Of a stretch of DNA of 64,000 bases, positions 1-64,000 are shown in pieces (the stretch's first letter is position 1; the number at the start of each line of letters is the position of its first letter). The position numbers and the translations under genes are program-made. The notes beneath the pieces were generated by a model, which saw only the letters and a list, made by a program, of their open reading frames with translations, had not been told where the DNA came from and did no database searches. Source of the stretch: Bolinopsis microptera (Eukaryota > Ctenophora > Tentaculata > Lobata > Bolinopsidae); assembly GCF_026151205.1 (NCBI RefSeq), contig NC_087076.1, forward strand, positions 17,209,919-17,273,918. The letters are read 5' to 3'.

Positions 1-94
1 GCAGGTCGATGTCGTCAATCCTACTCAGTGCTGTCTGCAAAAATGTATTATGTGAATGTTCTGAAATTTATGGTGTTTCAACTCATCCTGAACA

Positions 95-250
95 TAATAC
101 TAAGGGGTCGTTACGTAATCAATATTCTAGCATTTTTCCCCACCTCCCCACTCCCCAGTCCCCCCCCCCCCTCCGTAATCAACCGTAATCAAGACCCAAC
201 CCCCCCTCCTGACAGCAATATTACGTAATCATGGCCTGACCCCACCCCCC
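95..250. repeat. C-rich dispersed repeat with ACGTAAT ends
   Basis: Contains an AAGGGGTCGTTACGTAATC-type end, C-runs and an ATTACGTAATC end. The same sequence in reverse complement closes the window (about 63930-64000), and related copies occur at 4470-4615, 59818-59880 and 61262-61320. It looks like a short non-autonomous inverted-repeat element. No coding capacity is seen. Confidence 0.6.
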
Positions 251-654
251 CCCCCCCCCCTGACGTTTTTCCTTAGAAAACACTTTTCTCTACGTTTCAT
301 GCTACCCTGATCATGCAATCATGATGAGCCGAAATCATTGCTATGATATCCGGCCAAGCACCTTCTAAAATACTTACTATTATAGCCGGATATTCGATCA
401 ATTTCTAAATTTTATCACTATCAGAGTGAAATTGAGTAGAATTTGAATCAAACTATCGGGGGGGGGGGGGGGGGGGGGGGCGTGCAGGTACTTTTTTGAT
501 GGAACATAACCCTAAAAGTACCCGAGGGGTGGGTGGGTGTTTTATGAAATTTTCGAAAAGTATCATGGTACTTTTTTTGTCCCAAAAAAAAGAAGGGGTA
601 CCCCAAAACATGATTATAAAAGTACATGGTACTTTTTCATTACCAAAATGTTAG

Positions 655-988
655 AATCGGGGTTTTCTGAAATTATACCTAGCTTGTTGTAGATCTAATT
701 GGGTTTTTCTGAAATTATACCTAGCTCGGTGTAGATCTAATTGGGTTTTTCTGAAATTATACCTAGCTTGTTGTAGATCTAATTGGGTTTTTCTGAAATT
801 ATACCTAGCTTGTTGTAGATCTAATCGGGTTTTTCTGAAATTATACCTAGCTCGGTGTAGATCTAATTGGGTTTTTCTGAAATTATACCTAGCTTGTTGT
901 AGATCTAATTGGGTTTTTCTGAAATTATACCTAGCTTGTTGTAGATCTAATTGGGTTTTTCTGAAATTATATATATTATATTATATCT
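655..988. repeat. 42-bp minisatellite, left array
   Basis: About seven and a half copies of a 42-bp unit containing GAAATTATACCTAGCTTGTT and GTAGATCTAATTGGG. Units alternate between a GCTTGTTG and a GCTCGGTG form, a sign of expansion by blocks. The array stops where the retrotransposon begins and resumes at 4078. Confidence 0.9.
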
Positions 989-989
989 A

Positions 990-3900
990 GCTTTACTCAT
1001 ACCCCGGACCCCCAGAATAGTCGGAAATTCAGAGTAAATGGGGGTGGTGTCCTTATTGCCATAAAACATTGTCTTGACATAGAATCTAAAATCATTCCTG
1101 TCAAATGTAGAGCCGAGATTTTGAGTATTGAGCTTTCTGACAAGTTAGGAAGAAAATCCATATTAAGCTCGTTCTACAGAGTTGGCACACTTGGCAATGA
1201 TAACCATGATAGAGTCAAGCAATACCTACATAACATCCGTAGGCGTAGAAGAGTACAGAGCATTACCTTGGCTGGTGATTTGAATATGCCCCAGGTCAGA
1301 TGGGATGAGGGCTCCTCCTCTGTTCCTATTGAACAAGCATTCATTGATACGTTTAATGATTTATCTTTACAGCAGCTGGTAACAGACCCTACACATTACA
1401 GGGGAAATGTTCTAGATGTAGTTTTGACGGATAAGCCAGAAATTATATCAGAATTAATTGTTGACAGTAAACATGGTATTTGTGGGTCGGATCACTATGC
1501 GATAAGATTTGACATAAGACTTAACGCTAATTGGACCAATTTAAATAATGCACTGAATTCTGAAAACTGGGAACATCTACTTAGTGGTAAACCAGTCGAA
1601 GAGGCCTGGTCAGTTTTCAATACTATTTTCACTTCTCATTGTAATTCACATATTCCTAAGATATCTGTCTCCGATGAATTTCAACCCCCATGGTTTGACT
1701 CAGATGTCTTTGATTTATGTAGAAAAAAGGAGCGACTACATGACGAATGGAAACAGTCTTCTAATCCAAAAAAATATTTAAAATTTTCCAAAGCTAGGAG
1801 GGATTTTAAAAATCTCGTTGATGCAAAATTGGACGCAAACTTTGAAGATGATGATAACAGAAATCTCATTAACAAAAAGTTCTGGTCTTTTGTGAAATCT
1901 AAATCAAACTCTAATCGCATTCCTGAAACAGTCAGCTACAATGGTTGCCTACGGTCCGATCCGCAAGGACAGTGTGAGTTATTCAATAAATATTTTAACG
2001 AACAGTTTACAGAGGGTAGTGATTATGATATAGATATCGACTTTTCCAGTGACCGTGATTTTCAGGTCAATTTCGACACTTGTAAAATCAAAGGTTTACT
2101 TGAAAATATTGATCCAAGTAAAGCGCAAGGGGCCGACAATATCCATGGAAGAATTTTAAAGTACTGTTCAGTGAGCCTGTCTAAGCCTCTTGCTATCCTT
2201 TTTGAAGCTTCTTATAAAACTGGATGTATTCCAGCAGATTGGAAAATGGCAAACGTTGTTCCAGTTCATAAAAAAGGCTCTAAAATTGAAGTTAACAACT
2301 ATAGGCCAATTTCTCTGACAAGCATTATTATGAAAGTTTACGAAAAAGTAATCCGGGATGAATTGCTCAATCGATGTGAACATCTTATTGATCAACGTCA
2401 ACATGGTTTTATGAGTAGGAAATCATGTACAACTCAGCTAGTAAATTTCTGTGACAGCTTAGCCCTATCTCTCAATGACAATGTTCGCACTGACATAATA
2501 TACTTTGATTTCCAAAAAGCTTTTGATTCTGTCAACCACGACATAATTCTGTTGAAGCTCAAAGAACAATATAACATTGATGCATCTCTACTGAGATTCT
2601 TCAAGTGCTACCTTGAAAACAGATACCAAAGGGTTGTCATTGGAAATAAAATGTCTGCTCCCTGTCAGGTTAGATCAGGTGTCCCCCAGGGCTCAATTTT
2701 AGGGCCTACTTTATTTATACTTTTTCTTAATGACATTACAGAGGATTTGTCACCGGAAACAAATATAACCATGTATGCTGATGATACAAAAATATGGCGT
2801 AGAATCACGTCCCAGGATGACCATTGGCTGCTCCAGCGGGATATTAACAGTCTTCAAAATTGGGCTCATCATAATAAGATGGTGTTTCACCCTTCAAAAA
2901 GTCACGTTCTTTCTATTACCCGAGCATATTCTATGAATCGTAGTGTTAATTTTGTGTACTCAATGAATGAAACGGCTATCGAATACACAGACATTGAAAA
3001 AGATCTTGGAGTACATATCAATAGTAAGTTAGATTGGTCACATCACTGTGATATGATATACTCTAAGGCTAGTCAGAGGTTAGGCCTTCTAAAAAGAACA
3101 TGTTACTTCACCAAGAACACTAAAAAACGTCGGGCCTTCTATCTATCTCAGGTTAGAAGTCATTTCGAACACTGCACAATTGTCTGGCGGCCTCATTCAG
3201 AAACCTCGGTGGAGAAACTTGAATCGATACAAAAAAGAGGTATCAAGTGGATCCTTAATGATATTTACTTGAGCCTTAGGGACAAAAAAAGGTATTTCAT
3301 AGCGTGTAAGGAACTAAATATCCTTCCACTCTCGGTAAGGTTTGATTACAAGGATATATTATATTTTCATAATATTTTTTATGACATGTCAGTTGTGACA
3401 TTTCCACCTTACTTACGACGTTTCATGGGAAGTAGGTTAAGGCGATCACATCTAGACGATCTCAGTATGATTAGTGACATTTCTCCTCAAGTTCCACAAA
3501 ACCTTACGTCAAGCCAGACCAGATGTTCAGGCATATCTAAGTCTTACTTTTACAGAGCACACATTCTTTGGAATAAACTCCATTATGAATTAAGGGAAAT
3601 CTCAAGGCCATCCGTGTTTAAAACCCATTTAATTAAGTACCTCTGGACAGTTCTAAACGACCATATAACATCCTCTGACAGTTAAACAATTTACCTTAAT
3701 GTAACTATATTGTCTAAATATAAATTGATATGAAGCATAATTAATAAAATATGTTAAATAAAGTGTGTTTATAATTATGATTTATGGTACATTGTTATTT
3801 ATTATATTTATATTTTAGGCTGTAACCTTATTAGTTCAATGGAATAAACCTAGTATGCCTTGGTTGCAGCATCGCTTCACTTATAGGTGCATTTAGGGCC

Positions 3901-4074
3901 CGATGTAATTGCTATGATCAGTTTACTGGTCAACTGGTGTTTCGGTGTCCCTTATTTTGTTTACACTCGGTCACTTGTCAAGGCATGTAAGGTCATTCGG
4001 CGATATTTTCTTTGAAATAAAATGATGTATTTGTGTAACAATTTGAAAGTTTATTGATAAAAAAAATACCTAGC
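990..4074 (+). mobile_element. 5'-truncated non-LTR retrotransposon (CR1/Jockey-like)
   Basis: The element begins inside its endonuclease domain and ends in an A-rich tract just before the minisatellite resumes, so it inserted into the array by target-primed reverse transcription. The 5' truncation is typical of this mechanism. Several AATAAA-like signals follow the ORF. The array on both sides gives the insertion boundaries within a few bases. Confidence 0.85.
1002..3685 (+). CDS. Non-LTR retrotransposon ORF2: endonuclease (partial) and reverse transcriptase
   Basis: The frame is open from about 1002; the first residues already belong to the exonuclease-endonuclease-phosphatase fold, so the real start is missing. 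Endonuclease motifs GDLNMP (about 1274-1291) and SDHYAI (about 1489-1506) are visible. The reverse transcriptase follows: YRPISLTS, YFDFQKAFDSVNH, SGVPQGSILGP and the catalytic YADDTK (about 2775). The C-terminal part carries the usual thumb region. The frame is intact to TAA at 3683-3685, so this copy is young apart from its 5' truncation. CR1/Jockey-superfamily membership is suggested by domain order; the exact clade is not determined. Confidence 0.92.
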
Positions 4075-4297
4075 AGCTAGCTCGGTGTAGATCTAATTGG
4101 GTTTTTCTGAAATTATACCTAGCTTGTTGTAGATCTAATTGGGTTTTTCTGAAATTATACCTAGCAGCTAGCTCGGTGTAGATCTAATTGGGTTTTTCTG
4201 AAATTATACATAGCTTGTTGTAGATCTAATTGGGTTTTTCTGAAATTATACCTAGGTCGGTGTAGATCTAATTGGGTTTTTTCTGAAATTATACCTT
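4075..4297. repeat. 42-bp minisatellite, right array
   Basis: About five copies of the unit seen at 655-988, with the same two sequence variants. One unit carries an extra T in its T-run. It is the continuation of the left array after the retrotransposon. Confidence 0.88.
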
Positions 4298-4469
4298 CCC
4301 CCTTTAGATATGATTGCAATTTCTGTGGCGGAAAACCTTAAAAAACCTTAAATTTGCAAAGTCAGCATATGTTCCATCAAAAAAGTACCTGCACCCCCCC
4401 CCCCCCCCCCCCCCCCGAACTAATGTCAAATTATTATTATTCTAGAGGGTAAAAAAGGAAATTTTGATA

Positions 4470-4484
4470 ACGTAATCAACGACC

Positions 4485-4541
<57 letters not shown>

Positions 4542-4618
4542 TAATCAACCGTAAGCATTTGGAAACCCCCCTCCCCCCTCGGCTGATTACGTAATATGTG
4601 AACGACCCCTAGGGAGTG
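4470..4618. repeat. C-rich dispersed repeat (second copy)
   Basis: Starts ATAACGTAATCAACGACC, runs through a C-tract of about 55 bases (4487-4540), then GTAATCAACCGTAAG, and closes with ATTACGTAATATGTGAACGACCCCT. It shares its end motif with the repeat at 95-250. Confidence 0.55.
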
Positions 4619-4742
4619 AAAGCAGACAAATAATCCCATCCGAAGAAGAAAAACATTCCCAAATTCTCTTAGATAATCCCAAATGTCCCAGGTAATATTT
4701 TTCAATTAAATGCCCCATTGTAATAAGCCCAATGTTTCTTAC

Positions 4743-5404
4743 CCCGACATTCTTGTCTGTGGCTTGGTTGTAGTACCAGTCGTCAAATCTCAGACCTAAC
4801 TCACATTGGACGCTCCTCGGATAATAGAACCTGACGAAGGAGATAAATTATTGTAAAGCTGATCAGAGATCTTTTGAAGAAGTTAAATATTTTAAAGATC
4901 AAAAGATAACTAAGTTTTATTTTTCATGGTCTACTAGTACAAAAGCGGTCTGTATTTTCAACAAAAAAAAAAACATCCAGAATCGTATCTCGGATATCTT
5001 ACTTTATGATAGGAAACATGACTTTGTCAACTGCTCTCGTCAAAGCATTTGGAGGGATTGGATCCATCCTGCCAGTTACGGGTACTTGGCTCTTTGGTAG
5101 CATATTCACAGTCAGGTCATGTTGAATCTGAGCGAAAATTACCATAAAATATTAATGAGGTGTATACATCACATCAGTCATGCTGCTCTATGATTTCACT
5201 GCGACAACAAACAGTCCGAGCAAAAAATGTTAAAATGATGTTTAAAAGTTGTGAAGTTGTACACAGTTTACGAACCTTTGGAATTGACATACGTCCGGGA
5301 ATTTCCTGGACACCAAATCTGGCGGCAGTCTTGCCAACGATCCCCACCTTAGTAAGAGACATGATGTCCTGTTCATTAGTTGGAATGTTAATTATAGCAG
5401 TGTC
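4743..5404 (-). CDS. Unidentified multi-exon gene (three consecutive exons)
   Basis: Three segments keep one frame and have consensus splice sites: 5276-5404, 5003-5127 and 4743-4830. The phases agree (0, 2, 0). Predicted protein includes MSLTKVGIVGKTAARFG in the first, DLTVNMLPKSQVPVTGRM in the second and ELGLRFDDWYYNQAT in the third. An ATG at 5353-5355, shortly after the acceptor of the first segment, could be the start. The 3' end is not found; the downstream DNA is repeats, so the gene may continue beyond them or be truncated. I do not recognise the family. It lies about 530 bp downstream of the coiled-coil gene on the same strand. Confidence 0.45.
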
Positions 5405-5936
5405 CTACAAGTAAGCTATTTATAGAAAATAGGAAACTGTACCTTACAGTTTGCTTTATATAATCATTTAATAAATTGGCAGACCACTTGTATATAGTAA
5501 CTCGAAAAGTGAAAACATCCATATAATCAAACATATTTACATTCCGTACACAACAATACAGGATCAAAAGCGAACCGAAAAGCTCTCATCATAAAAACTT
5601 TATAAAACTATGCGTAAAACTTCCAGCAAAATGATGTTAGTATATTATATTAATCGGAAATTATCAAGAATTTTAACAAAAATGTATATTGTAAACAATG
5701 TAAACGCTCCAGCAATGAGCCAAGGTAAAAAGTTTCTGCAATCCAAGTAAAAGTACCTTTAGAAAATTTTATCAACCAGGCCAATGATGTATAAAACCCA
5801 AAGAAATAAATAATCAGTACATTTAAAGGTCAGTCTATCAAGCTAAAGATACTTGAATTACAAATCAATCAGGAAGCCCGTGATTGTGGCTTCATTTAAC
5901 CAGACCAAGGGGTAAGGCAGAGTCTCTCATAGTCCT

Positions 5937-8900
5937 TTAGTAATGCCTGTGCCTGAAAGAAAACAATTACAATCGATACATTTTCCGCTACGATTCGTTA
6001 ACATTGATTATACAACAAACTTCAATAAACAGTGCCCAAAAACATAAAAGGCCTTTTTATAGATTAGTTATGTCAATAAGTAACAGAAAGTAAACGAAAG
6101 AGAGTAATCGTAACTTACTCGGAATACTCCATGAACGGTGAATTTGAGGGAGGTGCCGTCTGCTCTCCATGGCTAGCTGCTAAAGTTGCTCCTATGCTCG
6201 GTTCAAAACCGCGACTCTCCATGCCAGACCGCGAGAAATGTCCTGGATCCGACTGTCAAATACATAAGAGTTATTTTAAATGCTCAGCTTCGAAAAAATG
6301 TTGAAAAGGAAATCAATTTATAAAACTTTTTATGCAGGATCAACTTAAAACGTGATTAACTTAATTGGGAGTTACAGTGTTTCAATGAAAATTTTTGTTT
6401 TAACACTGCACTGTTTGTCATAATCACAAATGACGAAAGCATATGGCACCCCACTGTATGACAGAGTAAGAGATCTTTGGAGTGAGTTACTGAACGTTGA
6501 TTACGTAAACCAATATTAGGGACATCCCTCGAAATCATTCTAAAAACGGTGATCCCAAGAGGCTTTCTGGTTGTACAAAATTGGAGTTCACAGGATTCCA
6601 TGGGATATCGTATCAAATGAGAGATAGATTGTGATGTGATCTCTTTCGGGCTTGCGCTTATCACATGTTTTCCATTTCTTGGCAACGGATACAATAAACC
6701 AATCTACCCATCGACAGATATGAAACGTACGTGAAAGGAGTGCTTAAAAAGCACATTGTGCGAGCCTTTTGAACATAATTTTGTCTTTGCGCCCTACAAC
6801 TTTGTTCTTTAAAAATCGTCCAGTTTTTACAGCCACGAATTTTAGTTAGTTCTATTCATGGAATCAGGAGTTTTCTTGTACTAATCTAAGGAGTTAAACA
6901 ATGAATTCAACAAGCTTTAGTCTGAGAATTCTGATCTTGAAGCTGCGGTTTATTTATCAACTACACAAGTCGTCAAAGAGTCCAAAAAGTTTGGGCACAA
7001 CGATGCAGTTGGCACGAAATCAGATTGTGAACAACACAGAGAATTGAGTCGATGAATCATCAAGTTACAAATTTTAGATACATTCATAATGAACGATAAG
7101 GTATTCTGCACCCATTAGGTGCACAAACAGATGTGTAGTACAGTACATAGTACCGGTGTAAGAAGTGCAGTTAGCGCGGCCCAGCGGCGCTGGAGCGCAC
7201 CTGGACTGATACCATCCATTCCCATGCTCTCCAAGACCATGTTCCTATTTACTGCCTCCTGATAAATTTAATTTAAGTTGTCATGTGGTTAAACTGAAGG
7301 TCAAACTTACTACTTGAAGTTTGGCCTGTAGCTGTTTTCTGACATGTCGTTCCATTGAATAGTACCGCTTTAGTTCCGTCACCTATTGAATGGTGTTAAT
7401 AAACAATTCCGGACATATTCATTGCCCAGTTACTATAATGAAAAACAACAAAGAATATTACAAATATAAGAGCTGGACGAGACAAGTAAAACCTGACAGG
7501 AGAGAACAGCTAGTTGGTTCTTGTAGTCATCAGTTAACTTCTTCTCACCGAGTAGCTGGTCGTTCAGACTTTCAATGATCTGAAAAGTGAAGTGTTATTC
7601 TCTGCATACCACCAGACACCATGTATATTGGTTAATATAATGATAAATATTTAAGGCCCGTCTTGATTAAATCAACTGAAAAGCAATGGCTAGTAATATG
7701 GTATAACTACAGGCCTATTTGATTAACATTTTGTGGTTTCCCAAATAAAATTCCTGTACGATGAAAATAACCTGCTGATTTTCTTCCAGTGAAGTTGAGA
7801 GAGTATCACATTGTCGTTCGTGTTCAGATTTAAAAGCATCAGCTTCTGCTACCTGAACCTTCAGATAGCTATTCTCTGAGACCTAAAAATAAATTATGTC
7901 TTGGAGAAAGTTAATTATCAACGTTTCGACTCCCGAATTATATGTCAGCTTTGCTGAACACATATTTCTTGGCAACAGGGGCGTGCCCAGGGGGGGGGGG
8001 GCGATGGAGGCGGTCGCCGCCCCCTTTTTGAAATGTTGACCTATAATTTTTTGTCGAAAATTGGTTTATATAGCAAAAAAATATTTTTATAAAAAATTTT
8101 ATAAAAATTTTCACAAAAAAAATTAAACGACATCAAACACAAGTATTACTTTTTAAACATATGTACTAATTTCGAACTAATTGAATAAGGCCGTTACACA
8201 TGCCTTGTGCATACATTTCCCTAATATTCATCAATTCTTAATAGTTAATACTTATTACTTACATACATCTATAATCATTCGTGATTAATGATCATTACGT
8301 TACTTAGTCCATTATACAGTCAGAAATGGCAACACATTAAGAAACAGTTCAAGCTTAAAAGAGTCAAGAGATTAGTCATTAGTGATTAGAGAGAGGCAGA
8401 TTAATATGGGAAAGAGGAGCTAAAGTATCTACTTTGATCTAGTATCTTCATGTACAATGTTAGATGACTGATGATATCCACTTGGCATCTAGGCTGATAA
8501 AGTTCAGAAATTTCTAATGACCAAGTGTGTATCAACTGCCTTGAACCTTCTGTAATGATATCCTTAATCCTATTGGCTTAGCATATAATTCTATAATTCA
8601 GTCAAAAAATTTTCCGTGGGCTGCGCCCCCGAGCCCCTGCCGCCGCTCGCTTCGCTCGCGGCGGTAGCCTCGGAGCTGGCGCTTCGCGCCGACTCCTCGC
8701 CTACCCCTTTCAAAAATCCTGTGCACGCCCCTGCTTGGCAAGCAGTCTTGTCTCCAAATCTCAATTATCAATGGAGTGTACATGTAATGATAGAAGCAGT
8801 CCACTTTACTCACTAGGGCAGAGTAATCTTGTTCCACTTTGGTCTTCATCCGTTCGAGAACACGGTCTTTCTCATAAAGTTGGTCTCGGAGATCCTTGAC

Positions 8901-9908
8901 TGCTGCAGCTGCCTGGTCTATTTTCAGCCGCTGTGCGTTAGCATTCTGAGAGATGGATTATGGGGTTAATAAAGTTGTGGGGGTTGCAGTTGAACCTAAT
9001 CTATCAAATCAATCACATTAACGTGCAAATCTAATAGAGACGCATTACAAACAATAGGTTTTGTTAGTGTTAGTAAAGGTCATGTAATTCTGGCAAATAT
9101 AACAGAAAATAGGTCTGACCTTGTCCCCGTCGCTGAAGGATCTTATCTCGTTATTCTTCTGTTTCAGTTCACCCTTCAGTTCAGACATCTCCCTTCGGTA
9201 CTCCATGTTATTTGCCTTAATTGTGTTCACCTGAAAAAATTAAACTTGCATTTCGAATTCTCAAATGACACATCGCAAATAAATATAAGCCGTGTCCATG
9301 ATATTAATCACAATAATTGTAAGCAAGGGAATTCCAAAAATGCAGGTATTCAAGAAGTAAGACCAACCTTAGACTTGCTCTCGCGGGAGTTCTCGAGGAG
9401 CAGCTTCATAAGATTGTTGTTTTGTATCAGGACATGTTCTATCTCATTCTCTCTCTGCTCTACTTCCTTCAACTTCTGAACCATCTGAGAAATATGATTG
9501 CATTACGTTTCCATCACCATGTCACTGGATAGTGAATACACACTGTGTCAAACCAAAAGCACTAAAGCAATGAAACCTTTATAAAACAGATACAAATGTA
9601 TAATCCATATTAGGTAGTTTACTTAAACGAAAATGTGAGATAAAGTTGCAAGTAACCTGATCGTGAGGAATGGTATCTACACGTTTCTTCTGCCGACTGC
9701 CATGTTCCGAGGCAGCACTGTTGCCTTGTTGTGCTGAGTTACCACGTGGCAAGTTGTTAGATACAGCGAGGTTGCTAATGGTAACACTATCTACACTGAT
9801 TGTTGAGACGCTGTCCTCAAGCTCGCAGACATCTTCATATTCTGCCATCACATTTTGAGATGGGGTAATGGAGAGGTAGATTGATTCCAGCGAGGTAGTT
9901 TCCACCAG
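5937..9908 (-). CDS. Coiled-coil protein, about 358 aa, ten exons
   Basis: Exons read 9657-9908 (start ATG at 9846-9848), 9368-9484, 9120-9230, 8814-8945, 7772-7882, 7493-7579, 7311-7382, 7154-7258, 6119-6252 and 5937-5952. All boundaries are GT-AG, and the internal exons are symmetric phase 0, as often seen in coiled-coil genes. The protein has an acidic N-terminus (MAEYEDVCELEDSVST), then roughly 220 residues of heptad-rich helix dense in E, K, Q and L, and a Ser/Pro/Gly-rich tail with no predicted structure. There is no signal peptide or membrane segment. An acceptor-like CCCTCCCCAATAG lies about 60 nt before the ATG, so there is a 5' untranslated exon or a trans-splice site. I cannot name the family; a centrosomal or ciliary role is only a guess. 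The last, tiny exon is the least certain. Confidence 0.7.
7976..8733. mobile_element. hAT-like non-autonomous DNA element
   Basis: A 758-bp insertion with terminal inverted repeats beginning CAGGGGCGTG and an exact 8-bp target duplication, CTTGGCAA, at 7968-7975 and 8734-8741. An 8-bp duplication with CAGGGG ends is the classic hAT signature. It sits in the intron between two coiled-coil gene exons. Next to one end is a GC-rich stretch (8618-8700) with a short inverted repeat around CGCTTCGCTCGCGGCG. No transposase is present. Confidence 0.88.
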
Positions 9909-10728
9909 CTATTGGGGAGGGAAACTTTAAGGTTCACTTATTTTCTTCCTGTTTTCTTTAAATAAAATTGATTACCATAAGGCATCAGCTGCAAAACTGA
10001 AGAAAATATAAAGTCATGAATATTGGGTAGAATAAGTAATACTAAACACCTACAACTAATCTATCAATATCCAGAGCTTTAATTGAGTAATGAACTTGGC
10101 AATGAAACAAACAATGAGTCGGTATAAAACGATAAATAATGGCAACTGACTCTAATTAATGATCGCATAAATCCAATAAACAATACTTAACTTATGTACA
10201 TGAACCTATCCACAAAACCAATGAAATTAAGTTATATAAGTAATAAGTTTTAATGAAAGCTCATAATTTCTGTTTCACCCAGCATAATGAAATTATTGAC
10301 TCTTGCCTAGAGATTGAATTCAAATAAAGTACGTCGTAATATTTTTTAAAGCAATTTTAAACTCTTCTGTATAGCATCTTTTTACATTTCCGATTTAGCG
10401 TTCTTTGTACGGAATTGCCATATAAGTAAGGCCGAATTATAAATGTTAGACTAAACTATAACAACACAAATGATTACCAAATTAGGTTTAAATAATTTAC
10501 AGCCCTTACATTTATGATCTAGAAAGTTTTTACAATACTATTTACACTTTAAAACAATCTAAATACTTAATATGTATAAAACGTGAATCTGCAAATAAAT
10601 AAATTATCATGCTCTAATCTGAATAGAATTTGATTCAATATGTAAATCTGAGTAAAGTAGATGATATCTCAATTCTGAAATTTAGATAAGATCTGATCTA
10701 GAACGAGTCTATAAGTGGAAGATCTAGT

Positions 10729-13700
10729 TCACCATCCGATAAGTGAAACGTCTTCTTTCCGGGTTAGCGGAGTGAGTTTCGGTGCTATCCAACCGCTTGT
10801 CTTACCGAACTGTAGGGTCAGGATCTGAAATATTCACGATTATATTTTACATTTCAGGGCTAAGATAAGAATTTATTCAATTTACTCTCACGTGAGTAAC
10901 CTTATATAGTAAGCTCGGAGACATGTAACTGTTTCAAAATATCATCAATAGTGACCAGTACAGACTACAGATTCAAATAACTAGCAGGAACCCGTCTAAC
11001 CCTAAAGTGGTGTCAAGACTCAAGAGTCTAAAATAATTATTACCTATTTAATTCGCGTTTTTGACACCACTTTTGGGCACTAAAATTCTTATTCCTTGGG
11101 ATATTTTTTATTTTTTCATGCTGATTTGAAGGCCATAAGGCATTTGAACCAGTCAAAAAAGTTGTATATCTTTTACAGTTAGACGGGTTCTTGCTAGTAT
11201 ATATTAAGACGCAATGAAACTATCGGACCACGATGTATGGGGACTTGCCACCCCATGGCAACATTAAAATATATCGACTCTGTTACATATATCGTCTCGC
11301 TTTATATATAAGATATTATGTACATTCTGCATTTAATTTATTTTTATTTTTTTGAGAGAGGCTGGGCCTGGATGGCCCACGAGAGGATAGCATGAGGATG
11401 CTCTGCCTACCTCTGGGGTATGGCAACCTTGGGGGAGGTTGCCGGAGAAATCAAAGTGAATAGTGGAGGATGGTGGCAAGTGTTATGAGAGGGGATGAGT
11501 CATGAAGGGACGCATAAGTGCCAGCTGGGTGTGGAAAAGAAAGATGAGCTAAGACAAATTGTGAGACAGCCTCCTCTTCGTCGCCGCACATAGGACAAGC
11601 ACGGGTACTTGATTTGCGAATGGTGTGGAGGTGTTTGTTGAATGCATGTTCGGTATTCAAACGAGATGACATATTTGTGGCAAGCCGATACATTTTTACA
11701 TTATGAGATAAGAGGATTGAGTTTCACATCATGACCTGTCCTGCCCCATTGAAACGGATGTTATCACACAATCTAGACTATGGTTTGTTATTCTTTATTT
11801 AAAATTAACTGATACTGATAGTTCAAAATCTTAATTTGAATCAAAGCGCAGCAGATAATGGTACCTTTAGATTCCGCAAATTGAGAGGCATATTAAATGA
11901 TATAATGGGATTAAGCTGACAAATATTGAGCAGTGAGATATACGTGCAGTGAGAAAACAGAAATTAACTTAATTTAACAATTAATAAACAGTTAACTTAA
12001 TTAAATAACCTACCTGTCGGACTGTTTCATCAGCTTCATCCCAACTTCTCATACCAGTAAACTTGAAGTCGTGAGGCAAGAACTTCTCTTGTTCCGCCAG
12101 TCTACCGCATTTGTACACCTGAGGGCATGTTTTTATACACACAAGAACAATTTAACTTTTTCAACTTTATTCAGCCAAATAATGAATATTAAATATCCAT
12201 GTTTTCGGCTCAGTGTATTCACATTTTTGTAATATTCTCACGTAAAACTGATGTTTACAGGAATATGGCATTAATAAATGAACCTTGTCTAATGAATTAG
12301 ATGTTGTAACTTGTTGACCTTTCACTACATTTTATGCTTGAGTAAAAGTTACGAAGTCGTGACGAGTCGACGGTTACTCAATCAACAAATTGACTACAAC
12401 CACACCAATATCGAAACCAACCAAGCTCAAATCTTATTATGTGGCAGCTTCCGAATTTAATCTGAATATTGAATAGCATGAGCATAACGGCAAGCGTTTT
12501 AAAATCATGACGTCATGAATTTATAATACTGCGCTGCGATCGCACTGTTATTATATAAGCAATACCACTACCACTTCCAGTCAAGAATTGGAATATATAC
12601 CATTATACCATATATATAATAGCATATCATAACGTCGAAACAAACAAACAACATGTACTCATACAGGATAATATGTTATACACATACTGCATAAATTAAA
12701 GACAGCACAGATACATAATATGATGCTTATATTCATAGCCGTGAACACCTCCCAATGATAATGCAGATAACAGATATGTGTGTGGCAGCCCATGTGTGTG
12801 CCGTGTGGCAGCCCGCAACAATGATATACAGGTGTACCGCAATATATGTCAGTTACGAAACAAGCTGTTGTCAGCCACATAAAGAACAACATTAGTCACT
12901 AAGTCACACACAACAATAGTCACATACTTGAACTGTGAACACGAAACACATACCTGTTTCATAAAATCCTTCTTAGCGTTACCATAACCGTTGAAGACCA
13001 GATCAGCGAACACCAGCCTTGTTTTACAGTAGATAAGAAACATTCCAGGTATGACGTTGTGTCTGTTCTTCAGTAGTTTGTTGGTGGACATGTCGTATTT
13101 TACGAGCCGGTATTTGTCTTGTACCGCCTGCACACACGGCTGGGATCGACTGAAGAATATATTGGGTTAGCAAGTTACTGTAATACTATGATAAGTAGAG
13201 TAAAAAGGGTTGGAATTGCTCCTCTAAGTGGGGACCTATCGTAATTATAGAGGAATAGACTCTAATTCAATTCTTAAATTAACAAGAATTTCGCCGCGGT
13301 CAAACCACGCACGATCAAGTTTCCCTACCATGTACATTGTACTTGTACCATTAATTCTTTTGAGTGAAAAGTGTGACTGGAAAAAAGTGCACCATATATA
13401 CATATTATGTTTTTTATAAATGAGTGGGATTCGTGCATGGTAAAAATTGACGATTTATTTGACCAATGCAGCGCCGCGCATCAACAATAAATGAATCCAG
13501 AAAATTGCGGAAAATAACTTTGCGAAGGAGGAATTTCACTGTAATTAATTAACACGTGGCTAGCGTCGCGCGCAGTATAACAGACGCTTCCTATACACTT
13601 AATTATAGGGGAGTGGTCTATATTGCGAAGGAGCAGACTTTTGTCATCATCGCAGGTCCATCGGGCCACCTCATATATCCAAACCCGATTACTTATTCCC

Positions 13701-16700
13701 TACGATCTTTTTGCCTTCGGCAAGAGCAGGGAAAAAAATTATATAAGCTTAATCAGAATATATTATGTACACGGTAAGCAGAAATATGAAGACCATTGAA
13801 ATTTAAAAACATTTGAAAGCCAGTTTTAAATTTTTATAGTTTGCTCTAAAAATAACCTGTAATTGAAACCGTAATTAATTAACATGTAAGTGTAATTGAT
13901 ATTAACCTGTAATTGATACCGTTAACCTGTTAATGTAATTAACCTGTAATTGATACCGTAGGATATCTCCTCCATCATAGCATCACAAGGAGTAGCCTCG
14001 GGATGGAAACTAGAATATACTGATATTACAACCAGTTGTTGGGAACACTCCGAGATGACACGATCAAACTCCATATCTGTAATCTGGGGCATCACTCTCC
14101 AGTCACACTTACCTGTTAAAAGAGGGTCGGTGTTAAGTTAGGGAATCTACAGTTAGCAGCAGGATCTATCAATTAGATGTTAATCAATACAGAATATTCA
14201 ATAGGTCAGCGTAAAATAAGGAACGCCAGCAGTTGAAATAAATGTTGATAAGAAATAGAAAGATGAAATTATGAGCACTATCAGGAAGAAATCAACCTAC
14301 ACATCATTTCCTCGTTGGTAGCCAGGTAGATCCTCATTGCTAGAGGGCATGTCAGCGTGAGCCTCTTCCTCGGAGACTTAATCCTGCTGCACGCTGAAGA
14401 ACCTCTCGTCTTCCAACTCTTCTTCTTTGGATCTTTTCTCTCAGGAAAGACCAGGAAGGGTGAACTGTTCAAATTGATCGTGACACAGGTCTTCTTCTTG
14501 CAGCCTCCTGATATGGTCTTGAAACCAGCTGGCAGCTTGAGGAGAGTTGCTTCAGAATCAGTGGCTCCTTTGGAAGCTTTAGAAGCAGCAGACAAGGCCC
14601 TGCTGTTCCTTGAACTTGCTCTTCCTAGAGAAAGCTCTTGTCTGAAATTCAGCAGAAACTCGTCCACAGTCTTTACGATTTTCTTAGATGTATTGATGAG
14701 ATATCTATCAGTGGGATCAGCTATGGAATGTTTGTGAGGATACAACAATTCCTCGGTCTCCGAATCGTCTGTAACACGTGTTGAGCTGATTCGTTTCTGC
14801 CTGAGTCGTCTTCTGTTCCTTGTTTTAGGAGCGTTCAGGATGGTCTGAGCAGTCACTGATCTGAACGCAACACTTGACATTAACACAGGAGACTGTACTG
14901 TGTCCTCTATCGGAACTTTGACGGTTTTAACGTTGATAAACACGCACTCGTCAGACAGTTGGAGGTGCAGGTAAACCTCTCCAGTTGAGGTGAAGAACAA
15001 GGTTAGAAAATCGTTAATTGTCAACAAGAAGTCTTCAGTGTCAACACTGTTCCAAGACCATGATTTACAAGGAACTCCTTCTTCGTTGTAGACACATCCA
15101 CCTAAGATAGTGGAGAGGAATGCAGGAGTTTTCTGATTATACCAACAACTGCCTACACCAGAGGGATTGAAGGAAGCTACGATAAATTCCGCTTGGAGAT
15201 GGTGAAAGATGTTGATCGTTCTGGTGAAATCTTGCTCTTTTGGAAGAGGAAAGTTTGACAGGACGCAACAAACACTCCCATTAGGATAGTAAAGCGTGGT
15301 GCTCCCGTCAGGAAATGCGAACAGCAACTGAGAGGTCATGTCTTGTGGAACCTCAGTTACAAAACCAACTTTGTGTCTCCCCGACCAGCTGAACGGTCTC
15401 CTACTCTTATACGGATCACTCTCAAACTCAGAATAATATTTTAGGAGTGACGGATACTTCTCCTGGTTATCTTTCTTAACCTCAGCGGTCTTGTTCATCT
15501 TGCACTTCTGAAGCCGTTCCAGCAGATACTTCACCAGTGATCTGTCTTTAGCTCGCCGTCTCCTTGGTTTATAATCCAGCCTTTAGCAGCACAGTTCTGG
15601 TTGATGAGAGAGAAGTTAATAGTTGTGTTGTGTGGTTGTATTTCATACAAATTTTCCATTTCTTTTCGTCTCATCCCGGACTTTTCTTTACCCATACGGC
15701 TGCCAGCATCAGACTGCTGGTTGTTTTCTAGATACAGATCCTCGATAATATCACTCTGATCAGATAACATGTTCCTTCGCCGCGCTGACTCTCTCCGCGC
15801 GCTCTTTATCCCCCCGTAAATAGTTCCCTCGTTTGAGCGACTGCTGGTTCCACCGTCGGTCTCCCCTCCGGAGAACAATGTCTTTTGCCGCCTACTGTAC
15901 ATGTGTTGTTAGTTTTTATTTGTTATTGATACGACATGGTACTATATCATGACGCGTTTTAGATGATAAAACTAGAGGGACCACTAGGCTGAATCGTTTA
16001 ACGTTTACGTCATTATTTTCTGTCATATCATACGAATCAGGAATAAGGATAATATTATGATTATGATCTTTATGTTTAAATCAATAAATTCGATTTATCA
16101 TATTATGATGAGTTCTAAGCATTAAGCAGGTTATAATACTAATGAAAGTTCAGTGACAGCTTCATTAATAACGATTATTTACCCCAATTTGTCAATTCTA
16201 CACCGGAAATTCACACCAATCAGAGCCAATTACAGCAAATACCTAGTCAGACGCACATAATTACCATTTGTAACACAAAGTCACGTTAAAAAATGATAGC
16301 AAGCCAACAAGCACGCTGTCTTAAATCTGCATATTTCAGACTGACATGCATTGCAACAACACCACTACACACTACTGTACACCACACTTAACAAACGTAT
16401 TACAAACTCAACATTACCGAGATTTTCCGCTTCTTGAGCCATCGAAGGACTGAGTCAGTTCCGAGACTTGGGAGTTGAGTTTGCCGGTGGTTGCGTCCCG
16501 GGCGTTTTGGGGCGGTGAACCGCGCTGCCACTCTCGGTACTCGACCTCCGTGTCGGCGGTGAGTTTGTAGAAGTTGGAGAGGAACACCTCACGTGATTCA
16601 CTAGGGATCATGTCAGGGGAGATGGCATAGTTCTCCTTGGACAGGAACTCTAGAGTTCTAGTTAGATCCTCAAATAGATCACCTAAGGTTTTACATGCTT

Positions 16701-17237
16701 TTAGCGATTTTAAAATGAAATAAATCTCTATATACTATAAGGCAGACAATTACATGATATAATAACAGAATTGTAAGTGAAGCAATATCTTAACAAAAGT
16801 GCAAATCTACCTGACTGAGCCTTCAATATCTGGAATTTCTCATGTAAAGTAATCTTCTCCACAGGACTGGGATCAATCATGTCGAATGTTAAGATAGCTT
16901 GTTTCAAGAGAGGCAGAAACTTGTGCAAGCTGGGAGTAGTGCTGGTGAGTGAGGTGCCATCTTGCAGAAACAACCTGGCATCCTCCTCAATACGGGACAC
17001 AAGCTCGTGATTGTAGTTTGACATGCGCGACTCCTTCGCCTCCGTCCCCGGAGTGGTCCCGGGTCTCGTCTTTGTTTCATCTACAGTTTCTTTTTCTAGC
17101 TTGCTCTTGGCAGAGTCTTGTTTTGTGAGGGATGCTTCTTCTTCCAAGGATTCGACGAGAGCTAGAGATTTTCGTTGTCTCCGAACAAACGGAGACTCGT
17201 CATGTTGGAAGAAGTAGATTGGACCCCCGGCAACCAT
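10729..17237 (-). CDS. ERICH6-like: ERICH6/FAM194-like protein, about 927 aa
   Basis: Exons read 16811-17237, 16418-16682, 15649-15894, 14301-15580, 13944-14112, 12954-13149, 12014-12118 and 10729-10824, phases consistent. The large fourth exon holds the FAM194 domain, with FPDGSTTLYYPNGS as its hallmark and a preceding PFSWSGRHKVGF region. The C-terminal module follows: ITDMEFDRVI, VVISVYSS, HNVIPGMFLIY, FNGYGNAKKD and LPHDFKF, which I recall as conserved in ERICH6. The N-terminal third is acidic and low in complexity. Vertebrate ERICH6 is shorter; the family function is poorly known and a cilium or sperm role is only inferred. The junction between exons three and four needs a 68-nt intron (15581-15648) and is the weakest. 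The last intron holds a retrotransposon fragment. Confidence 0.82.
11205..11277. repeat. Short dispersed repeat shared with 30004-30076
   Basis: About 70 bp containing GACGCAATGAAACTATCGG and CGATGTATGGGGACTTGCCA, nearly identical to 30004-30076. Both copies are within introns or transposon sequence on the same strand. Confidence 0.75.
11440..11700 (-). mobile_element. Retrotransposon C-terminal fragment
   Basis: Lies in the last intron of the ERICH6-like gene. The minus strand reads a degenerate zinc-knuckle region, NKHLHTIRKSSTRACPMCGD followed by EEEAVSQFVL, typical of the tail downstream of the RNase H or reverse transcriptase part of animal non-LTR elements. No reverse transcriptase core remains. 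Confidence 0.5.
13850..13960. repeat. Degenerate short repeat (AACCTGTAATTGATACCG)
   Basis: Three to four imperfect copies of AACCTGTAATTGATACCG and TAATTAAC. It borders, and slightly overlaps, the 3' end of an ERICH6-like exon (13944), so the repeat may have supplied that exon's donor site. Confidence 0.5.
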
Positions 17238-17660
17238 CTCATTGACATCTTCTACTAGGAGTCATCTGTTAGGTACTCTAATTTTAGGCTTATTAAGTTA
17301 AGTTTGAACCACTGATCTATTCAGTCTAAAAGAAAGTACATTTTTATTGAGCTCATAAAAAACTGAACACAGCACAGATGCGATGAAAGAGTTCGAAATC
17401 AGGACGTTTGTTAAAACAATGGTTTAATGCTACCATTAATAAATATTACATCAAAATTGAATAAAAATAAAATAAGTTCATAATAAGCTGTCGTCAAATT
17501 CATTATAATTTTAAGCTCCACAACCATGACCATCCACTGCTGCCTAATACCAAATCATAATCCACAGTCCAACTGAATTCTGTCTCTGCCTGGTGATATT
17601 GTGTTCTTCTACACACCGAAACATGTCTGAAACATTCCATAAAACGGGAACTGAGTTTTC

Positions 17661-20104
17661 TCAAAGATCCTCTTCGTCATCATCGTCACTACCGAATATG
17701 TTCTTTGCTTCGTCCTCCGCCTCTTCTTCTTCCTCTTCTGATGATGGGGTGGGTGTCTTGTCTTTTTCTGGACTCCTTTTCTCTTCTGTTTCAGCTGAAT
17801 TAATGGTGCTGTTAGATTTAAAACAGAGAAAATTATGCCATTTTTAACCAAAGGTCTTGTCGCACAGTAAAGGAAATCTCGTAAAGTAAATAACTATCAA
17901 AATAATTAAGTTTGTATCGCTTTATCAACTGCTTCATTTGACAAGAAAACTCACTGTTATTGTTATCGTTATCAGGGGACAACTTGGGACTACCAAACTC
18001 GTTGTCACTCTCCCCATCTTCCTTTTTGTCGGGTGGTGCTACTTGCTCCTCTACTTCTTCTTCTGCTTCTTCGTCTATCTCTGCTTTCTCCAGAGCTTTC
18101 ATTCTGACTTCCTGTATTGGTACTTCGATTGTGAGGCAAATTTTGGTACAAAAATCATTTATTTTTTCGAAAATCAATAGTTTTAAATGGCAACCCAATA
18201 TTGACGTTAAAAAGATAATATAAAAATAACCATTTGTTGAAGCTCAGGATCCAACAGTTCTCGAGGTTTGACGACCAGCTTAATCTTGTTCCTTTTCTTT
18301 CCCTTGTATCTACGTTTAGCCAACTTTACTCGTGTACCTAACTCGTTGTAGTACACGTTACCATCACGCCACACTATGAAGAACTTCTCTTCGTATCTGG
18401 GAGAAGTACTCGGATGATGATCAATTAAAAAACACAAGTTTGATGAAAGCTTAATTTAGCTTGATATGAATGTTCTTTAATGTATTGGCATTGAAGGAAA
18501 CGTAAATTAATTCAGTAATCATAAGAACAAACTGAATACCTTGTGGTATATTCATATTCCCGAAGTCCTAAATTTCATATTAGAACTCTCAATTAGAGTC
18601 GCAACATCTCCGATATCTGACAACTAGGCAATAAGACTGTGTTCTCAAACTTTTCACCTACCCTTTACTGGCTTCATCTTTGTTGACGGTCCAGTTGTAC
18701 TCTCTAGCTAGTTTGTATTCCAAACTCTCAATCTCATCCTTGTTTCCACCGTCTAGCTTTGTCATGGTCTCATTGGTTGGAAGGAAATACACGACAAACT
18801 GGTTACCTTCGTCATCTACCATACCTGAAATGTTTATTTGTTTAACATGTGTCATCTTAGCATAAAAACGATTGAATTTGTAAAGAAACAAGTATAATAA
18901 TACGTAACCAGATTGAAAATTCTACGTTTTAAACATAAGACAGCAAATTTCATAAAAAGCAAACCTCTTATCATAGCATTGTCCATCTTGCTGTCAAGAT
19001 TTACAAGGTCGCATGCATCAAAACCAATGGGTGTTGGTTTTGTATCAAATGCAACTTGTGAGAAAGGATACTTCCAATATTCAAAGTCAGGATATATGGG
19101 ACAACTTTCAACAGGATAAACACCATTCTTTCTATTAGGTACTGTGTGGGTAGCAGCTTCAAATGTGTTTTCAATGGCATCAATCTGAGAATCTCTGTCC
19201 TTGTAAATATCTTTGTTTAGCAGCCTTTTCTTGGCACCAAGACCAACTTTGTTCTCTGTGCCAAGACCGAGATTTTGAAATTGTCTGTAATCTGATGAAA
19301 TGTACTCAGTGCGACGAAGCCAAGAAACTCTGTGACCTTTTCGTTGGGTTTTTACTTGATCTGTGGCTGGAACAACCTGAAAATATAGCTCATTAGATTA
19401 AAATACAATAAATCCACAAAGAGTCAACAGATAAGAATTTTTAAAACAGTACAATCATTTTAGCTGTTACTGCTGTACAGTTAAGTGTGCATAGATGTAA
19501 ATACATACATGCTTATTTCTTAGTGCTGTTATGCATATTTGTGTAGCTCACCAAATATTAATAATTAAAAACCTGGTCTAATTAATCGTTAGTTTAAATC
19601 AAGTGTACAATTGTACATGTGTGTTCAGTTTTTATCCACTGAAGATTGTTTTGAACTCACTTCATCCTCTAACAGTTTTTCATCAACTTCATTGAAATTA
19701 GACACCTCAGCATCGTTATCACAGTCCATTGAAATAAGATCTATATCCAAACCAAGATCAGCCTCAGTGTGGAGCTCATGCTTGTAGTTTCCTTCTAATG
19801 ATGTGTGCTTGTACTGAAAATATGATATGGATTAATGAAACACTTTTTGTAAATTTGAAGATAACCACAAGCAGTGAATATGCACACAATATGCACACAT
19901 GATGTATTTTAATCAAATATGAACTAGTAATAACAAAGTTACCTTTACAAAACGGTGAGGATCAAAAGGATATGTTAGAAACTTTGGGTCAAAGGGAATA
20001 TCTGGGAGCTTGTTGCAGTACTTCACACGACATAGCAAGTCCTTCTGCCTCTCTTTGTTAGAACTGCCAGACGACCTTGGTACAACCATGTGCTGTACAA
20101 ACAT
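17661..20104 (-). CDS. PAF1: PAF1, RNA polymerase II-associated factor 1
   Basis: Core subunit of the Paf1 complex, which travels with RNA polymerase II in the nucleus and promotes elongation and histone modification. Exons: 19943-20104, 19661-19813, 18965-19376, 18662-18824, 18231-18396, 17955-18111, 17661-17794; phases agree and give about 448 aa. Family landmarks are clear: [90 protein letters not shown]. The acidic C-terminus ends [16 protein letters not shown] and is shorter than in vertebrates. The ATG at 20104 is the first in frame, but an acceptor-like TTTGTACAG lies just inside it, followed by CACATGG, so an upstream or trans-spliced leader exon with a start at the next Met (five codons on) is possible. 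The ERICH6-like start lies about 420 bp downstream. Confidence 0.96.
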
Positions 20105-20775
20105 GAGTTATTTCAACAGATCACAAAAGAAAAATTAAATCCTTGCAAATAAGTTTAAAAACAGATAATATATGTTGGTTGTCAATTTTACCAGAGAAAA
20201 ATACAGTTATATTTTAAACTTGCAACTACAACAAAAATCAGAAATTACTCCAACAAATGTCTCAGCTAAAGTCTTTAAATATATATAGATTTGCAGATAG
20301 ATTCATACCGCATTTTATAGATAAACACTCATAATGACTTGACATTCATGATTTGATTGTTTTGTACAGAAAATACCATGCAAGCAAACAAAAATTGGGA
20401 ATCGTCATTTTTCCCATTGACAATGTTATATACTCGTTTTAGCAAGGGGTCTCCTTGTCCTTGGATCTGTGTTTTGATCCGTCTTTTCTTAAAATTTTCA
20501 ATTTGTGTCACTTAGACTCACCTATTAAATGTTAATCGACACCACTGGTCCTAGTTAGATTTAGCCAAGGCACGACTACTCAAAAGTAACAGTTAAATAG
20601 GTGTGACATACTATTATATTCTTATAATTATATCATATGAATTGATTGCACTGCTAATAAATAAAATACTTTGTTTTACTAAATACTTTGTTTTACTAGT
20701 TTTAGTACTGGACATTGAACAGTATTTTAAGGCATTTATGAGTGTACGACATTTAGTACAGCAGGGTAGTGCAGA
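20105..20775. other. Gene-free stretch upstream of PAF1
   Basis: AT-rich sequence with no exon I can support. It should hold the PAF1 promoter or 5' leader region; no core promoter motif is distinctive. Confidence 0.5.
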
Positions 20776-20939
20776 GAGTTCAGTTTAACACCTCTGTTTT
20801 GGGGAGCAGAGAGTTCATTTTAACATTTCTGTTTTGATTATCAGAGGGTGCATTTTAGCACCTCTGTTCAGGTTACAAAGAGGATAGTTTAGGAATTGTT
20901 TAGAGCAGAGAGTTTGGGGGAGCAGAGAGTTCATTTTAA
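20775..20939. repeat. Local tandem repeat (GCAGAGAGTTCA units)
   Basis: Three to four diverged copies of a unit of roughly 35-50 bp with GCAGAGAGTTCATTTTAACA and CACCTCTGTTT. It abuts the TTAA-flanked repeat arm. Confidence 0.6.
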
Positions 20940-21310
20940 GGGGGCCAGGGGGGGGTCTTCATAAAAATTCTTTCGAAATTGACTTTATAGTTGTTTCTGA
21001 TAGAGGGGAGTGATATCTATCAGCTGTTTTTAGTCCCATGGAAAAATATTGTTCCTAGCCGAAATTATTGCCGGTCAAAGGTCAGCGTTTATGTGTAATT
21101 GTATTGTGCGAGCGATTTTCAATCCTGCACCCTGAAAATCGAGTCTAAAAATCTATCTTCCCCTACATTTTTGAGCAATCACCCTGAAACTTTCAGGATA
21201 TGTTCTAAGGACCATTTAGAAAAGATTGCCGGGCCACAATTTTGAGATAGGTCTTAGAACATTTTTTATTCGATTTTGAAAATCTTGGACCTGAAAAAAT
21301 CGTCAAAAAA
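20940..21310. mobile_element. Single arm of a TTAA foldback element
   Basis: Begins right after TTAA (20936-20939) with GGGGGCCAGGGGGGGGTCTT and matches, with divergence, the left arm of the palindrome at 44907-45621, ending near the sequence of that element's centre (GGACCTGAAAAAATCGTC). The second arm is missing, so it is a half copy. Confidence 0.8.
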
Positions 21311-21442
21311 CACACAAAATCACCTACAAATTTATTATGTCAATACCTGTACAGCACATAATAAACATGACAAAAACCATGACCTCTGAAATATCAAAAG
21401 TCAGTCAGTGCTAATAAACAAAACTCTTGCATTATGCCACTT

Positions 21443-21800
21443 AACGGCCAGGTAGCGTAGTTGGTTAATCATCGGATTTGTAATCGTGAGATTGCGAGTT
21501 CGAAACCCACTGCCTGCCTAGTCGTGGGGTGAGTGTCGTCGACATTCAGCTAAAGATCCTGAGTGGTCTATGCAGCCCCCGGTCTACTCAGCCGAATACT
21601 CGAGAAATCGTGTGTGAGGGTTAAATGAGAAGCTGTCCATTGCAGCGAAGTCTCGGGCGAAGAAAGTATGGTACACACTACCTTAACCGTCACTGGCCTA
21701 ATTCAATCCTTCGGCTTCCTGTAATTGGCTAGTTACACTTGTGTAACAATGTGGCTGTTGGAATACTCCGAAGTAAAATAAGTGTGAGATAAAAAACATA
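21443..21800 (+). mobile_element. tRNA-derived SINE
   Basis: The head contains a pol III A box, TAGCGTAGTTGG (about 21453-21464), and a B box-like GAGTTCGAAACCC (about 21497-21509), at tRNA-like spacing. A tRNA-unrelated body of about 270 bp follows and ends in short A-rich repeats (AAGTAAAATAAGTGTGAGATAAAA). It is not a functional tRNA gene: the anticodon stem and acceptor ends do not pair well. Confidence 0.78.
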
Positions 21801-22059
21801 GTATAAAAAACTCCTAGATGTAGTCCAGTGCATGTGCAGCTTCTGTTTACAGTTGTCATTAGAGGATTGCCCAGACCGGGATCCCAAGAGTCCGCGGCCC
21901 CTTCAGCTTCAGTTATGCTTAATAGGGGTTGTACCCAGGAGCGACTTTACGACTCAATTTAATAGCATCCATATGCTGTTATTGTCAGTCTTCCTGCATT
22001 ATTATTATTATCAAACATGTCAATCTTACAAATGTCAACAATCCTAAAATAATTTAGAA

Positions 22060-22690
22060 CCGAAACGTGATCCTTTGTAAAAGTATATGTCCCAAAAGTC
22101 AAATTGACTTGTACTCAAGTATCAAATTGAACAATTTACTCCAATAACCACGGTCACTAGCAAGTTCTCTCAAATGTAGAATATCATCATACGACTCCAG
22201 CAAGATGAAACGCTTCCAGAGGTCAACTTACCTGAGGACCCCAGGCTTTAATGTTGGTAAACAACATTAGAGAATAGAGATTAGGCGGAATGACAGGCTG
22301 AGCGCGGCCCAGTAAGAGGTCAACCTTCAGGTGGTGTAGGAGGTTACGTCTGTGAGCCCCAAGTCTACCAACTTCACTACACATCTCGACAGCAAAACAC
22401 AGCGCAGCTTGAGCTATCCACCTAGATAACTCAGCACGCTCAGACATAGGGGTAGAGTTACTCTGTTTGTAGAGGGTATCTTTGGACATCATACTGCGTG
22501 GCCGGCTGACATTCATGATCTTTCTGAGATGGTTACGGTGACATGCATCTAGTTTGTCCCAGTACGATTTAGGCATTCCCCAGCAACTAGAGTTATAGAT
22601 GAGGATGGATACTACTTGGGCCTCATAGACCTTCAGCTTCTTCTGTAGGTCTTCCTGCACTATATGCAAGAAACGAGAAGACACTTTTTA
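22060..22690 (-). mobile_element. Non-LTR retrotransposon 3' fragment
   Basis: The minus-strand frame at 22223-22684 resembles the C-terminal, post-catalytic part of a reverse transcriptase: a VYEAQVVSILIYNSSCWGM stretch, then LDACHRNHLRKIMNVS. The palm motifs are absent, so only the tail remains. Confidence 0.65.
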
Positions 22691-23510
22691 TCAAGATCAG
22701 GTTTTGGAAACTGAGATATGATCATTTGGATCCCTTATCTTCTTAAGGAGTCTGATGACCGGACTGCACCAAAATTATAAAGCGGGTAGCAGCAAAAGTA
22801 TCGGACAAAAGTATCGGGCAAAAGAGGCGAGCATTATGCTTATGTGATGGGAGTTATCTTCTTTCTACTTCAGAGTGTCATCAAATTCAAAGCCGTTCGA
22901 GGTGTCTGCGGAAAAGCTGTTGCCTGGGTAACGTTGCCTGTTGGCACCCCTGCTGAAAAGCGTCCCCCTGTTGGCGCCCACTGTACTCCCTATTTGGAGC
23001 CTTCCCTAAAATTGGGCATAAATTAGATGATTTTAGAGGATGAGCCGGTCAAATCTCTAAAAAAGTGTGTTTCTAGATCAAAACGCGCAGTTTTGCTAGT
23101 ACCGTAGTTAAGTTAACGGGTGATACTCGTAAAATATCTGTTCCATATATTGGACCGTCGACGAGTCCAACTCGGCGCGCGTCCTGGTAGGTTGTATACA
23201 ATTACAATTTATACAATTACAATTTTCATTTTCCACAGAAGAATCAATACATATTGAATTATAAATATCCGATAATTCCATTAATAATCATTAAAAGTTG
23301 CTTTGTCTGTAAAATCAAAAACGAAAAGCCGTACGCTGAACTGTGAACGCGCGCGGCATTTTTTCTGCAGCTGCCTAGCTTCAAGTTTGTAGCCGCTTAC
23401 ATCAAAGCCGCCGCGCGCGCCCAGTGCTGGGGTGCATTCTCATTAACAATTAAACTTGGTCAAAGATAGTTATACACAATTCCTAAATTAAATCAATTAT
23501 AATCATGTTA

Positions 23511-24367
23511 GTAGAGGCTCTTACGGGCATTACCTGTAAAATCCGCTAGGGACCCCAGATACACTTTACTAGACGTATTTTTGACCGTAGAATCGATTAA
23601 AAGTGGTTTCAAGACGATTGGACTGAGTTAGCGCGGTGAAAATCGCAAAAAAACCGATTTTTGGGCCAAAAATAGGCCAAAAAACCATGTTTTTTGATAA
23701 TTTGAGCAAGTTAATTTTGTTGGCATGTCGGAAAACTTGCATGAAGATAGCTAAAAGACAGCCGCACAAGATGGTATAAAAATAAAACAAATCCCTCTAT
23801 TTTAGCGCAGGTAAAAATCCAAAAAAGTGGTAAAAATTTTGACTTTTTTGCTTGAAGCTTGAATAATTTTTTGCAGTTGTATTAAATCCACCCAAAAATA
23901 GTCACATTGTGTTTGCCTAAATTTTTCCTTTCCGAGAAGTACCCACTTCATATACTTTATCGAAGTTTGAATATTGTCACTCCGCAAGCGTTTTTGCCAA
24001 ATTTTCGACGCTCACTACGCGCAAAAGCATTTAGCTGTTATCAATTGGCACCCGTGCGTTCATCATAAATTTCAAACAACTATAACTCAGCGAGATTATG
24101 TCCGTTCTAGCTCATATTTTTACACCAAATAGAAAATAATGTGATCTTTATGCTGACAAAATATGAATATAATTACTTTATTTGCTTTAGAGTAATAGAC
24201 TGTCAAAGTTTAAAACGCGCATTGGTATAGCACGTGACTAATAAGGCCAAATTTATACTTCTTAACATATTATCGATCCTTAGACATCATACTATTGTGT
24301 CTAATTAGCGGTTAGGTCTCTAAACTCGTAGCAGAATACACGTCTTTTTGCCCGTAAGAGCCTCTAC
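23511..24367. mobile_element. TA-flanked inverted-repeat DNA element
   Basis: An 857-bp element with 19-bp perfect ends, GTAGAGGCTCTTACGGGCA and its reverse complement, each flanked by TA. This fits a Tc1/mariner-type non-autonomous element. No transposase frame is seen. Confidence 0.75.
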
Positions 24368-24714
24368 TATGTTAATATGAGTATTCAACACTAGTCGACA
24401 ACAAATATTTGCCGGGGCCGGCCCATCTGCCGGCCCATCAACGATGTAAACCTACAATAGTTAAGCCAATTGGCAATTGCATCACCTCATAATTTGATTG
24501 GATGTATCATTTTATTTGTAACGTGCGCCGGGTTCGACTCGTCGACGGTCTTGATATTAGTATTCGAAACAAATATTTTACGAGTATTACCTGGTAACAT
24601 TTTATACATGCATTTTGAATTTCGTAGTATGGCCTTAATAGTACATAAAATGAATTCACAGTTAACTCAATTTTTTATAAAAAGGTATTACTATAACTGA
24701 ATCTTTACACTTAA

Positions 24715-25215
24715 CTTTGTAGCGCGATGCACTACTGGGTCGCGCGCGCATCAAATAATGCTTCTCGCAACCACATATGCACGTATGCAGATCGGCGAGA
24801 TGCGAAGGATTGACATCGTGAATCAAGGCAATTGTTACGAAGTATAGCGCGCGCCGGGCCAGTGCAGACCATTAACAATGGTCAAGTCTGAAGTCGTTAC
24901 CCCCAATGTCGTTTCACCTGAAGCTAGAGTTTTTACGATACAGGGGGAGCCGCGCACTCGTGCGCGGCGGGTCATACAATGTATGATAACATTAAACCAA
25001 TTCGCAATTGCTATTAGTTTACTTGCTCTAACCAGAGCCCTCTCGCCCTCTCACATAAATATAATAGCCTGGCCTGAGGTCCCCAGGTAAGCTTGCAGTA
25101 GCGCTCGACCGCTGAAGGCGGCACTATTTTACTTATTGTGAAACAAGCGCGCGAAAAGTGGCATGCAACGTATGTCAAAGTACGCGTAGACTCATGCCTT
25201 AATGTGAATTAGTTC
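24715..25215. repeat. GC-rich dispersed repeat, copy 1
   Basis: Contains TAGCGCGATGCACTACTGGG, CAGGGGGAGCCGCGCACTCG and AAAGTGGCATGCAACGTATG. Rearranged, partly inverted copies lie at 54180-55330. The GC content stands out from the AT-rich surroundings. Confidence 0.65.
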
Positions 25216-25832
25216 ATCTGTGAACAGTGGAATGTACCATGGCCGCAACAGGCCCTGATGGTTAAATATTACTAGATCTAATTACAACTTGACTAGAAAA
25301 TAGCGTCCAGCTTGAACATATGGGCTGAAAGTCTATGATAGACAATTAAAACCAGGACTTTCGAATTTATAAAAATGTTCACTGTAATACAAATTAACGT
25401 TATGTTATCATTCAATTAGTTGCATAACTTAAAAAGTAAAAACTACAAAATCCACAAAGTATACATGGGTCAAACGCAAAGATTAAGAGGGTTATAGAAG
25501 AATTAGAGAGTTAAAAAGTTATCCCACAAACAAGGTCAAACGTACATCAGATGTTTGCATTGTGTCAGTGCTTGATTAAGAAATTCAGATGTCAATCCTA
25601 GTCATGTATTATGTCAAGCTAAAAACGAATCAACTATTCCTCTCAAAACGAAAACTAACCCAACTTGTTAATCTCCAGTTCGCTTTTTCAAAAAGCCAAC
25701 AAGGCTGTTTTCTGCTCTATCAAAAATGGGTATACAATATACGTAATATGTTAACACAGATTGACTGCTAAGACGCAAAACACAATATACAATTACAAAA
25801 AGGCAAAACAACTTTTCACACTCATGCACAGG
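25216..25832. other. Gene-free stretch
   Basis: AT-rich; no exon, repeat or RNA gene can be supported. It is the 3' flank of the CH-UEV gene. Confidence 0.5.
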
Positions 25833-28800
25833 TCAATTGAACATGAGGCTGTAATCTAAATTTCCCTTGTACAGCTTGTCCTTGACAATCTGCAGCTGAG
25901 TATCATTTAAGAACTTCCCACTGAACACACTACCGTCATCCTTCGGTATGTTTTCTTCTTCCTTGTAGTTGAGCCTGCAAAATATTAATGCTAAGAAATT
26001 AAATACAACATGTGTAAGGAGATCGGACTCAATGTTCAACAAGTTGGTGTACCTTATGGGTCCTAATTCGGACGGACAAAATTATAGATGACTGTAATTT
26101 TGGATTCTTGTTACAGCTTTCTTTTTCCCTCATATTAAATAATAAACTTTGAGTTTATAAATGCAATTGTGTCCCAACTCTGACAGCTTTGCCGTGAGTT
26201 ACACAAAACTTAAACGACAAAGATATTTACAATCCATTTATGGTGAATTTGATTCGCTTTAATATTGGAAGCAGAGGGCTCACAACCGCATACCGATAAA
26301 GTATGCCAATATATCATTACAAGGTATGTAGTTCTTAATATGAAACTAATCGAATAAGGATTATAACTTGTTCCTTTCTAGAAACGTCGATAAATTCTCA
26401 ATATACTGAACTAGTAGTAGGAATGAGCCATTAAATTGTTTTGACGTGTAATATAAATTAAACTAATCAGATTGAGCATCGGCCAATAAAATACCTATTC
26501 TTTGTCACGGGCTGCAACAAACTTACATTATCTTCCCCGCAAATATTCAACTCTATTTGTACCAAAACTTTTCGGGGCTCTCACCTGACAGATTCCAGGA
26601 CACATAGTTTAGCCTGTTGACGGTAGTTTTCAATGCTATCCTGAACTGAGGCTGCTGCTGCAGAGTTAGTGGCGTCAAATGTGTTTACAGAGAAGAAACA
26701 TCTCTTTGCGTATCGTAGCAAGTGCCTGAAGGAATAGATAATGAGAATTTAATTGAGCACTTTGGAGACAATTTCTCTGTGCATTATTTGAAAGTTTACA
26801 AACTGCCTTGCATTTAAAACAAGGCAGCTTTTGGATAAATACATGAGTCAAAATTTGTAATTTATAAAGAAGTGCCGTTGCTAGAAAAAAAAACTTTATT
26901 TGGTAATGAACCATCTTTCAGACTAACCATATTCTGTCTTTTCTGGGGGTCCAGGTAGGAAAAGCTTTGGTAAGATTGAGCTCCCCATGCTCGTTGATTT
27001 GAGGATGAAACACTGGTGTTATGAAGTTTACAGATGGCCTACTGTACGGGAAATCGTCTGGTATATTGAGGTTGAACTTGAAACATCCCTCTGCGAACAT
27101 ACCGATCTTTATGAAGATCACACCGTTCCAGACCTGGATAGATCGCAGAGACGGAACAACATATACACCAGACGACACGTTATTGCAGAGAAGCTTGTAC
27201 TCCGCTAAGATCTCGTGGTCTCGGAAAAACGGCCTCAACTCCGACTCACTTTCACTGAGAGCTTCCTTGAGAGGCGCTTTTTGTGGCCTGTTTCTGATCA
27301 CCATTGTGTTGGCACGCTTGAATCTGTTGATCTGAGGTGGTGAAGCCGGGGAGTCGTCATCCTTAGTGAGATCCTCCACTGACTTAGCACCGAATATCTG
27401 CTCCAGAATCTCGTCTCTTTCACTGTCACTAACATCAAGTTCATCGTCCGTGTGACCAGTTGTCCCACCCAGGGGACTGTCTGTGTCCCTTTTAGGATCC
27501 TCACAGACACAACTTTTAGAACAGTTGTCGCATGTTTTGTCGGAGGTTTTGTCACACTGGCTCTTCTCGGTTCGTTTTATTGTCTTGTGGTGTCTGATCA
27601 ATGATCCGCCCGATTGGGCCGTTCTGTTGTCGATGGCTTTAGCTTTGCTTTCTTTGTTGCGAGAAAGAAAAGATCTGGGAGACCCTGACCCCGACTTAGG
27701 AGATCCCGAACCCTGGAACTGATCGAACTTGGAGAGGGTGTACGCCGATCTAGCAACAGACTCTCTTTGGATCTGGAGAATGTCTGATAAGGCTCCGACG
27801 AAGATATGGATCCCTGATTTTTGGGAGAGCCCACACTCCCGTTATTCGCTGACAATCTCTCCTTGCTCCCAGATAATCTCTCTTTGCTATCGATCTGATA
27901 GGGCTCTTTGTAAAACTTTGTGTCCGCTATCGAGGGTCTCACTTTCTTTAACTTCTCTTTATAAGAACTGAACAGTTTCTTTATCGGACTCTCTTTCTCC
28001 GGTTTGGTCTCTTCAGGAACTTCAGGCTCAATGTACGGCTTGTAAAGTGGCACATACTCCGGGTGTTCCTTAAGGTAGGTTTCACGAACAGACTTGTGTA
28101 CCGGATCCAGGAAGTAGGACAGGTAGGTTATCATGCTTAGCTCGTCCACCTCGTCGCTGGTAAAAGACATGTTTCAGAGACAAGAAAAATATTGTTCGAG
28201 AAAAACAAAAACTTAAGTTTTCTGCGCGTGAAAATTCTGTTTCACTCTATGAACTTGTGCAAGAGTCTAAGAAACGAAGCAGCGAAGCAAACGAAGATAA
28301 TATGCAATGATAGGTGGAGCGTGGGATTAGGAAGCATCTACAGTCTGCTTTAAAGATGACGTTATTGTTGCTATATAATGTGGAATATTACTCGTGATGT
28401 GTGTGTGTGAAGAACTGTAACAATAAACCAGATAAGGACATATTTTAAAACATCAAAGGAAAGTGCAATTTATCCCAAGACTGAATGTTTCAGACGGTGG
28501 TGTGCTTGTTAATCGTCGTACATATGACACATACCTTACTGGTTTTACATTTGTCCTTTGAAATTGTGGTTTAATGACACAGTGAAATGAGAGGCTACAA
28601 AACAGGGGTGTAGGAATACCCCTGCTACACAAAATATTTTACAAATAGAGCTGTCAATTTAGGCAACTTTTAATGTCGAGATTAATGCTTTTCCAATGTC
28701 CAACAGTTAAATTGGGAATGTGAAAATACACAGCAATGTTTAATGAGTATGTACCTAGTAAAATCCTCTGCTGACAGTAATCTAGGTATGTTCAGATGAG

Positions 28801-31800
28801 CCTGAGCTGCTGTCATAGCGTCGTCCGTAGCGCTTATGTAGTCGCCTCTCTCTGTAATATATTCAGTTACCAGTGAAACGGGCAAAGTAATTAATAACCT
28901 GCCAAAAATCACTTGATAAGCCTCCTCGGTGTACGGTGTAAAATTATGCAGATAAGAGATTTATGAACTTGTAAGTGATCTGGAGTTAAAGTGACCATAT
29001 CTTAGCACATCACAAGGACCTAATTTAGCGGGATTTAGTACATGTCAACAAATATCACCGACTTGATCCATTAATAAATGGAGCAAGTCACCACAATTCT
29101 CTCTCTAGTACTAAATATAGCGACTTTATCACAATAGTTCTAAAGTCATCCCGTCACCCACCTATATTCATGAAGTCTCTGTTAAAAGCTGGAGCCAGAT
29201 AGGTCACCAGGGCGGTCAGTGCCATGCCATCTCTCCAATCATCTCTGATGTTATTGACACGTAACTTCACTTTGTCTGAAATTTCACATGTTATCCTTAC
29301 TATTATTTAACTCCTGGAATACAACGCGAAAAAAACCCACTAATAGTGCGTTGAGTAGCTGCAGAGAGTAGCCGAGGCTGGCTTATAAGGTCAAACGTGT
29401 GATAACCCCTGTCAACGGTCGCAAAGAATTCAGACTATTGGGGTGCAAATATAAATACTATATATTTTATTTCAGAGTACATTTAACGTGGAATACTCTG
29501 GAATATTCTCTTTGTTGCAGGTAAACACAGCTCTAATTCTGGACACTTTATTCCACAGTACGCGAGTAAGATGGTAAATTAAAGACTGTACATATTTAGT
29601 AAATAGTTTAGTAACTTTCAGATAGAACGAACCTAGAACTTTGTTGAGTCCTCTGATAAGGTTGTTTTTGAGACCAGGTCCGCCACTGCCTCCAACTCTC
29701 TTATCGCAGATCTGAGGTGACAAATACCGTGAATATTTGTTCTCATGCTATGAATCAAATATAGAAATATTCACTCAATTTGATTAATTATGCACAGTGT
29801 CAGAAATGGATATCATAGCAATGCGGTAGTATAGTGATGCAGTTCTACTACAACATGGGTGTACACTTTGGATTGAGACTTTTCACCAATAGTTGCCAGA
29901 GTAGAATAATAGGCACAATTCACGTACTCTAGTTCGACACGCACTATAGTTCGACAACTTAAGTTTAGTTCGCCAGATATCACCCCTGTCGATTGATATT
30001 AATATTAGGACGCAATGAAACTACCGGACCACGATGTATGGGGACTTACCACCCCATGGCAACATTAATATAGCGTACTCACTACTCTACAATATAGATC
30101 TACAAAACGGAGTACGAGTTACCACGATAGTTTTTTATCTCTCCGCTAAGTCTACAATTCTGTTTCAACTAACAATTGAGCCTGAGGTCAATAATTTATT
30201 TTATTGAATAAAATGTTCATAGATATAGATTAAAGAGTTCGGACTTCGGTAAATTTTAGACCTCATTGGATACAGCAGAAGAAATGTGAGAATTCAAAAT
30301 GTACTCTAGTTCGATAGTCGAAGTTTTCTTGTCGAACTTTACTACGTGTCGACCTTGAGTCCAGGTAGCGCACTTAAGTTCGACAGAGTCGAACCTTAGG
30401 GTCTGTCGAACTACATTGCGTGTCGAACTTAAGTACGTGTACCAATAGGCACTACGCTGAAAGGTAATAGCTGCAGATGCAAGAGCGACTTACATGGGAC
30501 CGGTGTTCAGTTTGGTAATGGTACGAGCATTCCTTGCGATTGAATCAAATGAAATTTTTATTGAATAACAATTATCGGGCTATCGATCAATCTCTAAATA
30601 TATAGTCTCCGAGGTACTTCACAGGATAAGTGTGAAAACTGAACCAGACTTACACTGGTAAGATGATATCTTTGGATGAGACACCAGACAAGGCCTAGGA
30701 TAAGTTTCAGGGAACCCCCAGCAATGTCCTGAGCCCCAATATTCGTCAACTTCACGTCCTCGCTGTAAACAAAAACGTTTTTTGATATTTTATCATATTG
30801 ATTATCCTGTGTACTGTTGAATAATAAATGAGACTCGTCAAGCCGAGTGTGGACAGTGGGATAAACCTTAAAAATCCAAAAACCCGACTTGCGCTCCGTA
30901 GTTAAGGGCGGGGTCATGAGATAAATATAAAAATTTGGTTGCTCGAGCTGCAATTGCAATGTTGAATAAAGTCCTGTAAAGTGGCGTGAGTGACAGGTGA
31001 CAAGATATTCACCGTCACTTAGTGACAGGTTACTTAGTACCTTACACACCCTCCCTCTCAAATCATAGACTCAGATACAATGCTAAGAAGCTTGTAGGCC
31101 AAGTTCAAAGCTAGTAAAAGTTACATTTTATGTGCATTTAAATGTGTGTCAGCTGAAGGGTGTAGGCTGTTGAAAAGTCGTATCATCAAACCGTCACGTG
31201 ACAATCATGTGACCATCACGTGACACAGGATGAGTGAGTATGTGGTCAACACATAGTACTGACTATTAATAGAGTGACAGATTGAGATACGGTTAAAATT
31301 ACTATTAGAGCGTCACACCAACAATAACGATCACGCACAGTGATAATATTATTAATAATCTTGTTAAATGTGTTCTGTAACGTACAATTGCAGATTATCA
31401 CACAATTGCAGATTATCACACAATATACACAATCACACACTGATAACACACTTTGTACGTTACCTGGAACAGATGTCGAGAGCGAGCTGGACGTTGTCAC
31501 ACCTCTGTGTAATAGATTGCGGGAACATGTGATACCGTTTGACAGACTTGCCCGCAAGCACCTCCATCAGCCGGAGGAATATCGTACCATCGATAAAGTC
31601 CACTTTGAAGTTCTCGATCTTCGAACCTTGACAAATGAAAACATATAAGGGTTGCCATGACCACGAATCTTTGGAATTTGTCCAAATTTGAGCAGGGTTT
31701 ACTGAACCATTTAGTCCTGTGTCCACTATACGGGTGGCAAACCAAACCTTTTCATTTAAAATCAACCAGCAAACAATAGAATTTGAAACATCTAACATCA

Positions 31801-32056
31801 GATGTAAACAAAATAGTCTACTACTACTACTAGTAACTACTAGCTAGTAACCTTTAGTAACTTTTAGTAACAACCTATAAATAAAGTGTACAGTGAGTTT
31901 AGTACCTGTATGTTGGGAGACCCACTTAGCAAATGTCCTATGCTGGATCTGTACCCATTTCATCTCAGTTTTCCTGATTGTACTGATACCCCGCTGTCCG
32001 GAGATGTTCCTCTTCCGTCTCCACGTTTCAAGCTGATCCCGGGTCCGTGGATCCAT
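25833..32056 (-). CDS. Tandem calponin-homology domains fused to an FTS/AKTIP-type UEV
   Basis: Exons: 31906-32056, 31464-31626, 30654-30762, 29633-29711, 29162-29275, 28755-28851, a long exon 26928-28156, then 26585-26725 and 25833-25974. The first six plus the start of the long exon encode a filamin-type actin-binding pair. CH1 shows KWVQIQHRTFAKWVSQ, FIDGTIFLRLMEVL and LKLILGLVWCLI; CH2 shows IRDDWRDGMALTALV, LNIPRLLSAEDF and VDELSMITYLSYF. After a Ser/Lys-rich linker with a cysteine cluster, the rest is a UEV domain very close to AKTIP (FTS): GVYVVPSLRS, GVIFIKIGMFAEGCFKF, VFHPQINEHGELNL, HLLRYAKRCFF. The catalytic Cys position is Asn. The two halves are in different frames; removing 27773-27834 (62 nt, GT..AG) joins them into about 720 aa. 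The UEV frame has no ATG before the UEV domain itself. Fusion is strongly suggested but unproven. Confidence 0.8.
27598..28156 (-). CDS. Alternative CH-only end of the long exon
   Basis: Read without removing 27773-27834, the CH frame continues through a Ser-rich stretch (SISSRVRDLLSRGQG) to a TGA at 27598-27600, giving a short CH1-CH2 protein without UEV. This could be an intron-retention isoform or simply the unspliced read-through. Confidence 0.4.
29917..30443. mobile_element. Inverted-repeat element with 9-bp target duplication (MULE-like)
   Basis: 527 bp in an intron of the CH-UEV gene. The ends are inverted repeats around CACGTACTCTAGTTCGACACGC, and an exact AATAGGCAC duplication flanks it (29908-29916 and 30444-30452). 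A 9-bp duplication points to Mutator-like elements. Internal sequence is rich in GTTCGAC motifs. It holds the short repeat shared with 11205-11277. Confidence 0.75.
30004..30076. repeat. Short dispersed repeat shared with 11205-11277
   Basis: About 70 bp nearly identical to 11205-11277 (GACGCAATGAAACTACCGG, CGATGTATGGGGACTTACCA). Confidence 0.75.
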
Positions 32057-34168
32057 GACAGGGCCTTATTCTGATATCTAATCGGTCTGATAACGGCTGT
32101 TTAGTGTCTTTCTGGATAACCTCCTTCAGGAGTTCTATTTAGTTCTGCAGAAGATCCACTATCTTCTCTACGATCTCTGATCAAAGTGTTTAAAAACTGA
32201 CGTCAGAGCAGGATAACAAGTTGTGTCCAGATTGTTGAGGAGTACAGCTATCAGGAGCAGGAGGAGAAGGAGAACATAAGGTAGACTAATAACACTGCGA
32301 AATACTGGCGTTCTAATTAGCACTCTAACAGCTGAGACAAACACAAACACACACAGTCAGTGATTTCAACAGACACACACGGCTGTGTTTTAAAACATGT
32401 GTTATTGACACTCGCTGACTCACAAACACCCAGATAAGCGCAGACTCAGACTGCCAGACGACACAACAACATCACCCTGTGTGCTAAACTTAGTCAGGCG
32501 TAAGGTAACGAACTAGGTTAAGGTATCGGAGAGAACTGTTGTCAGGGCTTAGTGAGAGCTCTCGGACAGGATATTTAGGAATTTGAATCCTTCTAAATGT
32601 AACACCTACACACGCAAATATCCAAATGTATGAAACATATTATATGTAATAAATCAAGGTTAAGTGACAAGCAAAAGTTGAATATATAATACTAGGGAGA
32701 AATAGTTGAAAAGTAGGATACTGTTTGGGGTACGCGTCGGAATGCGGCGAGGAGGTACAACATAAAAGCACTATACGGTAGGAAATCTGATACACAACAT
32801 ATTTATTACGTTCTAATATCATTAAATTCATCGGGCACATTGTTACACGTGACCACTATCACGCCTCACGCAGGACCAATGAAAAACAAAGGATCACTGG
32901 TTCCCGTTCCATTTACCGCCATTAGCATACAAAATACAGCTTATAATGGCGAGGGTTGGCAGTTAATACACCATTTAATCGAATGATAGTTTTGGCATAC
33001 CGCAACTTAGCGTAGGATCAAATTTAATCAAAGATATCAGCTGAAACAGCTGTTATAAAAGTTGAGCACGATCCACCGTTACACGGCCAACAACGTTAAA
33101 TTAGAGTGAAACTGGGCCAAATAGCCCACACAGTAGACTGCAAGTGATGAGTGTTACTGCAAATTCAAATGTTCGATGTGAAATCTGAGTAGAGGGAAAC
33201 AGTGAGGATGTAAAAGCCATTAGGCCTAAAAAGGGGTCGTGATATGGCCTGTGCTGTGCACAGGTGTGACGCTGCGGGGGTCCTGAAAAACAAAGAGCAA
33301 GTAATTTAAAACTGCTGAACTCACCACATAACAAAGACACTTGGTAAGCCCACTGCCCGACAATGATCTCCAACAATACAATTTGACCTTTAAAATATTC
33401 AGCAGCGGTGTGCACTATAATATACCTGATAACAAGTGTCAACACGTTAAAGCCCTACGAGTTGTTGTTAGATTTAAGGACACAAATACACCATGTGTTA
33501 CACACACCAAACGCACTCCACTCGTTCTGCACAAGTGAAAGGTGAGGGACCTCACTAGTCACTACCTCACTTCTCATGATTGGACGGGATCTCAGGGGTA
33601 TGTTCTCAGGGTTGTCGCTATGGTGATGGTACACTGACAGCTAGACCTTTTCAGGGCTTGAGCTTGGAGTATCGTGTTACAGCTCACATACGTACGTATG
33701 GTGTAAGGTGCATGATTATATGGTCAACTTTATGTGATATATAAGTGTGATAAGAGCTGTTGGCTGGTATGGTGATAGGACTGATAACAGCTGGGAAAGT
33801 TAGTGGAATTTCTCTAAAGTTAAACGACACAAATACCAAGAATTATTGAAACAAATACGGGTTATTATTATTTGTTCGACGGCGAGAAGAGATACGTCTA
33901 ATAGATCAACTAACTATCATAATCAACTCAATATCCCAATACAAATTACACACTGCGGAGCGTAAATCGAGCAGACAGTAAGATGTCCTGACACTGCATA
34001 AGATATTGTTAGCAAACAACGTGCCTGAAACTCTCAGAGGAACAAATATGGAAACTGAGTACCAAAATAATTCGACTGAGCTTATTTAACAGCGGCACAA
34101 AATACACGACACAGCCTATATAAAGTATGGAAGATTGAGCTAATGTCTGCATCATATCAAATAACTCC

Positions 34169-34201
<33 letters not shown>

Positions 34202-35362
34202 CGATGATCAAAGGCTACAAAGTGTCAAGGTTGCCGATGTTAGCTCAACTTCTAGCATGCACAAATCATTACAAAAAGTAGGCCTCAATAAAAAGCTCAT
34301 TATCTAGGTGGAGGAGAGCTCACAGTGGGGATGGTAGGAATATAGAAACGTTTCGGATTTTGTCTGCACATCTCAGATCATAGTATTAAACGATCCAGGA
34401 TAATGCAAACCTGGGTATATGAACCTGTTTTATTAAATCCAACTATTAACTAACCTTACAAACACTCATTAGTCATTATTACCGATAGGATTAATATGAC
34501 GCTGTTGGGGTATTTAGGAGAGAAATTAGGGTAATGTAGTTGAAAGCATTGTAAAATCAAAGAGAATACGTCTCCTCTTGATCAATAAACTTAAAGATCG
34601 GTAATAAGTTGTAAGGTGTTCAATCATCTAATGTGTTTGAGACGTCACTCGGTAAAGTTGTCTAAAATCGCGGAGGAGTGAAAATTGGCAAGGTGCCGGA
34701 TTCTTTGGAACTCTAGTTATTGGATTTACAGGGTAAAAGTTACGAGGGTGGACCGGGAGGCAGTAAACGATTATTTAAATAATTGTAAAAATAGTACACA
34801 ATTATAACATTATAGAATAAATAAATTACGTTTAATCTCTAAACGATTTCAAATCGGGGGTGAAAAATTCTCCCACTATTACCAATTCTTCGAATTAACG
34901 TTTATTAAAATAAGGTCAAACAAAACTCAATTATACATTTCTGTTTCATTTATTTTAACGTGAACATAAGAAGTCTCATTTAAAAGTATTTTTGATTAAA
35001 CGGTAAAATAGTCCCGTACAAAGATCTCAATCATTCTCTGGATTGATTCAGTCTTTGAGATCTGGGACGGACAAATTATGGCGCTAAGCCTCGTTAAACA
35101 TATTTTTGGTTTTAAAAGTTTTTATATAGCAGACATTTTTTGGATTTATTAAATCTGTAACCAATCCCATATAATTAAGAGGACACCGGTTTCACGACCG
35201 AAATTGGGAAAAAAAAATCATACACTGCTCGTAACAAAACTTTGAACTTTCGTGGTTTTTTTTTTGGAAAATCGAAGAAGGTACAACTATTTACAAAACT
35301 GTTTAAGCCTCTGTCAGCCCCCGAGAGATTTCATCTCAAGTGTACTCCCCTTTTTTTGCAGA
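32057..35362. other. Gene-free stretch upstream of the CH-UEV gene
   Basis: No exon can be supported on either strand. It holds a CT microsatellite (34171-34198) and otherwise AT-rich sequence. The promoter of the CH-UEV gene should lie at its left end. Confidence 0.5.
34171..34198. repeat. (CT)14 microsatellite
   Basis: Uninterrupted CT dinucleotide run of 28 bp. Confidence 0.95.
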
Positions 35363-35447
35363 TTAGCTTTTGTACCGCTGCGCTTCCTCCATAAACCTCT
35401 TGAAGTCCTCTTCAACGTCACTGAAGTCATCTTCCTCCTCAAATTTG
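35363..35447 (-). CDS. Probable terminal exon of an unidentified gene
   Basis: The acceptor GTGTTTTCAG precedes an in-frame acidic C-terminus, KFEEEDDFSDVEEDFKRF and then MEEAQRYKS, ending in TAA at 35363-35365. The composition looks coding, but I found no upstream exon between here and PAIP1 at 37535. It may be a small gene with short exons or a chance frame. Confidence 0.35.
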
Positions 35448-35479
35448 CTGAAAACACCCCACATATAGTTCATTGTGGA

Positions 35480-37534
35480 TATAACCCGATATAATAAACA
35501 CCCCCGATTTAGCTTGTTTTGGTGAAAAATCCCAGATATAAAATTTTGACGAAAACCCCCAATATAAAATAATTCGCTTATAACTTCCCGGCGGCGCGGC
35601 ATAGGTTATTTCTTTAATTTATTCGATAGTCTCTCAATACTCAAGGTGTTTCTCTAATTCTTAAGGACGCGCCAGAAACATGTTTGTCTTGAGAATTATC
35701 ACTACTGAATTATACTCTACTATAACGGAGTTGCTAACACGGATTATGAAAACTAACGAATTTGGCTCAGAAGGCTTTAATCACGTCAGACTGTTCAAGG
35801 AAATTGAAATATTGAATAAGACTAAGGCAGGATAGAGCACAAATTGCAACGAATACTGCATGGGAAGGATTGAACTACTATTTTTACTATTGGTAACAAT
35901 ATAGGAAGATATGTCACATCAAAGCTAAATCGGGCTATATTTTCTAGAACATCAACAGAAACTGTACAGTGTACAGCTAGTAGAAAAAAAAGGTGTGATC
36001 AAAGGCATTCTTTTTAGTAAACGGAGCGATGATTTTCTGCTGTAGTTTTATCACACGATCGCTTATGAAGGAATGTTGGTTATCAACAATAGGCATTTCC
36101 ACTATTTGACATACTTCTGGTGAAATATCATACTATAGCATGGCTGCGGAAAAGCTGTTTTCTGCTAAAAGCTCGAAATCGCAATAGAATTGCACTAAAA
36201 GCTCGAAATTTAGAAGCCAGCTTTTCGCGGCTGTGTGGCCAGGTATTTAACTACATAATTCACATTCCTAAATCCAAACAAGACTATAAGATTGGAAGCT
36301 ATTAAGCAAAGTGAACTGCTAACTAATGTATAAAAGGCATGAACGTCATGAGAAGAAGGACAACAAGGAATGCAACATTACAGCGAGTTGAACACAAAGA
36401 CAAACAATTAAACCAAAATCATCCACTAACCCGGGTTACCTCAGAGAGAAACTATTAGCGGAACTAAAGTACACACAGTGCCGCAGTGCGGTGGGAGACA
36501 CTTCTACAGTAGACTCGAATAGGATTTAGGCAATTACCGAGTCCCTTCTCGACTGTACAGTAGGTAGACTGTAGGTAAAGTAGGTAGACTGTAGTAGACA
36601 CATCCTGCTAAACAGATGCCAGATAATACCACACACACACTGCACTAGCTAGTAAGTACACTAGCTCTTTTGAAGGACAGTTTATACGTCATGTTGGTAC
36701 ATGTTCTTTAGTATTATATAGTATATACGGTAAAGAGACCGGTTGCTAGGACTAAAGAAGTAACGACGATTATCGTGTAAGATTCTGCTGGAGAACAAAG
36801 AGATATATCAAGTACAGAGCGATGTTGAGAACAATGATGAACAGAGAAGACAGAAGACCAGGTGACGAGTTAACAAAGTAAGACTAGAGATTTTGTAACA
36901 TTTAGGTTGAAGGTAAGGGTGCATGTTCCCAAAATTGCTCCATGTTTTCTGATCATTGGGGTTCTTGGAGCATCGATTAACAGAACTGTGGTTAAATACG
37001 CGGCTTGAGAAGATAAGTTGCACAATTTCTTGAGCCTCGTGTGATCGTTAATAACGAAGAGAAAACATCTAGTGACAAAACTGGGAATCAAGCTATTATT
37101 AATCAAAGGCAACATCTAGGTGCGGCAATATATAGCAAAACATGCGGTACCACATCCGTTCGAAAAAGCAAATTATGCGGCAAAGGTGCGGAAAAATAAG
37201 CTATTAGCCTAGGTTGATTAATGATCAACAAGCCGACGAAGATCAAACCACGCAAATAAGATATCTGATATTAGACAACCGTTATCAGTAATGTAAATAG
37301 TCATTTGTCAGGCTTCAGTCCTAAAATAACCCCCTATTTTTCTGGACCTAGTTTTGTTCAAATATGCCATCCTTCTCTAATTTTAAAATACCACCCACCC
37401 CTTGAAAACAACAAGAATACTGTGAACGTTTGGGCTAAACAATTTCAGAACAAAAATTCAGGGATCCGTGAGGTTTCCTGATTTGCAATATTCTGCAAGA
37501 TCCTCAATTGACAACTATTGAAGAAGTTATTAAC
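35480..37534. other. Stretch without a supported gene
   Basis: May contain upstream exons of the frame ending at 35363, but none is recognisable. No repeat family of this window was recognised here. Confidence 0.4.
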
Positions 37535-40500
37535 TCACAGCATTTGAGTGAGCCACTCTTCGTCATAGTCATCAGTAGCATAATCGTCCCACTCACCTAG
37601 AAAACGGAATATTAGAAGAGGATGACAGCACTCCAACTCTAGTAGAATCGATCGTGTAGCGTAAGTAATATCGAACTGTTCTATTATACATGAAGTAGAT
37701 ACAAGGTAATATAATATACGAACTAGAATATAACACATATCATTAAGTATCAGCAGAATTCACCAGCTTAAAAATTGGCAGAATTCCAACTAAAAAACAC
37801 TAACTAGCGTTGTTGACAGGGCAACAGTCGTCCCTCCCGCTCCAGCTCTTAGTGTTTGAGTTACTGGGAGCCTGCTCCTCCTCTCTTATCTGCCAGCCTC
37901 CCTCGTTTAGCAGCAGCACGTTCTCCACCATGCTCCTTGTCTTACTGCGGATCACGTGATGTAAAAGAAACCACGTGTCACTCACGTGATGTAAGACACC
38001 ACGTGCCATGTAATAGTCTAAAGACACGGGGTGTTATCAGTTAAATAATGTATGAGCTCATTATTTAGATTGTACAGTGCTGCTCTGAGTGTGTGGGAGC
38101 AGGATACTGTTATTAGACCTCTTATATCGAATAGTTGAAATGAACAATGAACCTGATGTGATGGAACCTATTAATTTTAACAATAGAACTCGTTACAGCC
38201 TTTATTAAGTGTCTTTTGAATGGCCTAATTTGTTAAATTTCGTGCTCGCATGCTCAGATACAGTTCAACAATCTACATCAAAATTCTTTGGCCGGTACAA
38301 TCATGATTATATATGACTTCATAATCTATCACCATGTCATATGACTGTCGAGTGTGATAAGAAATATATGCAGAACAAGTGAAGACACATCTTATCTCAT
38401 ATCCTGACATTACATGATGACAGAAATGTAGTGAATGTGGGATAAGTAATGAGAGTGAGTATAGTAGTAGAGAGTGGTGAATACTAAATCTTGGCAAATC
38501 AGACCTACCCGTCAAGCTCGAACTTGGTACTGGCTTGGAGGTGCTGCATGATACAGTTAAACCTCATCTCGTCTACCAGCGCTTTCAGACTCTTTCCGCA
38601 CACCAGAAATATCTTCGCGACTGTCTCAAACTGAGATAAAAATGTTAATATTTTCTTCACTAGCGCATAACAAATGATAGTGAACATTGTGCGACGCATG
38701 GACAAGATAACACTTCCTAGTTCCTACATAGTTCCTACATAACAGAGAAAGTTATGCGTGTTGTAAATTGTTATGTCCTGATTTACAAACTGCCATGGAA
38801 ATGAATTGAAGTATAATTGATGAGCGTGTAATATCTCATTATCATCATATTATCTGACAAATTATGTGAAATCTGAGTAGTCGTTATTATTTAAACGTAC
38901 AGCGAGGATAGTCCGGATTTGAACGAGCAGAAGACAGAGACTTGTCACTTGTTCCGCGAATAGAAACACTCTTAACTCACCCTCTGAAATGAGGAACAAC
39001 AAGGTTTTAGCGGATTTATTAAGTCGTGTATGATCATAGGAAGCTGTACTATGTAGTAACAAAAAACAATTCAAGAAAAGTCCAAAACGACAATGGAAGG
39101 TTTCATCCATTAAAGAAAAGGACAAAAGATATTTGATCCAATTCCGGTGTTTATATATCAAAGTTACCAAAGTTACCTTTGATAGTGTGGAACAGCTCCG
39201 CGATCATGAGAGCAATGTTCTTGATCCTCTCCTGCGCAGCGGGGATCCTGTGATCCAGCCTCATACAATTATCAAACTCCCTGCAACACTTGTGAACCAC
39301 TGTATCGAAGAAGGTGAGGGGCGGGTTACCTGAGTAGGGCTGCACTTTCAGAGTCAGGAAACTTATTATTTTACTCCCGATGATATGGAAGTTAGGATGG
39401 TTCTCTTCATCCACTGACTGAAAAAGTTGTGAAGTTGGTTAAATTGTTAGACTTTTTAGATCAGATTAAAAGCATGTTGCACAAACAACGCAGTGGGTGC
39501 GCCGTGCGGTGCATCATAGACCCTGGCCGTAACCTTTTACGATTTATATTTTATGATCAATAATAGCAAACATTTTCATTGTTTTCAACTTACAAATTCG
39601 AAAACGTCCTCCACTATCTGATGATAAGTGTTGACTGAAGTAGTCCAGTTCTTGATGGTGTCAACAGCGGACTCCATAACCGTTTCCACGTCTTGGGGTG
39701 TCCTCTGCAGCTGTACCAACTTCTTCTTTACCTGACGGGATTAAATGTCACCACCTCCTGAGCAGTCTTGTGTGCAATTTTACAAGTATTGGTTTACCCC
39801 CTGAAATGGCATTTTAATGCCATTGTAGGGGGTGTATGATAACAACGGTTCATACCGTCAAAAACATGCCATTTATGCAGTTATAGATTTAACTATTTAA
39901 GATTAAGATATGGGCTGAAATCATGGAGTTTCGTGAGAAACTTGACATTGTCTATAATAAGTTATAAAAATTGACTAATAACCATAACATACATCATTGA
40001 TCGCCATTTCATCATCCGCTCTGGATTTCTTCTTGAAGCCCTCAGGCGTATACATGATTATAGACTTTTCAGGTTTCCGGAAACCAGGAACAAACTCGGA
40101 AGCAGCCACAGAGAGATTAGTAGAGCTGTGTTGTTGGGGCATCTGCTGGATCGGGGAGTGGGGCATTTGCTGGATTGGGGACTGGTGCTGAGGTGCTACA
40201 CGCTGAGCAGGAGGGGGCTGAGCAGGCATGCGAGGGTGCATGATGGGCGGGCGCTGAGGCGCAACGGCGCTAGCCATGGTGTTTTGTCCAGGTGAACTGC
40301 TGCCACCGTGCACATGAGCAGTAGGAACACGGGGACCAACTGAGAAGCCTCCGCCCAGAGCCTGCAAGAAGTCCATCTGACTGACAGGACGATTCCCTTG
40401 ATTCAATGCTGCAGCTCTGTTTGTATCAGCGGGATGATAAACGTTCTGCATGAGCATATTGTTATTCGGCTGACCGGGTCCAGGTCGTTGGCCTACTCCC

Positions 40501-40628
40501 ATATTTTTCATGCCATATGTGAGATCACCCATCTGAGCATGGTGCTGGTATGGTTGCTGTGGCATCTGGTGTCCCATATTGGGGGGATACTGCTGTCCAG
40601 GTTGGTATCTTCCTTGACCGTGAGACAT
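37535..40628 (-). CDS. PAIP1: PAIP1, polyadenylate-binding protein-interacting protein 1
   Basis: Cytoplasmic translation factor that bridges poly(A)-binding protein and the eIF4 machinery. Exons: 39993-40628, 39594-39731, 39177-39417, 38901-38983, 38509-38630, 37805-37980, 37535-37596; all phases agree, giving about 485 aa, close to human PAIP1. The Gln/Pro-rich N-terminus contains a PAM2 motif, TNLSVAASEFVPGF (about residues 179-192), for binding the PABP MLLE domain. A MIF4G-like helical domain follows (VKKKLVQLQRTPQDVETVME onward; last helices near IRSKTRSMVENVLLLNEGGW). The final exon is acidic, EWDDYATDDYDEEWLTQML, as expected of a PAM1-type PABP-binding tail. The sixth exon's acceptor (GTGAG) is non-ideal and was chosen by phase. 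Confidence 0.9.
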
Positions 40629-41127
40629 GACTATATCTATCGGGAAGGAAGGTTAATGAAGAGATATTTTTAAGAACTGGAACATCAAACGCATGTTATT
40701 ATATTTATGAGGAAGGATATTTTTACTGTCGGTTAAGCTGAAGACCGCAACCGGTGACTTGATTATTAGAATAAGAAAGGATACTAATGAAACTATAAAC
40801 TGTACTAAACTCCTTATAGTTATAAATTACACAACAAAATCTAATAATAATTTACAGACCGTATAACATAACTTTTCAAGAGGCCACTTGTTCTATCGAT
40901 TGGTAATGAATTTGATGATTTGAGGTTATATTTAACCAATTAATGATAAAACTCATTCATAACAGTTATGATATATCTAGGTGAAGACTGATGATTTATC
41001 ATTTTGCGATGTAATTGCATTCGTAGTTAAGTAAGATATGTGACTCGGAACCTTTGACAAACCCCATATTGGGCACGTTTACTAGTCTTTTAAAGTTTGA
41101 TCATATACAGATTCCAATTGGAAAATT
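40629..41127. other. Intergenic between NDUFB9 end and PAIP1 start
   Basis: About 500 bp, AT-rich, no feature supported. It must contain the NDUFB9 3' end and the PAIP1 5' region. Confidence 0.5.
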
Positions 41128-44100
41128 CTAGCAATCATCCTCATATCCGATAAGATGGGATCTCTTGTCGTTGCGAGTTATCAGAGATCTCCAAGCAGGC
41201 CTCTTATCCCATTCCCACACTTTTAGTCCACTAATTTTACGATCTAGCTGCCATTCTTTGATCCACCACGACTGTTCTGGGGGTGCCACTGAAAATAATT
41301 GGTATCAATATCAATAAAAAGTACTAGGAGAGTTAAACGAGCTGTGGGAGACGTTAGCTAACCAGCTTGGGCTACTTTAATTCTGGATCCAGGATCAATG
41401 ATCATCTTCGATTGATAGATTTTTCGCAGATCATAATTTAACCGAAGAATAATTTAACCTTACAAAATCAGTATTTGATCTGGCAACTATTATAATCCTG
41501 CTACCGAAACTGCTGTAAGACTGGTTTAGGTTTGATTAGTGATTATTCGACCTATGTTATCGAGAAACGTATTGGGTACAACATCAATAACATCTGCAGT
41601 ATCCTTCAAATTGAAATCGCAGTTGAGGTTGCAGATAACGATGGATTTCGCTTATTGTTCATCGGTTGGGTATTATATTTCGCTTAACATTTTGATAATA
41701 TAAATTAGAGTCAAGTGTTGAGGTTAGAATTCATTGGTCTTATAAAAAACGGAAACGATCATCGCATCTGTTGAAATGTTTTCTCCATCAAAAAAATTCG
41801 TTCGTCAGTCATGATTCACCTTTACCTTGTTTTCTTGGAAGTTAGAAGTAATATGTCACTGTTGATAAGCTGACTTATAATCTAAGCTAACATAATATAT
41901 CAGTCGTGGTTTGTTTTATTGCAGTAGCAGTAGCAGTGCGCGCGTTTAAAACTACGAGATAAGAAATAACGCGCCGCGCGAAAACTCTCTCCTCGCATAT
42001 TTGTCAATGCGGCGGACGGACATCACATTATTTAGAAACATCTAATGGGCCCACGCTCGTTCCGACTCGTCGCAGTATCCTACAAAATTTAGTAATTAAT
42101 GTTGTTGAGACATTGTTTTCTGTTCATCAGACACAATTGTCAGAAAAACTCCAAATTTGAGCTGAACATACATTTTCTGACCATTCAATACGAATTTATT
42201 CCAACAAGTAAGTTTGGTTTTCACATCACATGACCATCAACCAACCACATTCCACAAGATTGGCCAAATCGACAGCGTTAATCTAAAACATTTAGCAAAT
42301 CTTCTTTCGAATTATATCGGCAAATTTGCCCATCATACAAAGATTATGTAAGAGAATGAAAAGGAACAACAGCTTCTTCCAATGAAGCTGCCTTTCTGTA
42401 GCAGCTGTGTACAATTTGACTCACACGAGAGTATGGAATATTGTTACATGACAGGTGGAAATGAAATCGAATGTTCTCGGTCGTAAATCTGTAACCACTA
42501 TTTATTATGTAAATTTTACTTGATAATTAATATTTCACAACTTAATGTGAAAAGGAAAAACTGTTTTGAAACCAGGCAGAACTTTTGATTTCGGGGCGGT
42601 CGTCACCAGAATTAAAATGATACCCAAGCGATTATTTCTACACAAAAATAACATTATCCGTGAACTAATACTCCCTAGAGTAAAACCAATAGTACTGTTT
42701 GGTATGACAGTGTTTTACAAATAACAGTAAATTTGTAAAACTCTCATTTTATCGCTATCTGTAAAACTCCCTAAAATAACGTGCACATTCGCATGTTGCT
42801 ATGACAACAACTACAAATGACAAGAACTGGCGTGTTTTGCTTCAATAATTTCTTTTCTCATGTGAAGCTTGCGTATCGAAATCTTAATATGTTAGATGGT
42901 TTCAAGAACTCTTAAAGAAAATCGACTCCTCAAAGACAGATGACATATATATCTATCGAAGATGGGGGTACAACAATTTGTAGCGGACTCAGTGTACTAC
43001 TTGCTGGGGGGAGAAGTGCAGGTGTGCCCCAACATTACCGATCACAGTATATGCTGTATCATTACAGTGGTCTGTGTTATGTTGACATTGATATATGTGG
43101 TACACAGAAGTGCAGCTTCCCGACTCAGATCTGTGAATGTAAGCATCTAATAATACTGCATTTTCGTATTCAACAATTGTTCGAGCATATTTATGTTTCG
43201 TTTTTTTAAACGACAATTAAACAAGGACGAAAAAAATTCATAAGCAAACTACTGCCATCTTGATCATTAAGTAAAATTATATTTCTTAAGCTTTTTTTTA
43301 TGACATGATTGATTATAGTACCTATTTTCAGGAAGAAAGAGAGTTGCTGCGTGAAGAGATAACAGACTTACGGAATATGATTAGTCGAGAGATGATTGGA
43401 CAGCTACAGCAACCATCTATGGCATCTATGGAGACGATAGACAGTATGGAGAGAAAGGACGACTCCGAGTCATCGCTCCCGAGCGACTCACAGCTTCTTC
43501 TTGATCATAGTCACTCCTTTGACATCAATGCAGCAAGATTTTTTCACAATGACGAGAATAGAAAAATGGTTGCGCTCTTTCAAAATAATTTTAAAAGCTA
43601 TGTGCAGCGAAAAACACAGTCCGAGTTAGATGCCAGCTTGCCAGCCATTTTCCCTCCACCGAAAGACAAATTTTGATTTGATATGACCAATGTTTCGAAC
43701 ATACAATTCATATCATTCGATAACCAATAACGAATTTCAATTCGAATATGCTAACGGTAAAACGTTTTCAAAGCTGAGTACAACACACCATGACCAATAT
43801 CCCAAACTTGACACCTCATCTTATAATTTAAAACCAGATATTTTCGGGGGCACTCATTTTTCTGCATTTCTAAAATTGGATCATTTTCGCAGCATAATTT
43901 TCGCGAATGCATTACGCACATGATTCGATGGAGATTCAACGGATTTTTGTGTCCTAAAAACACGAACATAAATTCCACTCGGAAATTAATAGTTTTACAG
44001 TAAGTCGACTAAAACAGACATTCGAATAACTACAAACCACATAATGCTATGGAACATAACGCGACGCTGAGTCCTACTCTGAGTGCTAAAATGAGTGCTA

Positions 44101-44809
44101 CACTGAGTGCTACACTGAGTGCTACACTGAGTGCTACACTGAGTGCTACACTGAGTGCTACACTGAGTGCTACACTGAGTGCTACACTGAGTGCTACACT
44201 GAGTGCTACACTGAGTGCTACACTGAGTGTTAAACTGAGTGTTAAACTGAGTGTCAAACTACTAACTGAGTGACAAACTGAGTGTTAAACTACTCACACG
44301 ACAAGTGTCTAGGAAGGTAGATCTGTCTATCGTATGCAGTCCCGTCAGGACACTCCGGGTGGATGATCGGTTCAGGATGTTTGTACTTCTCGTACAGTCC
44401 AACCCCTTCCTCGTAAACTTGCTTCTGTCTCCTGGCGTCCTTCACCTGGTGTAAATATGAATTTGAAAGATGAATTATTAAATGTAATGGATGAGGAAAA
44501 TTTAAAGGCTCAGCCACTCTGACCATCAGTGGCCCTGAGCTAAGATAGTATAGTATCTGTGACTCAGTGATACATAATATGATAATAACACAATAGATAG
44601 GTTTTAACATGAAATAAACTACTTACATCTCTATTCTTATCAAAGAGATACCGGATCCTGACCATGTCCCTACGTTGAAGATCAGTGTCTTTCCACTCGT
44701 AACTCCATACAGTTTGCAGACACGCACGGTACAATCTACACACACGTTGTGCGTGTGTCAAACCATCGTAGTTAAAAGGCCCAAACACAAAAGGAATTTT
44801 CTTTGCCAT
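41128..44809 (-). CDS. NDUFB9: NDUFB9, mitochondrial complex I LYR subunit B9
   Basis: Accessory subunit of NADH:ubiquinone oxidoreductase in the inner mitochondrial membrane. Exons: 44627-44809 (start ATG 44807-44809), 44298-44445 and 41128-41288, giving about 163 aa against 179 in human. The LYR motif is visible in THAQRVCRLYRACLQ, and the family signature in YEKYKHPEPIIHPECPDGTA. The third exon was found by phase and acceptor fit (ATTATTTTCAG) and carries a Trp-rich C-terminus (SWWIKEWQLD, KVWEWDKRPAWRSL) similar in character to the family end. The 3-kb last intron contains a minisatellite and an opposite-strand gene. The first two exons are secure; the third is less so. Confidence 0.88.
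42962..43676 (+). CDS. Small single-pass membrane protein with coiled coil, 173 aa
   Basis: Two exons, 42962-43138 and 43332-43676, joined in phase 0 by consensus sites (AAT/GTAAGC and CTATTTTCAG/GAAG). The N-terminus has one hydrophobic segment, ICCIITVVCVMLTLIYVV (about residues 30-47), followed by a basic stretch, a short predicted coiled coil (EERELLREEITDLRNMI) and a Ser/Asp-rich tail ending PPPKDKF. There is no clear cleavable signal peptide, so a signal anchor with an N-terminus outside is likely; an NIT glycosylation sequon precedes the helix. It sits inside an intron of NDUFB9 on the other strand. I do not recognise the family. Confidence 0.7.
44066..44240. repeat. 12-bp minisatellite in an NDUFB9 intron
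   Basis: About 13 copies of ACTGAGTGCTAC with degenerate edges (ACTGAGTGTTAA). Because the unit is a multiple of three it stays open in several frames, which produces spurious repetitive reading frames on both strands. Confidence 0.93.
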
Positions 44810-44906
44810 TCCTGATACATATTTAACATAATAAACATAGAGGCGATTGTTAATGTTGATTGTTCCAAAGTGGATCAATGATTTTATTGTGGGTTTTAAT
44901 GGTTAA

Positions 44907-45621
44907 GGGGGCAGGGGGGGGTCTTCATGGAAATTTTCTCAAAATCGACTTTTTAGTTGTTTCTGATAGATGGGAGTGATATCTATCAGATGCTTTTAAT
45001 CCGATAGAAAAATATTGCTCCTAGCAGAAATTATCGCCGGTAGAAGGTCAGCGCTTGTGTGTAATTGTATTGCGCGAGCGATTTTTGATCGCGTGCCCTG
45101 AAAATCGAGTCTAAAAATCTATCTCCTCCTACATTTTTTGAGCAATCACCCTCAAACTTTCATGATATGTTCTAGGGATCATTTAGAAGGCAAAATTTTG
45201 AGATAGGCCTTTAAACATTTTTTATTTGATTTTGAAAATCTTGGACCTGGTTTTTTGACGATTTTTCGAGGTCCAAGATTTTAAAAATCGAATAAAAAAT
45301 GTTTAAAGGCCTATCTCAAAATTTTGCCTGGACAATCCCTTCTAAATGATCCTTAGAACATATCCTGAAAGTTGGGGGGTGATTGCTCAAAAAATGTAGG
45401 AGAAGATAGATTTTTAGACTCGATTTTCAGGGCACGCGATCAAAAATCGCTCGCGCAATACAATTACACACAAGCGCTGACCTTTTACCGGCGATAATTT
45501 CGGCTAGGAACAATATTTTTCTATTGGATTAAAAGCATCTGATAGATATCACTCCCCTCTATCAGAAACAACTAAAAAGTCGATTTTGAGAAAATTTCCA
45601 TGAAGACCCCCCCCTGCCCCC
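44907..45621. mobile_element. Foldback element, near-perfect 715-bp palindrome flanked by TTAA
   Basis: The left arm starts GGGGGCAGGGGGGGGTCTTC after TTAA (44903-44906) and the right arm ends with its complement before TTAA (45622-45625). The arms, about 345 bp each, are almost identical; the centre is near 45256. TTAA duplication is the piggyBac-type target preference. It lies between NDUFB9 and PARP16. A diverged single arm is at 20940-21310. Confidence 0.9.
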
Positions 45622-45905
45622 TTAAATTTTAAACATATCAATAAAGTTTATAATGTTTAATGATCCAACAAAAGACATATTACTATATGAAGTATTAACA
45701 GTAAAAACATCATTTTGAACTTTACCACAGACAATCCATATTACTTCTAAATCTGATGAAGCACAATTGAGCACTGTTACAAAAATATATTTTAAATAAT
45801 CAAACAAATCAATTATGACTAATTCCATTACATGCAAATTTCTAACAGTGATAAACAAATCAGGTTACATTAGTAACCATGCCATCAATGGACGAATATC
45901 ATAAT

Positions 45906-46814
45906 TTACATAAACTTTTTTATCCATTTCTTTAGAACACCATTGGAACTTAAACAAATAAATACAATAACTAACCCATATAGCAAAACAAACCCATAAC
46001 ATCTGATAAAAACTAAAAGTCTACTTTCTGCTTTAAGACTTGACGGAATCCTTTGTTTTGAAGAGTAGATAAGAACATGAGTAACTGCGACATGGTCATT
46101 GTTTTTCACAACGTAATAGTTATGAGGCAGCGGATTATTATTAAAACTGATGCCAGAAAGTTTTTCTTTACCTTGCTTTACTTGATCACTATTAATAACT
46201 TTACACATCAGGACACACGTCATGTTCCGACATATTCGAGAACTTGGCCATGATTTTCCCTGTTTAGCAAAAGATAAAGCAACATCTATGTCACTGCTAA
46301 GATACGTTCCTGAACCATAAAGAGCTCTTGTATTGAGATGTCCAACCAAACCATTCTGCAAGATACTGAAGACATTTTCAGTATGCGTCCCATGAAATCC
46401 AATCAAATTCCCATGGGTTTCTGTTAAGTCTTCAAATTTTGAAGACATTCTAGGATTTTTCAATTTTACTATAAACTGTGGAGATTGCTTTACATTTGAT
46501 AACCCACTGAAGTCAAGAAAAAATTTCTTATCAAAAGGTTTCACTTCAAGCTTTTCAGCTAACAAGGTTATCCAGTCAATAAAATTGAGGCTTTCAGCAG
46601 AGTTAACCATTGAACGAATGGGAGGGAAACGAATTTGATCATGACAATTTACCAGCTGTTCAACGGATGCCACAAAATTTGGTAAAGGCTTCAACAATGA
46701 TTCCCCTTTAAATGATTTTAAGGATGCAAACAATATGGATAGAATAAAATCGATGGCATAATCATGGTCTTTATCTTTGGTAGCTTGAGGGTTAGATGAA
46801 GATGGTTGCTGCAT
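45906..46814 (-). CDS. PARP16: PARP16, ER tail-anchored mono-ADP-ribosyltransferase
   Basis: Mono-ADP-ribosyltransferase of the ER membrane, linked in vertebrates to the unfolded protein response. One uninterrupted exon gives about 302 aa (human about 322). The N-terminal helical region (ILSILFASLKSFKGESLLKP) precedes the catalytic domain: IGFHGTHTENVFSILQNGL holds the first His of the H-Y-[Y/hydrophobic] triad, ALYGSGTYLSSDIDVALSFA the Tyr, and YYVVKNNDHVAVTHVLIYS closes the fold. A hydrophobic segment near the C-terminus (YGFVLLYGLVIVFICL) fits the tail anchor. The ATG at 46812-46814 is 33 nt inside an acceptor-like TTTTATTTTATCAG, suggesting a spliced 5' leader. The lack of introns differs from the vertebrate gene. 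Confidence 0.93.
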   Translation of the reverse strand: MQQPSSSNPQATKDKDHDYAIDFILSILFASLKSFKGESLLKPLPNFVASVEQLVNCHDQIRFPPIRSMVNSAESLNFIDWITLLAEKLEVKPFDKKFFLDFSGLSNVKQSPQFIVKLKNPRMSSKFEDLTETHGNLIGFHGTHTENVFSILQNGLVGHLNTRALYGSGTYLSSDIDVALSFAKQGKSWPSSRICRNMTCVLMCKVINSDQVKQGKEKLSGISFNNNPLPHNYYVVKNNDHVAVTHVLIYSSKQRIPSSLKAESRLLVFIRCYGFVLLYGLVIVFICLSSNGVLKKWIKKFM

Positions 46815-46848
46815 GGAACACTGGCACCGAGTTTTAAACCATACCTGA

Positions 46849-47450
46849 TAAAATAAAAGTTCTAACAATGTAGTTGCTTATGTTTAAAATACAAACAGGG
46901 TATAATGTCCTTATTTTACTCTCTGATAAGAGATGCAAAAATTTAGATAATCATGAATTATTAATTGTTGTAATAGCATTGTTCTAATTCTTCTATACAT
47001 TTATCACCTAAATACTAAAAAATAATCATTTTCCTTAAAAGTTCCAGCTATTTAAAAATTTGACCTTTTTTTTTTGAAACATGTTGTTGACAGTTGATGG
47101 TCAAATATGGATGATCAAACTGAATTGACTAGCATTGATACCAAATTGGCAAAGGCACATATCTAAATCTAGTAAGTTTAAAAGTTTTGATAAATCCAGC
47201 TGCAGAAAGGGTTACAAGGAAGTGAATCATAATTTATTTCCATTAGAATCTGTCTTCACTGAGTCTATTCAGAAACAATCAGAAATTTGAATAAAAGAAC
47301 TATCAAATCATGAGACTCAAAAACACTACACGAATCCACCAGAAGTGAATCATGTTAATCTTGAAATTGACCATTTCTCCTATCCTTGACCTTAATAATG
47401 AATCAATAACATCTAAATAACTCTTCAATCTAACTACCAGTATAAATATT
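46849..47450. other. Gene-free stretch upstream of PARP16
   Basis: AT-rich, no supported exon or recognisable repeat. It is expected to hold the 5' leader and promoter of PARP16. Confidence 0.45.
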
Positions 47451-48200
47451 ATGTTACAGCATCATAATTTTGGGCTACAATTATCAATTAAACATGCTAT
47501 TCATAATTCGTTCACTTTTAGTCATCATATAACAAGCAAATGGCATTTTTTGATATCAGGGTTTTACACCCCGGAGCCAAATCCAACGCAAATCACAACA
47601 CCCCAGCAAAGATTTACAATAAGCATGAGAGAGAGAAAGAAAGGAAATATGGAGACCGCTGTGTACATATCGAAAAAGGAACCTGCAATGGCCTTGTATT
47701 CTCGACCACCGGAGGTATGGGCCCACAGGCTACCATGTTCCTTAAACGAGTGGCAACACTTCTGGCAGCCAAGACCAGCCAGGACAAAAGCCTCATCTTG
47801 GCAAATCTAAGACATCGTTTGCGATTTGAGCTACTTAAAACAGTTTTGATTGCAGTGAGAGGACACAGAGGACGGTATTATGAGAAAGCAATACCTGTTG
47901 ACGAACTGGACCTAAATCTCGCACACACCACCAGCGATGAAGACAGGGTTGATGATGTTGATGATGAAGATGAGGAAGTTGATGATGAGGTTGATTAGAT
48001 TAGATTAGATTACGAATAATGACATAAGTTTAGCTCTTACTAGTCCCCTGCTACACGGCATGTAAACAGGGATTGGCTAGTTAGAGGCGGTCCGTGTAGG
48101 CCTTACACTGTGCTTTCAGCAATACTCATAAACATCATCACTAGTTTTAAACATTCTTTCTGATTTCCTCATTATCAGAACTGTGAACATTTCACAGCCT
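47451..48200 (+). mobile_element. Retrotransposon C-terminal fragment with 3' end
   Basis: The plus-strand frame at 47540-47998 begins mid-domain (FDIRVLHPGAKSN, IYNKHEREKERKYGDRC) and continues GLVFSTTGGMGPQATMFLKR, a conserved C-terminal endonuclease-like region common after the reverse transcriptase in several animal non-LTR elements. It ends in an acidic GAT-repeat stretch and a (TTAGA)n tail. There is no reverse transcriptase core. Confidence 0.7.
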
Positions 48201-48345
48201 TCGTCATTAAAAAACAAACAAATTCTATAACTAACATAATTGTCATAATTTATTTACATATTATAGTAGAAATTAAATTAATAAGTTTTTAAAAAAGTTT
48301 AAAATGTTAAAAAACCGTTAATAAAAAAATTAGATAAAAACAAAT

Positions 48346-49439
48346 TCATGAGATATTTATTCCCTTTCTCTTGGCAACACACGGGTTTTTATATAGATAT
48401 TGAACTTGTTGCTTCTTCTTTTCGATATAATTTACACCCTCTATTTTTGCTAAAACTATATTTGACACTTCCCAAAAGTTGCCTGTGTCTACTAAATTAT
48501 TAGTCTTTCTAAATTCTTCTAGATTAATTTTAAAATCAATAACAGACACTGAATTTCTAACAAATGATCGTAATTTATTCCAAAAGCTGATAACAAGCTC
48601 TGATAAAAAATTATTAGACAAGGTTTTAATATTTCTATCAATATTGTTAGATTTAGTGCTAACAATTTTATCTCCCGATCTACTTAAATTGAAAATGTCT
48701 TTTCCATACTCAACCAATCCATTTACAATTTTGTAGGCTTCAATCAAATCTCCTCTAACCCGTCTCTCTGCGAGTGTTGTAATCTGTAAGGCATCCAACC
48801 TTTCACTGTAAGGAAGTGTTCCAATATCATCAATAAGGCGTGTGAACCTTCTCTGGACATTTTCCAGTTCAATGATAGTAGCCCAATTCCCATGGCAGGC
48901 AGGTGGAGACCACAACTGAGCACAATACTCCAAGTGGGGTCTTATTATAGTTTTATAAACATTTCTCATAACGTTAATTTCTCTTATAATGAGATTCCTT
49001 GTAACCCATGCAATCATACTGTTTGCTTTACTGATACAACTTTTAATATGTTTCGACCATTTCAAATCTGAAGAAGTTAAAACTCCAAGATCTTTCTCTG
49101 CTTCAATACATTCAAGTGTAACACCACTAAATACATATTCTTGAAGGGGATTTTCATTAAATGGAACATGCATTATTTTGCATTTGCTAGGATTAAACTT
49201 TAACAGCCACACATTTTGCCAGTTTTGCAAGCTTTCTAACATATTGAAAGTGCTTTCAGTGTCATTGGCATCCATAATAACTTTAAGATCATCTGCAAAC
49301 AGTTTAGATATACCATTAATACAATCAGGCAAGTCATTGATAAAAATGACAAACAATAAAGGACCCAAAACAGACCCTTGTGGGACGCCTGATAAAACAT
49401 CACGAAGGTAGGAATATGCTCCACCAACGAATGTCTTAA
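48346..49439 (-). pseudogene. Non-LTR reverse transcriptase, 3' part (split by insertion)
   Basis: The minus-strand frame starts just after the TTAA insertion point with TFVGGAYSYLRDVLSGVPQG, then has SVLGPLLFVIFINDLP and the catalytic FADDLK. It runs to the C-terminus and TGA or TAA near 48346. It is continuous in frame with the part at 51965-53044 if the intervening element is excluded. The element's 3' untranslated part reaches about 48240. Confidence 0.88.
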
Positions 49440-51964
49440 AGGATGAGGGGACCTTAGAAAAAGTTTTTTTCTCGTGCAAATCCTTTTATTACATTACGGG
49501 TATTTGCCTCACAGAATGGCCAAAAAAAAGGAAGGTCTCTCAAAGTCACAAAACACACTTTATTCCAGTTTTTATCTCATAAGAAGCTAAGTTGACACTC
49601 ATATTTTTCTTCCCGGGGGTTCATTTAATCTCATAACCATTTTTTCTTTGAGAAAAATTGGCCGGAAAATCTTCCTCCAAAAAAACATGCCTCACAGAAT
49701 GGCCAAATCTGAATTTCTATAATTTTGTTGATGGAGATACTTTTTAAATTTCTATCACCACACGTTCTTAGAAAGCCTATTAAGGAATGAGGTAATAACC
49801 TAAAACTCACGAAAAAACTGAGCTGTGAAAAATTATTTCACAAAAAAGAAAAAATGCCTGACAAAATGGCAAAAAAAAAAGAAAACGAGAAAATTTTATT
49901 TTTCTAAAACCTTTGGCTCTTGTTTCAGGCATGCTGCTGGTATTAATATGCCTTGTTAACACCCCCATATAGGTGAAATTTCTTAGAACTGAATAAAAAG
50001 GGCATAATTTCCTACACCAAAAATGGCCATTTTGTGTGGCGTTGTTCATATTCCCTGATTTCATGATTTATAACCTTCATTCGGCTGTAAAAACACTCCA
50101 TCTGGGGTGTTATTGTATGATAAATAGCTTGTGAATACTTTAGACTTATGGTTTCATTGAATAAAAGGAGTTTTAAATTTTGGCCATTTTGTGAGGCATA
50201 TTTTGGCCATTTTGTGAGGCGTTTAGCCATTTTAACATTTTGTTTCTTCCTAAATTGAACAATGTTCGTTTTGTTTGATGAATACTATTCTTTAAACATC
50301 TTCTGTCATACTGGTGCCAGAAGTTCTCACCAAAATGCAAACTTAGTTCAAAAATTTGAAAACAAATTTTGTGAGGCATATTTTGGCCATTTTGTGAGGC
50401 GTGTAGCCATTTTAGCATTTTTTTCTTCCTATATTGAACAATGTTCGTTTTGTTTGATGAATACTATTCTTTGAACATCTTCTGTCATACTGGTGCCAGA
50501 AGTTCTCACCAAAATGTAAACTTAGTTCAAAAATTTGAAAACAAATTTTTCAGTGCTCAAAATTTCTACATAAACAGTCATATTTATGCCAGAAAATGTG
50601 GTCCTAGTTAATGATTTCACCACAGGAAGTGTTGCCAGAAGACTTTTGTTTCATATGGTATCCACAAAACCTACCAGTATTTTATAAAAAATTAGTTACA
50701 AAAACATTTACAAATTTGGCCATTCTGTGAGGCTAGCCATTCTGTGAGGCATTTACCCGTAATCGTATAAACCACTTTAGTGAAATCCGCAAAGTTGTAT
50801 TTCATTCGCGCGCCGAGATATCCAGCCAAAACAATTTGAACCTGTGACGTCAATTATGTGAGTTGCTCTGATCCGCGCATATAGAAATACAGGTAAAATG
50901 AGCATGCGGGCCGACTAAATTACTAATTAAGAATAAATTAACAATTTATGATACTAACGAGCCTTTAACCAATGGAGAGGAGACTTTTTATGACCGGTTG
51001 AAAAAAGAATTATCACCCTACGATAACCATGAGCCGAGATACACCTGGAATAAGATTGAAGTCACACAGAAAGGCATGTAAATTATGTATATTTATAGCT
51101 CCCAACGTAACACCTAGCAACTCCCTGTTTCGTACCACAGTTGATATATCAACATGTCATATCAACACAACACGGTCCTAATAAAAATGGATCGGGTAGG
51201 TATGAAATGCATGTCTTCATTCCAGTTGGACAAGCACCAAGCACCAAGCTTTTAAGTTCTAACTCACTATGTGACACTACTTATAACGTAAGCAAGATTT
51301 GCAACTATTACACCAAGCAATATTATACCAAGCATAGCAGACGAACACATCCACATTCGTTACGCTTTACACTCAAGTCACAGCAAACTAAAACGGTAAA
51401 TTATAAATGAGTGTACAACTAAAGGCCGGTCGCACTCAGATAGGACTAGAGGCGCCAAGGGCCAGCTAGTAAAATGTCTTCTACTACATCATACATTCTT
51501 TTTAATTGTGTCCATATCGGGTTTCAAACAAGTCAAAACAAAATAGCAGTTTGTGGTTTAGTTAGCGGATGCTACTTATCTTTGCTATTTATAAATAGAA
51601 ATACCTACTACAACTACAAGAAAGCCTTTCTGAGTTACATTTAACTATTATTATTAAAGAGAATTATTCGTAACTTAGACTAATTCAGTGCAACCAAAGA
51701 TACCGCTCTCGCAAACGCCAAAGGTAACACGACGTAATTAAAACAGAACAGAACAAAATGTTGACACGAGCAAAGGGTGCGCGCGCACGTTGGTCTTAAC
51801 ACATAAGTGACGTCACAGCCCAAAATTGCTATCAGCCAATAGGAGCGCTGAGTGATATTGCACGAATTATCGATTTCACAGTACGGCGTATTTTTTGATT
51901 CTACACACTTTCACAGGACTTAAACGCGAATATTTGGAAGTAAATTCTAAGGTCCCCTCATCCT
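49440..51964. mobile_element. TTAA-flanked inverted-repeat element inserted in a reverse transcriptase
   Basis: 2,525 bp with inverted ends AGGATGAGGGGACCTTAGAA, flanked by TTAA at 49436-49439 and 51965-51968. The TTAA lies in codons for Phe-Lys of the interrupted reverse transcriptase frame, and one copy of it keeps that frame open. Inside are scattered copies of GCCTCACAGAATGGCC and its variants and a near-duplicate of about 200 bp (50160-50360 versus 50360-50550). No transposase is seen. Most likely a non-autonomous piggyBac-type element. Confidence 0.88.
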
Positions 51965-53044
51965 TTAAATCTTCTTCCAGATAAAAAGTCTTTCACAATA
52001 TCTAAAGTGTTACCACTTATACCCAAATTTCTCATTTTTGTAAGTAGTCTATGATGTGGAACACTATCAAATGCTTTACAAAAATCTAAGTAAAACACAT
52101 CTACGGGTGCACCATCCTCTAACAGTTCGATGATACATTCTACACTCTCTAATAGATTAGATAAACAAGATTTACCTTCTACAAATCCATGCTGGTTTGG
52201 ATTTATCTTCTTACTAACAAAACTCATAATATGCCTCCTTACTAATTTTTCATATAATTTACATAAAATGCATGTAAGTGACACTGGCCTGTAATTTAGG
52301 GCATCTTTCCGACTACCCTTTTTATAAAGAGATGTAACATTTGCTGTCTTCCACTGTTCTGGAATTTTTCCACTCGAAGCACATGTTTGAAATAATTTAG
52401 TCACAGCAGAAACAAAACTTGAATTATGTTCAAGTTCTTTTAATAATTTAGGATGAATGCCATCTGGCCCTTTACTTTTACTAATATTAATTCTTTTCAG
52501 TTCTCTGCCAACATCATCCATTGTTATCTCAATATTTTCAATGTTTAACTCATCCGCAATAAAATAACATTCTCTGTTCAAAGGTCCATCTGGTTCTTTG
52601 ACAAAAACTGAAGCAAAAGCATCAGCCAATACTTCGGCAGTTTCAAAATTACTTTTGGTCAAAGATCCGTCCGGTTTTTCCAGGGATGATACACAACTTT
52701 TTAACACTCTTTTCCCTCTTAAATATGCATAAAATGGCTTCGTATTATATTTCATACACTGTGTAATTTTTCTTTCATAATTAACTTTACATTTAAATGA
52801 CTTACTATCAAACTGTCCTTGTTGGTTCAGTGCAACATTAAGATTTTCAGAAGAAGGATTATTATCAAAAATATACCAACATTTATCTGTATTTTTCCTG
52901 CATCTTTTTAAGGATGAGTTTGCCCAAGGCTCACATTTAAAGTTCTTTTCCGTCGGAACTATATCAGATACTAAGTTAAGCTTTGAGTGTAACTCACTCC
53001 ACATATCTTCAGAAGTTAAAGGAAGAGGTTTCAGAAGAGTGAGC
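51965..53044 (-). pseudogene. Non-LTR reverse transcriptase, 5' part (split by insertion)
   Basis: The minus-strand frame covers the pre-reverse-transcriptase linker and first motifs: SKSKGPDGIHPKLLKEL, LNYRPVSLTCILCKLYEK and VFYLDFCKAFDSVPHHRLL, ending FLSGRRF at the insertion. The endonuclease part is absent, so the copy is 5'-truncated near 53044. Confidence 0.88.
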
Positions 53045-54135
53045 TAAAAAGAAGACAAGATTCTATTCTAATTTATTGATTATTATATTTATTGAAATAA
53101 ACCTATAATATCCATTAATCCAGGAGTGATGACAGGATATATAACAAGCAAAAACGTCACGATGAGTTTGTAGAACTAATTACAACACTACAAATCTATT
53201 ACATTTATTGAGGACCCCTAGTGGGACATTACACCTAAATAGAATGTAAACTACAATTGCAGAAAACTCAATAAGTAGAGCTGTTTGTGTAATGTGTAGG
53301 ATCCAACCAGTAAACCCACCTGATGGGAATTCCCACCAGGCCACACCAGTTGTAGTTGAGAAATTTACTACCACTATCATGCCAAAGGTAGCACACTCAA
53401 GAATCCTATGATGGAGTCAATCTAGTGTATATCTAGTGCACATTCAAGGCACATTCAAGGACATTCAAGACACAAAGCAAGAAAAAGGAAGGAGAGATAC
53501 TGCGATGTAGTAAAACATGTGAGAACAAGGATAAGATGTGCATATTTTGCAATGTTGAGAACAACTCTTATTGCTCTACGAGGGTATCGAGGAAATAAGG
53601 TGGACACCAAACATGAGATTCATCTATCAGAAGTCTCATACAACCTCATCCCGGCCCCTATAATGTGGTAGATCATGTGTTTTGTAAACATTTAAAAAAT
53701 TATTGGTAGCAATGTATTGTGCTCTGCCAATTGCAACACTTAAAATTTGATTGTGCTCTGCTAATTGCATCACTTGATTTAATTGAATTTATATATACTG
53801 TTTGACACATTTTTCATTTCAAGACACATAATAGCATGGACACTTTCGTTTACTTGGAGTACATAATAGACGAACGCAAAGGTCCTGAAAACCGAGGTTG
53901 TGACCATGAAGGAAGTTTGTAATGTTTGTGTTTGGTGTTGTCAATGCGTTTATCATTGCGATGGAAAAAGGGGATTTATACTTACATTAATGAACAAGTG
54001 TTAAATGTTGTATGGGCATTTTGTGATTAATAAGCATTAAAACACAAGCCATCATGTGCCAATTAGCAGTATGAGTAAGGTGCAGCTCATTAGGACCACT
54101 GGGCCAAACGGCGAAAAACCAAAGCTCTAACCACA
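53045..54135. other. Stretch without a supported gene
   Basis: AT-rich. Short direct duplication GTGCTCTGCCAATTGCA / GTGCTCTGCTAATTGCA near 53720-53775. No exon is supported. Confidence 0.5.
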
Positions 54136-54137
54136 AA

Positions 54138-54299
54138 CCAGAGCCCTTGCGCTTGTTGATACATGTTTCGTATCCCTTCGGCGCGCTTCGTATCGCTTCG
54201 CGCGCGAAAAGTGGCATGCAACGTATGTCAATGCGCTTGTAGTATACATCTTTCACCTAACCATGTGCTTTCGCGCCACTGCAAGCGCAAGGGCTCTGG
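54138..54299. mobile_element. Short inverted-repeat element
   Basis: Ends CAGAGCCCTTGCGCTTG and its reverse complement, 162 bp apart. Inside is CGCGCGAAAAGTGGCATGCA, also found at 25145-25175. No clear target duplication. Confidence 0.6.
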
Positions 54300-54479
54300 A
54301 TAGAGCAATATATAGCTTGACAGATATATGTTACTCGTCTAAATTTCTTCGAAGTAGCGCGGGCAGGGCTAAAAGTCTATTAACATGACAATGAATAATA
54401 TGTAGCGAGCGCCCACCGAAACAAGCACGTCTTGTATTATCTATTGTTAAATATTATAGCCAGAGCACAGAGGCTAATA

Positions 54480-55330
54480 TTTCCAATTTCGAGAAGAAAT
54501 CGGCGCGCGCTACTTCGAAGAAATTATTATACGAGCTTAACATCCGTCAAGTCATATGTATTGATTCATTGTCATACGTTGTATGACCCGCCGCGCACGA
54601 GTGCGCGGCTCCCCCTGTATCGTCAAGTGAAACGACCGTGGGGGTCGCAACGTGATACAATTGATTCACGATTGACGATGTCGCAATCCTTCTCAGCTCG
54701 TATCGGCGAGGTCCGGAGGTCAAGCGGTGCATCTCGCCGATCTAAGCTACAGTTGCAAGGAGAATTGTTTGATGCGCGGCGCGGCCCAGTAGTGCATTAC
54801 GCTACAACTATCTCGTCAGCGAGCATACGATAATGTGCGCGGCGATGGCCTCTACCTGTAAGTCAAAGCTCTCAATATATTACAAAGCAACCCAGGTTTG
54901 TCAGTTTTACTCGCGTCAGTACAGCAGAATGCTAATTTTTGTGGTCAACGGGTGATTGATACTCGCACCTGTTCACTGTTACTTCCAAAGACTGTAGAGC
55001 TCTGAGCTAGTGTCGATTAAAAGTCTAATTCGACTTGGTAGGTTATTAATTTACAATTGCGTAACTTTGAACTTGCAGCGCGAACGTGTCACGTGGTGTG
55101 ACATCTACAAGTTGTAAAACATAATTTAGCTATGTTTATATTGCCTATATGCTATAGAGATGTGCATTAACTAGCTATACTAGGTATTGCTCGCTACTCT
55201 CACGTACAATGAGAGAAGCTCGAAAAGAGAGCCGCGCATTGATGATTGAGATTGGCATGCCAGGTTGCCCTAACCAGAGCCCTCTCGCTTGCAGTAGCGT
55301 CACGCAGTACGCGTAGACTCATGGCTAGGT
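54480..55330. repeat. GC-rich dispersed repeat, copy 2 (inverted and rearranged)
   Basis: Contains, in reverse complement, blocks seen at 24715-25215: CGAGTGCGCGGCTCCCCCTG, CAGTAGTGCATTACGCTACA and ATGTCGCAATCCTT. A further block, CCTAACCAGAGCCCTCTCGC and GTACGCGTAGACTCATG, is in the same orientation. The mixed order implies rearrangement or nested insertion. Confidence 0.6.
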
Positions 55331-55869
55331 GACCGTGAACGTGTTTAAGTGTGTATCGAAATTAGAAATGAAAAGGCCAAAATTACACGAAAGTATTTGA
55401 ACTTGAAAATGGAAAACAAGATGAGTGGCTTATTTGAAAACAAAATAGAAGTTAACCGTCCACATATGAAATGACTTCAGACTTAAATGTAATAAAGCAA
55501 TATCCCATTTTCCAATTTTAAGCGTTTCGGTGAGTCAGGCGCCGCGCTAGCCCGATGGAGCTGAGAATTTAAAAATAAAATGTTAAATTAGTTAACTCTG
55601 GCATTTTCATGCAATAACAGCAGAATCCTGCTATGTCATATGTATATAAATATATTTATATAAAGTTAAAAATAACATATCGGTGTCAATGGTCAAATAT
55701 TTGGAAAAGTCTATAAGAAAAGCGGATTCATTTATCTAATAGGTTAGCAACCAAATTGGTTAAGTAACTTTAAACTAGTTCTATAAATAATTGATTGTCT
55801 GTGTCAGTGTGTCATTCCTATAAATATTTAATTTAAGAAGACCCAAGCACTAAGGTTAGTGATATTATG

Positions 55870-58800
55870 TCAGTTTGAGTCACAGTCTTGTGTACTCTCA
55901 TTCGGGCCAGCCCGTAGATTTTCTTTCACTTCCAATTGTTCTGTAAGTTCAACCTCTTCAAAAATCGTGCTCAATTTTGCAGCTGCTAAAATAGAACTCG
56001 GACGCTTTATAGGGCTTAAAGAAGCAACTGATGACGATTGGTCGATATATTCGTGGCTTTTATCTTCACTCTCAACAAAAGAAGTCTCCGCTTCCTCGCC
56101 ATCATTGTGAATGTGATCTGAAGTGTCACTAAAGCTCTTCAACTCAACGTAACTACCGTCCATAGGAACAAAGTTTGGGTTCACATAAACGGACACTCTG
56201 TGTTTGTTAGGTACAGCTGGAGGTGGTCTTCTTGGAAAATTACGAGAGTTATCGAAAGAGAAGGAAGTTTCCACAAAAGGAGATGCAGGACTAATCTCAC
56301 AATCTTCACTGTCACTCGAAGATCCAATAAGAGCTGTTTGAGATCCGGACCACACAGAGTAACTACTGACAACTAACGACGACTCAGACCGTCCTAAAGA
56401 GTAGGCAGCATTGTTAACAAGACCTCTTGCTAGAGATGATCCTCCGGCTAGAGATGATCCTCCAACTGAGCTAGCAGCAGAGGAGGGGTTCAGGAATAAA
56501 CCAACGGAACTGTCAGTGTCGGAGGTCTCGCTGTAGCTCGAGTTGAGGGTGAAGCTGCCTTTATGAACTCTCGGACGAGGCATCGGCTCCAGTTCCCAGG
56601 GTTGTGGGTCTTCATCTCCGATATATTCCGCCATCAACGTGAACTGAAAAATTTAATTACATTCAGATAATCTGTGGAAGCATTCTGTCAAAGTTAACAA
56701 GTTCTTGCATAAGAATAAAAAACAAAAATGTTAATTTTTAAGTTGACCCATATAGATTCAATCAACGAATAAAACGAGGGTCTTTTTGATGAGCAAACAG
56801 TTTTTACCTCTGGATCCTTCCGGCGGCGCCTGATGAAACACCAAGTGAGAAAAATAATGACAGGGGTAGCAACAATACAACACGCCAGGACAATGAGTAG
56901 AATCTTTTCCAGGTCATTTTTCTTAGGTGGTGGGTTAGTTGTCTTGAAGGGATCTGAAATGAGGAATTGTGGTGTTGTCGAAATTAACTGCAATTATTGT
57001 AATCAGATGGACAGTGTGGGCAATTTTAAAAACAATTCTATCATTTTAGAAAATAGATGTTGGTAGTCGGTGTTGCCCCCATCCCCCCGGCCCCCCAGAC
57101 TAACAGACTTACTTGACTCTAAAATGCGAGTTGTTGTGATCATCATGGAGGTTGTCTCCTCCGGTAATATTGTCGAGTCAGTCAATCTCACCATCTTTGG
57201 TGAAGTGAAGTGGGATTTGTGGTCATTAAACCACTGAACGGGAAGAGCCCCAAGTTCGGCACAACTGGGGGCAATCTTTACGATACGATTGCTGAATGAA
57301 TAAGATGATAATAATAAGTAATTCATGTCTACATGTTTTGAGATTCACCGTATTTTGTTCGCCTATTAGAACTGGGCAACATTCAACAATGAAGGATTTT
57401 GTAAAACTTAGTTCCGCCATTAATGGTTATGATGCACAGAACAGCGCTATATATATACTATTCATATTGCCCGAAACGGTTAAAACAGGATTTTTAACCG
57501 TGGTTTTTAGCCGGGGTACACTACAATTTGTTACACTATTTTTACACTTTTTAGGCTATTTTACACACAACTTTTTTTGTACCCCCCCCCCCCCTCCCCC
57601 GAATATATATAATTAAGATGGAGAGGGGGGAGGGTACTCTCTTCTGGCATGTTCACCGAACTTGTGAAAATTTGGGCTCCGTCCATAAGAATAAAAACAT
57701 ATATTTGAAAATTTATAAAAACAATGGGACATACTAATTTCTTAAACAGAACCACGCCGAGTTGTTCACTTCAAGAGTTGTACCCTGTAACGCTCTCAAA
57801 TCGAAGCTATTTAACAGCGACTTCGAGTCTGGGAAGTTCCTTCTGTAAACATAATCTCCGATAAAATTCCGAACACAACGAAACACTCCGAGCAATTTTC
57901 CGCATCGCACCTCATCCTGAAACATACAATTACAAGATGTACAAAATCTACAATCACAAGATTTAATTTTAGCGAAACATAAACCAACGAACAAGGTTAG
58001 TTGAGCACAACGCTCCAAGTGGATGATTGTGCAATTATGGCATTGACGGCACCTACCAGGAAGGATATTCTCTGATTCTTATATAACAGATTCCAGTATA
58101 TCCCTTCAGCGTCCAGACAAGATCTGACCACTTTTCGGAGTTTCTTTTTGTAGCAATTGCTGGGCGAGCTACAACCTGAGATAGCAAAAGTTACATTTGT
58201 ATCAAATCTCTCTGGAGTTAACAGATACGAAGTGCAAATCATCTGCATGCATTTAATCAAAGAAATGAGAACATGTGTTTCATGCAGGGATGCTGTTTCA
58301 TGCAGGAATGCTGTACCATGGGTGAAAAATTCATAAATGCTAAAAATGATGTAGTGGTTCAACTTCAGTTTATTGGAGTTTACATAGGTGAAGCCGAAAC
58401 AAAAACAAATTTCTAGGTCGTGCAAATTATATTTTATTCGAGTAAAAGAAGAAGTGTACCATATTTTTTCGTTGACGTTTATAAAACCAAGGTCATGCAA
58501 TCTATTCAAGTTAATTAAAGAAGCAACAAGATAAAGTTTCTAAATAAATTATAAAATACCATGGAAATATATAGTGATATAAATTGTCAGAACAAACGGA
58601 ACTTGTTGCTGCCATGTGCATTAAACACTATTGCATATTGGAAGGTATCTTTGGAAAACCCAAACTATGATCACAACTAAGCAGCACAGTCAGGACGTTC
58701 TGGTTCAAAACATTTATCTTAATTTAACCCATTTAAGCAACTGGTATGCAGGCCGTGAGTTTTAAGTCATTCCTAACGAATTCAGTTATAAACATCGATA

Positions 58801-59482
58801 AGTTTAGACACGGATTTCGAACGAGCGAAGACTCACCAAAATCAAAGTTTCTCCAATTCAAAATGGTACTAATGTTTTTCTTGAGAGCATCTTTTTGGTC
58901 GATAAGCTTTTGCACTAAATGATCAGCATGAAATGAACGATCTTCCTGCTGAAAATGACCAGCCATATGCTTCACTAGGGGACAGTTCCACTGGTAAACG
59001 ATGCAGTTCAAGCAAAGGTCGACTAAATCAACCTCTTGGGGAATCCTATGACAATGAATGTGGCAGTTTTGGATAGTAAGGTAGCGGGAATATGTGGTGA
59101 GACAGTTGGCAACTTTGTTGCCCATTACTCCCTTACCGCTATTAGTAGGATTGGCACATTTTTGATGACACATCAAATTAGAAATCTCTTTTCGTATCGT
59201 TAGTCCTCTTTTATCGACTTTTCTGATGGATCCCACAAAATCATCCATAGAACCGATTTTAAACAATTTCCTTTTATTTCTAATTTGCTCACACCCAATT
59301 TCATCGACGAAATTATTGACATCAAAATTTCCCTGGTATACGTTGAAGTCATAGATAAACCCTTCAAACGAACGCAAATGCATCACACCGATGTCCTGGA
59401 TGAAACCATCGTTGAGGTCACAGCCGATGGTGAAGAATATCGGAAAGTAAATGGTCCTGTAAATCCGTTTAAATGCTGACAT
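55870..59482 (-). CDS. Receptor-like type I membrane protein, about 681 aa
   Basis: Six exons: 58837-59482, 58057-58175, 57735-57916, 57113-57291, 56808-56953 and 55870-56643; phases agree. The N-terminus (RTIYFPIFFTIGC, residues about 9-21) looks like a signal peptide. The extracellular part of about 390 residues is Cys-rich (for example NLMCHQKCAN, NCHIHCHRIP, LCLNCIVYQWNC). One membrane helix, ILLIVLACCIVATPVIIFLT, is followed by a basic RRRRK stop-transfer. The cytoplasmic tail (about 270 aa) is Ser/Thr- and acid-rich, with RRPPPAVP (an SH3-ligand type PxxP) and tyrosines such as YVNPNF and YVELK. There is no kinase or other catalytic domain. I do not recognise the ectodomain family; the tail suggests recruitment of signalling adaptors, which is inference. 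Confidence 0.72.
57060..57112. repeat. C-run in an intron
   Basis: CCCCCATCCCCCCGGCCCCC directly downstream of an exon end; similar C/T-rich runs lie at 57583-57600. Likely prone to sequencing length error. Confidence 0.6.
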
Positions 59483-60219
59483 CAGTTGCCCTTTTGAGAG
59501 GTGTATGTCTATGTCACTTGTTCCCCTCGGTTCGAGAGGTTTAAGAGGTCCATACTGCTCAGTCCTGGATGTGTAAAAGAATGAACGGCCCTAATTAAAT
59601 CAGCCTGTCAAATAAATCAAATCAAATCAAATGTGCAATCAAATCAAATGTGCAGCAAAATCCCGTAACACTTACAATTGGCTCGTTACATTATTTTGGG
59701 TAACTTAGTCACATGACAATTACAACATGCCATGCAATTATTTCCCACCACTGCAACTGATCACAGCAAACACGTTTGTAAGAGTACCAAGTGTTTTTAA
59801 TGATCAGTTTGTACTTATGAGGGGTCGTTCACATACTACGTCATCAGCCAGGGGCCGCGGGGAGGGGGTTTCCAAAATTTCATACGTGCACACCAACTGT
59901 GGATCACATTTTGCTAAGTACACTAACTGTGTACTGTTCACTGGATATACTAACTATGTATCTAACCTGATTAGATATACAGTTAGTATATCCAGTGAAC
60001 AGTAATCACTCTTATTTAATAAATATAAGTATTACACTTTTACATTTGTTGCTAAATTGTAGCTCTGTTATCACTTATCGCTTAGCTATCTCTGTTAAAT
60101 CCGACACGGCTTGTTTAACCGCCACAGTCTTACCTTGTATACACATGTTACTTAATCATAATTGAAGGGTTTGGTTGGTAAACCAGGATTTAACGGTATC
60201 TTGCACACACGTTCGGCCC
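59483..60219. other. Upstream flank of the receptor gene, with repeat copies
   Basis: Contains a short AAATCAAATC run, a repeat end GAGGGGTCGTTCACATACTA (about 59818) and a hairpin (about 59936-60003). The block is duplicated at about 61000-61600. No coding exon. Confidence 0.6.
59936..60003. repeat. Hairpin: ACTGTTCACTGGATATACTAACT inverted repeat
   Basis: About 22-bp arms (ACTGTTCACTGGATATACTA and its complement) separated by about 25 bases. The same hairpin occurs in the duplicate at about 61372-61442. Confidence 0.8.
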
Positions 60220-61000
60220 CTCAACATTTATCTTAATTAACCATTAAACGAACTGTATGCGGCCGTAGTTTAAGTCTTCCTACGAATTCAGTTATAACAT
60301 CGATAAGTTAGACACGATTTCGACGAGCGAAGCTCAACCAAATCAAGATTTCTCCAATCATAAATGTACTAATTTTTTCTTGAGAGCACTTTGGTCGATA
60401 ACTTGCCTAAATATCAGCATGAAATGATATCTCCTGCTGAAAATGACCAGCCATTGCTCACTAGGACGTTCCACTGGACAACGATGCAGTTCAAGCAAAG
60501 TCGACTAATCACTCTTGGGGCAATCCTATGACAATGAACCTGTCAGTTATTGATGGAGGTAGATATGTGTGACATTGCAACTTTGTTGCCCATTACAGAC
60601 CTATTCGCGATAGTAGATTGGCACATTTTTGTTGACACATCAAATTAGAAATCTCTTTCGGTATAGTTAGTCCTCTTATCGACTTTCTGATGGTCCCCAA
60701 AATCATCCATGAACCGATTTTAAACAATGTTCCTTTTGTTCTAAGTTGCTCACACCCATTCATCGACGAAATTTTGACTTTCAAAATTTCCCTGTATAAG
60801 TTGAAGTCATAGAAAACCCTTCAAACGAACGCAAATGCTCACACCGATTGTCCTGATAACCACGTGAGGTCACAGCCGATGAGAATATCGGAAAGTAATT
60901 TCCTGTAAATCCGTTTAAATGCTGACAATCATTGCCCTTGAGAGGTGTATGTCTAAGTCACTTGTTCCCCTCGTCAGAGGTTTAAGAGGTCCATACTGCT
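60220..61000 (-). pseudogene. Degraded duplicate of the receptor gene's first exon
   Basis: Aligns along its length with 58720-59560 but with many one- and two-base deletions and some substitutions, so no frame survives. Fragments such as GLTIPKEISNLMCQQKC are still readable on the minus strand. Losses are frequent at doubled bases. The next part, 61000-61450, is far less changed relative to 59560-60005. Confidence 0.82.
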
Positions 61001-61600
61001 CAGTCCTGGATGGTGTAAAAGAATGAACGGCCCTAAATAAATCAGCCTGTCAAATAAATCAAATCAAATCAAATGTGGCAATCATATCAAATTGTGCAGC
61101 AAAATCCCGTAACACTTACAATTGGCTCGTTACATTATTTTGGGTAACTTAGTCACATGACAATTACAACATGCCATGCAATTATTTCCCACCACTGCAA
61201 CTGATCACAGCAAACACGTTTGTAAGAGTACCAAGTGTTTTTAATGATCAGTTTGTACTTATGAGGGGTCGTTCACATACTACGTCATCAGCCAGGGGCC
61301 GCGGGGAGGGGGTTTCCAAAATTTCATACGTGCACACCAACTGTGGATCACATTTTGTACACTATCTGTGTACTGTTCACTGGATATACTAACTATGTAT
61401 CTAACCTGATTAGATATACAGTTAGTATATCCAGTGAACAGTAATCACTCTTATTTAATAAATATAAGTAATTACACTTTTACATTTGTTGCTAAATTGT
61501 AGCTCTGTTATCACTTATCGCTTAGCTTATCTCTGTTTAATATCCGACACAGCTTGTTTAACCGCCACAGTCTTACCTTGTAATACAAAGTGAATTACTT
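61001..61600. repeat. Duplicate of the receptor gene's upstream flank
   Basis: Almost identical to 59560-60150, including the hairpin and the GAGGGGTCGTTCACA repeat end. One visible difference is a short deletion near 61355. It is in tandem with the original. Confidence 0.88.
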
Positions 61601-61649
61601 AATATAATTGATAGCGGGTTTGTGGAAGCGCTAACATGGATTTAATGGT

Positions 61650-62460
61650 TTATCTGCTGGCTACATCGTATCGAGCTTTCTTTCAGACATTTTGTATCTA
61701 TATGGAGTATAGACGGAGTGACGTCTGGTCCTTATTCGGTTTCCGGTGTGATCACGTCTCATCATGTTGAATACTCAGCGGAACCTGGAGACTCACGTAG
61801 ATTTTCCAAACCTTTAATTTGCAATCTCTGTAATCTACTCCGGAGCTGAACGTCCTTCCAAAACTAGATTTCTAGCCAGAGTTGCACAACGAGCTAGAGC
61901 CCACGCCTCAGGATCAGCTCACCACCACTCCGAAGCTGCTACCTCTTTGTGCTACCTCCCAACCTGACCCTTAGAGAGGAGGAATTCGTCTGCTTCGACG
62001 GCAGTACAGACAAGGGATCTATATATGAAGAATCTTTTGATCTTGATATTGATTGTGGTATAATAGTGCTAGATTTCGAGCGTGCTTCCGTGAATGCTTT
62101 CACACTGGTGTTTGATCAGTGAATGACCGACGTGAATTACAATATCCACCTCCTACTTGACGCTGTTAAAGCATACATGGCTTTGAAGGACTTGAGATAG
62201 CTGAAGATAGCTGAACGAAGGATGAGTCTCGCAGGTCTTCTAGCCAGACGTGAAGAACTTCTGAGTCATCAACTTCTCTTCTGGGAACCCCTTCAAGGAC
62301 ATCGTCGAAGGGGAAGACCACACCTTACATATATTGACATCCTTCGGAAGGACAGCAAGGAGATTAACAAACTCCTGCTGGATAGACAGATTTGGAAAAA
62401 ACTATCTCTGTTAGGACGTTTAAGCCGCCCTAAGTCGAAGTAAGTCGAAGTCGAGGACTT
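61650..62460 (+). mobile_element. Non-LTR retrotransposon 3' fragment
   Basis: The plus-strand frame at 62222-62443 reads GLLARREELLSHQLLFWEPL then GHRRRGRPHLTYIDILRKD, the conserved tail of several animal non-LTR elements. Upstream sequence has short pieces of the same element with frameshifts. Confidence 0.7.
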
Positions 62461-62489
62461 GAAGCTTGACGAAACTCTTAATTGTTATC

Positions 62490-63300
62490 GATGAGGCCAA
62501 TTTCCTGTTTATTTGACGTATGATGTAATACGAAGTGTTTGTTTTGATTTTAAACCTGGTGAAGTAACCAACCATGAATATTCTAGCTCTGCAGCAATGC
62601 ATTCAAGAAGGCCGAGTCGACAAAATTGCTTCAGGCTGAGCTTATTTGCGAATCATCAGGTACGTATCTTGTTAGGCGTTGCACCCAGGGGCCCGCTAGT
62701 CCAATTCATGTAGTTCATAATAAGAATGGTTGGGAGTGTACTGCACCTCTTTGTCGTGATTTCTACAACTTCAACAGCGGTAGCTTAAATCCAGGTTTTT
62801 TGTGTCAACACGTAGCTTGTGTAAACCGCAACCTTAATGTTCAGCCTGATTAGATAATGTCCTAACATATGATAGTTTTGGTGATGATGATAAGAACCTC
62901 ATATTGGCTTTTTGTAAAATAGCGAAGGATTTCGGTCTTCCAGTAATGAAGCAGCACATTCCCACTATGGTAGATATATACAGTACTTCTCGATATATCT
63001 ACTATAGTGTGTTTGCTGGTGATGAGAAGCCGAAATACTATAGCAAGTTATGATCGCTGTAGTAAAACACATAAATGTGATTGTGGTATTAAATCTTGTC
63101 TTCATCGAAAAGTTGCTGGTCTTGCATCAGAGATTAATCCGCTTATGGGTGAGTCACGCCCCGAGGATGACAGTGACCCCAATGAACTCATGTTCGCAGA
63201 ATCGATGATGCAATATGTCCTAAAGAACAAAGTCATTCCCTTTGACGTGACTGAATTTAAGAATCAATCACCAAACATGTAGAAAATTTTCTTAAATCTG
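62490..63300 (+). pseudogene. Decayed transposon gene with a Cys/His-rich module
   Basis: Two frames carry coding-like sequence with zinc-ligand spacing: WECTAPLCRDF and FLCQHVACVNR (62626-62853), then HKCDCGIKSCLHRKVAGLAS (63007-63282). The CxC..CxH arrangement is reminiscent of SWIM or KDZ-transposon cysteine clusters, but the match is from memory and weak. The break between frames marks it as a pseudogene. Confidence 0.45.
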
Positions 63301-63930
63301 GTCATGCTGATGAGATAAATAGAATAAGTTACTTCATTTTCATTGCTAGTTCTGTAAGACATATTCGTGCCGTGATTTGAGAGAGTTGTCGCTCATATAT
63401 TAAAATGCTCTTCCGGTCGAAGTTTCATAACAGCTCCCTGCTCCATCTTCTTTTGAACAAGTCAATTCTGCAAAGTCCTCGGCTCATGCACCGGACATCA
63501 GTAATGAGTCAAGCGGTACAATTTAAATATGTAGTTCTACCACTATGCAATATGAATACATCAATGTTCAAACAGTATATTAAGTATTTGATCTGTATTA
63601 TCTCAGTGGTTTAGCTTATGATAAGAAATATTGGCAAAAATTACAATGAAGTTTTTGATATTTAGTTATTTGTTTTAGGGAAAGATTGGAATTTGTTTTT
63701 AACTATCCCTTGTTTAGAACTTTTATTTAATAATAAAGTATTGAAATTGAATGCAGTACCGATTTAATAACTTTAATCTCTCCATAATACGAGTTACTAA
63801 TTCTTGAATTTGTTTCAATATAACAAGTATCAACTCAAGTTTTAAATAATAATTAATACTGTGTGTTTCTTGTGTCTTCGTCAACATTTATAAGTATAAT
63901 CAATAACTATAACAGCACCTCAAAAATTAG
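63301..63930. other. AT-rich stretch without supported gene
   Basis: No coding frame, RNA gene or repeat family of this window recognised. Confidence 0.45.
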
Positions 63931-64000
63931 GCCTTGATTACGTAATATTGCTGTCAGGAGAGGTTGGGTCTTGATTACGGTTCATTAGTATTACAGAGGG
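63930..64000. repeat. C-rich dispersed repeat, inverted copy at window end
   Basis: GATTACGTAATATTGCTGTC and GGTTGGGTCTTGATTACGG match, in reverse complement, bases about 170-235. It continues beyond the window. Confidence 0.75.

Follow-up and report, generated by a model that had tools for sequence, protein, structure and literature searches.

Within a microtubule-motor adaptor, FTS (AKTIP) is known as a small subunit that stays constant, and it normally helps dynein carry endosomes. To our knowledge, the FTS proteins known so far are separate polypeptides, and EHBP1, to which the locus described here may be compared in function, has only one CH domain and lacks a UEV domain. EHBP1 is described as an adaptor between endosomes and actin whose partners are Rab8 and EHD (PMC7442826). 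In the human FHF complex, FTS sits against the final coiled coil of HOOK3, the belt helix lies on the opposite side, and Hook is built of a HOOK_N head, coiled coils, and a C-terminal FTS site (PMC11996680).

The locus studied here lies in a 64,000-nt stretch of DNA from Bolinopsis microptera (the window; G000:C5:17209919-17273918). It shares with FTS the UEV domain and the missing catalytic cysteine, but here the UEV follows a tandem CH module; this module it shares with filamin, although without filamin repeats. With Hook it would have in common a CH-type fold and a link to FTS. We regard the locus as a candidate fusion, that is, one ctenophore gene encoding a tandem CH module, a linker, and an FTS-type UEV, with a probability of about 0.68, and we consider it quite probable that a fused CH-UEV protein is made. 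A limited search of the open-access literature returned no description of CH domains and an FTS/AKTIP-type UEV in one protein, and as far as that literature shows, CH-UEV is probably a new architecture of the FTS family.

Gene organization and the CH module

Nine exons with GT-AG junctions were found on the minus strand, exons 1 to 7 carrying the tandem CH and exons 7 to 9 the UEV, with introns of 202 to 942 bases between them (Table 1). An earlier note on this DNA had proposed a single minus-strand chain encoding CH domains and then an AKTIP-type UEV; the domains, their order, and the GT-AG junctions stand, whereas the reading frame is not continuous. Apart from this single frame break, the UEV exons contain no further stop and no damaged splice site. 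The predicted protein would have about 740 residues (the sum of the exon lengths), comprising the tandem CH, a disordered-looking linker of some 290 residues between CH2 and the UEV, the UEV itself, and a C-terminal tail. In a search of the 264.65-Mb genome (232 contigs), the DNA of exon 7 matched one place over its whole length, this locus, and the UEV-side linker likewise matched only here. The CH-UEV gene is single-copy in this assembly. Rfam at gathering thresholds gave 0 matches within the 64-kb window.

Table 1 Coordinates of the exons, the elements around the frame change, and other features of the window
Feature	Position in window	Strand	Remarks
Exon 1	31906..32056	-	ATG 32056; CH1 start; GT donor, translation
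Exon 2	31464..31626	-	CH1; GT-AG
Exon 3	30654..30762	-	CH1 end; GT-AG
Exon 4	29633..29711	-	CH1-CH2 linker and CH2 start; GT-AG
Exon 5	29162..29275	-	CH2; GT-AG
Exon 6	28755..28851	-	CH2; GT-AG
Exon 7	26928..28156	-	1229 bases; CH2 end, linker, and roughly the initial two thirds of the UEV; holds the frame change
Exon 8	26585..26725	-	UEV C-terminal part; GT-AG
Exon 9	25833..25974	-	C-terminal tail and stop
Likely CH-to-UEV frame change	27700..27790	-	Codon model, residue composition
CH-frame stop codon	27598..27600	-	
AATAAA that may serve a CH-only transcript as poly(A) signal	27576..27581	-	Just past the CH-frame stop
UEV-side linker	27305..27601	-	Coding in the UEV frame, upstream of the sole UEV-frame ATG
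Sole in-frame ATG before the UEV	27302..27304	-	
Reverse-transcriptase (RVT_1) ORF with endonuclease domain	965-3682	+	Non-LTR-like
FAM194-domain ORF	14284-15582	-	
PARP catalytic domain	45909-46877	-	Sub-threshold ARTD15 (PARP16)-like N-terminus
RVT_1 ORF	48349-49485	-	Non-LTR-like element
RVT_1 ORF	51961-53043	-	Non-LTR-like element

CH1 (1.1e-16) and CH2 (2.3e-11) both match Pfam PF00307, stand one after the other, and both match actin-binding domains, as in a tandem-CH module. The best nine of 58 PDB matches are filamins, led by filamin-B and -A, and an alpha-actinin comes next; the alignment with filamin-B has 74 identities in 222 residues. By sequence, the module is a filamin-type candidate actin-binding domain. 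Its relatives elsewhere in the genome are weaker, with 29 to 47% identity. A genome search with PF00630, which weak matches may escape, found no filamin repeats following the CH module near the locus; among the 79 matches listed, the sole one on C5 lies at 19.55 Mb, 2.3 Mb away. No HOOK_N match falls in the gene, and the related NuMA hook model matches CH1 below threshold only. Elsewhere in the genome, CH and filamin-repeat matches co-occur, for example at 14.55 Mb of C8, and one open frame of 3190 codons (L015, 331-9900) contains four Pfam CH matches.

The UEV domain and a separate FTS gene

The best PDB match of the UEV is human AKTIP (8qat_D) with an E-value of 1.2e-29, the next reaching 1.5e-14, and the two share 54 of 140 aligned residues. 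Profile searches gave 2.8e-36 for AKTIP against 2.6e-13 for active E2s. In the alignment, the catalytic cysteine is replaced by asparagine, GELNL standing where UBE2A reads GSICL. Judged on these comparisons, the UEV is nearer to AKTIP/FTS than to active E2s. The C-terminal tail is partly similar to the FTS copy described below, and the belt helix was not matched in 8qat. A search with the tail alone returned weak, repeat-inflated matches to ubiquitin, which we took as chance. An AF2 model of the UEV built from a two-row alignment had a mean pLDDT of 33 and was discarded, so that the helix in it carries no weight.

The earlier note had suggested looking for a separate AKTIP-type gene in this genome, and one is indeed present: contig C7 carries an intronless FTS of 214 codons (about 1852546-1853190), with a stop eight codons upstream of its ATG. 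A fusion would therefore be an extra FTS paralogue. The C7 protein and the UEV agree at 77% over 145 residues. When the gap and the last residues are excluded, the same residue is encoded at 133 of 188 aligned codons, and the differences at codon positions 1, 2, and 3 number 47, 27, and 128, respectively; dN is 0.22 (NG86), and dS is not computable. On these substitution patterns, the pair is an old duplication in which both copies are constrained, and the UEV is under purifying selection.

The frame change within exon 7

The UEV frame is open from 27841 to 26921 and differs from the CH frame, which runs into its own stop; a jump of -1 or +2 is thus needed to connect the two. The region was scored with a codon model for which nine long ORFs of this genome (10,486 codons) served as the training set; since the retrotransposon ORFs in the window score about 0, the model misses some real ORFs. 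In sliding windows, the CH frame is positive from the start of exon 7 until the stop enters the window, and the UEV frame is positive from centres at about 27780 onward. The best single switch falls at 27789-27754 (116.2 to 115.6 bits), with 112.1 bits at 27714, while residue composition places it at about 27713 (a split set by eye). At this same split, the two halves of the linker (43 and 38 residues) have disorder-promoting fractions of 0.70 and 0.79 in the frames used, against 0.56 and 0.55 when the same DNA is read in the other frame. Between 27713 and 27601, the CH frame scores 6.5 bits and the UEV frame 11.2 bits, so that the final stretch of the CH frame cannot clearly be called non-coding.

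A strong signal comes from the UEV-side linker. At 27601-27305, the UEV frame scores 37.6 bits over 99 codons, which is more than any of the 505 off-frame blocks (the highest has 31.1) or of the 1161 blocks from the window; true coding blocks have a mean of 24.5 bits (sd 17.7, lowest 1.5, n = 101). The impression in the earlier note that the linker looks coding is thereby borne out. In addition, the frame from 27841 to 27305 stays open in only three of 20,000 mononucleotide shuffles. The note had also stated that no ATG lies upstream of the UEV, which proved incorrect: an in-frame ATG at 27304 sits 21 codons ahead of 27241, the first residue shared with the C7 paralogue. The strongly coding sequence upstream of this ATG nevertheless argues against a free UEV gene beginning there.

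The AATAAA begins 17 bases past the CH-frame stop, where the chance of one is about 2% per 20-base stretch (1.06 per kb), and a scan of the roughly 630 bases between the UEV stop and 25200 found neither AATAAA nor ATTAAA. As a candidate explanation of the jump, programmed -1 frameshifting was rejected: 27841-27598 holds no heptamer of the form X XXY YYZ under either strict or relaxed rules.

We suggest that the two halves would be translated together and that the frame change would most likely be a one-base indel of the assembly or of the allele, or else an unannotated intron. The published Bolinopsis microptera assembly was built with wtdbg and then polished with Pilon (PMC10232365), which makes leftover indels plausible. 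A second haplotype copy, sought to settle the question of an indel, was not found in the assembly. Of five iGluR loci examined among 32 matches listed, two likewise change frame inside continuous homology that leaves no space for an intron (L012 near 941-943; L011 between 1076 and 1216); these breaks could be assembly indels or real decay. An iGluR of this genome has the ligand-binding domain of Mnemiopsis ML032222a as its best match, followed by 4zdm, a receptor from Pleurobrachia, and the best locus agrees with the Mnemiopsis fragment at only 80%, which points to a ctenophore that is probably not Mnemiopsis.

Alternative explanations

Fusion is favoured because exon 7 is shared by both halves, the linker is coding upstream of the sole UEV-frame ATG, and the UEV is under purifying selection. 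Against a simple fusion count the frames that are unjoined in the assembly, the mild coding signal that the CH frame keeps up to its stop, the AATAAA beyond that stop together with the lack of such a signal in the roughly 630 bases scanned after the UEV stop, and the wide spread of leader trans-splicing. The preference for fusion over two genes expressed in the earlier note is thus kept with a reservation, as the shared exon, coding linker, and selection on the UEV speak for it and the unjoined assembled frames and AATAAA do not. Because the first alternative below is itself one form of fusion, our confidences are not mutually exclusive and should not be added up to 1.

The alternative that survives best, although we think it rather unlikely, is that exon 7 is alternatively spliced, so that the CH-UEV fusion would arise when an intron is removed, and a CH-only protein with its end at 27598 when that intron is retained. 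With an intron such as 27942-27713 (AAA/GTGAGA...TTCCAG/GGT), the frame change would be a switch rather than an error. There are 826 joins (GT-AG or GC-AG, 20 bases or longer) that keep the frame open, several of them, including 27942-27713, of fair consensus; moreover, the AATAAA lies past the CH stop, up to which some coding signal persists in the CH frame. However, the DNA of the putative intron scores as coding in the CH frame (16.5 bits for 27942-27713), and the best intron model reaches 113.1 bits, below the 116.2 bits of a bare switch, in a comparison where introns earn no score by construction. This best-scoring intron is only 35 bases long, far from the range of the other introns of the gene.

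More doubtful is the possibility that the locus gives two products, a CH-only protein whose transcript uses the proximal AATAAA, and a free FTS-like protein with its start at the ATG at 27304, reached by way of a spliced leader or an internal promoter. This ATG is in frame, a good acceptor (CACCACCTCAG/ATC, 27332) lies shortly before it, and the C7 FTS begins 15 codons ahead of its first shared residue, compared with the 21 codons here. Leader trans-splicing is common in ctenophores, with spliced leaders on 56% of Iso-Seq reads in Hormiphora (PMC8527503), and as many ctenophore mRNAs are processed in this way, the UEV could have an mRNA of its own. A CH-only transcript would also fit the AATAAA that follows the CH stop. 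Nevertheless, the UEV frame holds about 100 strongly coding codons upstream of the ATG and is open to 27841, for which a 5' leader is an inadequate explanation.

It is very unlikely that a real frameshift, of recent date and present in the animal or population that was sequenced, has disrupted a former fusion gene: the frame break itself and the iGluR breaks, if these are real decay, would agree with it, whereas the UEV exons are otherwise intact in their stops and splice sites and under strong purifying selection. An assembly chimera joining unrelated loci within exon 7, conceivable as a single assembly was seen, is hardly credible, given that coding signal runs through both halves and exon 7 matches one place over its full length, although this match, being within the same assembly, shows only that neither half also lies elsewhere.

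Proposed function of the probable fused protein

If the fusion is real, the putative CH1-CH2 module may grip F-actin while the UEV takes the seat of FTS on the C-terminal coil of Hook, and Hook itself or FHF-bound endosomes would thereby be tethered to actin, the long linker acting as a flexible spacer between the two ends. We hold this tether between actin and FHF, conditional on the fusion and drawn from sequence comparison, at a little below even odds. Its functional parallel would be EHBP1. Alternatively, the fused copy might compete as a decoy with the free C7 FTS. It seems improbable that the gene encodes a permanently actin-wired FTS paralogue, an FHF variant that would pass dynein/Hook cargo straight to actin, in which a frame-changing splice in exon 7 decides whether the CH-only protein or the complete tether is made. 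The earlier note had offered the CH-like head of Hook as a parallel, which does not hold: FTS contacts the C-terminal coiled coil of Hook (PMC11996680), and since the Hook head is absent from the contacts described, its CH fold gives no reason for a link between CH and FTS.

Should the proposed tether prove true, a second FTS placed on an actin-binding module would physically connect dynein cargo to actin. It would also mean that a conserved adaptor was rewired by gene fusion in a lineage argued to be sister to all other animals, and it would offer an explanation, open to testing, of why two FTS genes are kept.

The likely partners of such a protein are encoded in the same genome. On C4, a single strand carries the HOOK matches and both of the genome's two HOOK_N matches, and FHIP-type matches are found on C9. 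The exon with the most C-terminal Hook match on C4 contains EERMVLSAWYE. Human Hooks bind FTS through an EEKxxxSAWYN motif (PMC11996680), and by sequence the C4 peptide appears to be a close form of this FTS-binding motif. Also on C4, a tandem repeat translating as TYSGTRTQVHVLR adjoins the coiled-coil coding sequence of the Hook region (L018, below about 1390).
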